Positions 1 to 45,858 of a stretch of 45,858 nucleotides of DNA are shown piece by piece. Position 1 is the stretch's first letter, and the number at the start of each line of letters is the position of its first letter. The notes below the pieces were generated by a model. The model saw only the letters and a list, made by a program, of their open reading frames with translations, was not told the DNA's origin and did not search any database. A program made the translations under genes and the position numbers. The DNA is from Armatimonadota bacterium (GTDB taxonomy: Bacteria > Armatimonadota > UBA5829), in NCBI GenBank assembly GCA_012522575.1, contig JAAYKE010000066.1, positions 1 to 45,858 on the forward strand. The letters are read 5' to 3'.

Positions 1-26
1 AACTCATCGACGTATACTTCTCTCAC
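1..26 (-). CDS. 5' end of an unidentified leftward gene (partial)
   Basis: The reverse strand shows a strong Shine-Dalgarno (AGGAGG, 40-35) followed eight bases later by GTG at 26-24 and an open frame beginning MREVYVDE that runs off the window edge. An in-frame ATG at 47-45 lies upstream of the Shine-Dalgarno and is less likely. Eight codons are too few to name a product. The gene diverges from the secreted-protein gene at 411, so the 27-410 gap should hold promoters for both directions. Confidence 0.5.
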
Positions 27-325
27 GGCGTGTTCCTCCTTTTGCATTCGTGACAATCGCATCTTAGAGAGAGGAATGCGCCTTACCTACCTCAGCTCGA
101 TTTTACACACAACATTGTACGCTACCGATCTCCAAACCTCTTTGCCGATGAGCCTGCATTTCGCAAGCATACAGGGATAAGGGTTAAAAAGGACGATTGG
201 TCACTTTCGGTGCATTGAACTACTGGTCTTTTCGCACCATTCCATATTGAGGGATATTTTTTAGTAGTTTTTAGCTTATATACCGAGGATATTTGCTGTT
301 CTGAGATGAATAAGCAGACATTTGG

Positions 326-360
326 TTGACATGAGCCTAACCAGGGGCTATGATATAGCC
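326..360 (+). promoter_or_regulatory. Sigma-70-type promoter with overlapping palindrome, upstream of the secreted protein gene at 411
   Basis: TTGACA (326-331), a 17-base spacer and TATGAT (349-354) form a near-consensus vegetative promoter whose start would fall near 361, about 50 bases before the coding start. A 6-bp inverted repeat, GGCTAT-gat-ATAGCC (346-360), covers the -10 box and could be an operator or simply an early transcript hairpin. The rest of 27-325 is AT-rich with no gene that I can see. Confidence 0.6.
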
Positions 361-410
361 GATACCCAATATGGTAACTGAGAATTGGTTATCATTATAG
401 AGGAGCAGAA

Positions 411-1094
411 ATGAGATTAGCTCAAGGATGTCTAGCAGGTATTTCTGCGATGGCATTTTGCTTGTTATTCCTGGTGTCAGAGCCATTAGCTGCTCAGGAT
501 GCAGCACCGGCAACCCCGCCGGCAGCACAACAGGCAACGCCAGCGGAAGCAACGCCATCTGCGCCCCCTGCGACTGCTCCGGCAGATACTGCTGCCACAG
601 GATCCTCTGCGCAGGCAAAACCCAATGATAAAACAAAACCTGCCGCGCCGGCTCAGACTGCGGCTCCCGCAGTCAGTCAGATAACTCAGGCTGCGGTTCA
701 GGCGGGAGTGCTCAAAAGCGCCAGTCGGATCAATCAGGTGGTCGGTTTTTTGGCGGGTAAACACAAAAGCTCAGCTTATCTATTCACGCCGAAAAGCAAC
801 CCGGACATCAGCGTGTTTTCTGTATCCCTTGGCGTTCATACAGTTGCGGGACAACAACAATATGCCAGCGCGAGCTTTGTTCCATTGGCAACCGGCGTAT
901 CCGCAGCGGTCTACGACACTGTCGAATACTCAGACAAGCCGCCGGCGGAACTTGAAAAGGGTCTTTTCAAAAACCTGCGACGAAAAGGGACGATTGGAAA
1001 GGACATCATCGCCCTTGACGCAGGGCCGGTTACTGTTTTTCTGATGCCTGCCGGCACGGGGTCGGTGGTCATAAAGAAAGAAGTCGTTCAATAG
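411..1094 (+). CDS. Secreted Ala/Pro-rich protein of unknown function
   Basis: 227 residues. The ATG is preceded by an AGAGGAG Shine-Dalgarno. Residues 1-29 form a signal peptide with a hydrophobic core and an AxA-like end (PLAAQ), so the protein is exported. Residues 30-90 are a low-complexity Ala/Pro/Thr/Gln linker typical of envelope-spanning or surface proteins. The remaining ~135 residues look like a compact mixed alpha/beta domain with no cysteines; I do not recognise the family. It has its own promoter at 326-354 and precedes the YadA-like gene on the same strand, separated by 170 bases of structured leader. A cell-envelope role is inferred from the signal peptide, linker and neighbour only. 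Confidence 0.75.
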   Translation: MRLAQGCLAGISAMAFCLLFLVSEPLAAQDAAPATPPAAQQATPAEATPSAPPATAPADTAATGSSAQAKPNDKTKPAAPAQTAAPAVSQITQAAVQAGVLKSASRINQVVGFLAGKHKSSAYLFTPKSNPDISVFSVSLGVHTVAGQQQYASASFVPLATGVSAAVYDTVEYSDKPPAELEKGLFKNLRRKGTIGKDIIALDAGPVTVFLMPAGTGSVVIKKEVVQ

Positions 1095-1106
1095 TATTTT
1101 CTACAA

Positions 1107-1264
1107 GGAGGTGGATTGTATGATTTTGTGCTTTCCAGCAGGAAAGCATAAAGAACAGGTTACTAAGTCGCCATAATTCGGGTAATAACCGAGCGGCAGG
1201 GCAGATGCACGCAATCTCGCGTGGCTGCCAAACCAGATCATACTAACAAGGAGGATCTTAGAGT
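1107..1264 (+). promoter_or_regulatory. Structured 5' leader with three hairpins before the YadA-like gene
   Basis: The 170-base gap holds three consecutive hairpins. The first is a perfect 8-bp stem TGCTTTCC/GGAAAGCA with loop AGCA (1129-1148). The second pairs GGTTACTA (1158-1165) with TAATAACC (1183-1190), one mismatch. The third is a two-tier stem, GGCAG/CTGCC around CACGC/GCGTG (1195-1229). A good Shine-Dalgarno (AAGGAGG, ending 1112) also precedes an 18-codon ORF at 1120-1176, so a leader peptide is possible. A second strong AAGGAGG serves the real gene at 1265. I could not match the structure to a riboswitch class I know. Confidence 0.4.
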
Positions 1265-2341
1265 ATGAAACGTATGTTTTTATTAGGAGTAGCATTGGTG
1301 GCAGTATTGTCACTTTGCCAGTTTGCTGCATTTGCAGACACTGCTGTCATTGTCGATGACGGCACTGATGCCTGGGCATACACCCAAGACGGCGCTGGAA
1401 CGGGCACTGCTTCAGAAGGCCAACCGAACGTATATCTCGGCTCCGATGGCTTCATAGAGATTGAAGCGGATGGCCACGTCTCTGTTGATGGAGACAGCGT
1501 GTCTATTGATGGCGCAGGCGGATCGATATTTATCGGCAATGTCTCTGGAGGGGGAGTGCAAATCTCTGGCGGCCCTCTGAATGCGACAGGTGGAGCTACC
1601 ATCAGCGGTGGAGCGACCATCAGCGGCGGAGCCACTGTCAACGGCCTGCTGGCAGCCAACAATGACGCCGAAATCGATGGCTACCTTTGGGTTGGCGACG
1701 GCGCGTACATCAATGAGTATCTTACCGTAGATGGTGACGCCGACGTCTATGGCGACCTTTGGGTTGGCGAGGACGTCGAAATCGAAGGCAACCTTTGGGT
1801 TGGCGACGGCGCGCACGTCAATGAGTATCTTGACGTTGATGGCAGCCTTTGGGTCACCGAGGATGCTTGGATTGATGGCAACACTAATTTCGGTTACAAC
1901 CCCGAAACTGACAGTGCTTACGCTACTATCGACGACAACGGTAACATCTGGACATCAGGCAGCGCTCGGATTGAAGGCGGAGCCAGCATTTCCGGTGGTA
2001 TCAACAATAACAATGGTGGAATTACCAATGCCGGCCGCATCAGCGGCGTATTTGACGGCATAGCTGATATGGATGCTGTCAACGTTCGACAGTTGCGTGG
2101 TCTGGAGACCAAGCTCAGCGCTGGTATCGCTTCCATCTCTGCACTGGCGTCTATTCCTCCTCCAATCGATGGCAAGACTTATGCCGTCGGCGCTGGAGTT
2201 GGACATTACAATGGCGAAACTGCAGTGGCGGTTGGCGTTAGAGCCATCCTGCCGGACAGCGGCGTCAGCGTAAGCGCGGGTATGGGATTCTCTTCCAAGA
2301 GCTGCCCTGCCGCCAACGCGGGCGTGAGCTTCAGCTTCTAA
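1265..2341 (+). CDS. YadA-type trimeric autotransporter adhesin with repeat passenger
   Basis: 358 residues with a clear signal peptide (1-24, ending AAFA). Residues 60-270 are Gly/Asp/Ser-rich and repetitive: a GGATISGG-type run near 105-122, then recurring LWVGDG/LWVGED units spaced to build a beta-roll or beta-helix. Residues ~262-285 carry the stalk-neck signature of the family (GIADMDAVNVRQL), and the last ~55 residues are an amphipathic four-strand YadA anchor ending in Phe. In known members three chains assemble one 12-strand outer-membrane barrel that exports the passenger. The organism should therefore have an outer membrane and a Bam system. It is short for the family and probably a compact adhesin or surface layer component. 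A strong Shine-Dalgarno (AAGGAGG) precedes the ATG. Confidence 0.85.
   Translation: MKRMFLLGVALVAVLSLCQFAAFADTAVIVDDGTDAWAYTQDGAGTGTASEGQPNVYLGSDGFIEIEADGHVSVDGDSVSIDGAGGSIFIGNVSGGGVQISGGPLNATGGATISGGATISGGATVNGLLAANNDAEIDGYLWVGDGAYINEYLTVDGDADVYGDLWVGEDVEIEGNLWVGDGAHVNEYLDVDGSLWVTEDAWIDGNTNFGYNPETDSAYATIDDNGNIWTSGSARIEGGASISGGINNNNGGITNAGRISGVFDGIADMDAVNVRQLRGLETKLSAGIASISALASIPPPIDGKTYAVGAGVGHYNGETAVAVGVRAILPDSGVSVSAGMGFSSKSCPAANAGVSFSF
1683..1842 (+). repeat. Intragenic direct repeat encoding LWVGDG units
   Basis: Two ~52-base near-identical copies start at 1683 and 1791 (offset 108 bases, 36 codons), with a shorter related copy near 1755. They encode the repeated passenger units of the autotransporter. 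Such in-frame repeats can expand or contract by recombination and vary passenger length. Confidence 0.8.
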
Positions 2342-2448
2342 TTCTAAGCTGACTTTCTATGGGGCTGCAGAATATCGCGGCTCCATTCAATTTATCCCTC
2401 GATTTTACTCTCCCCATCAGCAATTCATTTTTTGTGACATCTCAATCG

Positions 2449-2645
2449 TTGACCGTCAACGCCCACTGTGCTAACATATACAGACACTTTTTCTTAATGT
2501 GGCCAGGGCAGGCAGGCTGTGATCCCGCCGGGTGTAAATTGGCGGTGATGATAATCTGAACCGGTCGCAGGCCGCACGAGTATAAGCTATAAGTCACCCG
2601 TCTCTTGACACAAGCGGCGGGCCGTGCTTTTGTGGAGGTAAGCTG
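2449..2645 (+). promoter_or_regulatory. Promoter and ~160-base leader of the ilvDBHC operon
   Basis: TTGACC (2449-2454), 17-base spacer, TAACAT (2472-2477) predicts a transcript starting near 2484, leaving about 160 untranslated bases before ilvD. Near the gene, two hairpins compete. One pairs CCCG..CTTG (2597-2607) with CAAG..CGGG (2611-2621). The other pairs CACAA (2609-2613) with TTGTG (2630-2634), directly beside the GGAGG ribosome site (2634-2638). Both need bases 2611-2613, so only one can form at a time, as in a translational switch. No T-box core sequence is visible and there is no obvious Leu/Ile/Val codon run. The preceding 2342-2448 holds only a weak hairpin (2359-2382). Confidence 0.4.
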
Positions 2646-4346
2646 TTGAAAAGCGATGCTGTACGTACTGGAATAGAGCGGGCGGCTGCACGATCGTTGA
2701 TAAAAGCGATGGGTTACACCGATGAGGAGATGTATCGGCCTCTGATCGGCGTAGCGAACTCCTGGAACGAAATTGTGCCCGGACACATTAACCTCGACAA
2801 AATTGCCGGCGCAGTGAAAGCGGGAGTGCGAATGGCGGGCGGGACTCCGATGGAGTTCGGAGTCATCGGCATGTGCGACGGAATTGCGATGGGACACGAG
2901 GGTATGAGATATTCCCTAGTGACAAGAGAAATCATCGCCGATTCGATCGAATGCATCGCCAAAGCGCACGCTTTTGACGCGCTGGTGCTGATTCCCAACT
3001 GCGATAAAATCGTTCCCGGCATGCTTATGGCGGCGGCGCGGGTGAACATTCCGACCGTAGTCGTCAGCGGCGGGCCGATGATGGCCGGCAGGTATAAAGG
3101 CAGAAATATCTCAGTCACGCAGATGTTTGAGGGAGCCGGAGCGCTGATCAGCGGCAGCATCACCGAGGACGACCTGTGCGAAATGGAAAACGAAGCCTGT
3201 CCCGGCTGCGGCAGTTGTGCGGGAATGTTCACTGCAAACTCGATGAACTGCCTCACCGAAGCGATCGGCATGGGATTGCCCGGCAACGGCACTATCCCGG
3301 CGGTGCATGCGGCGCGCATCCGACTGGCAAAATATGCCGGCATGAAGGTGATGGAGCTGCTCGAAAAGAACATCAGGCCGCGCGATATTATGACAAAAGC
3401 GGCTTTTGCCAACGCTCTGGCAGCAGATATGGCTCTTGGATGCTCCACAAACACCACGCTGCATATCCCCGCAATCGCGCACGAAGCCGGGGTGCCATTT
3501 GCTCTCGATTCTCTAAACGAAATCAGCAAACATACGCCACACCTTACGACTCTCAGCCCTGCCGTGGCACATCCCGAATTGATGGAGGGCGATTCATGCC
3601 AGCAGGCGATACATCATATTCAGGACCTCGACGAAGCCGGCGGCATACCCGTGGTGCTCAAAGAACTTAGCAAAAAAGGGCTAATCGACCTGAACGTCAA
3701 AACCGTAACGGGTCACACGCTGGGCGAAAACATAGCGGCAGCAGTCAACAGAAACTCCGATGTTATCAGACCGGCTGATAATCCATATCACGAAGAGGGC
3801 GGCCTGGCAGTGCTCAAAGGCAACCTCGCTCCGGATGGATCGGTCGTAAAGCAGTCGGCTGTTGAGCCGGAGGCTTGGGTGTTCGAAGGCCCGGCAAGGG
3901 TATTTGAGTGCGAAGACGACGCGGTCAAAGAGCTTCTTGCGGGCAAAATAAATAAAGGCGAAGTGATCGTTGTGCGCAACGAAGGGCCGAAAGGCGGGCC
4001 GGGTATGCGCGAAATGCTTACCGCAACCGCGACGGTGTCCGGTATGGGAATGGGAAAAGATATAGCTCTCATAACTGACGGGCGTTTTTCCGGGGCCTCC
4101 CGAGGCGCCTGCATTGGCCATGTATCTCCCGAAGCCGCATCTGGCGGGCCGATTGGACTGCTTCGAGAAGGCGATATTATATCTATTGATATTCCAGGCA
4201 AACGACTGGATGTCAAGCTCTCAGATGAGGAGCTTGCGGCGCGGCGAGCGGAGTGGAAAGCTCCTGAGCCGAGAGTGAAGGAGGGGTATCTCGCGCGTTA
4301 CGCGCGGATGGTCTCCTCGGCTTCAACTGGCGCGATTATCGAATAA
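2646..4346 (+). CDS. ilvD: Dihydroxy-acid dehydratase
   Basis: 566 residues, the usual family length. IlvD dehydrates 2,3-dihydroxy-isovalerate and 2,3-dihydroxy-3-methylvalerate to the 2-oxo acids for valine and isoleucine, using an iron-sulfur cluster and Mg in the cytosol. Visible family landmarks are the N-terminal [18 protein letters not shown], the cluster cysteine in [12 protein letters not shown], a second in [19 protein letters not shown], and the C-terminal [12 protein letters not shown]. Start is TTG at 2646, chosen because a GGAGG site ends seven bases before it. First gene of the ilvD-ilvB-ilvH-ilvC set, 90 bases before ilvB. Confidence 0.95.
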
Positions 4347-4364
4347 TACAGCAGTCAATTACAA

Positions 4365-4428
4365 GCCGTCAGCTTTCAGCCATCTGCAGACGGCAATAGG
4401 CTGGAAGCTGCGCTAGATGGCTAAGGAG
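4365..4428 (+). promoter_or_regulatory. Overlapping alternative hairpins in the ilvD-ilvB spacer
   Basis: Three pairings share bases. GCCGTC (4365-4370) pairs with GACGGC (4389-4394). AGCTTTCAGCC (4371-4381) pairs with GGCTGGAAGCT (4399-4409), 11 bp with one G-U. AGCCATCT (4378-4385) pairs with AGATGGCT (4415-4422), directly next to the ilvB ribosome site AAGGAG (4423-4428). The second and third cannot coexist. This may control ilvB translation or be the remnant of an interspersed palindromic repeat. Confidence 0.45.
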
Positions 4429-4436
4429 TGTTTGTT

Positions 4437-6128
4437 GTGAAAATGAATGGAGCCAATGCCCTGGTTCAGTCTCTTGTGGATCAGGGAATAGATATGATTT
4501 TCGGCATACCCGGCGGGGTGATGATCCCCATTTATGATGCCCTGTATGGTCGAGAAGATTTGAAAAATATACTTATGCGCCACGAACAGGGCGCGGGTCA
4601 TGCCGCCGATGGTTATGCGCGCGTGACAGGAAGAGTGGGGGTGTGCTTTGCGACCTCCGGTCCTGGTGCTACCAACGTGGTCACTGCGCTGGCTAATGCG
4701 CACATGGACTCGATTCCTGTGCTTGCAGTTACCGGACAGGTGCGAACTACCGCCCTCGGCAAGGACGCTTTCCAGGAAGCGGACATAACCGGAATCACTC
4801 TGCCGGTAACGAAACATAACTATCTTCTCAAGGACGTAAACGACGTTCCCCGGATCATAGCGGAAGCGCTCTACATAGCGCGAACGGGCCGACCGGGACC
4901 GGTGCTGGTGGACATCCCGATGGATGTATCCCTTGCCGAAACCGACTATCAGCCGGTCACCGAAGTGCATATGCGCAGCTACTCCCCGGAGACTGATGTC
5001 GATGTGTCTATGGTTGAGCAGGCTGCCGAACTGATCGCCAAAGCCGAACGGCCTGTGATTTATGCAGGTGGCGGCGTCATAACATCCGGGGCTTCCGAGG
5101 AGCTTACAAAGCTTTCGGAAAAGACCCACATTCTCGTGACCAATACGCTGCTCGGCAAAGGGGCCATATCCGAATACCATCCGCACTCATTGGGCATGCT
5201 CGGAATGCACGGAACTGCGTATGCGAATCACGCCGTCAATGAAAGCGACCTTTTGATCGCTGTTGGAGCCAGGTTTGATGACCGGGTTACCGGAAAGCTG
5301 GCGGCATTCGCCAAGGGCGCAAAGGTCATTCACATAGATATCGATCCTGCTGAGATCGACAAGACGGTGCCGGCTACGGTTCCGTTGGTGGGAGATTGCA
5401 AGGAAGTTCTCGCTTTGCTGGTGGAAAAGGTGCAGCCGCGAGGCGAAACGGAATGGAACAAGCAGGTGATGCAGTGGAGAAACGAATACGCCCTGCAGTG
5501 TCCGGTCGGCAACGGCGAGCTGATGCCTCAGTGCATAGTTGCAAAGATCTCCGATTTGACTAAGGGTGAGGCCGTAGTTACAACGGACGTCGGCCAGCAC
5601 CAGATGTTTGCGGCGTTATATTATAAGACCACAAAACCGCGTCGCTGGATGTCATCCGGCGGGCTCGGCACGATGGGTTACGGCTTCCCTGCCGCGATAG
5701 GCGCTCAGGTGGGTTGTCCCGATCTGCCGGTCTTTGCGATCTGCGGAGATGGCGGATTCCAGATGACGCTGCAGGAGATGGCGGTGGCGGTTGAGCAAAA
5801 ACTTCCCATAAAGATAATTTTGCTCAACAATGGCTACCTTGGCATGGTGCGCCAGTGGCAGGAACTTTTCTGGGATGGGCGCTATTCGGGCGTGGACATC
5901 TCGGCGCAACCGAACTTCAAAATGCTTGCGGAGGCTTATGGGGCTTGCGGAATCTGCGTTAAGAGTCCTGATGAGGTGGACGCCGCGCTTAATAAGGCTA
6001 TGGAAGTTACCGATCGGCCAACCCTCATCGACTTCCAGATCAACCCGCAGGAAAACGTTTTCCCGATGATTCCGGCTGGCCAAAGCATCGAAGAGATGAT
6101 GGTCAACAGGCCGAAGGGGAGTGAGTGA
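4437..6128 (+). CDS. ilvB: Acetolactate synthase, large (catalytic) subunit
   Basis: 563 residues. ThDP-dependent enzyme joining two pyruvates to acetolactate, or pyruvate with 2-oxobutyrate to acetohydroxybutyrate. Visible: the N-terminal ThDP domain with [16 protein letters not shown] and the catalytic Glu in [16 protein letters not shown], a central FAD/DHS-like domain, and the C-terminal ThDP/Mg motif [22 protein letters not shown] with the downstream [16 protein letters not shown]. The AAGGAG site ends at 4428, so GTG at 4437 is chosen; ATG at 4443 is also possible, while GTG at 4428 overlaps the ribosome site. It is two bases from ilvH, its regulatory partner. Confidence 0.95.
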
Positions 6129-6129
6129 T

Positions 6130-6633
6130 ATGCCAAAACCAATGCAGCATACTATAACGGTACTGGTAGAAAACAAGCCCGGCGTGCTTGCCAGGGTGTC
6201 GGGGCTGTTCGCTCGGCGAGGTTTTAACATCGAGTCACTGGCCGTGAGCATCACCGATGATCCTACGGTATCGAGGATGACGATCGTTGTCACCGGGGAC
6301 GATTCGACGCTCGATCAGATCAACAAGCAGACCTGCAAGCTCATTGACGTCATCAAGCTGGTGGACTACAGTCAGATGTCCACTGTGGAAAGAGAACTCG
6401 CACTGATAAAGGTCAGCGCAGAGTCGGATTCCAGGGCGGCTATTATGCAGATAGTCGACATTTTCCGCGCGAAAATAATCGACATCAGCAAGAAGTCCTT
6501 TACCATTGAGGTCACCGGCGGAAGCGACAAAGTGGATGCAATCGAGGACCTGCTGAGGCCGTATGGGATAATGGAAGTCGTGCGAACCGGTAAGATCGCG
6601 ATGGCTAGAGGATCGCACACCGCGATGACGTAG
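6130..6633 (+). CDS. ilvH: Acetolactate synthase, small (regulatory) subunit
   Basis: 167 residues, normal length. The N-terminal ACT domain (HTITVLVENKPGVLARVSGLFARRG) binds valine for feedback inhibition. The C-terminal half (EVTGGSDKVDAIEDLLRPYG, VRTGKIAMARG) is the ACT-like/activation domain conserved in IlvH/IlvN. ATG at 6130 has an AGGGGAG site directly upstream and lies one base after the ilvB stop, so subunit synthesis is probably coupled. Confidence 0.95.
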   Translation: MPKPMQHTITVLVENKPGVLARVSGLFARRGFNIESLAVSITDDPTVSRMTIVVTGDDSTLDQINKQTCKLIDVIKLVDYSQMSTVERELALIKVSAESDSRAAIMQIVDIFRAKIIDISKKSFTIEVTGGSDKVDAIEDLLRPYGIMEVVRTGKIAMARGSHTAMT

Positions 6634-6687
6634 ACAGAAACTGTCTCTATCGCTGTGATTGAAATAACAATATCTAATGAGGATGTC

Positions 6688-6712
6688 GGGCCGGGGGTAT
6701 AACCTCTGGCTC
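6688..6712 (+). other. Intercistronic hairpin between ilvH and ilvC
   Basis: GGGCCGGGGG (6688-6697) pairs with CCTCTGGCTC (6703-6712) over 10 bp, including three G-U pairs, with loop TATAA. No U-run follows, so processing, transcript stabilisation or partial attenuation is more likely than full termination. The G-U pairs make it stable only as RNA read from the plus strand, in keeping with a transcript element. Confidence 0.45.
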
Positions 6713-6743
6713 GTTACCTCTAACATCTAAAGTGGAGGGCGTA

Positions 6744-7745
6744 ATGCCGGCTAAAGTATACTACGATTCAGATGCGAACCTTGACGTGCTCAAGGGCAAG
6801 AAAATCGCCATTATTGGCTATGGAAGTCAGGGACATGCTCAGGCGCAGAACCTGCGTGACAGCGGCCTCGATGTGGTCGTTGCGGACCTGCCGGGCACTG
6901 ATAACTGGAAGCTCGCCGAGGAGCACGGCTTTAAGCCGATGACCGCGGCGGAAGCTGCAAAGCAGGCGGATGTTATTCAGATACTCACCGAGGACGAAGT
7001 TCAGGGCATCGTTTACGCCAACGAGGTCGAACCGGGAATGAAGAAGGGCAAGACCCTGCTTTTCTCCCACGGATTCAACATCCACTTCGGCCAGATTGTG
7101 CCGCCCGCAGAAGTTGACGTCATAATGGTAGCCCCTAAGGGGCCGGGACATCTGGTTCGCCGCGTATACACCGAAGGCGCAGGAGTCCCCGCTCTGATCG
7201 CAGTCTATCAGGACGCTTCAGGCAAGGCCAAAGATACGGCTCTTGCCTATGCAAAGGGGCTTGGAGCAACCAAGGTCGGCGTGCTTGAGACTACTTTCGA
7301 AGAGGAGACCGAGACCGATCTGTTCGGCGAGCAGGCGGTTCTGTGCGGCGGATGCACCGCGCTGATACAGGCGGGCTTTGAGACTCTGGTGGAAGCCGGA
7401 TACCAGCCGGAAATTGCATTCTTCGAGTGTATGCACGAGCTTAAGCTGATCGTAGACCTGTTGTATGAAGGCGGCATGGACTATATGCGCTACTCGATCT
7501 CCAATACCGCTGAATATGGCGACTACAGCCGCGGTTCGCGCGTCATCAGCGAAGACGTCAAGGACGAGATGGCCGAGATTCTCTATGAGATTCAGAGCGG
7601 TGAGTTCGCACGCGAGTGGATTCTGGAAAATAAGGCCGGCAGACCGGTGCTCAACGCTGCGCGCAGGCACAGCCGAGAGTCGCTGATTGAGGAAGTCGGC
7701 GGAGAACTGCGGCAGATGATGCCCTGGCTGAAAAAGAAAGCCTAG
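6744..7745 (+). CDS. ilvC: Ketol-acid reductoisomerase (class I), probably NADH-preferring
   Basis: 333 residues, class I length. Isomerises and reduces acetolactate and acetohydroxybutyrate with Mg. A Rossmann domain ([21 protein letters not shown], 21-41) is followed by the knotted helical domain with catalytic carboxylates ([39 protein letters not shown]). The beta2-alphaB loop, residues 47-55, reads ADLPGTDNW instead of the usual GLRPGSxSW: the phosphate-binding Arg and Ser positions are Leu, Thr and Asn, and aspartates appear at 48 and 53. In studied family members such acidic loops go with NADH rather than NADPH; this is inferred here. ATG at 6744 follows GTGGAGGGC. Confidence 0.95.
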
Positions 7746-7767
7746 GCTACAATATATAGCAAATACG

Positions 7768-7792
7768 GAGAGCAGGGGACGCCCTCTGCTCT
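7768..7792 (+). terminator. Terminator-like hairpin after ilvC
   Basis: AGAGCAG+GGG (7769-7778) pairs with CCC+CTGCTCT (7782-7792), a 10-bp stem with one bulged T and loop ACG, followed by the pyrimidine-rich TCTCTGT. It lies 23 bases after the ilvC stop and would close the ilvDBHC transcript. The U-tract is imperfect. Confidence 0.5.
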
Positions 7793-7813
7793 TCTCTGTA
7801 TAGGTGGGTATTT

Positions 7814-8836
7814 GTGAGATATGCAATAGTCATATTGCTTATTATAGGACTGGCGTCGCCGGGAGCTTGCGCGCAGATGCAGATTGAACCGCCAATAAAG
7901 ATAATATTCGACACCGATATCGGCGATGATATTGACGATGCACTGGCGCTGGCGATGCTGCATGCGCTTGCGGACAGATCAGAGGTGGAAATACTGGCGG
8001 TCACAGTCTGCAAGGACAATCCCTGGTGCGCCGTATATGTGGACATAGTCAACCGTTTCTATGGCAGGCCGGATATTCCGATTGGCGTTGTGAAAGGGGG
8101 CAAGCGGCCGCAGGACGGCTATACGACCGTGGTTGCCTCGCGCAAAATCGGAAACGAATATGCCTATGCCAGAGGTCTGCAATCGGGAGAAAACGCACCT
8201 GACGCAGTTGATCTCATACGCAGCATACTTGCCAGACAAGCAGACTCCTCTGTTGTGATGGTGAGCGTCGGCTCAAAGACCAACATTGCCCGGCTGCTAC
8301 AGTCCAAACCGGATAAAAACTCATCCGCCAACGGAATAGACCTGGTTAAAAGCAAGGTCAAGAATTATGTTATGATGGCGGGAGATTTTCGAGCCAAGGC
8401 TGCTGCGGAGTACAATATCAAAATCGATGCGGATGCGGCGCGAATAGTCTTCGAAGATTGGCCGACCTCGATCGCCATCAGCGGGTTTGACATAGGCAAA
8501 ATGGTGTATTATCCGGCTGAGAGCATAGAGCAGGACTTCGGTTATGTGAAGAATCACCCGATAGCCGAGGCGTATCACGCCTATGCGAAGATGCCTTACG
8601 ACCGCCCGGCATGGGATTTGACGGCGGTTCTGTATGCTGCGCGTCCGGAGCGCGGATATTTTAAGCTGTCGCAACCCGGTTATGTAAAGGTTGACGATAA
8701 GGCCGTGACTCATTTTACTGCTGCGCAAGATGGCAGGCATCGTTATTTTATATTGCCGGATGACAAACGCGAGGCGGTTCGAGAGGCTTGTATCTGGTTG
8801 GCGTCATCGCCTCCGCGCAATTGTTCGACTCAATAA
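7814..8836 (+). CDS. Secreted nucleoside hydrolase-like protein
   Basis: 340 residues. Residues 1-20 are a signal peptide (ending GACAQ), so the protein is exported, possibly to the periplasm. The mature part starts with the IUNH calcium-binding signature DTDIGDDIDDALAL (33-46), and the conserved PAWDLTAVLYA stretch lies near 265. The family cleaves the N-glycosidic bond of ribonucleosides to base and ribose; the signal peptide suggests scavenging of external nucleosides. GTG at 7814 is the first start after the ilvC terminator, with only a modest ribosome site (GGTGGG). A ribokinase gene lies 25 kb away at 32899, which fits ribose salvage but proves nothing. Confidence 0.8.
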   Translation: MRYAIVILLIIGLASPGACAQMQIEPPIKIIFDTDIGDDIDDALALAMLHALADRSEVEILAVTVCKDNPWCAVYVDIVNRFYGRPDIPIGVVKGGKRPQDGYTTVVASRKIGNEYAYARGLQSGENAPDAVDLIRSILARQADSSVVMVSVGSKTNIARLLQSKPDKNSSANGIDLVKSKVKNYVMMAGDFRAKAAAEYNIKIDADAARIVFEDWPTSIAISGFDIGKMVYYPAESIEQDFGYVKNHPIAEAYHAYAKMPYDRPAWDLTAVLYAARPERGYFKLSQPGYVKVDDKAVTHFTAAQDGRHRYFILPDDKREAVREACIWLASSPPRNCSTQ

Positions 8837-8852
8837 AACATCGAAGGCGATA

Positions 8853-9296
8853 ATGACAAAACGAAGTGCGAAAGAAATTGCTATTGATTACTTTGCCCAG
8901 AAGTATAGCTGCGCGGAGTCCGTACTGTTGGGTCTTTTGGAGGCGCACGAGATCGATTGTCCCGTTGCTCCGAGGATCGCCACCGGGTTCGGCGGCGGAT
9001 TTGGCTCATTCGGAGAGGTCTGCGGAGCGATTTCGGGTGCGGTTATGGCTCTTGGGCTTCAGTTTGGCAGGGATACGCTCGATGTCGAGCAAAAGGCAAT
9101 TTGCTATAATAAGGTTCGCTTTCTGATGGATATGTTCGAAAATGAGTTCGGCACGGTGCTGTGTGCGCAGTTGACTGGTTGTGAGATGCGCACAGATGAG
9201 GGCAAAGCTCGCGCAAAGGAGCTTAATCTGCATAACACCCTGTGTCCCAAATTCGTAGCATTTGCGGCGGAGTGCGCATCGGAATTGATAAAATAA
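8853..9296 (+). CDS. C-GCAxxG-C-C family protein (putative redox/metal-binding)
   Basis: 147 residues. The cysteine pattern of this small family is plain: YSCAESVL near residue 20, then GFGGGFGSFGEVCGAISGAVMALG (the CGAxxG core), a Cys in KAICYN, and later Cys residues in VLCAQLTGCEM and NTLCPKFV. The family's function is unknown to me; its conserved cysteines suggest a metal or redox centre. ATG at 8853 is preferred because homology-like sequence (KEIAIDYFAQKYSCAES) begins just after it; an upstream extension would overlap the nucleoside hydrolase gene. The start is 16 bases after that gene, suggesting co-transcription. Confidence 0.8.
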   Translation: MTKRSAKEIAIDYFAQKYSCAESVLLGLLEAHEIDCPVAPRIATGFGGGFGSFGEVCGAISGAVMALGLQFGRDTLDVEQKAICYNKVRFLMDMFENEFGTVLCAQLTGCEMRTDEGKARAKELNLHNTLCPKFVAFAAECASELIK

Positions 9297-9463
9297 CCAC
9301 TGTTCAAAACGGCGGGCGTTATAATGTTCTGGTCTAAATAAGATATTCGTTGTTCAGTTGATGCGCATAGCTCGCACTGATATTGAACCTCTTTGCCGCA
9401 TAGTCGGTATAGAATTGTAAGCGACGGCCTGGCCGTCGTATTCTTGAGCTTAAAGGTGAAGTG
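9297..9463 (+). promoter_or_regulatory. Upstream region of leuA: hairpin and weak promoter candidates
   Basis: A perfect 7-bp hairpin CGACGGC-CTG-GCCGTCG (9422-9438) sits 25 bases before leuA, without a U-run. Promoter candidates are TTGATG-N17-TATTGA (9358-9386) and TTGAAC-N19-TATAGA (9383-9413); neither is strong. No T-box or leucine-rich leader peptide is visible. Confidence 0.3.
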
Positions 9464-11020
9464 ATGGCAAGAAAAATCCGTATTTTTGACACCACACTGC
9501 GCGATGGCGAACAGTCGCCGGGCGCAAGTATGAACATTGAGGAAAAACTGGAAGTCGCAAAGCAGTTGGCGCGGCTGAAGGTGGATGTGATTGAGGCGGG
9601 ATTCCCGATCTCATCACCGGGTGATTTCGAATCGGTCAAGGCTGTTGCCCAGACTGTTAAAGGCCCGGCGGTTGCGGGTCTGTGTCGAGCGGCGAGCGCG
9701 GACATCGACCGCGCCTGGGAAGCCTTGCAGCACGCAAAAAAGCCTCTGATCCACACATTCCTCGCGACGTCGGATATTCACCTTGAAAAGAAGCTCAAGA
9801 AGACCCGCGAGGAAGCCCTGGCTATTGCGATTGCTGCAGTCAAGCGCGCGAAGGGCTACACAGAGGAAGTGGAGTTTTCCGCGGAGGACGCCTCTCGCAG
9901 CGATTTCGACTATCTGTGTCAGGTTGTGGAGGCGGTCATAGACGCGGGCGCGACCATTGTAAACCTGCCTGATACGGTCGGCTATGCGATTCCAAGCGAG
10001 TATGGGGAGATGATTCGACGGGTCATCGAAAAGGTGCCGAACTCCAAAAAAGCCATATTCAGCGTCCACTGTCACAACGATTTGGGATTGGGAGTCGCGA
10101 ACTCGCTGGCTGCGGTAGCTAATGGCGCGGGTCAGATCGAGTGTACGATAAACGGCCTTGGCGAACGTGCCGGCAACGCCGCGCTTGAAGAAGTCGTGAT
10201 GGCGATCCATACCCGAGCCGACCTGTTCGCCGCAACTACCGGTATCAACACCAAAGAAATCTATCGCGCCAGCAGGCTGGTTTCTGATGTCACCGGGCTG
10301 GCTGTTCAGGTCAATAAAGCGATTGTCGGCACAAACGCATTCGCGCATGAGGCCGGCATCCATCAGCATGGCGTAATGCAGGATAAGCGCACCTATGAGA
10401 TTATGGATGCTGAGTCGGTCGGGCTGACCGAAAGCAAGCTCGTATTGGGCAAGCATTCCGGGCGGCACGCATTCGAGGACAGGCTGAAATCACTGGGCTA
10501 TCATCTGGGCAAGGCCGAACTGGACAAGGCATTTGCCAGATTCAAGGTCACTGCGGACAAGAAAAAGGAGATATTCGATGAGGATCTGGAGGCGATAGTC
10601 GCCGACGAGGCGTATACTATCCCTGCGAAATACGAACTGTCATATATGCTCGTCATGAGCAGCCTGGAAGGCATCCCGACCGCTACCCTCAAGCTTAAGA
10701 GCGATGGCGGCGATATTGTCGAGGCCGGCATTGGCGTGGGATCTGTGGATGCCATCTACAAGACGATCGACAAAATGGTTGATGCGAAGTATCAACTGGT
10801 CGACTTTGTGGTCAAATCCGTCACTGGTGGCACTGACGCGCTTGGTGAGGTGACTGTCAAACTGGAAGCGTCCAACGGGGAAATCTACACAGGCCGAGGA
10901 GCGAGTCTGGATGTGGTCGAAGCCAGTGCAAAGGCGTATGTGAACGCTATCAACAAGCTGGTTCACTACGAGAACCTCAGAGGCAACGGCGGCAAACCCA
11001 GAGACCGCGCCCGACTGTAA
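9464..11020 (+). CDS. leuA: 2-isopropylmalate synthase
   Basis: 518 residues, matching the long bacterial LeuA. Condenses acetyl-CoA with 2-oxoisovalerate, the first step of leucine synthesis. The TIM-barrel carries [17 protein letters not shown] (substrate and metal Asp), [17 protein letters not shown] (metal His pair) and [17 protein letters not shown]. The C-terminal ~130 residues (from about 390) are the LeuA dimer/regulatory domain that binds leucine for feedback inhibition. ATG at 9464 is chosen, with AGGTGA upstream; the adjacent GTG at 9461 is the alternative. The same fold recurs in cimA at 14822. Confidence 0.95.
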
Positions 11021-11035
11021 TGGCGGCTAACTAGA

Positions 11036-11063
11036 CATGTGGCGATTAGCGAATCGCCACATG
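11036..11063 (+). other. 12-bp perfect hairpin downstream of leuA
   Basis: CATGTGGCGATT (11036-11047) and AATCGCCACATG (11052-11063) pair perfectly around the loop AGCG. It begins 16 bases after the leuA stop. No U-run follows, so it may be a partial terminator, a 3'-end stabiliser or a protein-binding palindrome. It separates leuA from the unrelated gene at 11130. Confidence 0.6.
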
Positions 11064-11129
11064 GACATATAGAGCAGGGTATTGCTGTAAAACCTTAGAG
11101 CATTGATCTATTTTCGAGGGGTGGCGAAT

Positions 11130-11858
11130 ATGGGAACTCTTGAGGTAATATTTCTGGAAGTGCCGCAGATAGGGCGGCCGGTAAGCATTTTGTGTGGTTC
11201 GGAGAAAAAAGCAACGTCAGTGGTAAAGTGGACACAGCAACATCCGACAAATAAGAACCTATATCGTGTTGCGGTTGCCAACGGACAAATGTTCGTTGGC
11301 GAATACAATCCATATGCGCTCGCGAACACACAATCTGTTCAGAACCAGATGCCCAGCCCTGCATCTGCACCGGTTTATGGTTACACTCTCCCTGGAGGTT
11401 GCCTTGCGCGAGCGGCAGGTGTGAATGGTCAGATAGAGCTATATGAGGATTATCTCATACTGAAAAGGAAAGGTGTTATTTCGTTTATTGCACACGGATT
11501 CAAAGGCGAAAAAGAAATCTACTTGGATCAAATCAGCGCAGTTCAACTAAAGCAGTGTGGCACGCTTACTAGTGGTTACTTGCAGATAGTTTTCAAAGGC
11601 AGCCAAGAAAGCAAATCTGCGCTTTTTGACGCTGTGAGTGATGAAAACACTGTGATATTCGGGCCAGATCGTGAATCTGAGTTTCTGCATCTGAAGATGC
11701 TACTAGATAAGCAGCGGCGTCAATCAAGACTGGGGCCGCCAGCGTCTGCATCGACATCAGTCGCCGACGAGATCGATAAATTGGATTCTTTGAGGCGGCG
11801 GGGCATAATAACAGACAGGGAATTTGAAGCGAAAAAGCGTGAGCTTTTAGGCCTTTAA
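11130..11858 (+). CDS. DUF4429/PH-like and SHOCT domain protein
   Basis: 242 residues, no signal peptide or membrane segment. Residues ~100-200 (GQIELYEDYLILKRKG, IYLDQISAVQLK, GYLQIVFKGS) have the beta-strand pattern of the bacterial PH-like DUF4429 fold. The last ~30 residues (ADEIDKLDSLRRRGIITDREFEAKKRELLG) form a textbook SHOCT helix pair. Residues 1-80 are an additional beta-rich segment I cannot place. Function is unknown; SHOCT domains are thought to mediate oligomerisation or partner binding. It splits leuA from leuC and looks more AT-rich than its neighbours, so it may have inserted into the operon. ATG at 11130 has GAGGGGTGG upstream. Confidence 0.75.
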   Translation: MGTLEVIFLEVPQIGRPVSILCGSEKKATSVVKWTQQHPTNKNLYRVAVANGQMFVGEYNPYALANTQSVQNQMPSPASAPVYGYTLPGGCLARAAGVNGQIELYEDYLILKRKGVISFIAHGFKGEKEIYLDQISAVQLKQCGTLTSGYLQIVFKGSQESKSALFDAVSDENTVIFGPDRESEFLHLKMLLDKQRRQSRLGPPASASTSVADEIDKLDSLRRRGIITDREFEAKKRELLGL

Positions 11859-11895
11859 ATATGATAAATACTAAGCAATTGGTTAAGGAATAATC

Positions 11896-13155
11896 ATGGG
11901 ACAAACAATCACCCAAAAGATTCTGGCTGCGCACTGCGGCAAGGAAAGCGTGGAACCCGGCGAACTGATCACTGCCCGCCTGGACCTGGTGCTCGGCAAC
12001 GACATCACTGCTCCGATTGCAATTCGAGAGTTCGAGAAAATCGGCGCCCAGACGGTCTTTGATAAGGATCGAGTCGCACTCGTGCCGGATCATTCGACTC
12101 CCAACAAGGATATAAAATCCGCTGAACTGGTCAAGATTATGCGTGATTTTGCGCGAAAGCACAACATCACTCATTTCTTTGAAATTGGCAAGATGGGCAT
12201 TGAGCATACCCTGCTGCCGGATGAGGGACTGACTCTGCCCGGTGATGCGATCATCGGCGCGGACAGCCACACCTGCACCTATGGCGCGCTTGGCGCGTTT
12301 TCCACAGGGGTGGGATCGACGGACCTTGCCTGCGCGATGGCCCTCGGAGAGACGTGGTTCAAGGTCCCGGAGGCGATCAAGTTTGTCTACTACGGCAAAT
12401 TGCCCAAATGGGTTAGCGGAAAGGACCTGATTCTATATACGATCGGCAAAATCGGAGTCGACGGAGCGCTGTATTGCAGCATGGAGTTCACCGGAGAAGC
12501 TATATCCGAACTGGACATGGCCGGTCGGTTCACGATGTGCAACATGGCCATCGAGGCCGGCGGAAAGAATGGGATTATCGAGCCGGATGAAAAGACGCTG
12601 GCGTACATCAAGCCCCGTGCAAAGCGCGATTTCAAGCTCTATAAGAGCGATTCTGACGCCGTCTACAAAAATGTCATAGAGATTGACGTCAGCAAACTTG
12701 AGCCGGTCGTCAGTTTCCCGCATCTGCCGGAAAATACGAAGCCGGTCTCTGAGGCGACTCATATCAAGATAGATCAATCCGTGATCGGCTCCTGCACAAA
12801 TGGTCGCATTGAAGATTTGCGCGTTGCAGCCAGCGTGATCAAGGGTCACAAGGTTCATCCTGATGTCCGGCTGATAGTTATTCCTGCTACTCAGGAGATT
12901 TATCTGCAGTCAATCAAGGAAGGCCTCACCGAGATATTTGTCGAGGCGGGCGGGGCGGTCAGCACGCCGACCTGCGGGCCGTGCCTTGGCGGACATATGG
13001 GAGTGCTTGCCGGAGGGGAGCGCGCCGTATCGACCACAAACCGAAACTTCGTCGGTCGTATGGGGCACACCAAGTCCGAGGTGTATCTCGCAAGCCCTGC
13101 AATCGCGGCGGCATCCGCTGTTTTGGGTCGCATCGGCAGCCCGGAAGAACTGTAA
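11896..13155 (+). CDS. leuC: 3-isopropylmalate dehydratase, large subunit
   Basis: 419 residues, the shorter LeuC/homoaconitase type found in archaea and many deep-branching bacteria rather than the ~466-residue proteobacterial form. With LeuD it isomerises 2- to 3-isopropylmalate, and in the citramalate route citramalate to 3-methylmalate. Iron-sulfur ligands are visible in GSCTNGR and PTCGPCLGG; the substrate region contains [24 protein letters not shown] at 11896 follows AAGGA. The downstream leuD start is 14 bases away. Confidence 0.95.
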
Positions 13156-13168
13156 AGTAGAGGATAAA

Positions 13169-13660
13169 ATGATCAAAGGCAAGGTTCACAAATACGGCAG
13201 CAACGTCGATACGGACGTTATAATCCCGGCTAGATATCTGAACACAACCGATCCCGACGAGCTTGCCACGCATTGCATGGAAGACATTGATGCCGATTTC
13301 GTCAAGACCGTCCGTCCCGGCGATATCATAGTGGCCGACGACAATTTCGGCTGTGGGTCTTCCCGTGAGCACGCGCCGATAGCGATTAAAGCGTCGGGCA
13401 TTGCGTGTGTAATAGCAAACACATTCGCGCGTATTTTCTATCGCAACTCCCTCAATACCGGCTTGCCGATACTTGAGTGCCCTGAGGCGGTGGCGGGAAT
13501 CAACAATGGTGATACGGTCGAAATAGACCTCGAATCCGGAAAGATCACAAATGTTACCACCTCCAACAGCTTCCAGGCCAAGCCGTTTCCGCCGTTTATG
13601 CGCGAGCTTATCGAGGTGGGAGGGCTGGTGAACTACGCGAAGGCAAAGGTTGGCAGGTAG
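13169..13660 (+). CDS. leuD: 3-isopropylmalate dehydratase, small subunit
   Basis: 163 residues, the short LeuD type matching the short LeuC. Contains the swivel-domain signatures [35 protein letters not shown] and [21 protein letters not shown] at 13169 has AGAGGA upstream; longer readings would run back into leuC. Together with LeuC it probably serves both the leucine and the citramalate-isoleucine branches. Its stop touches the leuB ATG. Confidence 0.95.
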
Positions 13661-14749
13661 ATGTCTTCACGAGCGTATAAGATAGCCGTTCTGCCAGGGG
13701 ATGGAATTGGCGTCGAGATTGTGCCGCAGGGTATCAAATGCCTCGATGCGGTTGGAGCCAGGCTGGGCATAGCGTTCGAATACACCGAAGCGCTCGTTGG
13801 CGGCGCGGCAATAGACGCCGTCGGAGTTCCGTTACCCGATGATACTCTCAGCCTCTCTATGCAAAGCGATGCGGTATTTTTTGGAGCCGTAGGCGGGGCT
13901 AAGTGGGATAACCTCCAACCCGTCTCAATGAGGCCGGAGCCGGGCGGGTTATTTCCGCTTCGCAAGGCCCTCGGCGCGTATGCAAACCTGCGACCGGTGG
14001 TTGTCTTCGAGTCGTTGATCTCCGCGTCCAGCCTCAAACCGGATCGGATGGAAGGCGGCTTGGATATTCTTTTCGTGCGTGAGCTTACAGGTGGCATCTA
14101 CTTCGGCAAACCAAAGGAGAGGCGCGAGGTCGATGGGGAGACCGTCGCGATTGACACCTGTTCATACAGCGATTTTGAGATCAGGCGCATCGCGCACATG
14201 GCATTTTTGCAGGCGCGCAGGCGTCGGGGAATCGTGCACTCGGTCGATAAGGCGAATGTGATGGAGACTTCACGGCTGTGGCGCGAGGTAGTGACCGAGG
14301 TCGCCGAGCAGTATCCAGATGTCACCCTGACCAATATGCTTGCCGACAACTGCGGCATGCAGCTTCTGCGCGATCCCAAGCAGTTCGATGTGATCCTGGC
14401 TGACAATCTTTTCGGCGATCTGCTCACCGACGAGGCGGCTATGCTTGCCGGTTCGCTCGGCATGCTTCCATCTGCAAGTGTGGGAGAGCAGCACGGCGGT
14501 CTCTATGAGCCGATCCACGGTTCCGCTCCAGATATAGCGGGTCAGGATAAGGCAAATCCAATCGCAACGATCCTTACGGCTGCGATGATGCTGCGATACG
14601 CCTGCGAATGTCCCGACGGCGCGGTGATGATCAGATCAGCGGTCGAATCTGTGCTCGATGATGGCTATCGCACAGTAGATATAGCTACTCCGGGCTGCGA
14701 TGTCGTATCGTGCAGCAAAATGGGAGATTTGGTGGCTCAGAGAATATAG
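13661..14749 (+). CDS. leuB: 3-isopropylmalate dehydrogenase
   Basis: 362 residues. NAD-dependent oxidative decarboxylation of 3-isopropylmalate; in citramalate pathways the same enzyme type turns 3-methylmalate into 2-oxobutyrate. Landmarks: VLPGDGIGVEIV, substrate arginines in RPEPGGLFPLRKALGAYANLRP, catalytic Tyr/Lys in ELTGGIYFGKPKER and VDKANVMETSRLWREV, metal aspartates in ADNLFGDLLTDEAAMLAGSL, and the NAD-binding YEPIHGSAPDIAGQDKANP. GGAKWD replaces the commoner GGPKWD. ATG follows the leuD stop with no gap. Confidence 0.95.
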   Translation: MSSRAYKIAVLPGDGIGVEIVPQGIKCLDAVGARLGIAFEYTEALVGGAAIDAVGVPLPDDTLSLSMQSDAVFFGAVGGAKWDNLQPVSMRPEPGGLFPLRKALGAYANLRPVVVFESLISASSLKPDRMEGGLDILFVRELTGGIYFGKPKERREVDGETVAIDTCSYSDFEIRRIAHMAFLQARRRRGIVHSVDKANVMETSRLWREVVTEVAEQYPDVTLTNMLADNCGMQLLRDPKQFDVILADNLFGDLLTDEAAMLAGSLGMLPSASVGEQHGGLYEPIHGSAPDIAGQDKANPIATILTAAMMLRYACECPDGAVMIRSAVESVLDDGYRTVDIATPGCDVVSCSKMGDLVAQRI

Positions 14750-14800
14750 CCGCCGTATAACAGGCCGATTGGAACACGCATGGGTGTGTTCTTGGCGGCT
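14748..14800 (+). other. Two-tier hairpin between leuB and cimA
   Basis: AGCCGCC (14748-14754) pairs with GGCGGCT (14794-14800), enclosing a second stem GAACAC (14772-14777) with GTGTTC (14786-14791). It starts on the last bases of leuB and ends just before the cimA ribosome site GAGGAAA (14803). It could modulate cimA expression separately from leuB. Confidence 0.45.
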
Positions 14801-14821
14801 TTGAGGAAACGAGTTTACACT

Positions 14822-16393
14822 ATGTCTAATATAACGATTTACGATACAACGCTTCGTGACGGAACTCAGGGCGAAGGGGTAAGTTTCTCTGCCGAAGAGA
14901 AGCTTAAAGTAGCGCGAAAGCTCGATGAGTTCGGCATAGCCTACATAGAAGGCGGCTGGCCTGGCTCCAATCCCAAGGATGTTGAGTTTTTCGACCTGGC
15001 AAAAAACGTCGACTTCAAGCACGCCAAACTGGCCGCTTTTGGGAGCACGCGCAGGGCTAATCTTGCCGCCGCTGATGACGCTCAGATACTCAAGCTTATC
15101 GAAGCCGAGACGCCGACTGTAACCATATTCGGAAAGTCCTGGGATATGCACGTTACAGAGGTATTCAAGATCGGCCTGGATGAGAACCTTGAGATGATCT
15201 ACGATTCGATCAAGTTTCTCGTTGAAAACGACAGGGAAGCGATCTTCGATGCCGAGCATTTCTTTGACGGATACAAACGCAATCCCGAATATGCTATGGC
15301 GGCTCTGGATGCTGCCGCACGCGGCGGAGCTTCAACAATATCTTTGTGCGACACCAACGGAGGCACGCTGCCTTCGGAGGTAGGGGAAATTGTGCGCGCG
15401 GTGGTCGGCAGATTCCCGAATATTTCGATTGCCATTCACGCCCACAACGATTCCGGCCTAGCGATCGCCAACTCGGTGGCCGCCTGCGAGAACGGGGCAA
15501 CCCAGGTGCAGGGCACGATAAATGGATACGGAGAGCGATGCGGCAACGCAAACACCTGTGCAATAATACCGATTTTGGAGCTTAAGCTGGGTCTCAAGTG
15601 CGTGCCGGAAGGCGCATTGCAGAACCTGACTGCTCTGTCGCGCTGGCTTGATGAGATTGCCAACCGCATACCGGATGATACTATGCCGTTTGTGGGCGCG
15701 AGCGCATTTGCGCATAAGGCCGGCGTTCACGTCGATGCCGTTACTAAAAATCCCGTCACATACGAGCATCTTGACCCTGCGCTTGTGGGCAACCGCCGCA
15801 GGTTCCTGATCTCCGAGCTTGCTGGCGGAAGCAGCATCGTGCAAAAGGCCAACAAGTATAACATCGATCTGGGCAAGAAGTCTCCCGAAGTCAAAGCTGT
15901 CCTGAATCGCGTCGTCCAGCTCGAGCATCAGGGTTACTCATTCGAGGACGCCGAAGCGAGCTTTGAATTGTTGCTCAAAAAAGCGATGGGACAATATGAA
16001 AAACTCTTCGACCTGGTAGGTTTCAGGCTAATCATAGAAAAACGCGGGCCGCAGGAGGAACCTGTCACCGAGGCTACTCTTAAGGTAGTCGTTGATGGGG
16101 TGGAGGCTTTCACTGTCGCGGAGGGAGACGGCCCGGTGCACGCGCTGGACAATGCTCTGCGACTTGCTCTCAAACAGTTCTACAACCGCGAGCTTGAACT
16201 GATCAAACTATCCGACTTCAAGGTTCGCGTGGTCAACTCCGGCGAAGGAACCGCCGCGAGAGTGCGCACCATCATCGAATCACGTGACGCTGAGGACTCC
16301 TGGAGCACCGTAGGCGTATCCACAAATATCATCGAAGCAAGCTGGAGCGCGCTTGCCGACAGCGTCGAATATGGGTTGCTGAGGCAAAAGTGA
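14822..16393 (+). CDS. cimA: Citramalate synthase
   Basis: 523 residues. Condenses pyruvate with acetyl-CoA to (R)-citramalate, starting the threonine-independent route to 2-oxobutyrate and isoleucine. The LeuA-like barrel has YDTTLRDGTQGEGVSFS, FDAEHFFDGYKRNPEYA (a signature of the long CimA group), AIHAHNDSGLAIANSVAA and INGYGERCGNANTCAI. The C-terminal ~130 residues form the LeuA dimer domain, where isoleucine feedback would act. It is one of two LeuA-family genes here; the GTQGEG motif and the VGFRLIIEKR region separate it from leuA. A homocitrate synthase role is unlikely. GTGA overlap couples it to ispH. Confidence 0.9.
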   Translation: MSNITIYDTTLRDGTQGEGVSFSAEEKLKVARKLDEFGIAYIEGGWPGSNPKDVEFFDLAKNVDFKHAKLAAFGSTRRANLAAADDAQILKLIEAETPTVTIFGKSWDMHVTEVFKIGLDENLEMIYDSIKFLVENDREAIFDAEHFFDGYKRNPEYAMAALDAAARGGASTISLCDTNGGTLPSEVGEIVRAVVGRFPNISIAIHAHNDSGLAIANSVAACENGATQVQGTINGYGERCGNANTCAIIPILELKLGLKCVPEGALQNLTALSRWLDEIANRIPDDTMPFVGASAFAHKAGVHVDAVTKNPVTYEHLDPALVGNRRRFLISELAGGSSIVQKANKYNIDLGKKSPEVKAVLNRVVQLEHQGYSFEDAEASFELLLKKAMGQYEKLFDLVGFRLIIEKRGPQEEPVTEATLKVVVDGVEAFTVAEGDGPVHALDNALRLALKQFYNRELELIKLSDFKVRVVNSGEGTAARVRTIIESRDAEDSWSTVGVSTNIIEASWSALADSVEYGLLRQK

Positions 16394-17229
16394 GAGTCAT
16401 TGTTGCTGATCAGGCAGGGGTCTGCTTCGGCGTGAAGCGGGCCTTGGACCTCGTCAACGCCTATTGCGAGAGCGGGGAGCCTCTATCGACCCTTGGTCCG
16501 CTCATTCACAGTCCCCAGGTAGTCAGCGACCTCGAAACAAAGGGAGTTTGCGTGGTCGGCAGCATCGACGAAGTTGAATGCGGCGCGATAGTTATGCCCT
16601 CCCACGGCGTCTCGGCTGATGTAATTGAGGCGGCACGCAAAGCCGGATTGGTAATCATCGACGCGACCTGTCCGTTTGTGGCTAAAGTCCATACCAGAGT
16701 GCAAACTCTGGCTGCCGACGGCTATACGGTTGTGGTCGTCGGCGACGGCGGGCACTCTGAGGTTAAGGCGATCCTCAGCGCGGCAGGTGACGACGCGATT
16801 GTTATCAGCGATGCCGACGAGGTGGATAACTACGCTTGGCGCGGCAAACGTGTGGGGATCGTCAGCCAAACCACCCAGACTACCGAACGTTTCGGTGAAG
16901 TTGTGGGCAAAATTGCCGCTTGTGCTGCCGAGGTGGTTGCCTACAACACAATCTGCTACGCCACGCACGACCGCCAGACCGCCGCTCGCAATCTTGCTCC
17001 AATGGTAGAGGCTATGTTCGTGGTCGGCGGACGCATCAGCGCAAATACAAATCGACTGGCCGAAATATGCGAGCAATCCGGAGTCCCAACATATCACATC
17101 GAGGTTGCATCTGAAATTGACCCGAGTTGGGTAAAGGGTATGAAAACCGTCGGCCTGACGGCGGGAGCATCGACTCCGCAGTGGATTATAGACGAGGTAA
17201 AGGCCGCTTTGGAGTCAATCGATGCGTGA
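16390..17229 (+). CDS. ispH: 4-hydroxy-3-methylbut-2-enyl diphosphate reductase
   Basis: 279 residues. Last enzyme of the MEP isoprenoid pathway, reducing HMBPP to IPP and DMAPP with a [4Fe-4S] cluster. The three cluster cysteines are visible: C12 (AGVCFGVKRAL), C94 (DATCPFV) and C189 (NTICYATHDRQ). Substrate residues are H40 (LIHSP), H72 (PSHG), H122/E124 (GHSEV) and the GGRISANTNRL loop, ending with LTAGASTPQWII. GTG at 16390 overlaps the cimA stop by four bases (GTGA), so it is translated in the amino-acid operon. There is no metabolic link beyond shared pyruvate. Confidence 0.95.
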   Translation: MRVIVADQAGVCFGVKRALDLVNAYCESGEPLSTLGPLIHSPQVVSDLETKGVCVVGSIDEVECGAIVMPSHGVSADVIEAARKAGLVIIDATCPFVAKVHTRVQTLAADGYTVVVVGDGGHSEVKAILSAAGDDAIVISDADEVDNYAWRGKRVGIVSQTTQTTERFGEVVGKIAACAAEVVAYNTICYATHDRQTAARNLAPMVEAMFVVGGRISANTNRLAEICEQSGVPTYHIEVASEIDPSWVKGMKTVGLTAGASTPQWIIDEVKAALESIDA

Positions 17230-17266
17230 ACGCCAGGCAGAATATTTGACCCTCTAAACCGATATC

Positions 17267-18595
17267 ATGTCAAAGAATACCGTCGGAATCATAGACATAG
17301 TTAAACCCAACAGCATCGCCGAAGATTTGGGATGGCTGCCGGGTGACGAGATCATATCGGTTAATGGCCATGCAATGTCCGATGTCATCGATTATCAGTA
17401 CTACACCGCCGAGGAATTTATAAAAGTCATGGTGCGTCGCGGAGCGCAGTCCGCGGAGTTCGATATAGAAAAGGATATTGACCTGGATCTCGGCGTCACA
17501 TTCAAAGACACGCTATTTGACGGCGTGCGGACCTGCGGCGCGAAGTGCGTATTTTGTTTTGTCGACCAACTCCCAAAGGGACTTCGCAAGCCGCTATACC
17601 TTAAGGACGATGACTTTCGCCTGTCTTTTTTGCACAGCAACTTTGTGACTCTAGCAAATGTCGATGAAGACGATCTCAATCGAATCGTCGAGCAGCGCCT
17701 GAGCCCTCTATATGTCTCCGTTCACGCCACAAATACAGCTTTGCGCAGCGATATGCTGGGCAGAGAGGCTCCATCCATACTCGATCAGATCAGGACTCTT
17801 GCCAGGGGTAACATCACCCTGCATACGCAGATCGTTTTGTGCAGGGGAATCAATGACTCCAAAGAGCTGGATCGCACAGTCAACGAGCTGGCGCAGCAGT
17901 ATCCGACCGTGAAATCCATTGCAATAGTCCCTGCCGGACTAACCGAACATCGCCGAAACAGGACGTCTATTGAGCCAATAGATATACAATATGCGCAGGA
18001 AATATTAGACAGAGTTAAACGATGGCAGCGTCTTTATAAAGCCGCTCTCGGAACCAGGCTCGTCTGGGCGGCCGATGAGTTCTATCTGTGTGCGAAGCGT
18101 CGCATACCGGTCACCGATGCCTATGAACGCTTTCCTCAGATCGGCAACGGCATAGGGTTGGTGCGCAAGTTTATGGACAGCGCCTATAGAGCCTTGCCGC
18201 AAATGCAGCAAATTGAGAGCAAAAAGACGATCAGGGTATCGATCGCCACGGGCAAACTTGCCGGGCCGATTCTCGGCAAATGGGCTGAGTCCGCCAACTC
18301 CCGCCGAGTCCATATATCGGTCTATCCTATCAAAAATACATTGTTCGGCAAGACGGTCACGGTGGCAGGATTGATGTCGGGAAGGGATATAATCGAGCAA
18401 CTCAGCCCGAAATCGTTAGGGGATGTAGTGGCGATCCCTTCGGTCGCGCTGCGCGACGGCAAATTTGTAGATGATGTCACGCTCAAGGAAGTCGAAGAGG
18501 CGATTCGGGTGAAAATATTGCCGGCGTCGACCAGCCCAAGGGTATTTGCGGGCCAGTTGCGCCGGCTTATAGAGTCAGAATTAACGGGTCTTTAG
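17267..18595 (+). CDS. PDZ and radical-SAM DUF512 family protein
   Basis: 442 residues. Residues 1-70 form a PDZ-like domain (IVKPNSIAEDLGWLPGDEIISVNG). A CxxxCxxC cluster motif follows in CGAKCVFCFVDQLPKG (about 90-105), then the family signatures YLKDDDFRLSFL, NFVTLANV, VSVHATN, LHTQIVLCRGIND and a C-terminal DUF512 region (DEFYLCAKRRIP). The role is unknown in the literature I know; it is widespread in Firmicutes, Cyanobacteria and Actinobacteria and often neighbours the GTPase gene der, absent here. It starts 37 bases after ispH with no clear Shine-Dalgarno. Confidence 0.85.
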   Translation: MSKNTVGIIDIVKPNSIAEDLGWLPGDEIISVNGHAMSDVIDYQYYTAEEFIKVMVRRGAQSAEFDIEKDIDLDLGVTFKDTLFDGVRTCGAKCVFCFVDQLPKGLRKPLYLKDDDFRLSFLHSNFVTLANVDEDDLNRIVEQRLSPLYVSVHATNTALRSDMLGREAPSILDQIRTLARGNITLHTQIVLCRGINDSKELDRTVNELAQQYPTVKSIAIVPAGLTEHRRNRTSIEPIDIQYAQEILDRVKRWQRLYKAALGTRLVWAADEFYLCAKRRIPVTDAYERFPQIGNGIGLVRKFMDSAYRALPQMQQIESKKTIRVSIATGKLAGPILGKWAESANSRRVHISVYPIKNTLFGKTVTVAGLMSGRDIIEQLSPKSLGDVVAIPSVALRDGKFVDDVTLKEVEEAIRVKILPASTSPRVFAGQLRRLIESELTGL

Positions 18596-18600
18596 GCTTC

Positions 18601-18620
18601 AGCAACCCGACCGGGCTGCT
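18601..18620 (-). terminator. Hairpin between convergent genes (weak terminator candidate)
   Basis: Read leftward, AGCAGCCC-GGTC-GGGTTGCT is an 8-bp stem with one G-U pair. It lies just past the minilipoprotein stop (18629) and also immediately after the rightward DUF512 gene. The pairing is slightly better in the leftward transcript. No U-run follows on either strand, so function as a terminator is uncertain. Confidence 0.35.
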
Positions 18621-18628
18621 TAAACTCC

Positions 18629-18706
18629 TCAAGGGCTGCATCCGACCAGGGTGGCAGCCAGAGCAGCTAGGGCAGCGAGAGCCAGTAAAATCCGTGTGAT
18701 TCTCAT
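18629..18706 (-). CDS. 25-residue minilipoprotein coupled to ytcJ
   Basis: Reads MRITRILLALAALAALAATL followed by VGCSP and a stop: a positively charged start, a hydrophobic core and a lipobox (LVGC) ending two residues after the cysteine. A full GGAGGT site sits eight bases upstream of the ATG, inside the end of the amidohydrolase gene, and the ATG overlaps that gene's stop (ATGA). These signals are hard to explain by chance. After lipidation and cleavage only about three residues would remain (Cys-Ser-Pro), so the product may be a lipopeptide anchor, a signal, or a decayed lipoprotein. No homologue is known to me. Confidence 0.6.
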   Translation of the reverse strand: MRITRILLALAALAALAATLVGCSP

Positions 18707-20229
18707 TGCATTCGACCTCCAATAACCGCGTTCAGCGGCTTTATATTATCCAATTGGCTTGGGTCAACTTTGTATGGGTCATCCGACAGCACCAGGAAAT
18801 CAGCCAGTTTGCCAAGCTCCAGGGAACCTTTGTCATTTTCCTCAAACCCGGCATAAGCACTGCCATAAGTATATCCGCGCAACGCTTCGTCCACAGTCAG
18901 ACGCTCACTGAGGCTCTTGGGTTCCCGATTGACCGCCCTATGGACAAGCTCCATAACATCGATTCTTTCGACCGGGCAATCCGATCCCATCCCTATCTTT
19001 ATTCCTGCCTCAAGCATAGTTTTGAACGGATACATATATCTATACCGCTCCGGCCCTACGCGCTGTTCCGACCAGAAGTCTGTAATCACAAATTGCGGTT
19101 GGATCGATGCGATTACATCCAGCCGAACCATATCAGCGATAATTTCCGGGCTTACCTGCGCAATATGCTCTATTCTATGGCGCAGTCGGTTGGATTGATT
19201 GCCCTCCGGCATGGCCATTTCTATAGCTCTCAGCGTGGTCGAAATCGCACGGTCTCCAATCGCGTGAATTGCAGCCTGGAACTCATTGCGCTGGATATTG
19301 ACCAACATTTTGGACAATTCTTCATCAGACTTGAGCAGATCTCCTCTGTTTCCCGGATCGTCTGAGAAATCTTCGCACATAGCAGCGGTGCGCGCTCCAA
19401 GCGATCCATCCATAAATATTTTGATCGAGCCAACCTTCAGATAGTCATCGCCAGTGCCCGTTTTCAGACCTTCGTTGACAAGCACATCCATCAACTCATA
19501 AGGCCACTGAAACCGCACCCGCACCGGCAGTTTTCCCTCGCTGTGCAGTCGGCGGATCACTTTCAGGTGCTCCACGCTGTTGAACTGGCAATGAACCGAG
19601 GTCAAACCGACTCGTCTGGCATCATTCAGCCCGTACACAGCGGCTCTTTCCAGTTCTTCCTCGGTGCATTCCGGAACCTGGCTCCAGACCAGATCAGTAT
19701 CATCCTCCGTAAGCTTGCCGCTCTCCCACTGCTCTTTGGTGAGCTTATCGCGCACCGGCATCAGGGCGGCGGTGTTGGCAACTATGGCGTGTCTGCAAAG
19801 TCTTACAGCGAACACAGGCACGTCCCTGCTCACCTTGTCGAGGTCTTCGCGCGTCATCCATCTGCCCTCGGCGAACAATTCCTGATCGAACCGCTCCCCG
19901 ATAATCCATTTGATGTCGGGATTTTTCTCTTTATGGCTGCGCAGCCTGTTCTGAATCTCCTCAATGGAGTCGCTGTCCGACAAATCCGCCATCAGGGTGC
20001 ACGACAGCCCGTGCGTCATCAGGTGACAGTGGGTATCGCTGCATCCCGGGATAACCGTTTTGCCTCCAAGGTCGATCTCCTGCACGCCTTTCCCTGCTGC
20101 TGCGCGCACATCATCTATGCTGCCCAAAGCCGTTATTCGCTCGTTGCGCACTGCCAGCGCCTCGACTTGCGTTCCTGCACTATCAAGGGTATAAAAATTG
20201 CCGTTTACGAATATTTTTTCTGATGTCAT
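18703..20229 (-). CDS. YtcJ-like amidohydrolase (Amidohydro_3 family)
   Basis: 508 residues. A metal-dependent amidohydrolase: N-terminal composite beta domain (KIFVNGNFYTLDSAG), first metal motif PGCSDTHCHLMTHG, KIFMDGSLGARTAAM, HAIGDRA, HRIEHIAQ, then GSDCPVERIDVM and the returning beta domain (GKLADFLVLSDDPYKV). Family members hydrolyse amides, formamides or related C-N bonds; the substrate cannot be read here. No signal peptide. ATG at 20229 overlaps the hisI stop by one base, so it is co-translated downstream of hisI. A link to histidine metabolism is not established. Confidence 0.85.
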   Translation of the reverse strand: MTSEKIFVNGNFYTLDSAGTQVEALAVRNERITALGSIDDVRAAAGKGVQEIDLGGKTVIPGCSDTHCHLMTHGLSCTLMADLSDSDSIEEIQNRLRSHKEKNPDIKWIIGERFDQELFAEGRWMTREDLDKVSRDVPVFAVRLCRHAIVANTAALMPVRDKLTKEQWESGKLTEDDTDLVWSQVPECTEEELERAAVYGLNDARRVGLTSVHCQFNSVEHLKVIRRLHSEGKLPVRVRFQWPYELMDVLVNEGLKTGTGDDYLKVGSIKIFMDGSLGARTAAMCEDFSDDPGNRGDLLKSDEELSKMLVNIQRNEFQAAIHAIGDRAISTTLRAIEMAMPEGNQSNRLRHRIEHIAQVSPEIIADMVRLDVIASIQPQFVITDFWSEQRVGPERYRYMYPFKTMLEAGIKIGMGSDCPVERIDVMELVHRAVNREPKSLSERLTVDEALRGYTYGSAYAGFEENDKGSLELGKLADFLVLSDDPYKVDPSQLDNIKPLNAVIGGRMQ

Positions 20230-20603
20230 CAATATGCCTCGCTCAGTCGTTCCGATACGACCGTTTCCCTGCCATCCGAATCGACTTTTCTAAAAAAGCA
20301 GGAGCGATATCCTTCGTGGCAAGCCGCTCCCGTCTGATCGACCTTCACTACCAGGCAATCCTTGTCGCAGTCGATATATACGGATTTGACTGCCTGGATA
20401 TTGCCGGATGTCTCGCCTTTAATCCAGAACTTCTGCCTGGATCTGCTCCAAAAACAAGCCCTGCCGCTCGTCAAGGTCTGCACAACGGCGTCACGGTTCA
20501 TATACGCCACCATCAGCACATCCCCATTGGAATCGTCCTGCACCACCGCAGGGATCAATCCATCTTTATCGTATTTCAGACTATTCAAAAACTCGTTTAG
20601 CAC
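20229..20603 (-). CDS. hisI: Phosphoribosyl-AMP cyclohydrolase
   Basis: 124 residues, a stand-alone HisI without a fused HisE domain. Opens the purine ring of phosphoribosyl-AMP in step three of histidine synthesis. Conserved: MVAYMNRDAV, ACFWSRSRQKFWIKGETSGN, and the metal cluster YIDCDKDCLVVKVDQTGAACHEG (split here by reading; Asp and Cys zinc/Mg ligands visible), then YRSCFFR. GTG at 20603 follows an AGGAG site with seven-base spacing. It is the only his gene in the window and leads the hisI-ytcJ-minilipoprotein operon. Confidence 0.95.
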   Translation of the reverse strand: MLNEFLNSLKYDKDGLIPAVVQDDSNGDVLMVAYMNRDAVVQTLTSGRACFWSRSRQKFWIKGETSGNIQAVKSVYIDCDKDCLVVKVDQTGAACHEGYRSCFFRKVDSDGRETVVSERLSEAY

Positions 20604-20771
20604 CGGTCATCTCCTGTCAATGCGTCAAAACAAACCACTACATTCTACATCAACCACGCCGCCAACTTCCAGTGCGCTCTAACCCAAAGAATAATACTGC
20701 ATAAATGAGCAAGGGAAGTCAGCCGGATTTGAAGAAGTAAGACAGGAGAATGTTTATTTCGGAGGCGTCAA

Positions 20772-21221
20772 GTGAGTAGCACCATAAAGCTGGTAATCGT
20801 CGGAGTTGTGCTCATTGTATTGTTTATAGGAGTTCAACATATCGCAATGAACAATCCATCCGGCCCGCATATATGCACGCCGGGAGATGGGTGAAGCCAT
20901 TCTACGACGCCGGGTGCGTCGGCAAATAACCCTGCGGAGCCTAAGACCGTGCTGCTGATAATCCATTCGTCCGATGCTCCGCCTCCGCGGATCGTCGAAA
21001 AACTCAAGAAGATAAAACAAATAGCCTCCGGCCACACAATGCTTGCGGCTATAAATACAAATAACAGTGAAGGCGCGCACGCACTGAAAGACTTTTCAAT
21101 CAAAAAAACACCGGCCTATGTATTGATAGACTCCGAGAGCAAAATGTTGGACAAGCAGGAAGGTGAAATTGATATCAAAGCAATGCAACGCTCTATCAAA
21201 CGTTGGACATCTGCCAAATAG
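20772..21221 (+). CDS. Membrane-anchored thioredoxin-like protein with in-frame TGA (selenoprotein candidate or disrupted gene)
   Basis: GTG at 20772 follows GGAGG with a six-base spacer. The first 40 codons encode a transmembrane anchor (residues 6-21, VIVGVVLIVLFIG core) and a short linker, ending at TGA (20892-20894). The same frame then stays open for 108 more codons: a Ser/Thr/Pro linker and a thioredoxin-like domain (VLLIIHSSDAPPP, LAAINTNNSEGAHALKDFSIKKTPAYVLIDSESK with the cis-Pro motif). The CxxC site is replaced by APPP at 69-72. Read through, the product is 149 residues with residue 41 unknown, five residues after the only Cys (35). Alternatives: nonsense mutation, sequencing error, two genes (GTG restart at 20949 with GGAG upstream), or selenocysteine. 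Confidence 0.55.
20892..20921 (+). promoter_or_regulatory. UGA plus SECIS-like hairpin
   Basis: Ten bases after the in-frame TGA, CGACGC (20905-20910) and GCGTCG (20916-20921) form a perfect 6-bp stem with a CGGGT loop. The apical loop begins 17 bases past the TGA and has G as its second base. The known bacterial SECIS pattern is a stem-loop whose loop lies about 16-37 bases from UGA and has a G in its first two positions, so the geometry fits. Function is unproven; such short GC stems also arise by chance. Confidence 0.3.
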
Positions 21222-21253
21222 CTGCTTACAACTAACGGAATCGGCATTTATAT

Positions 21254-22141
21254 ATGATGACAGACGATAGACTCTTAGACGGAGTCAGCATAAAGCAATT
21301 TTCGACTGAACGCGGGATACAAGCCACGCTGCACCTTGGTGACTGCATCGCCGGTATGCGTAAATATATCCCCGATGGCAGCGTGGATATCGTCGTCACT
21401 TCACCTCCATATAACCTTGGCGTCAACTACAAAGGCTACGACGATACCCAGTCGCGTGAGCAATATCTGGCCTGGATGGGCGAGTGGGCAGCGGAAATCA
21501 AACGAACGCTTGCCTGCGACGGCTCACTCTTTCTCAACGTCGGCTCCAAACCCACCGACCCGCTGGTTCCGTTTCAACTGCTCGATGTGATGACCGAACA
21601 CTTTAAGCTGCAAAATGTTATCCATTGGGTGAAGTCTATCGCGATTCTCAAAAGCGAGGTGGGAGACTATCCGTCAATAACTCAGGACGCCGTAGTCGGA
21701 CACTACAAACCCATCAACAGCAAACGTTTTTTGAACGACTGTCATGAGTATATTTTCCACCTCACAAAGCACGGAAATGTCGAAGTAGACCGGCTGGCTG
21801 TTGGAGTCCCATATCAGGACAAAAGCAATGTGAGCCGATGGGCAAATGGCGACGGCGACCTGCACTGTCGAGGCAATACCTGGTTTATCCCATACGAGAC
21901 AATTAAAAACAGGGACAAACAGCGCCCGCACCCGGCTACTTTCCCGGTGGAGCTGCCATCCCGCTGCATCAGGCTGCACGGAGTGGATCGCGCCGGGCTG
22001 GTTATGGATCCGTTTTTAGGGATCGGTTCAAGCGCAGTTGCCAGTGTTGGATTGGGAGCGCGATTTGTAGGTTTCGAACTGGTGCAGGACTATTTTCAGG
22101 AATCCTGCGAACGATTAGCTGCTCTCATCGACGAACGTTAG
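21254..22141 (+). CDS. Orphan beta-class DNA methyltransferase (N4-cytosine/N6-adenine type)
   Basis: 295 residues. Motif IV TSPPYN lies near residue 52 and the AdoMet-binding motif I, DPFLGIGSSAVAS with FVGFEL, near 252, giving the IV-before-I order of the beta class. TSPPY favours N4-cytosine, but N6-adenine enzymes of this shape also exist. The central segment (HWVKSIAI, NDCHEYIFHLTKHG, NTWFIPYETI, RPHPATFPVELP) is typical of these enzymes. No restriction gene adjoins, so it is probably a solitary regulatory or protective methylase. ATG at 21254 or 21257; ribosome site weak. The recognition site cannot be read from sequence alone. Confidence 0.85.
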   Translation: MMTDDRLLDGVSIKQFSTERGIQATLHLGDCIAGMRKYIPDGSVDIVVTSPPYNLGVNYKGYDDTQSREQYLAWMGEWAAEIKRTLACDGSLFLNVGSKPTDPLVPFQLLDVMTEHFKLQNVIHWVKSIAILKSEVGDYPSITQDAVVGHYKPINSKRFLNDCHEYIFHLTKHGNVEVDRLAVGVPYQDKSNVSRWANGDGDLHCRGNTWFIPYETIKNRDKQRPHPATFPVELPSRCIRLHGVDRAGLVMDPFLGIGSSAVASVGLGARFVGFELVQDYFQESCERLAALIDER

Positions 22142-22192
22142 GTCAATCGAATGCCGGATATTTCGACGGGCCATAAATAATAAGGAGGCATT

Positions 22193-23305
22193 ATGAGAAC
22201 TAAGTGCATCGTATCTAAGGGATTGGTAGTAGTTCTTTTGTTAATGGCAGTTTGCGGCGGAGCAATTGCCGCACAGACAAAGACTAAAAACATCATCTTT
22301 ATCACTGCCGACGGTCTGCGCTGGGAGGAAGTTTTTCACGGCGCTGACAGGGGTCTTCTGAGCAAAGAAGGCGGGGTCGCTGATCAGGCTGCTGCAGATA
22401 AGAAGTATTGGCGGGAGACTGCAACAGAGCGCCGCAAGGCCGTGTTGCCATTCTTGTGGACCGAAGTTGCACAAAAAGGCCAAATATTCGGCAACCGCGA
22501 TCTCGGCAGCGCGTCAAGAGTGGAGAATCCATATTGGTTCTCATTTCCGGGTTACAGCGAGATGCTGTGCGGATTTGTCGACGAAAGTGTCAACAGCAAC
22601 AATCTTGTAAACAACCCTAATGTCAGCGTTCTCGAATGGCTGCATCGCAAGCCTGCATTCAAAAACAAAGTCGCGGCGTTCGGCGCGTGGGATGCGCTGC
22701 CGTATATTCTCAATCGAGACAGGGCCGGTTTCGTCATTAACGGCGGCCTCGATCCGGTCAACGGAGGCAAAATCTCGGAGCGACAATATTTTCTCAATGC
22801 TCTAAAAACGGAGACCGTCGACCTTAACCCCGGCGCTCCACCGGATTCGATTATGTTCTACAGCGCGCTTGAGTATTTCAAGCAGAACAAACCCCGCGTT
22901 ATATATATCATGCTTGGTTGGACCGACGTGGCGGCGCACCGCGGGCGGTATGATGAATATCTCAAGGCTGCAAGACTGTACGACGAATACGTGCGTAAAA
23001 TATGGAACACTGCGCAGTCTATGCCGGAGTATAAGGGAAACACCACCCTGATTATGACCACCGACCACGGCCGCGGAGAAGTCGGCGATGGCTGGAAGAG
23101 CCACTCGACAAACCTACCCGGTTCGGAAAAGACCTGGATGGCATATATGGGACCTGACACTCCCGCGTTAGGGGAGCGCAGCAATGTTGATGAGGTCACC
23201 AACAGCCAGTTCGCCGCGACTCTGGCGGCTTTGCTCGGCGAGGACTACAATGCGGCGCAGCCGAAGGCAGGCAAAGTCGTCCAAGACGTCGTTAAAGGCA
23301 AATAA
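22193..23305 (+). CDS. Secreted alkaline-phosphatase-superfamily hydrolase
   Basis: 370 residues. Residues 1-27 are a signal peptide ending AIAAQ. The mature protein has the superfamily layout: metal Asp in IFITADGLRWEEVFHG, probable nucleophile region WFSFPGYSEMLCG, second-metal Asp/His in WTDVAAHRGRYDEY, and the C-terminal MTTDHGRG metal motif. These enzymes hydrolyse phosphate mono- or diesters or sulfate esters; the substrate is not decidable here. A strong AAGGAGG precedes the ATG, and a bidirectional terminator follows. A phytase gene lies 1.3 kb downstream, so exported phosphate scavenging is a reasonable inference. Confidence 0.75.
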   Translation: MRTKCIVSKGLVVVLLLMAVCGGAIAAQTKTKNIIFITADGLRWEEVFHGADRGLLSKEGGVADQAAADKKYWRETATERRKAVLPFLWTEVAQKGQIFGNRDLGSASRVENPYWFSFPGYSEMLCGFVDESVNSNNLVNNPNVSVLEWLHRKPAFKNKVAAFGAWDALPYILNRDRAGFVINGGLDPVNGGKISERQYFLNALKTETVDLNPGAPPDSIMFYSALEYFKQNKPRVIYIMLGWTDVAAHRGRYDEYLKAARLYDEYVRKIWNTAQSMPEYKGNTTLIMTTDHGRGEVGDGWKSHSTNLPGSEKTWMAYMGPDTPALGERSNVDEVTNSQFAATLAALLGEDYNAAQPKAGKVVQDVVKGK

Positions 23306-23319
23306 CTTACTAAACAAAG

Positions 23320-23349
23320 AAGGGTGGCGGTCTCAAATCGCCACCCTTT
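23320..23349. terminator. Bidirectional terminator between convergent genes
   Basis: AAGGGTGGCG (23320-23329) and CGCCACCCTT (23339-23348) make a perfect 10-bp stem with a nine-base loop. The leftward reading is followed by TTCTTTGTTT and the rightward by a shorter TTTC run. It lies between the rightward phosphatase-like gene and the leftward PLP enzyme and probably ends both transcripts. Confidence 0.8.
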
Positions 23350-23362
23350 CCCAAACTCCAAA

Positions 23363-24373
23363 CTACATCCTTGTCAGCTTCGCTATATCTCTGAATTCGT
23401 GCTCAAATGCGAACAGAATCGGCACTCCGCCTGTGTGCATAAACACCACGCTGCGATCCGTATCTATGAGCTTTCTGCGCGCCATATCCAGCAGCCCCGA
23501 TACCGCTTTTCCCGTATAAACCGGGTCAACGAGCAGCGCTTCGGTTCTTGCCAGTTCCAGGGCGGCTGCATTGCCGGCCTCGGTGGAAACTCCATATTTC
23601 TCTCCGTAATAGGAGTCCTCCAAACGAATCGAGTTCGGGTCAATGGGACAATCTATACCGAGTAATTTTGTGGTCTCCGGAGCCACTCTACCCACAATTT
23701 CTCGAATATTGGCGGCCGTACGGGATACGCTAATGCCAACCACCTGCGCCTCAGGCAAAAACAGCTTCGCGCCAATGGTTGTGCCGGTGAGCGTCCCTGC
23801 CGATCCCACAGTCAGAAAAATATACGCATCTTTGTCATCATCTTCCAACTGCGACGCCAGCTCCCTCATACCGGAAATATAACCCAACGCGCCGACCGGG
23901 CTTGACCCGCCGACAGGTATGATATAAGGCTTATGGCCTTCTGCGGCGAGCTTATCCGACTCAGCTTGCATAGCGGAGTTCATTTCGTCCACAGTTGCAT
24001 CGCACATAAACCTGATATCCGCGTCGAACATAACATCGAGCACCAGGTTTCCTTTCAAGCCCTCAAAGTCCGGGCCTCCCAGGAACAATATGCAGCGATC
24101 TATGCCGACTTTTCTGCAGGCAGCCGCGGTCAGCCTCGCAAAGTTCGACTGCGGACCGCCGCAGGTGATAACCACATCCGCCCCTTTGGCCACGACATCC
24201 GCCATTAGATATTCCAGCTTACGCACTTTATTTCCACCCAAGGCCAGGGTTGTGCAATCATCGCGCTTGATCAGCAACTTACGCAGCCCTATGCGCTCGG
24301 CCAGAACCGGAGCTTCCTCCAGCGGCGTGGGCAGCGCGGTCAATGGTATGCGTGCAATACTATCCAGTCTCAT
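23363..24373 (-). CDS. PLP-dependent D-cysteine desulfhydrase / ACC deaminase family enzyme
   Basis: 336 residues. Tryptophan-synthase-beta-fold PLP enzyme. The N-terminal LTALPTPLEEAPVLAERIG, the PLP lysine in LALGGNKVRKLEYLMADV, TCGGPQSNFARLTAAACRKVG and the phosphate-binding TVGSAGTLTGTTIGAKL all match the D-cysteine desulfhydrase/1-aminocyclopropane-1-carboxylate deaminase family. The C-terminal VYTGKAVSGLLDMARR and MHTGGVPILFAF are also typical. The two activities cannot be separated safely by eye; D-cysteine desulfhydrase is the safer reading in bacteria. ATG at 24373 is chosen because AGGAAG-AGGG precedes it; 37 upstream codons lack family sequence. Confidence 0.85.
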   Translation of the reverse strand: MRLDSIARIPLTALPTPLEEAPVLAERIGLRKLLIKRDDCTTLALGGNKVRKLEYLMADVVAKGADVVITCGGPQSNFARLTAAACRKVGIDRCILFLGGPDFEGLKGNLVLDVMFDADIRFMCDATVDEMNSAMQAESDKLAAEGHKPYIIPVGGSSPVGALGYISGMRELASQLEDDDKDAYIFLTVGSAGTLTGTTIGAKLFLPEAQVVGISVSRTAANIREIVGRVAPETTKLLGIDCPIDPNSIRLEDSYYGEKYGVSTEAGNAAALELARTEALLVDPVYTGKAVSGLLDMARRKLIDTDRSVVFMHTGGVPILFAFEHEFRDIAKLTRM

Positions 24374-24603
24374 CTTAGCCCTCTTCCTGTTTTTGCGACA
24401 AACTGTCCTGTAATCATTGTATGCGAAATTACTTTCCCGCTGCACAGGATTTATCCCTTCCTGCGCGCCAAAGAGCTTATTCATATTAGATTGTAAAGGA
24501 TATGTTTGGGTGTTCGTTAAAAACTTAGTAATCGTTTATTCGATATCTCGTCTAATGGAGTGTAAAAAATGCCTGTATAGTGTGCTTCAATGAGGAGGGC
24601 GTT

Positions 24604-25662
24604 ATGAAAAGATTCGGATTACTGCTGATCATTGGGTTTGTCATTGCTTTGGGCAGCGCAGTTTTTGCCCAGGTTGATATAAAACCTGTTATCGCTACCG
24701 AAGTCGTTGAGATCGACGCAGATGATCCTGCAGTGTGGGTCAATCGTCAGAATCCTGCAAAAAGCATGGTAATTGGCACCGACAAAGGCGGCTCTCTTTA
24801 CGTTTTCGACCTTGACGGCAAGATACGCCAGAGAATAACGGGACTGAAAAAGCCCAACAACGTCGATGTGGAGTATGGCTGCAAGCTTGGTGGCAGGAAT
24901 ATCGATATAGCGGTACTCACCGAGGCGCACGCTAAAAGGCTTCGCATATACGAAATAGCTGCATCGGGCCATCTCACCGAAATATCAGGCAGTCACACAG
25001 AAGTGTTCGGCGGCAAATCTCAGCCGATGGGGATCGGTCTATATAAACGTCCCGCCGACGGCAGCATTTACGCCATTATAAGCAGAGGATCTGATCCGGG
25101 AGAAGGCGTTCTCGGACAATACCTGCTCAAAGACGATGGTTCAGGAAAAATAGACCTCAAAGAGGTCAGGATATTCGGCCATTTCAGCGGCGAGGATACG
25201 GTAGAGGCGGTGGCGGTGGACGATGAGTTGGGCTATGTCTACTATGCCGATGAATCCACTTGCATTCGCAAATACAGCGCCGACCCGGACCATCGTACGC
25301 TGGGCAAAGAACTCGGCACGTTTGGCGAAGAGGAATATTCGGCGGACAGAGAGGGAATCGGGCTTTATAACCTGCCGGGGGGCAAAGGTTATGTTGTATG
25401 CACCGACCAGCTCAAGAACTCCCACTATTTGATTTATCCAAGAGAGGGTCAGACAGGCAAACCGCATAATCATGGAAAGGCCATAAAAACAGTGCGGGGC
25501 GGGGCGAACAATACCGACGGCATTGAGGTAGTATCCGATTCGCTCGGCCCGCGATTTCCCAAAGGCGCATTGGTAGTGATGAACAGCAATGGACGCAATT
25601 TTTTGATCTATGACTGGAGGGACATAGCGAAAACCGGCAAACCCAAGCTCAATGCTCGATAA
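24604..25662 (+). CDS. Secreted beta-propeller phytase-like protein
   Basis: 352 residues with signal peptide 1-22 (ending VFAQ). The mature part matches the six-bladed beta-propeller phytase family (BPP): DADDPAVWVNRQNP, IGTDKGGSLYVFDLDGK, KKPNNVDVEYG, QPMGIGLYK, DTVEAVAVDDELGYVYYADE, EEYSADREGIGLY and NNTDGIEVVSDSLG, rich in calcium-binding acidic residues. Known members release phosphate from calcium-phytate outside the cell. Secretion and the phosphatase-like neighbour fit organic-phosphate use. ATG at 24604 follows GAGGAGGG. The 24485-24603 gap is AT-rich; I see no strong promoter in it. Confidence 0.85.
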   Translation: MKRFGLLLIIGFVIALGSAVFAQVDIKPVIATEVVEIDADDPAVWVNRQNPAKSMVIGTDKGGSLYVFDLDGKIRQRITGLKKPNNVDVEYGCKLGGRNIDIAVLTEAHAKRLRIYEIAASGHLTEISGSHTEVFGGKSQPMGIGLYKRPADGSIYAIISRGSDPGEGVLGQYLLKDDGSGKIDLKEVRIFGHFSGEDTVEAVAVDDELGYVYYADESTCIRKYSADPDHRTLGKELGTFGEEEYSADREGIGLYNLPGGKGYVVCTDQLKNSHYLIYPREGQTGKPHNHGKAIKTVRGGANNTDGIEVVSDSLGPRFPKGALVVMNSNGRNFLIYDWRDIAKTGKPKLNAR

Positions 25663-25733
25663 TCAAGGTCGCATCGATGTCGCACTCGACCGCTGCCCTT
25701 GCGCAAATCCGCTGCACTGAATAAGATGTAAGT

Positions 25734-27437
25734 ATGGCGATAGACCTGCAGGCGAAAGCGCGCGCACGGATAGCGCGAGAGCGTGGCGGAGTGGAGATCA
25801 ACAGGGCGGCTTCGGTGCGCTTTGCGCTCGCATTTCCCAATACATACGCGGTTGGGATGGCATCGCTGGGCTACCAACTCGTCTACGCGATGATAAACGG
25901 CCATGCGGATTCCTCCTGCGAACGAGTATTCCTCCCCGATCCCAACGATCTAATTGAGCACGAAAGGTCGGGCGCGGAGCTTTTCACTCTGGAGAGCTTG
26001 TCCCCTTTGTCACACTTCGACGCGGTGGCGTTTTCGATAAGCTGGGAGATGGACTATATCAACGTCTTGCGCGTATTAAGGCTTGCCAATATCCCTTTGC
26101 GCAGGGACGACCGAGACGAGACCAGGCCGTTGATAATCGCAGGCGGGCCGTGTGCGACGTTCAATCCCGAACCTCTTGCCGAATTTGTCGATGCATTTGT
26201 AGTCGGCGATGGAGAGGATGTCATCCCCGCTCTTGTCGATGCCATCAATTCAACGCGCGACTCTTCACGGGCGGATGCGCTGGCTGCGCTCGCTCAAATC
26301 CCCGGAGTATATGTCCCGCATTTCTATGAGCCTGTTCTCAACGATGATGGTGTGTTGGCTGAGATGATAAATCGCGCTCCTGCGCCGTCAATAGTTCGTC
26401 GTGCGGTTGCATCCAATCGTGCTCAATATCCTATTTGTTCGACAGTCACCGCCTCGGAAGCTGAGTTCGGAGAAATGCAGTTGGCGGAGATTATGCGCGG
26501 ATGCGGGCGACACTGCCGGTTTTGTGTGGCGGGATATATAAATCGTCCGCCGTGGATGCGTGAAATAAGCTCAATACCGAATCACGACAGGCTTGGGCTT
26601 GTCGGAGCCGCCGTATTCGATCATCCCGAGGCTGAGATGTTGTGCGAGAAAATAGTAAATGCGGGCGGGAAATTCTCCGTGTCCTCGGTCAGATTGGAGA
26701 CCATCACTCCAAATATCGCCGATCTGATGGCTAAAGGCGGCCAAAAGACACTCACTATTGCTCCAGAGGCCGCCACCGGACGACTCCGCGCCGTCATCAA
26801 TAAGAACACTTCCGACGCGCAGATTGAACGCGCCATCACCGCTGCACAGGATGCGGGAATCGGTCGCGTCAAAATGTATTTCATGATCGGACTGCCGACG
26901 GAAACGGATGATGACATATCCGCCATCTGCGAATTAACGGCGCGGCTGGCTTCAAATTACCCGGCCATTAGCTTTCAAGTTTCTGCAAGCTGTTTTGTTC
27001 CAAAGCCCTGGACTCCGTTCCAATGGTGTGCGATGGAGCGCGAAAATGTGCTCAAACGCAGGTTTGCTGCGCTCAAAAAGGGGATTTTATCTATTGGAGG
27101 GGTGAGGTTTTCAGGGGAGAGCCCGAGGCTTGCGACCGTGCAGGGCTATCTCGCCATAGGGGATCGCAGAATTGGCGATGTTTTGGAAGCTGCGCTAGAA
27201 AACGGGATAGATTATCCGGCAGCGGTGCGCTCGACCGGCCTTGATATTTCATACTATCTCCACCGCGCGCGCGAGTTCTCCGAGTTGCTGCCCTGGGATC
27301 ATATCGATGTCCGCGTCAAGAAAAGCTATCTTTGGAAAGAGTACAAAAAATCATTGAAAGGGGAGTCCACCGATCCCTGCAGGCCGCAAATATGCACGGC
27401 TTGTGGTGCGTGTGGAGCGGTCGATGAACAATCCTGA
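25734..27437 (+). CDS. B12-binding-type radical SAM protein
   Basis: 567 residues. The N-terminal ~210 residues resemble a cobalamin-binding Rossmann domain (VRFALAFPNTYAVGMASLGYQ, FDAVAFSISWEMDYINVLRVL, PLIIAGGPCATFNPEPLAEF, VVGDGEDVIP), without the classic DxHxxG, so B12 binding may be lost. The radical-SAM core holds CxxxCxxC in GCGRHCRFCVAGY near 257 and continues through MYFMIGLPTETDDDI. The C-terminus ends with CTACGACG, a possible extra metal site. The substrate is unknown. The stop overlaps pgeF by 14 bases, so the two are co-expressed. The start lacks a clear Shine-Dalgarno. Confidence 0.8.
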   Translation: MAIDLQAKARARIARERGGVEINRAASVRFALAFPNTYAVGMASLGYQLVYAMINGHADSSCERVFLPDPNDLIEHERSGAELFTLESLSPLSHFDAVAFSISWEMDYINVLRVLRLANIPLRRDDRDETRPLIIAGGPCATFNPEPLAEFVDAFVVGDGEDVIPALVDAINSTRDSSRADALAALAQIPGVYVPHFYEPVLNDDGVLAEMINRAPAPSIVRRAVASNRAQYPICSTVTASEAEFGEMQLAEIMRGCGRHCRFCVAGYINRPPWMREISSIPNHDRLGLVGAAVFDHPEAEMLCEKIVNAGGKFSVSSVRLETITPNIADLMAKGGQKTLTIAPEAATGRLRAVINKNTSDAQIERAITAAQDAGIGRVKMYFMIGLPTETDDDISAICELTARLASNYPAISFQVSASCFVPKPWTPFQWCAMERENVLKRRFAALKKGILSIGGVRFSGESPRLATVQGYLAIGDRRIGDVLEAALENGIDYPAAVRSTGLDISYYLHRAREFSELLPWDHIDVRVKKSYLWKEYKKSLKGESTDPCRPQICTACGACGAVDEQS

Positions 27438-28251
27438 TTGGCTTACGATTGATGCCGGAGGTCTGCCTCGCTATGTTCCTCGGCGCTTTGAGGATTCCCA
27501 ACTCGTCAATTGCGGGTTTAGCACGCGCACAGGAGGGGTCAGCAAGCCGCCGTATCATAGCCTCAACTTATCTTTGGCGGTTGGCGACGATCGAGACGAT
27601 GTTCTTGCAAACCGCCGGCTGTTCGCTTCCGGGTTGGGAGTAGATGCCGCCGCCATAGTCGTGCCTGATCAGATTCATTCTAACCGTGTCGCCATAGTCA
27701 CACAATCCGACGCGGGATCCGGAGCGATAGACCATTGCGATGCAGTTCCCGCAACCGATGCGTTGATCACTAACACAGTCGGTTTGCCGCTGGCCCTGCA
27801 TTTTGCAGACTGCGTGGGGATTTTATTTCTCGACCCGGTCAATTCAGCAATCGGTGCGGCTCATGCCGGGTGGCGTGGAACCGCAGCAAATATAGTTCAG
27901 GTCGTGATCGATGCCATGAAATGCGAGTTCGGCACATATACGGCTAACCTGCTGGCAGCAATTTGTCCTGCCATAGAAGGTAACTGCTACGAGGTCGGCG
28001 ACGATGTCGCGTATCACTTTGAAGAGATGTTTTCAGGCGACAAAAGCGTGCTTGGACGCTGTGAAAACACGAAATGGCGCGTTGATCTTAAGATGGCCAA
28101 CTGCGTATTACTTAGGCGCGCCGGTGTAAGAGAAATGAACGTTGCGTTGAGCAGGCAGTGCACTAGCTGCAGAGATGATGAATTCTTCAGCTACAGACGT
28201 GACGGCGTAACCGGGCGCATGGGCGGCTGGATTTCTCTAAAGAGGATGTAA
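27424..28251 (+). CDS. pgeF: Peptidoglycan editing factor / purine nucleoside oxidase-like (YfiH/YlmD family)
   Basis: 275 residues of the 'laccase domain' family. Zinc/copper ligands are visible: His in DQIHSNRVAIV, Cys in HFADCVGILFLD and His in GAAHAGWRGTA. Family members have been reported to correct peptidoglycan precursors containing serine (PgeF) and to deaminate or phosphorylyse purine nucleosides (YlmD). ATG at 27424 has GGAGCGG upstream and overlaps the radical-SAM gene. Position directly before yggS and sepF corresponds to ylmD in the Bacillus ylm cluster. Confidence 0.9.
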   Translation: MNNPDWLTIDAGGLPRYVPRRFEDSQLVNCGFSTRTGGVSKPPYHSLNLSLAVGDDRDDVLANRRLFASGLGVDAAAIVVPDQIHSNRVAIVTQSDAGSGAIDHCDAVPATDALITNTVGLPLALHFADCVGILFLDPVNSAIGAAHAGWRGTAANIVQVVIDAMKCEFGTYTANLLAAICPAIEGNCYEVGDDVAYHFEEMFSGDKSVLGRCENTKWRVDLKMANCVLLRRAGVREMNVALSRQCTSCRDDEFFSYRRDGVTGRMGGWISLKRM

Positions 28252-28285
28252 AAGTACAGATGGGAAATTTTATGCAATAATCTAC

Positions 28286-28357
28286 TTGACAAGAAGGTTT
28301 ATAGATGTAATACTTAGAAGCTGTTAGAGGAAGATCGCTGGTAATAGTGTGATTACC
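28286..28357 (+). promoter_or_regulatory. Promoter and leader hairpin of yggS
   Basis: TTGACA (28286-28291), 16-base spacer, TAATAC (28308-28313) gives a start near 28320. The short leader contains GGTAAT-agtgtg-ATTACC (28340-28357), a perfect 6-bp hairpin that a flanking G-U and C-G extend. The promoter would start the division-linked cluster independently of pgeF. Confidence 0.55.
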
Positions 28358-28395
28358 GGTGATTATTTCATGTTGACTGTTCGTAGCGGTAATAC

Positions 28396-29070
28396 ATGTC
28401 AAGTATCTATGAGAATCTGCGCTGCATCGAAGACCGCATAGACAAGGCGGCGGCAAAGTCGGGCAGGGGACGACAGGATATTACCCTTGTCACTGTAACC
28501 AAAACCCGATCGGTGGAGCAGATTGCCGAGGCGATAGCCTGCGGAGCCACGGATATTGGCGAAAACTACGTCCAGGAAGCGCAGGAAAAATATAGCGAGA
28601 TCGGCGATTCGGTGCGGTGGCATATGATAGGCCACCTGCAGAAAAATAAGGCTCGGCACGCGGTTGAGTTCTTTTCGCTGATTCAAAGCGTTGACAGCAT
28701 CGAGCTTGCAGAGCAGATAGGCAGAAGAGCCTTGGCCGTCGGCAGGCATATCGATGTGCTGTTGGAAGTGAAGATTTCATCTGAGGCGACCAAGTACGGC
28801 GTGGATCCGGATAGATCACTCGAACTGGCGTCAAAGATTGCACAAGTTTCCGGCCTGAAGTTGTGCGGATTGATGGGGATGGCTCCGTTTGAGCAGGACC
28901 CGCAAGATACCCGCCCTTTCTTCAGAGACCTGAAAACACTCTGGGATAAGCTGCCTGATGAGCAGCGGATTTACCTCTCAATGGGGATGACCTCGGATTT
29001 TGAGGTCGCCATAGAAGAGGGATCGAATATGGTGCGTATCGGCACGGCCATCTTCGGTCCGAGGGGATAA
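28396..29070 (+). CDS. yggS: YggS/PLPBP family pyridoxal-phosphate homeostasis protein
   Basis: 224 residues, single alanine-racemase-like barrel. The PLP lysine lies in ITLVTVTKTRSVEQI, followed by DIGENYVQEAQEKY, WHMIGHLQKNKARH, VDSIELAEQIGRRA, MGMAP, and the phosphate-binding SMGMTSDFEVAIEEGSNMVRIGTAIFG (given in parts). Known members hold PLP and keep its pool balanced, with no catalytic activity established. It is ylmE in the Bacillus cluster. ATG at 28396 with a weak ribosome site. Confidence 0.95.
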   Translation: MSSIYENLRCIEDRIDKAAAKSGRGRQDITLVTVTKTRSVEQIAEAIACGATDIGENYVQEAQEKYSEIGDSVRWHMIGHLQKNKARHAVEFFSLIQSVDSIELAEQIGRRALAVGRHIDVLLEVKISSEATKYGVDPDRSLELASKIAQVSGLKLCGLMGMAPFEQDPQDTRPFFRDLKTLWDKLPDEQRIYLSMGMTSDFEVAIEEGSNMVRIGTAIFGPRG

Positions 29071-29140
29071 AACCAGCCCGGTAATTCGAAGCTGAGCAGA
29101 GCCAGGACGCGCATCTGGTCATACTCTGCGAGGCAAAAGC

Positions 29141-29215
29141 TATAATTGAATATCGTATGTCCACTTGGCGGCGCGAGTCGTCGTCACACTTATCGCGGAC
29201 GCAGGAAGCGTCCGC
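29141..29215 (+). promoter_or_regulatory. Possible sepF promoter and GGA-loop hairpin leader
   Basis: A perfect TATAAT (29141-29146) has no good -35 partner. If used, the leader would be about 155 bases and contain GCGGACGC-AGGAA-GCGTCCGC (29195-29215), a perfect 8-bp stem exposing AGGA in its loop. That arrangement resembles a CsrA site, but it lies 90 bases from the sepF start and no csrA is visible here. The remaining gap, 29071-29306, holds no gene. Confidence 0.35.
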
Positions 29216-29306
29216 CTGTCCGGTGCGCTGAGTCACGGATTAGGAGTGGACGCCCAACACCCAACCATGGCTGGCACCATACAACATTAATGAGGGGGTC
29301 AAGAGC

Positions 29307-29759
29307 GTGAAAGCTGCACCACAAGAAGAATATGACGATCAAACGAAGGGCTTTTTTAGCCGCTTGAAAGACAGGCTTGGATTCGGCCAATATGAGGACG
29401 ACGAGGAATATTTCGACGACCCGACAGCCCGAACAAGGAATTCTGTGCTGCGCGTACAGCAGGCTCGGATAAACCACGTTTCGGTGTGGTCTACTCTAAC
29501 CAAGCTGGAAAATGTGCGTCAGGTTGCCGATGGGCTTAAAGCCGGCCATCAGCAGATTGTGAACCTCGAACAGGCTGAGCTTGATGAGCGAAGCCGAATA
29601 ACGGACTTCCTGAACGGCGTAACTTATGCGCTTGATGGATCGGTAGAGAAGGTGGGAGATGGGGTATATCTCTATGCTCCGCGCCACTACCACATCGAAC
29701 TCGAAGATCAGGACGACGAAAGAGGCCGAAGAATACACGGCACATTTAACGATAACTGA
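29307..29759 (+). CDS. sepF: Cell division protein SepF
   Basis: 150 residues. SepF tethers FtsZ to the membrane and bundles it at the division site. The N-terminus shows an amphipathic-type segment (KGFFSRLKDRLGFG) and an acidic linker (YEDDEEYFDD); the C-terminal domain (LENVRQVADGLKAGHQQIVNLEQ, RITDFLNGVTYALDG, YLYAPRHYHIELE) is the FtsZ-binding core. GTG at 29307 has GAGGGGG 8-10 bases upstream. It is ylmF in the cluster and is followed by an intrinsic terminator. Confidence 0.95.
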   Translation: MKAAPQEEYDDQTKGFFSRLKDRLGFGQYEDDEEYFDDPTARTRNSVLRVQQARINHVSVWSTLTKLENVRQVADGLKAGHQQIVNLEQAELDERSRITDFLNGVTYALDGSVEKVGDGVYLYAPRHYHIELEDQDDERGRRIHGTFNDN

Positions 29760-29765
29760 CACATC

Positions 29766-29795
29766 AAAGACCCGGTGCGCGCCGGGTCTTTGTAT
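29766..29795 (+). terminator. Intrinsic terminator between sepF and proC
   Basis: AAAGACCCGG (29766-29775) and CCGGGTCTTT (29782-29791) form a perfect 10-bp stem with loop TGCGCG, followed by GTATTAT. It starts seven bases after the sepF stop and ends 22 bases before the proC ATG, so proC needs read-through unless a promoter hides in the end of sepF. This may step down expression after sepF. Confidence 0.7.
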
Positions 29796-29813
29796 TATCG
29801 ACGGGGTGGCAAT

Positions 29814-30614
29814 ATGTCAAAACTGGGCATAATCGGCGGCGGAGCTATGGGTGCTGCGTTCGCTCAGGGCGTGATCTCATCCGGTTTGTTGAAGCCGAAT
29901 CAGATCATAATAGCTGACGTCGACCAACCCAAGCTCGATATGCTCAACAGTGATCTCGGAGTCGAGGTCACGACAAACAATATTTTAGTTGCCGGCAATT
30001 CCGAGATCGTGCTGCTGGCGGTCAAGCCATCTTTTACCGCTTGCGTGCTGGAAGAAATCGCCGAACATATCTCCAAGGCGCTGATTATTTCCATCGCAGC
30101 CGGGGTAAGCATTGGATCGATGGAGAGCAATCTTCCTGACAGGATCGGCGTTATCAGGGCAATGCCCAACACGCCCTGCCAAATCGGCGCCGGATCGATC
30201 GGCTTTAGCAGAGGCAAGGCAGTCACGGACGACCAGGTCGCGGCAGCACAGAAGATATTTGACTCGACAGGCATATCCATCGAGGTTCCGGAAAGACTTT
30301 TGGACGCGGTCACCGGACTAAGCGGCAGCGGCCCGGCCTATGTATATCTAATGATCGAGGCGATGTCCGATGCGGGAGTAAGGATGGGGCTGCCAAGGCC
30401 TGCTGCTCTCAAGCTGGCTGCACAGACCGTCTACGGTTCTGCCAGTATGGTGATCCAACATGAAACGCATCCCGCAGTGCTGAAAGACCAGGTAACCAGC
30501 CCCGGAGGCACTACCATAGCGGGTTTGGAAGCGCTGGAAAAAGCAGGGTTCAGATCGGCGCTCATCGAGGCGGTTAAAGCTGCTGCAAGACGATCAGAAG
30601 AGCTTAGTGAGTGA
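29814..30614 (+). CDS. proC: Pyrroline-5-carboxylate reductase
   Basis: 266 residues. Reduces P5C to proline with NAD(P)H. Rossmann start KLGIIGGGAMGAAFAQGVISSG, then VLLAVKPSF, IRAMPNTPCQIGAGSIGF, the catalytic/dimer region TGLSGSGPAYVYLMIEAMSDAGVRMGLPR and TSPGGTTIAGLEALEKAGFR (family signature; given in parts). ATG at 29814 is chosen: GGGGTGG precedes it and family sequence starts immediately. proC among ylm genes is a recurrent arrangement in several phyla, although its link with division is not understood. Confidence 0.95.
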   Translation: MSKLGIIGGGAMGAAFAQGVISSGLLKPNQIIIADVDQPKLDMLNSDLGVEVTTNNILVAGNSEIVLLAVKPSFTACVLEEIAEHISKALIISIAAGVSIGSMESNLPDRIGVIRAMPNTPCQIGAGSIGFSRGKAVTDDQVAAAQKIFDSTGISIEVPERLLDAVTGLSGSGPAYVYLMIEAMSDAGVRMGLPRPAALKLAAQTVYGSASMVIQHETHPAVLKDQVTSPGGTTIAGLEALEKAGFRSALIEAVKAAARRSEELSE

Positions 30615-30638
30615 TAAGGTTCTAAAACAGATTTTCTA

Positions 30639-30908
30639 ATGAGTGTATTTACAATAACCGGGCTTATCGTCTATTTGCTTCAGGCTTTAATCTGGATAAT
30701 CATCGTGGACTGTGTGCTCACTTTTATTCCATCAGTCGACAGGCGCAATTCAATAGTTGTCGCAATCCGCAACATCACGGAGCCGATGTATGATGTGGTG
30801 CGCAGGATAATTCCATCTATCAGATCGGGCGGAATAGGTTTGGACCTTGCGCCGCTCATTGTCATAATTGCGCTCAATTTGATCATACGGATAGTTGCTC
30901 ACTTCTAA
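30639..30908 (+). CDS. YggT family membrane protein
   Basis: 89 residues with two hydrophobic helices (about 3-27 and 65-87) around the family signature FIPSVDRRNSIVVAIRNITEPMYDVVRRIIP (seen as PSVDRRN and TEPMYDVVRR). Homologues (YlmG in Bacillus, YCF19-like in plastids) sit in the division cluster and are implicated in membrane or nucleoid/division organisation; the mechanism is unknown. ATG at 30639 lacks a strong ribosome site. The gene ends ten bases before divIVA. Confidence 0.9.
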   Translation: MSVFTITGLIVYLLQALIWIIIVDCVLTFIPSVDRRNSIVVAIRNITEPMYDVVRRIIPSIRSGGIGLDLAPLIVIIALNLIIRIVAHF

Positions 30909-30918
30909 GGAGTCGGAA

Positions 30919-31392
30919 ATGGCAATAACACCGGTGGACATTCTCCATGTGGAGTTCAAAACCGCGCTTCGCGGATATAACAAAAATCAGGTCGAGGAAT
31001 TCAGCAGGGCTGTAGGTGAGTCTCTGGAGGCTGCGCTCAAAGATAAAGCGGAACTGATGCGCAAGCTCGACGACTTGCAGGAAGAAGTAGATCAGGTCAG
31101 GCAAATCAAGACTACCCTCACCGAGGCTCTTACGGTAGCTCAAAAGAGCGCGGACGAACTGAAACTGAACGCTCATAAGCAGGCGGAGGCGATTATCCGG
31201 GAGGCTGAGCTTGAGCGCGTCAAACTGATGGCCGACGCTCAGGTCGAAGCGGAAAAGCACCGTACGGAAATCTCTTTGCTGCAGGCGACCAGAGATCGAT
31301 TTGAGGCAGAGTTCAGGGCGATGCTTGCGAGTTATAGCGAATGGCTGGAAAAACGCGAATCCGACAGCTCAGCTCGGAGCGAGGTCGCTTGA
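30919..31392 (+). CDS. divIVA: DivIVA domain protein
   Basis: 157 residues. The N-terminal MAITPVDILHVEFKTALRGY followed by NKNQVEEF is the membrane-curvature-binding DivIVA/GpsB start. The remaining ~110 residues are predicted coiled coil with Lys/Glu heptads. DivIVA marks poles and division sites and positions other proteins. The Phe expected in the crossed loop (typically FxxxxxGY) is retained in VEFKTALRGY. ATG at 30919 has AAGGAG upstream. Last member of the ylm-type block. Confidence 0.9.
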   Translation: MAITPVDILHVEFKTALRGYNKNQVEEFSRAVGESLEAALKDKAELMRKLDDLQEEVDQVRQIKTTLTEALTVAQKSADELKLNAHKQAEAIIREAELERVKLMADAQVEAEKHRTEISLLQATRDRFEAEFRAMLASYSEWLEKRESDSSARSEVA

Positions 31393-32814
31393 TTGAATTC
31401 CGACCGTTCGCCAACTGACGGCGAGTACTACGCGTATCGTTTGGGCGTGGCTCTGCTCATCCTGCTTACGGTGACAATAGTTACTGCTCAGGTATGGGCG
31501 GGATGGTCGGGCGCGAAGCAAGTCGACTCCCTGCAACACGATAATCTTCTAATCATAGGCGATTTAAGCGCAAAATATGCGATTGCATCCTCGCGCTCCA
31601 ATGATAATCGCGATGCTGCGGCGGTTATGGCCAACAACTTCTACAGCAATGTGCCTCCAAGTCCTGCCACGTATCGTCGAATGGGATTATTGACGCAAGT
31701 TATGTGGGGAATCTCCGGTTTGGAGTGGATTAAAAAGATCGATTCACCGGAGGTAACGCGCGGGCTGGGTCGAGACGTCGTTAAAAAACTCCGCACAGAA
31801 AAACAGATGTGGCTGCACATCTATGGGCAAGACAGCCTAAGCCCCGAGCAGGCTCACAGATATATCAAACAGATCGAGCAACTCGATTTAGGGCCGTTTA
31901 AGCGCATCACGGAGTCAGATGTATATCGCCGGGCAGGGCTTGGTCAACTGGCGGATCAGAGGCTCCGGCAGGCTATAGTCGCCGCAAAAATAAATATAGC
32001 AGCCTTGATTGCAATAGTCGTTGTTTTGTTGGTGGGCGGGCTTGGCGGGCTGGTGATATTATTCATCTTCCTGAACGCCTGGATTCCCAAGTTTGCACGC
32101 GCCCAACGTCACGACGTAAGCCCCTCTGTCGCGCTGCCGGCTTTTCTGGTATATAGCGCGTTATATTTCGGGATCGGCGCAGTTGCCTCAATCATCGTTG
32201 GAACCCGATTCGACCTGGATCAAAATGACGTCTTCTATATGCTTACACTGATCGGATCGGCCCTGTTGAGCGGCGCTATAGGGCTGACGTTTCTTAGGGA
32301 CCGGTCTTGTGAAGTCGGCTGGAACTGGCGATCAATCGGTTTTCGCACCGACTCAATCCTCACCGATGTTATGCGCGGGACGGCAGGTTATCTGGCGGCC
32401 TTGCCGGTTGTTATAGTTGCCATCGATATGTCGCAGCACCTGTCCCGCTCCATATTCAAGCATTTCCCAACGCCGGAGCAGCCTTTTGGCGAGATCATTT
32501 CCGGAGGCGGCGCTGCGCAAATTGCGCTGGTATTTCTGGCGGCATCGGTAGTCGCGCCGATTGTGGAGGAAACGTTCTATCGCGGAGTGTTATATTCAGC
32601 CTTTCGGTCGAGAATGGGCGTCTGGGGATCGGCTGTGATCTGCTCTGCTCTGTTTGCGGTCATTCACCCTCTGCCCGGAGGATTGCTGCCTATATTTGCT
32701 CTTGCGATGGTGTTGGCTGTGCTGCGTGAGCGCGCCGGTTCGCTGCTGCCGTGCATTGTATGTCACTGTTTGTATAATACGACCGGTCTTCTGGTCAATA
32801 TGCTGTTATCGTGA
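31393..32814 (+). CDS. CPBP family intramembrane metalloprotease-like protein
   Basis: 473 residues. TTG at 31393 has GAGG eight bases upstream and follows divIVA directly. Residues 17-37 form a membrane helix, 38-195 an extracytoplasmic or helical domain, then several membrane helices. The C-terminal CPBP/Abi domain has the EExxxR motif in VEETFYRGVLYSAF, the second His in AVIHPLPGG and HxxxN in CHCLYNTTG. Relatives (Rce1-like) cleave prenylated or membrane peptides or act in bacteriocin immunity. The large N-terminal extension is unusual, and its function is unassigned. Confidence 0.8.
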   Translation: MNSDRSPTDGEYYAYRLGVALLILLTVTIVTAQVWAGWSGAKQVDSLQHDNLLIIGDLSAKYAIASSRSNDNRDAAAVMANNFYSNVPPSPATYRRMGLLTQVMWGISGLEWIKKIDSPEVTRGLGRDVVKKLRTEKQMWLHIYGQDSLSPEQAHRYIKQIEQLDLGPFKRITESDVYRRAGLGQLADQRLRQAIVAAKINIAALIAIVVVLLVGGLGGLVILFIFLNAWIPKFARAQRHDVSPSVALPAFLVYSALYFGIGAVASIIVGTRFDLDQNDVFYMLTLIGSALLSGAIGLTFLRDRSCEVGWNWRSIGFRTDSILTDVMRGTAGYLAALPVVIVAIDMSQHLSRSIFKHFPTPEQPFGEIISGGGAAQIALVFLAASVVAPIVEETFYRGVLYSAFRSRMGVWGSAVICSALFAVIHPLPGGLLPIFALAMVLAVLRERAGSLLPCIVCHCLYNTTGLLVNMLLS

Positions 32815-32828
32815 TATGCTATGCCTCC

Positions 32829-32856
32829 TTGCACGGTGAGCCATTGCCTGTATAAT
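32829..32856 (+). promoter_or_regulatory. Promoter of the ribokinase gene
   Basis: TTGCAC (32829-32834), 16-base spacer and a perfect TATAAT (32851-32856). Transcription would begin near 32863, 36 bases before the ATG at 32899. No operator-like palindrome stands out. Confidence 0.6.
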
Positions 32857-32898
32857 ACCAATAGGTTTGTCTTCCCAATTCACTAAAGGATGTTGTCA

Positions 32899-33825
32899 AT
32901 GTCGAATGCCCGGATTGTCGTTGTAGGCAGTTCAAATACAGATATGGTTGTCAAATCCCGGCGGATTCCCCGTGGCGGGGAGACTTTGCTGGGCAGCGAT
33001 TTTATTATGGTTCCGGGCGGCAAGGGAGCGAATCAGGCTGTATGCGCCGCCAAACTTGGAGCGCAAGTGGCTTTAGTCGCCCGAATAGGCAATGATTTGT
33101 TTGGTGAAAGCTCGTTGGCCAATTTCCGACAAGCCGGCGTAAATACGCAATATGTCACACGAGACAGCAACGCTCCCAGCGGCATAGCCCTTATCACGGT
33201 GGACGAAAAGGCTGAAAACGCAATAGTGGTTGCACCGGGAGCCAACTATGAGCTATCCCCGGAGGACGTAGACAATGCCGCGCAGGAGATAAAGCAGGCC
33301 CGGATGCTGATCCTGCAGTTGGAAATACCGCCTCAGACTGTTGCTCATGCAATTGAGGTGGCGCATAACGCAGGAGTAAGGGTGACGCTCAATCCCGCGC
33401 CTATTCGCCCGCTTGCTCGCGATATCCTGAAGATGGTCGATGTATTGACTCCGAATCAACACGAAGCCGCGGAGCTTACGGGCAGGGCAGGGGAAGGCAG
33501 CGAATTGGATGCGCCGTCAGCCGCAAAGGAGCTTATGGCTATGGGGCCGGGAAGCGTTGTAATTACCCTCGGAAACCGTGGAGCTTATGTAACCGATGGC
33601 TACATAAATGAGTTCATTGAACCGATTATAGTTAAGCCGGTCGATACAACTGCGGCAGGTGACGCTTTCACTGCCGCTCTTTCATGCGCTTTGGCCGAAG
33701 GGATGAATCTGTCGGATGCGGCAAGGTTCGCAAACAGGGTAGCGGCGATAGTAGTTACCCGGCTCGGCGCGCAGATTTCTATGCCTGCTCGGTCGGAGGT
33801 TGATTCTTTTTCGTTCGGGAACTAG
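32899..33825 (+). CDS. rbsK: Ribokinase (PfkB family)
   Basis: 308 residues. Phosphorylates ribose at O5 with ATP. Conserved: VVGSSNTDMVVKSRRIPRGGE, substrate motif MVPGGKGANQAVCAAKLGA, VTLNPAPIRPL, TPNQHEAAELTG, VVITLGNRGAYV, and the catalytic DTTAAGDAFTAAL. These are ribokinase-specific rather than general PfkB features. ATG at 32899 is chosen over 32890 because AGGA (32887-32890) overlaps the earlier start. No ribose transporter or pyrimidine nucleosidase adjoins; ribose could come from the secreted nucleoside hydrolase at 7814. Confidence 0.9.
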   Translation: MSNARIVVVGSSNTDMVVKSRRIPRGGETLLGSDFIMVPGGKGANQAVCAAKLGAQVALVARIGNDLFGESSLANFRQAGVNTQYVTRDSNAPSGIALITVDEKAENAIVVAPGANYELSPEDVDNAAQEIKQARMLILQLEIPPQTVAHAIEVAHNAGVRVTLNPAPIRPLARDILKMVDVLTPNQHEAAELTGRAGEGSELDAPSAAKELMAMGPGSVVITLGNRGAYVTDGYINEFIEPIIVKPVDTTAAGDAFTAALSCALAEGMNLSDAARFANRVAAIVVTRLGAQISMPARSEVDSFSFGN

Positions 33826-33921
33826 TCCTGAGATTTAATCGTTAATATAACTGGTCAAAACATATCCGATAACGCTCGGTATCAGGGCTGTTTATGCGCT
33901 TATTCGGGTTGCGATTTGTGG

Positions 33922-33950
33922 TTGACCAGTATGCTGGATTATAGTAAGAT
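33922..33950 (+). promoter_or_regulatory. Promoter of the PPIase gene
   Basis: TTGACC (33922-33927), 17-base spacer, TAAGAT (33945-33950), about 37 bases before the ATG at 33988. This agrees with the single-gene unit bounded by terminators at 35100. Confidence 0.55.
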
Positions 33951-33987
33951 TCTAGCGCTACCATACACTCGAAAGGAGTATTCATTT

Positions 33988-35067
33988 ATGCGCAACAGAA
34001 CGCTGGTGGCGGTTCTGGCAATGCTGTTCTGCCTGGTGTCAGTCACGGCGGTAATAGCGGCGCCAGCCAAGCCTGCCGCAAAGACAACAAAGGCCCCGGC
34101 AAAGGCGACGGCGGCCCCTGCCAAGCCCGCCGCACCCAAAACATTTGATCAGGCTGAAGAGCTGCAGAGGTTCTGGGGCTTGCCGGATACTACTGTTATG
34201 GGCACTGTAGACGGCGCTTCGGTTACAAAAGGCCAACTCATTAAATCGCTGTGGAGTTATAGTGCGCCGCAGATGCTTACAGAGGTGCTCAACCAGAGAA
34301 TGGTCGAGCAGGCCGCAAAAAAAGCCGGTGTCACCCTTACGCCTGCCGAGCAAAAGGAAAAAGAGGATGAGGCCATCAAGAGGATGGGCGTCGCCTCTAT
34401 GGACGATCTCCTGCGGCAGTTCAAAGTGACCAAGGCGAGATTTATTGCGGGCATCAGAACCTCGGCGTTGGCTGAGAAGATTGTTCGCCAGCAGGTGAAA
34501 GTCACGGATGCGGAATACGCTGAATACATCAGGGCCCGCCACATCCTGGTAAAGTTCCCTGAGGACGAAGAAGATCAGGCAAAAAAAGAAGAAGTCACCA
34601 AGAAAAAGATAGATGAAATTGCTGCCAAACTCAAAGATGGCGCAGACTTTGCATCACTGGCCGATGAGTACTCCGAAGACCCGGGCAATCTCAAGGACGG
34701 CGCCAAACAGGGCGGCGACCTGGGATGGTTTACCAAGGGACGAATGGTCGCAGAGTTTGAGAGCGCGGCATTCGATCTCCCGGTCGGCAAAATCAGCGAT
34801 CCGGTCAAGACGTTCTACGGCTACCATCTCATAAAAGTAGATGGCATAGGAAAGGACGCGAGTCCCGTCGAGAAGAACGAGCTTAAAACGATGATTCTTG
34901 AGCGGCAGGTGCCGATGGAGATGCAGAAGTGGTTCAGCGAGCTTCAGGCAAAGTCCAAGATGGACAATAAGCTGATGGAACCTGCATCCCAGCAGCCAAA
35001 GCCTGTAGTCAGGCCGCAGCCTGCTCCTGCGCCTAATGCTGCCCCTCCGCCTCCTCCCGGCAAATAA
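33988..35067 (+). CDS. Exported parvulin-type peptidyl-prolyl isomerase / foldase
   Basis: 359 residues. Signal peptide 1-25 (ends VIAAP), then an Ala/Lys/Pro-rich linker, a SurA/PrsA-like helical chaperone region (about 60-185) and one rotamase PpiC domain (ARHILVKFP, ADFASLADEYSEDPG, KQGGDLGWFTKGRM, VGKISDPVKTFYGYHLIKVDG). The last ~30 residues are Pro/Ala-rich. It probably assists folding of exported or outer-membrane proteins, perhaps including the YadA-type adhesin. ATG at 33988 follows AAAGGAG. The absence of a lipobox argues for a periplasmic SurA-like rather than lipoprotein PrsA form. Confidence 0.9.
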   Translation: MRNRTLVAVLAMLFCLVSVTAVIAAPAKPAAKTTKAPAKATAAPAKPAAPKTFDQAEELQRFWGLPDTTVMGTVDGASVTKGQLIKSLWSYSAPQMLTEVLNQRMVEQAAKKAGVTLTPAEQKEKEDEAIKRMGVASMDDLLRQFKVTKARFIAGIRTSALAEKIVRQQVKVTDAEYAEYIRARHILVKFPEDEEDQAKKEEVTKKKIDEIAAKLKDGADFASLADEYSEDPGNLKDGAKQGGDLGWFTKGRMVAEFESAAFDLPVGKISDPVKTFYGYHLIKVDGIGKDASPVEKNELKTMILERQVPMEMQKWFSELQAKSKMDNKLMEPASQQPKPVVRPQPAPAPNAAPPPPPGK

Positions 35068-35099
35068 TAAGCCGGAAAGGCGCAGCAGACTAAATCGAC

Positions 35100-35131
35100 A
35101 AAGGCCGCGAGAGTAAAATCCCGCGGCCTTT
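35100..35131 (+). terminator. Intrinsic terminator after the PPIase gene
   Basis: AAAGGCCGCG (35100-35109) and CGCGGCCTTT (35122-35131) form a 10-bp perfect stem with a 12-base loop, followed by ATATATGG. It starts 33 bases after the stop codon. Confidence 0.75.
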
Positions 35132-35153
35132 ATATATGGTCCTACTGTAAAAG

Positions 35154-35192
35154 CTCAAAGGCCGCGCGCGATGCCCGCCCCCGGCCTTTGAG
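35154..35192. terminator. Second, related hairpin after the PPIase gene
   Basis: CTCAAAGGCC (35154-35163) and GGCCTTTGAG (35183-35192) pair perfectly around a GC-rich 19-base loop. Both this and the preceding terminator contain CAAAGGCCGCG, so one may have arisen by duplication of the other. It could work as a backup terminator in either direction. Confidence 0.5.
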
Positions 35193-35224
35193 AATCACAG
35201 TTAAAGTATGGTTTTAGATGTAAC

Positions 35225-35505
35225 AGCTCACGAATGATGAGTACTCCTGTCCGTAGTGTCCGATCTCCGCCTCGGACTAGGCTAGGACAGATGCCAGCTA
35301 CCTACTACACTTGAATGCGTCAAGTAAATTGTCATTCCGAGGCAAATGCCGAGGAATCTGCTTTTTCCCTTCTCTTTTCTGGGTTTCGCTTCTTTCGAGC
35401 TTTCGCGATTTACGGAAAAGCAGATTTCTCACTTCGTTCGAAATGACATAGTTTGTGTGGCTGGGACAGAGGCCAGCCAACACAACCACTCACGAAGAGT
35501 GAGTT
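35225..35505. repeat. Nested interspersed-repeat island
   Basis: A near-symmetric arrangement without a gene. Outer elements: TCACGAATGATGAGT near 35228 and ACTCACGAAGAGTGAGT near 35488. Next: GCTAGGACAGATGCCAGC (35281-35298) and GGCTGGGACAGAGGCCAGCC (35459-35478), each able to fold on itself. Centre: an imperfect inverted pair with arms GTCATTCCGAGG...AATCTGCTTTTTCC (35331-35367) and GGAAAAGCAGATT...CGAAATGAC (35414-35447). The GTCATTCCGAG...GAATCT type resembles palindromic interspersed repeats found in many genomes. No transposase and no target duplication were seen. Confidence 0.65.
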
Positions 35506-35512
35506 GTTACTT

Positions 35513-36259
35513 TTAGATTCCGCCGGAATCTCGGATCTCAAACTTATAGCCAACGCCCCATATCGTAGTAATTCGACACGGGCTTCCGGAGGTCTCGATT
35601 TTCCTGCGCAGCCGTTTGATGTGCTGGTCGACTGTTCGCTCATCGCCGTAGAACTCTTGATACGCCCACACCTGCTCGAGAAGCTGCTCTCGAGTGAAGA
35701 CGCGGTTGCGATTGGATGCGAGATACCAAAGAAGGTCAAACTCCTTGGGAGTCAGATCGATCCTTGCATCGCCAACGATAACTTCGCGGGAAATCCTGCT
35801 GACCGTCAAGCCAGGCAGATTGAGAACCTGCTGTTCGTCAGGGCTTGGGATATAGGCAGCACGTCGCAGGACGGCCTTTACTCTAGCCAGCAGCTCTCTC
35901 GGTGAGAACGGTTTGGTGACATAGTCGTCAGCGCCCATTTCCAATCCGAGCACACGATCAACTTCGTCAACCTTTGCGGTAAGCATAATCAGGGGGACAT
36001 TGCTGAACTTGCGAATCTCTCTGCAAACATCCAGCCCGTCCATCCCAGGCAGCATCAAATCGAGAATGACCAGGTCCGGCTTGTCCGAACGGACTATCTC
36101 TATACCGTCGCTGCCGTCGCCGGCGCACATGACTTCGTAACCTGCCTTTTCAAAATAAAGAGTGATCAGGTCACAAACGTTTTCTTCATCATCTATAACA
36201 AGTACTCTAGGCTTTGATACACCGGTATCATCGGTCTTTAGCGCGTTTTGCACGTCCAT
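35513..36259 (-). CDS. OmpR/PhoB-family response regulator, orphan
   Basis: 248 residues. Receiver domain with acidic pocket IDDEEN, phospho-Asp in LVILDLMLPGMDGLDV, Thr in LIMLTAKVDEVDRV and Lys in GADDYVTKPFSPRELLARV. The C-terminal winged helix has DLTPKEFDLLWYLASNRNRVFTREQLLEQVW and the recognition helix ERTVDQHIKRLRRKIE, closing with TIWGVGYKFE. It is a transcription factor activated by phosphorylation; targets unknown. No histidine kinase is adjacent, so its partner must be elsewhere. ATG at 36259 follows GAGGT. The gene has a strong promoter of its own. Confidence 0.9.
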   Translation of the reverse strand: MDVQNALKTDDTGVSKPRVLVIDDEENVCDLITLYFEKAGYEVMCAGDGSDGIEIVRSDKPDLVILDLMLPGMDGLDVCREIRKFSNVPLIMLTAKVDEVDRVLGLEMGADDYVTKPFSPRELLARVKAVLRRAAYIPSPDEQQVLNLPGLTVSRISREVIVGDARIDLTPKEFDLLWYLASNRNRVFTREQLLEQVWAYQEFYGDERTVDQHIKRLRRKIETSGSPCRITTIWGVGYKFEIRDSGGI

Positions 36260-36311
36260 TCCAAGAATTACCTCATGGATTTATTGCCTTACAAATTGGC
36301 TTCGTTAATCA

Positions 36312-36340
36312 AGTATAAGTGAGTCTGACGACTATGTCAA
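36312..36340 (-). promoter_or_regulatory. Promoter of the response regulator gene
   Basis: Leftward TTGACA (36340-36335), 17-base spacer and TATACT (36317-36312), a near-consensus sigma-70 promoter. The start would be near 36305, 46 bases ahead of the ATG. No second gene shares it. Confidence 0.7.
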
Positions 36341-36372
36341 GAGTGAAACAAAAAGCCCACAAAAAACGTCTC

Positions 36373-37479
36373 TCAGCACATAATGGAACCGAATACAGCA
36401 TTGAAGAACCTTCTGCGTAAATGACGAAACGCAAGGCCGTCGTCGTTGTTGCAGACACGATTGGTCAGCAGAATTGCGAAAGCATCATGTTCGGGATCAA
36501 TTGCTACACATGTTCCAGTAAAACCCGTATGTCCAATTGCAGATTTCGTTACAAAATCTCCGGAAGCCAATCCATCGTTTGGCCAAATGCACCAACCCCA
36601 GGTATGACCTCCCACCGATTCTGAAATTGCGTTGGTGAACATCCTATGAAGAACGGGCGGGTTGAGAGGGAACGTCCCATCCCCTCTTCTCGCATCCAGC
36701 GCCTGCCTGCAGAACCGGGCAGTGTCGCGAGCGGTCGAAAACAACCCCGCATTGCCAGAAACGCCTTCCATCGCATAAGCGTTGCCGTCGTGGACCTCCC
36801 CGACCAACTGATGTTTGCGGTATGGGCAATTGTCTGTCGCGGCGATTTTAACACCGGGTTTCTGAACCGGGTTATATCCTGTGCTTTCCAGGCCAAGGGG
36901 AGCAAACAGCTTCCGTTTGACGTAGGAGTCTATGCGTTCTCCGGCAACCGTTTCTAATACCGCAGACAACATAATATAGCCCAGACACGAATAAACGTGG
37001 GTTGAGCCGACCGGGTTGATTAGTTGAACCCCAAAAAGCTCGTCGAATAGTTGATCGCGGGTTTGCCCGTTCGAATACATGTCCTGCCACGCGGGCAGTC
37101 CGGAGGTATGAGTAAGCAGATGGTGCAGGGTAATATCAGATAAATGCTTTATATCGCGCTTTGGGAAATAACTTGTGACCGATCTGATCGATATGTCTAT
37201 TGCGCCTTCCTGTGCGAGCATCAGAATTGACGGCCCGCAGGACATCGATTTTGTCACCGATGCCATATCAAAAAGCGTATTCTCGTCGACTTTTTCTTTT
37301 TCAGAATAATCGGTCCAGCCTGCCGAACACACCATCGCATCGGTATCTCTTCTCCAGACCCATGCGCTGCCGCCCGGATATAATTTACGAGTTACGCCTT
37401 CGTTGAGGATCGCTTCGGCTCGCTCCAGTCCCGCCGGATCGAATCCCGCCTTTGTTGCATCAGTTTTGATTTTGGCCAT
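36373..37479 (-). CDS. Cytoplasmic class C beta-lactamase-related serine hydrolase
   Basis: 368 residues without a signal peptide. Catalytic SxxK is SVTK at 74-77 (LFDMASVTKSM), the second motif is Y-S-C in HVYSCLGYIML, and the third is HTG in IGHTGFTGT. HHLLTHTSGLP is also typical. These proteins include esterases and peptidases as well as true beta-lactamases; without an export signal a resistance role is unlikely. ATG at 37479 has GGGAGAA upstream; longer starts add 13 non-family residues. It has a separate promoter and is followed by ~110 bases before the response regulator promoter region. Confidence 0.8.
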   Translation of the reverse strand: MAKIKTDATKAGFDPAGLERAEAILNEGVTRKLYPGGSAWVWRRDTDAMVCSAGWTDYSEKEKVDENTLFDMASVTKSMSCGPSILMLAQEGAIDISIRSVTSYFPKRDIKHLSDITLHHLLTHTSGLPAWQDMYSNGQTRDQLFDELFGVQLINPVGSTHVYSCLGYIMLSAVLETVAGERIDSYVKRKLFAPLGLESTGYNPVQKPGVKIAATDNCPYRKHQLVGEVHDGNAYAMEGVSGNAGLFSTARDTARFCRQALDARRGDGTFPLNPPVLHRMFTNAISESVGGHTWGWCIWPNDGLASGDFVTKSAIGHTGFTGTCVAIDPEHDAFAILLTNRVCNNDDGLAFRHLRRRFFNAVFGSIMC

Positions 37480-37521
37480 CAATTTTCTCCCGGCGCCGAA
37501 TGCGCCCTGCTTTATCACCCA

Positions 37522-37551
37522 ATTGTAGACTCATCCGCAAGCTATCGTCAA
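37522..37551 (-). promoter_or_regulatory. Promoter of the serine hydrolase gene
   Basis: Leftward TTGACG (37551-37546), 18-base spacer and TACAAT (37527-37522). The start would fall near 37515, about 36 bases ahead of the ATG. The AT-rich stretch 37552-37671 between this and the typA promoter has one perfect small hairpin, CTATGC-atctcaa-GCATAG (near 37633), and no gene. Confidence 0.55.
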
Positions 37552-37671
37552 CGTCGAAAGCACAACAAATGAGCTATTTATATTGCGATTGCTCGGAAAT
37601 AGTGAATAATTGCGAAAATACCGCCTCTGAGACTATGCATCTCAAGCATAGCAGATTATTGAATAATTTTA

Positions 37672-37764
37672 TTGACCTCTACGCTCTTGGCCTGTTAAAA
37701 TAAAATTACCATATAGCGATACACCCATGCGGCCGGGTCTCGTGTGTGAGCGCCGGCCGTTTTT
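37672..37764 (+). promoter_or_regulatory. typA promoter with an intrinsic terminator in its leader
   Basis: TTGACC (37672-37677), 18-base spacer, TAAAAT (37696-37701) predicts a start near 37708. Inside the resulting ~77-base leader, CGGCCGG (37730-37736) pairs with CCGGCCG (37753-37759), with an inner CTC/GAG stem, followed immediately by TTTTT (37760-37764). This is a complete intrinsic terminator 20 bases before the ATG at 37785. No rightward gene lies upstream for it to terminate, since the neighbour is transcribed leftward, so leader attenuation is plausible. Confidence 0.6.
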
Positions 37765-37784
37765 GCCGTGTTGTGCCTGAGATT

Positions 37785-39647
37785 ATGAATTGTACCCAGC
37801 AAACAATCGAACAGCCGTCCGTATGCGCTGACCTGCGTTTTGACATTAGAAACGTGGCTATTATAGCCCACGTGGATCATGGCAAGACAACCCTTGTGGA
37901 CGTCATCCTTCGCCAAAGCGGAGCTTTTCGCGCCAACCAGCAGGTAGCGGAGCGTGTAATGGACTCCGGCGATCTTGAGAGAGAAAAAGGGATCACTATC
38001 CTATCCAAGGTCACGGCGGTCCACTACAACGGCGTCAAGATCAATATAGTCGACACTCCCGGCCATTCGGATTTCGGCGGCGAAGTCGAGCGAGTGCTGC
38101 GATCTGTGGATGGAGTGCTTCTTCTGGTCGACGCCAACGAAGGACCTATGCCGCAGACACGTTTCGTGTTGAAAAAGGCCCTGGAACTGCGCCTGAAGCC
38201 CATCGTTGTTATAAACAAAATAGACCGTCCGGGCGCGCGACCTAAAGAAGTGCAGGATGAGGTCCTCGATTTGCTCATAGAACTCGGCTGTGACGAAGAT
38301 CTGCTCGATTTTCCCTATCTTTTCACCTCAGCCGCTCAAGGCTATGCCGTTGCGGACCCGCAACAACAATCCGACAACATCGACATTCTGTTTCAGATGA
38401 TTATCAGCCAGGTTCCACCGCCTGCGGCGCAAATGGACAAGCCGTTTCAGCTTCAGGTGACAAGTTTGGACTATGACGACCACCTTGGGAGATTGTGCGG
38501 CGGCAAAATACTCCGAGGCACAGCGCGCCGATCTCAGAAGCTGGCGATTATAAAACGCGACGGCTCCACTGAGACGTTCGATGTAAACAAATTGTTTGTC
38601 TATGAGGGTCTCAAACGCATAGAAGTCGAAGAGGTTACCGCCGGAGAAATAATAATGCTGGCCGGCTGCAGCGAGGCAAATATCGGGGATACGATCGCCG
38701 ATGCCGAAAATCCGCAGGCGCTGGAACCTCTGCAAATTGATGAGCCCACCGTCTCGATGGATTTCATCGTAAACAACGGCCCGTGGGCAGGCAAAAGCGG
38801 CAAACTGGTCACTATGAGAAATATATCCGCCAGGTTGAATCGCGAAATAAAGACCAATATCAGCCTGCGTGTCGAGCCGACCGACAGGCCGGATTCGCTC
38901 AACGTATCGGGTCGAGGCGAATTGCAGCTTGCTATTTTGCTTGAGACTATGCGCAGGGAAGGCTATGAGGTTTGCGTCAGCAAGCCAAAAGTCATCACCA
39001 AGACGATAGATCACGTCTTCTGCGAGCCAATCGAAGAGGTCACCATCGATATCGGCGATAGCTGCGTGGGTTCTGTCATTCAGGAACTGGCGGCTCGCAA
39101 AGGGGATATGGTTTCAATCGACAAAGATTCCACGGGTATGAATCGGCTCATATTCCACGTTCCAACTCGTGGCTTGATCGGGTTCAGAACGGAGTTTCTG
39201 ACTTTGACGATGGGATTGGGGATGATGTCGCGGATATTTCTCGAATACGGCCAATATCGTGGCGAGATAGCCGTGCGATCCAGAGGCAGTCTGGTCGCAA
39301 AGGAGACCGGCAGGGCGACTGCCTATGCCATTGCCCCTGTCCAGGATCGTTCCACTCTGTTCGTTGCGCCCGGCGATGAAGTCTATGAAGGGCAGATAGT
39401 GGGGGAGAATTCACGCTCTGAGGATATGGTCGTCAACGTCTGCAAGATCAAAAAACAGACCAATATGCGCGCCTCCACCGAGGATGCCACCGTGCTTATC
39501 ACCCCTCCCAAGCAGTTTACTCTCGAACAGGCGCTGTCATTTCTTGGCGACGACGAACTGCTGGAGGTCACTCCCGATGCCCTGCGGTTCCGCAAAAAGA
39601 TTCTTTCCGGATTGGACAGGAGGCTTGAGGAGAGAAGGGCCAGATAG
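37785..39647 (+). CDS. typA: Ribosome-associated GTPase TypA/BipA
   Basis: 620 residues from the ATG chosen here. A translational GTPase of the EF-G type acting on ribosome assembly and stress or low-temperature growth. G motifs: [12 protein letters not shown] (P loop), switch region [27 protein letters not shown], and [10 protein letters not shown]. The C-terminal TypA-specific domain is present ([39 protein letters not shown]). The N-terminus carries ~20 residues before the usual start [14 protein letters not shown]; Shine-Dalgarno evidence is weak, so a nearby alternative start (GTG 37746) cannot be excluded but overlaps the terminator. Confidence 0.95.
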
Positions 39648-39662
39648 AGCGGACAATATCAA

Positions 39663-42600
39663 TCACACGCCCGCGCTCCTCACAAAACTTCGCTGCCCGG
39701 CAATGCGCCGACGCTCCGTGAACGGCTTGATTTCGGTCTTATTATCCGTGCGATAATGCGCGCTCAGCGGTCGAACGCTGCTTGCGATTATCGAAAACCC
39801 GTTGCCCATCTTCTGCGCTTTGCCCTCGATTATCAGCGCAGGGTTATTAAAAATCACCGGGCCGCATTTCTCATACACCTTCGGAAATATCACGCAGTCC
39901 GCAAGGCCGGTCTCATCTTCGAGGGTTATAAACACCACCACTGTGCCGGATCTGGTCGGCGGCCGCATGCAAACGACTACCACTCCAGCCACCTTTACCA
40001 CGGAGTTATCAGCAACCTCCCGCACATCTACGGCCCTTCTCACCCTCGCCTTAGTCAACTTCTTTCGATAGAACTCCATCGGGTGACATATCGTCGACAA
40101 CCCCAGTATCTCATAATCCATCCGCACACGCTCGTGCAGGGTCAATTGAGGGGCATCGGGAAGCTGCATCAGGCGCGCATCGAGGTCATCGACGGCTAGC
40201 CTGTCGAACAGCAGCGAAGAGTTTTGGTCGGCAGCTTTGGGCTTGCGGGCAGCATTAGCTATCTCTCCCAGCAGCCACATCAGCTTGCCGGTCGGAACCT
40301 CAAACGAATCAAACGCTCCGCAGTTTATAAGGTTCTCAATGGTCGATCGGTTGCATTTCGTCCGCAGGCAAAAGTCGGCAAACGAAGAAAACGGCCTTTG
40401 TGCGCGAGCTTGCGTTATCGAAGCTATCTCGGCCTCGCTGATATTTTTAACATGCTTCAGCCCGATGCGTATGCCGCTTATAGTTTGATTATTATCGACA
40501 ACTGCAAACGGGACATCCCGCGCCTCGCTCTCGTTTATATCCATCCCATACAGCTCGATTCCCAGCCTGCGGGCTTCCTCTACGATCACGTTGGCGGGAT
40601 AAAACCCCATTGGCTCGTTATTTAGAATGCCGGCGAAGAATTCGGCAGGGTAGTGGGTTTTGAGATACGCAGTCTGGAACGCAATTTTGGCAAAAGACGC
40701 CGCATGCGCCTTGCAGAATCCATAAGCCGCAAATGCGCGCAGCTTGGAAAACACCTCCTCGGCAACTTGCGAATCCACTCCCTTGTTCTGCGCTCCTTCA
40801 ATAAACGATTTCTTTATTTTCTCCATCTCCTCCTGGCTGCGGTCGGTGGTCATGGCGCGGCGCAGGGAATCGGACTGGCCATAGCTGAACCCCGCCAGCG
40901 CATGCGAGACCGCTATCACCTGCTCCTGATAGAGGATCACGCCGTATGTCTCCTTCAGAACCGGTTCCAGAGCGGGATGACGATAGGTGACCTCCTCCTC
41001 GCCGTGACGACGCGCAATAAACGGGTTGATCATATCCGCCTGCATCGGCCCCGGTCGAAACAGGGATATCTGCGCGATAACATCCTCGAAAACCCGCGGC
41101 TGCAGCCTGCCCAGCAGCCCCCTCATCCCCGGAGATTCTACCTGAAAACACCCTACGGTATTACAGCTTCGCAGGGTCTCATAGGTCGGCTCATCGTCCA
41201 GCGGGATGCTGTCTATATCGAGGCTGACGCCATAGTTTTTCTCAATCATTGGCAGCGCGTCCTCGATCGCTGAGAGGTTGCGCAGACCCAGTATATCCAT
41301 CTTCACCAGACCCAGCGTTTCGATGTCGTCCTTATCGAACTGTGTAACGATCACCCCTTTGGCAGCCCATTCCAGCGGCACGAGGTCGGTCAGAGGGTCT
41401 TTGCTTATTACGACCCCGCAGAGGTGCACGCTCAGATGACGAGGGAAGTCGTCGACTTTTTCGCAAATATCTATCAGAGTCTCCATTCGACTGATTGGCA
41501 GATTAGAGTTTCGCAGCTCAGGATATTTTTCTATAGCCTCCCGAATGCGCTTACCGCCGATGTGGGGCAGGGCGGAGGCGAGTCTGGATATATCATCAGG
41601 CGGAAATCCCATCGCCTTGCCGAGGTCACGAATCGCTGACCGCGCTTTCAGACAGCTTACCGTACACACCATCGCGACCTTATCCTCATTTGTGGTTTCG
41701 ATGCTGGAATCGCGCACAAGCTTTGCGCCGTAGCGATTGTAGATATACTCGATCACCTCATCACGCCGCGCGGCGTCGAAATCGATGTCAATATCGGGCA
41801 TGCCCTTGCGCTCAGGGTTAAGAAACCGCTCGAACAGCAAATTATGCTCGATCGGGTCCGCTATTGTGATCCCAAGGCAGTAAGCGACCAGCGAATCCGC
41901 CGCCGACCCTCTGCCGGAGCATCTGATCCCATTTGACTTTGCATATTGAACAATATCCCTGACCACCAGAAAATACTCCGCAAACCCGAGGTCGTCTATC
42001 ACTTTCAACTCGTGATTAAGTCGCTCCAGCACATTCGGAGTGATCGGTCGATACAGGCGTTCCAGCGCATCGAAGCAAAGTTTGCACAGATAACTATAGG
42101 CGGTCTCACCTTTCGGCAGCGGATAGTCGGGAAAGCGAAACGTCCCCAAACCGAGATTGAGGTCGCACTGATCCGCAACCCATTCGGCATTTTTCAGTGC
42201 CTGGGGATACTTTCTGAACAAGTTCGCCATAGCCTTTGGGCTTTTGAGATAATATTCGCTGTTTTGTTTGCGCAGGGGATGAGTGTCGTCGAGGGTGGTC
42301 AGGGTCTGCACGCAAACGAGCACGTCGTGCACCTTAAAATCATTTTTCTCAGCGTAATGGACGTTATTGGTGGCGACGATTCTCAGGCCAAGCTCCGATG
42401 CAAGCTCGGCAAGTTGAGCATTGAGCAGCGCGGAGCCGGGCAGCATATTATTCTGCATCTCGATCAAAAAACGGTCGCGCCCAAAGATTTCTATCCATTT
42501 CAAAGCGGCCCTCTTCGCCTCATCAATCTTGCCCGCAGCAACCAGCGACGGTATCTCCCCTTTAACACACCCGGACAGGCAAAAAATGTCCTCAGAATGC

Positions 42601-42998
42601 TGTTTTATCGCCTCTGCGCCAGCCGCAGCCTCTCCTTTTTCGTGTGACAACTGAGCGAGGGTGACAATTTTGCACAGGTTCGAGTAGCCATTGAGATTCT
42701 TTGCAATCAGGACGATGTGATGGTTGCGCTTTTCTTTTGTCAAACGGGCAGGATGACAATTCGGATATCGCGGCATCTCCTCTCCAGGCTCAACATCCAA
42801 TTCCACTCCCACAATCGGCTTGATTCCCGCCTTAAGCGCATATTCATAGAACCTCACCGCGCCATACAACCCATTGTGATCCGTAATCGCAAGCGACTTG
42901 CACCCGACAGCTTTTGCGCGATCCGCCAACGCCTGCACGCTGCTGCCGCCGTCAAGAAAACTGAAATTGGAATGGACGTGCAGATGAGTAAATGCCAT
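39663..42998 (-). CDS. dnaE2: Error-prone DNA polymerase III alpha subunit (DnaE2/ImuC type)
   Basis: 1111 residues. C-family polymerase. PHP domain at the start (THLHVHSNFSFLDG, ITDHNGLYG), polymerase palm with aspartates in GMPDIDIDFDAARRDE and LVKMDILGLRNL, finger region GFCKAHAASFAKIAFQTAYLK, and an OB fold (VAGVVVVCMRPPTRSGTVVVF, LEDETGLADCVIFPKVYE). The OB-fold sequence, short C-terminus and operon with a Y-family pseudo-polymerase point to the mutagenic DnaE2/ImuC group rather than the replicative DnaE1. ATG at 42998 is two bases after the DUF6504 stop. Confidence 0.9.
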   Translation of the reverse strand: MAFTHLHVHSNFSFLDGGSSVQALADRAKAVGCKSLAITDHNGLYGAVRFYEYALKAGIKPIVGVELDVEPGEEMPRYPNCHPARLTKEKRNHHIVLIAKNLNGYSNLCKIVTLAQLSHEKGEAAAGAEAIKQHSEDIFCLSGCVKGEIPSLVAAGKIDEAKRAALKWIEIFGRDRFLIEMQNNMLPGSALLNAQLAELASELGLRIVATNNVHYAEKNDFKVHDVLVCVQTLTTLDDTHPLRKQNSEYYLKSPKAMANLFRKYPQALKNAEWVADQCDLNLGLGTFRFPDYPLPKGETAYSYLCKLCFDALERLYRPITPNVLERLNHELKVIDDLGFAEYFLVVRDIVQYAKSNGIRCSGRGSAADSLVAYCLGITIADPIEHNLLFERFLNPERKGMPDIDIDFDAARRDEVIEYIYNRYGAKLVRDSSIETTNEDKVAMVCTVSCLKARSAIRDLGKAMGFPPDDISRLASALPHIGGKRIREAIEKYPELRNSNLPISRMETLIDICEKVDDFPRHLSVHLCGVVISKDPLTDLVPLEWAAKGVIVTQFDKDDIETLGLVKMDILGLRNLSAIEDALPMIEKNYGVSLDIDSIPLDDEPTYETLRSCNTVGCFQVESPGMRGLLGRLQPRVFEDVIAQISLFRPGPMQADMINPFIARRHGEEEVTYRHPALEPVLKETYGVILYQEQVIAVSHALAGFSYGQSDSLRRAMTTDRSQEEMEKIKKSFIEGAQNKGVDSQVAEEVFSKLRAFAAYGFCKAHAASFAKIAFQTAYLKTHYPAEFFAGILNNEPMGFYPANVIVEEARRLGIELYGMDINESEARDVPFAVVDNNQTISGIRIGLKHVKNISEAEIASITQARAQRPFSSFADFCLRTKCNRSTIENLINCGAFDSFEVPTGKLMWLLGEIANAARKPKAADQNSSLLFDRLAVDDLDARLMQLPDAPQLTLHERVRMDYEILGLSTICHPMEFYRKKLTKARVRRAVDVREVADNSVVKVAGVVVVCMRPPTRSGTVVVFITLEDETGLADCVIFPKVYEKCGPVIFNNPALIIEGKAQKMGNGFSIIASSVRPLSAHYRTDNKTEIKPFTERRRIAGQRSFVRSAGV

Positions 42999-43000
42999 TG

Positions 43001-43237
43001 CTAGTCTCGTATTGCGCTTAAACGCCACGCCGAATCGACGTGATCAAAATAAAGCTCATATATCCCGCCGTGTTCGGTCAGCACGCGAAAGAAAGTGCGC
43101 TCGCCGTCGCCATCCCACCACGCCCCGATCAGCCTCCAGCACTCCTGCACCTCCCGCACGCGCTGCATCCTGCCTTGCCATTCAAACGCGATCGGCGCGT
43201 GTCTGCTGTTTAATATAACTTGTATATCTTGCTGCAT
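43001..43237 (-). CDS. DUF6504 family small protein
   Basis: 78 residues: NSRHAPIAFEWQGRMQRVREVQECWRLIGAWWDG, then TFFRVLTEHGGIYELYFDHVDSAWRLSAIRD (read in parts). The W-x-G-x-x-x-x-V-x-E pattern and paired Trp residues match DUF6504, which I know as a companion of DinB/ImuB and DnaE2 genes in Actinobacteria and related groups. The biochemical role is unknown. It starts two bases after the imuB stop and ends two bases before dnaE2, with no ribosome site of its own, so translation is coupled across the operon. Confidence 0.7.
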   Translation of the reverse strand: MQQDIQVILNSRHAPIAFEWQGRMQRVREVQECWRLIGAWWDGDGERTFFRVLTEHGGIYELYFDHVDSAWRLSAIRD

Positions 43238-43239
43238 AT

Positions 43240-44406
43240 CTATATAACCGTCGATTTATGATTGGAGCGCAGCGCATTTGCTGCAAATACCACGCCTTCG
43301 CCGAACCTGTCCGCCAATATATCAATCACGCGATTCAAGCGGCTTGCGCGCTTATTTTCCCCCATCAAAGTAAGCTGGAAGCTCTCCCCCGATGTAAGTC
43401 CGCACAGCTCAATTCGCATCTTATGCACCTCCGTGCCTGCTTCCATCAGCGACCGCAGCAGTCTGTTCAGCGCGTGAGCGATGCTGTAGGAGGAACAAGT
43501 CGGGTTTTTGAACTTAAAACAGGCGGGCTGCATTTGCGAACCCTCCAAAGTCAGCATAATCTCCCCTGCAAGCAAGTTTTTCTTACGCAGCCTGCCAGTG
43601 AGATCGGCCGCCACAGGTTTGATGTACGCCTCAACTTCAACGGGTTCCTTAAGGAAGCAGGGGAACGTATGTTCGGCAATAATAACTTCAGCAGGATAAC
43701 CGGCCTTGACCGGGCTGAAGTCGACCCCCGCAGCCTGTCTGTGGATCACGCTGCCGGCAGGGCCGAACTGTCGCACCATAACAGGCTCTCCAATGCGTGA
43801 AAGTTCGCCGATTCTTGTTACTCCAAGCTCACTTAGACGCCTCTCTATTTTGCCGGTTACGGCTTCAAGGGAGGATACGGGCAGGGGATCAAGGAAAGCG
43901 GCTTCGTTGCCCGGCCTCACCCTGACGAACCATTTGCCTCTGCCTGAAGCGATTTTAGCCAACAATTTATTCGGCGCACAGCCGATCGTAAGCGGCATAT
44001 CCAGTCGAGCCGAGACCTCTGATATGATTTTGGCGCAGAGTTGCGATGGCTCCCCAAAAAGAGCTTCACTTGCGGTTATGTCCATATATGCGCTGCCGAG
44101 GCCATCCGGCTCAAGAAGCGGCGTGAATTGTATAAGTATGTCCAATAATATTCCAAAAACCAGTCTATATGTGCTGTGATCAGACCTGAACAGCATCACG
44201 TCAGGACAGATTCGCTGAGCCTGCCGGACGCTATCTCCCTCGTTTATGCCGAGTTTTGCAGCCTCTTTAGACGCGGAGATAACAACCCCGCCGCTTCCCC
44301 GAGGCTCGGTGACGATGAGAGGTTTGTCGCGCAGGTTAGGTTGTCGGTGCTGCTCGACCGTGGCAAAAAACTTATTCAGCCTGATATGTAGTATATGTCT
44401 GTCCAA
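43240..44406 (-). CDS. imuB: Catalytically inactive Y-family polymerase (ImuB-like)
   Basis: 388 residues of the DinB/ImuB family. Fold markers are intact: FFATVEQHRQPNLRDKPLIV, GVVISASKEAAKLGINEGD, IGCAPNKLLAKIASGRGKW, a helix-hairpin-helix (LSELGVTRIGELSRI) and a little-finger domain (VHKMRIELCGLTSGES...). The metal-binding Asp of the usual HxDMDAFF is Arg9 with Asn11 at the second position, and the Asp-Glu of SxDEAYLD is Gly104-Ser105. Polymerase activity is therefore most unlikely, as in ImuB, which recruits DnaE2 to the clamp. TTG at 44406 is chosen, with GAGGT eight bases upstream. No imuA gene is visible. Confidence 0.85.
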   Translation of the reverse strand: MDRHILHIRLNKFFATVEQHRQPNLRDKPLIVTEPRGSGGVVISASKEAAKLGINEGDSVRQAQRICPDVMLFRSDHSTYRLVFGILLDILIQFTPLLEPDGLGSAYMDITASEALFGEPSQLCAKIISEVSARLDMPLTIGCAPNKLLAKIASGRGKWFVRVRPGNEAAFLDPLPVSSLEAVTGKIERRLSELGVTRIGELSRIGEPVMVRQFGPAGSVIHRQAAGVDFSPVKAGYPAEVIIAEHTFPCFLKEPVEVEAYIKPVAADLTGRLRKKNLLAGEIMLTLEGSQMQPACFKFKNPTCSSYSIAHALNRLLRSLMEAGTEVHKMRIELCGLTSGESFQLTLMGENKRASRLNRVIDILADRFGEGVVFAANALRSNHKSTVI

Positions 44407-44471
44407 GAATAAACCTCAAAGCTATACTATCTCTTGCGCAGCGCTGTAAAGCACAGCGTTCCGGTATTGGG

Positions 44472-44500
44472 ATTATAGGCATCGAACAGATGTTTGTCAA
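44472..44500 (-). promoter_or_regulatory. SOS-type promoter of the imuB-DUF6504-dnaE2 operon
   Basis: Leftward TTGACA (44500-44495), a 17-base spacer and TATAAT (44477-44472) are a perfect sigma-70 consensus. Between them, at 44496-44483, lies a LexA-type box: on the plus strand CGAACAGATGTTTG, matching CGAAC-N4-GTTyG. Repressor bound there would block polymerase. After the -10, a CGCTGT/ACAGCG hairpin (44442-44458) lies in the leader. The spacing to the TTG start is 66 bases from the -10. Confidence 0.85.
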
Positions 44501-44533
44501 CGGATTTAGCATACAAATGTATACTATTTTATC

Positions 44534-45358
44534 CTAGAACGGCAGTTCGCCCATTTTCGGCGTTTCTGCGGCTTCGTCTATGGGCAGCGATATTCCGAGC
44601 ATCTTCGCGCACATTTTAGCGCTTTTCACCGCTTTGGCTTTGTAGTGGGTGTTAAAAAAGACATAAGTTTTGGAGGCTTTCGAATCGATATCGGTTATTC
44701 TAGGCGTCCACTCGCTGAGTTCATCTTCGGTATATAGATAATCGTAGCGTTCGTATGCGTGATCATGCTTCCACCATTTTCCTGTATTGCGGCCGTGGAA
44801 TCGCACATAGCCAATGGATGATGTCACCGCAGCCACCTGCGGCATCAAACCCTTAAGATGCGGCTCATCTACCGAACAAAACCCGAAATCAAGCTCATTG
44901 AGCAGCCCGAAGGTATCCTCGTTTGCCCAGTCCGCATTGCGAAACTCGATCACCGTTGGCAGGTCCGCGACCATATCCTTAAAATCCCTCAACCTTTGCG
45001 CGTTTTTTGCAGTGCGCTTGAAACTCCACGGAAACTGAGCGAGCATACACCCGAATTTTCCCGCATCCTTCAGAGGTTGTATCGAACCGAGAAACATCTC
45101 AAATACCCGGGCGTTCGGCTGTTTTATATGGGTCATATCCCTGTGCGCCTTGACCACGAATTCGAAATTATCCGGGGTCTTTCGCGCCATTGCTGCAAAG
45201 GACGCCGCGCCGGGGATTGCATAATAGCTTGCGTTTATTTCGATTGCAGAAAATGAGCGCGCATAATAGGGCAGCATATCGGTTTTTTTGATATGCTCAG
45301 GATAAAAGACGCCTTTCCAGTCCTCATAGCTGAACCCGGATGTCCCGATTAGAATCAT
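44534..45358 (-). CDS. DUF72 (YecE) family protein
   Basis: 274 residues, TIM-barrel-like DUF72. Seen: GTSGFSYEDWKGVFYP, FSAIEINASYYAIP, FVVKAHRDMTH, CMLAQFPWSFKRT, VIEFRNADWAN, RFHGRNTGKWW and YVFFNTHYKAKAVKSA, all family features. Biochemical function is not established; conserved aromatic and acidic residues suggest an enzyme. ATG at 45358. It ends 34 bases before the imuB promoter -35 box. Being leftward, it shares direction with the mutagenesis operon, but the promoter between them argues for independent control. Confidence 0.9.
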   Translation of the reverse strand: MILIGTSGFSYEDWKGVFYPEHIKKTDMLPYYARSFSAIEINASYYAIPGAASFAAMARKTPDNFEFVVKAHRDMTHIKQPNARVFEMFLGSIQPLKDAGKFGCMLAQFPWSFKRTAKNAQRLRDFKDMVADLPTVIEFRNADWANEDTFGLLNELDFGFCSVDEPHLKGLMPQVAAVTSSIGYVRFHGRNTGKWWKHDHAYERYDYLYTEDELSEWTPRITDIDSKASKTYVFFNTHYKAKAVKSAKMCAKMLGISLPIDEAAETPKMGELPF

Positions 45359-45518
45359 TATTGCCCTCCGCAGTGTTAATTCTACCCGACTCTGCCTCGA
45401 ACCTGCCGCGCAGCAATGTTTTGATGCTCTGCAATGCGGGTATCGCTTTTCAGGCCGCTTACTATATTGACTGAAATTGTGGCAGGTAAAAGGGTAGGTT
45501 TTGGAGTAGTCTCAGAGT

Positions 45519-45858
45519 ATGTTCATCTTAGCTGCCACATTGGATATCTGGCCGGTGCTTGCTTACGGAGGCATGGTGCTGGTTTTAGTGACGGGTATTG
45601 TGGCGATGTCCTTTTTCCTTGGGACACGTCATAGCGCTTCGAGACGTGATCAACCCTACGAATCAGGCATACATCCGACCACCTCCGCGCGTGTTCGCTA
45701 CGGAATATCATACTATCTTATCGCGCTGTTTTTTCTGTTATTTGATGTAGAAGTCGCCATATTGTTCGCCTGGGCGATAGTCGCTCGCACGCTCGGATGG
45801 CCGGGCTATGCGCTGGCGGTTTTGTTTATTGCCACGCTTGCGGTCGGCCTGGTCTACG
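45519..45858 (+). CDS. nuoA: NADH-quinone oxidoreductase subunit A (partial, runs off the window)
   Basis: From ATG at 45519 the frame is open to the window end (113 codons). Three membrane helices are visible, with the NuoA signature loop QPYESGIHP before the second helix and YYLIALFFLLFDVEVAILFAWA, including the conserved Asp-Glu pair. Subunit A is a small membrane part of complex I that pairs with NuoH and the quinone cavity. The start probably opens a nuo operon, since nuoA is usually first. The 45359-45518 gap has a TTGACT at 45467 but no good -10 at standard spacing. Confidence 0.9.
   Translation, partial: MFILAATLDIWPVLAYGGMVLVLVTGIVAMSFFLGTRHSASRRDQPYESGIHPTTSARVRYGISYYLIALFFLLFDVEVAILFAWAIVARTLGWPGYALAVLFIATLAVGLVY

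Follow-up and report, generated by a model that had tools for sequence, protein, structure and literature searches.

A split-ImuB operon with a catalytically dead Y-family protein, a separate ImuB-C protein and DnaE2 in an Armatimonadota genome

The window (the whole stretch of DNA that was analysed) comprises 45,858 nt from an Armatimonadota bacterium (UBA5829; GCA_012522575.1, contig JAAYKE010000066.1, positions 1-45,858). It contains an operon that is a split-ImuB module: an inactive Y-family polymerase homolog (iPolY), a standalone ImuB-C domain protein and a DnaE2-type polymerase, with RecA as the presumed replacement for ImuA (Table 1). Based on what is known of the family, we predict with high confidence a translesion-synthesis (mutagenesis) operon under LexA control, in which the dead iPolY serves as a docking platform. 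The operon type is already known from Deinococcus and other bacteria, and it occurs here in a phylum that has received little study; it is largely ordinary and well supported. Mildly new are its spread in the Armatimonadota, the early-branching, DinB-like scaffold and the nearly intact PHP site in DnaE2. A sequence-only reading of the locus had described a mutasome in which an inactive Y-family protein delivers DnaE2. Its coordinates, promoter and LexA-type box are all correct, and the inactive Y-family protein, the LexA-type operon, DnaE2, the lack of ImuA and the probable scaffold role hold; the independent loss of activity and the view of DUF6504 as an extra gene do not.

Table 1. Positions in the window of the operon genes, their motifs and the promoter.
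Feature	Position	Strand	Basis
Inactive Y-family polymerase (iPolY / ImuY-like), 388 aa	43240..44406	-	PF00817, PF11799; R9, G104, S105
Standalone ImuB-C domain protein (DUF6504, PF20114), 78 aa	43001..43237	-	PF20114 1e-12, hhalign, AF2 model
DnaE2-type error-prone C-family polymerase	39663..42998	-	NCBIfam PRK05672, GRGSAADS and PDIDID motifs
Beta-clamp-like motif QLTLM, aa 344-348	43363..43377	-	QLS(L/F)(I/M) conserved in relatives
RecA-NT-like tail, about aa 353-383 (...LNRVIDILADRFGEGVVFA...), predicted RecA docking motif	43258..43350	-	Profile-profile match
Sigma-70-type promoter TTGACA-N17-TATAAT	44472..44500	-	12/12 consensus; same-genus relative
LexA-type operator CGAACAGATGTTTG, between -35 and -10	44483..44496	.	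Only CGAACNNNNGTTYG in the window

The genes are ordered iPolY, DUF6504, DnaE2 with a 2-nt gap at each junction, taking ATG 42998 as the DnaE start (the ORF, 43028-39663, opens with GTG at 43028, and ATG 42998 is the probable start). The iPolY gene starts with TTG behind a GAGG ribosome-binding sequence, and the TTG start is shared with a same-genus relative (G001; JAAYKG010000194, an Armatimonadetes MAG). Relative to G001, all three genes are under purifying selection (dN 0.13-0.24, dS 1.5-2.2); the operon is therefore no decaying pseudogene.

The genome is an Armatimonadota MAG of 3.06 Mb in 189 contigs, with a completeness of 100. It encodes one other Y-family protein, in which the catalytic D, D and E are intact (contig C88), a DnaE1 separate from the operon's DnaE2 (contig C90), a single RecA (contig C120) and two LexA proteins, LexA1 (contig C31, L033) and LexA2 (contig C39, L034). 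No ImuA was detectable in the 189 contigs of this genome with an NF033429 / RecA-family search, in which the sole match was RecA itself, in line with the earlier remark that imuA is missing. Matches to NF033429 (the ImuA family) in 186 genomes were rejected because none reached the family cut-off, control genomes such as E. coli match too, and the only match in the window's own genome is RecA.

The first gene encodes a protein with Y-family domains (PF00817, 5e-35; PF11799, 5e-10). In an alignment with E. coli DinB and about 40 relatives, the catalytic D8, D103 and E104 of DinB / Pol IV are not present and are replaced by R9, G104 and S105; by this alignment, all three catalytic carboxylates are gone. 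Asn11, which had also been read as a lost carboxylate, is not diagnostic because active relatives carry Asn as well (VDMNSFF). The catalytic site is dead in 5/5 members of the clade of the window iPolY. The pattern of residue loss varies among relatives, with G016 and G020 retaining the Asp of the DE pair. An AF2 model of iPolY (pLDDT 80.9) matches DinB-DNA complexes in the PDB, and this retained fold, together with D101 and D109 near the lost pair, could point to a polymerase that is still active with carboxylates from other positions. We consider this highly improbable, as D101 is not conserved in G016 or G020, D109 also occurs in active enzymes and is not catalytic there, and no acidic residue takes the place of R9. 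As a dead protein, iPolY would make no DNA and would act as a platform.

The C-terminus of iPolY (SFQLTLMGENKRASRLNRVIDILADRFGEGVVFA) contains two candidate docking motifs. A beta-clamp motif near the C-terminus, proposed earlier as something to look for, has a candidate in QLTLM, which fits the clamp-binding motif, with the counterparts QLSLI and QLSFM in relatives. Its last residue is M rather than F, and it sits in a low-confidence tail of the AF2 model. The helix that follows resembles RecA N-termini in a profile-profile comparison, with a probability of 80% when the iPolY clade is aligned with active Y-family relatives (25% with the clade alone) and 4% for the best of 60 column-shuffled controls; a single-sequence comparison of the iPolY tail was not significant (p 0.17). 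The profile match agrees with PMC6511836, in which this RecA-NT motif was found in most Y-family tails and RecA docking was proposed.

The sequence-only reading stated that the iPolY body resembles DinB more than classic ImuB, and this is borne out by the scores (216 bits against DinB models, only 33 bits for classic ImuB). It took this to suggest an independent loss of activity, which would make iPolY a recently killed DinB in a mutasome that arose separately from ImuB; the differences in lost residues among relatives, with the Asp kept in G016 and G020, would also fit. However, in Y-family trees built without the catalytic columns, every inactive protein tested (the window iPolY's clade, other Armatimonadota, D. 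deserti ImuY and canonical ImuB) falls into one clade (100/99 and 100/100). AU tests reject the union of the window iPolY clade with L008 (p 0.0049), with L009 and L010 (0.00056) and with DinB (0.00075). Because these groupings were chosen with the tree already in view and ImuB has long branches, the rejection is strong without being absolute; long-branch attraction among the fast ImuBs may play a part. The inactive proteins also share ImuB-C and DnaE2 as partners. The window iPolY clade is the shortest-branched part of the inactive clade, and this accounts for its likeness to DinB with no need to assume a separate loss. We thus regard an independent loss as unlikely and favor a single origin of the inactive Y-family clade.

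Split forms lie on deep branches of the tree and fused forms are nested within, which fits the proposal in PMC6511836 and PMC12926913 that the split form came first. We tentatively suggest, at somewhat less than even confidence, that the Armatimonadota iPolYs are the earliest-branching and least-changed inactive scaffolds, and that ImuB may derive from a RecA-using ancestor with split iPolY and ImuB-C, fusion and ImuA coming later.

Five lines of evidence identify DUF6504 as the ImuB-C domain. PF20114 hits R. etli ImuB at its C-terminus (aa 401-474) with 8e-5, narrowly missing the curated cut-off, and tblastn with the DUF6504 protein of the window matches the C-terminal part of annotated ImuB and Y-family proteins. 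With hhalign, the standalone forms match two canonical ImuB C-termini (prob 96.1, E 2.8e-9). In a relative (G060), ImuB-C and the Y-family protein form a natural fusion with DnaE2 directly downstream, and the published ImuB-C of D. deserti (PMC8072749) has the RefSeq label "DUF6504". The AF2 model of the window ImuB-C is all-beta (pLDDT 90.7); a Foldseek search with it found no similar solved structure (best E 0.68), and no closely related PDB structure has been reported for ImuB-C (PMC12926913). Aravind et al. described ImuB-C and noted operons with DnaE2 and an inactive DinB (PMC3765255). DUF6504 is the C-terminal part of classic ImuB, and the operon is therefore a known split-ImuB module plus DnaE2, an organisation published previously (PMC6511836, PMC12926913), rather than one with an extra, unusual gene. 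DUF6504 in the middle, the lack of ImuA and the DinB-like body are features of the split-ImuB kind or of its slow-evolving branch.

The polymerase of the operon scores 956 bits against the error-prone model NCBIfam PRK05672 (cut-off 939), and the DnaE1 of the genome falls below it with 664; the operon's protein passes a DNA polymerase III alpha model, PRK05673, as well. It has the motif GRGSAADS, as in the compared DnaE2s (GRGSA(A/G)(D/N)S), and an intact polymerase motif PDIDID; DnaE1 has VRGSAAGS. The GRGSA(A/G)(D/N)S motif is not absolute, since the D. deserti DnaE has GRGSAAGS. In a DnaE2 tree, the window, G001 and G020 proteins form a clade separate from the R. etli-type DnaE2 (DnaE2A), in a set of references without DnaE2X or DnaE2B.

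The residues of the PHP metal site are kept in 8/9 positions in the window DnaE2 (D to N in ATNNVHY) and 9/9 in G020 (L088), and are lost in R. etli DnaE2. A nearly intact site is unusual for DnaE2 and makes proofreading in an SOS polymerase possible; the window DnaE2 may thus be less error-prone than assumed. Taken further, the operon could be a repair module rather than a mutagenic one, in which iPolY and ImuB-C recruit a DnaE2 that proofreads and closes gaps with fair accuracy. We see little likelihood of this: the D-to-N change may inactivate the window site, PHP sites are mostly altered in DnaE2 with few exceptions (PMC12926913), and the D. deserti cassette, with the same composition, is mutagenic (PMC8072749). 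A mutagenesis operon is the preferred reading here as well.

The promoter runs from TTGACA (44500) to TATAAT (44472), and its context is identical in G001 and conserved in G016 and G020. CGAACNNNNGTTYG occurs once in the window, with 0.16 expected. Across the phylum, a LexA-type box that deviates from CGAAC-N4-GTTCG at no more than one position is present within 200 nt upstream of 15 of the 19 related gene sets, mostly between -35 and -10; random stretches of the same loci have a box in about 2%, and the binomial value of 1.6e-22 is overstated since the genomes are related. At the sequence level, the module thus has an operator in its promoter. In G016, which belongs to the same order, DnaE2 lies apart from iPolY-ImuB-C (L159 on contig C19 and L087 on contig C1) and each part has its own promoter box, that upstream of DnaE2 being TTGACGAACATCTGTTCG. 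A genome-wide search with the pattern GAACNNNNGTTC gave 37 sites and reflects only background. Those in the vicinity of lexA1 and recA were discarded since they fall within coding regions, and the upstream stretches of recA and lexA1 that were covered contained no LexA-type box.

The recognition helix of LexA1 is SSSSTVH(G/A)HL, and this SSS(T/S)VH type occurs in nearly all of the 8 genomes searched for LexA. G016 has a sole LexA with a helix of this type, and the helix of the single LexA in G165 is slightly altered. The LexA1 helix resembles that of B. subtilis LexA, whose operator is of the CGAAC-N4-GTTCG type. The recurrence of this helix, alone in G016, and the likeness to B. subtilis make LexA1 (contig C31) the likely repressor of the operon. 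LexA2 has a helix (SSLRGATLHL) unlike that of LexA1 and TAGACCGATGTCTA in its own TTGACA promoter, and TAGAC-N4-GTCTA lies just upstream of lexA2 in G001 (L194). Each of the two LexAs may therefore have a regulon of its own with a distinct operator.

Within the Armatimonadota, iPolY, ImuB-C and DnaE2 are found together in G001, G020, G021, G025, G034, G180 and G189. iPolY and DnaE2 co-occur in G000, G001, G016 and G020 and are both absent from G002, G015, G017 and G018. G024 has iPolY at a contig end, and DnaE2 was not found in it. A scan of genome contigs with a single protein gave no match. The alignment-based scan gave 7 loci, and its matches in Cohnella, Paenibacillus and Bdellovibrio are active polymerases without this operon. 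The phylum is absent from the main text of PMC6511836 and PMC12926913.

Several related gene sets have other compositions. In G026 (L094) and G011 (L095), a standalone ImuB-C behind a perfect CGAAC-N4-GTTCG box lies directly upstream of an active Y-family polymerase, which resembles the Geobacter ImuB-C/PolY operon. Loci L099, L100, L101 and L102 (genomes G109, G165, G049 and G196) combine ImuB-C, DnaE2 and a LexA-type box, and no Y-family gene could be recognised ahead of them. The Abditibacteriota plasmid pIAD-21 (AP024153, L174) encodes lexA, a small gene, iPolY, ImuB-C and dnaE2, with everything except lexA and dnaE2 annotated as hypothetical. The Thermaerobacter plasmid NZ_CP037896 (L084) has a lone ImuB-C (DUF6504) amid PIN/AbrB toxin-antitoxin genes and an integrase, with no polymerase nearby.

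We propose that LexA1 would repress the operon at the box in its promoter and that DNA damage would lift this repression. iPolY may then dock the beta clamp via QLTLM and RecA via its RecA-NT tail; RecA, with no other member of the RecA/ImuA family found in the genome, would substitute for ImuA. DnaE2 would be recruited through the thumb domain of iPolY plus the separate ImuB-C protein, as in published AlphaFold models (PMC12926913), and would carry out error-prone synthesis.

These results extend the split-ImuB mutasome to the Armatimonadota, with a LexA operator found across the phylum, and link DUF6504, a Pfam name without characterisation, with ImuB-C. Slow-evolving and DinB-like, the scaffold lends itself well to studying how a docking platform arose from a polymerase, and it suits the question, posed as open in PMC8072749, of whether RecA can replace ImuA.

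Four known systems can be compared with the operon. The ImuA-ImuB-DnaE2 mutasome of Caulobacter, Mycobacterium and Rhizobium shares the inactive Y-family scaffold, ImuB-C, DnaE2 and SOS control; it differs in that the window has no detectable ImuA, a separate ORF for ImuB-C, a body far more DinB-like and a nearly intact PHP site. The contrast with the Caulobacter and mycobacterial cassettes was recognized in the sequence-only reading, and the separate ORFs with their 2-nt gaps agree with it. DnaE2B-iPolY-RecA (Streptomyces scDinB2, Geobacter bemidjiensis gbDinB2) also combines an inactive Y-family protein and DnaE2 without ImuA, but lacks ImuB-C (PMC12926913), which the window operon has. The DnaE2X-iPolY-ImuB-C-RecA module (PMC12926913; Kyrpidia tusciae type, PMC6511836), compared here by its description, has the same composition as the window operon and has in common with it RecA as predicted ImuA substitute and a RecA-NT tail on the Y-family protein. 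The D. deserti / D. ficus cassette (PMC8072749) shares the order imuY, imuB-C, dnaE2, the inactive Y-family protein, the lack of imuA and LexA control. In D. deserti (L184), genes for LexA, the Y-family protein, DUF6504 and DnaE are in direct succession, whereas lexA is unlinked in the window's genome. ImuB-C is 26% identical between the two (E 7e-7) and DnaE 32%; the window iPolY, with its long C-terminal tail, is much diverged from ImuY (24% identity over half its length), and a single-sequence comparison did not show the RecA-NT motif in the ImuY tail. The D. deserti cassette has been studied by experiment and ours by sequence: it is under SOS control and is needed for UV mutagenesis, which is abolished by deletion of imuY, dnaE2 or chromosomal recA, and its induction needs RecA (PMC8072749). 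By analogy with these deletion phenotypes and the RecA-dependent induction, the window operon likely has the same role in damage-induced mutagenesis.
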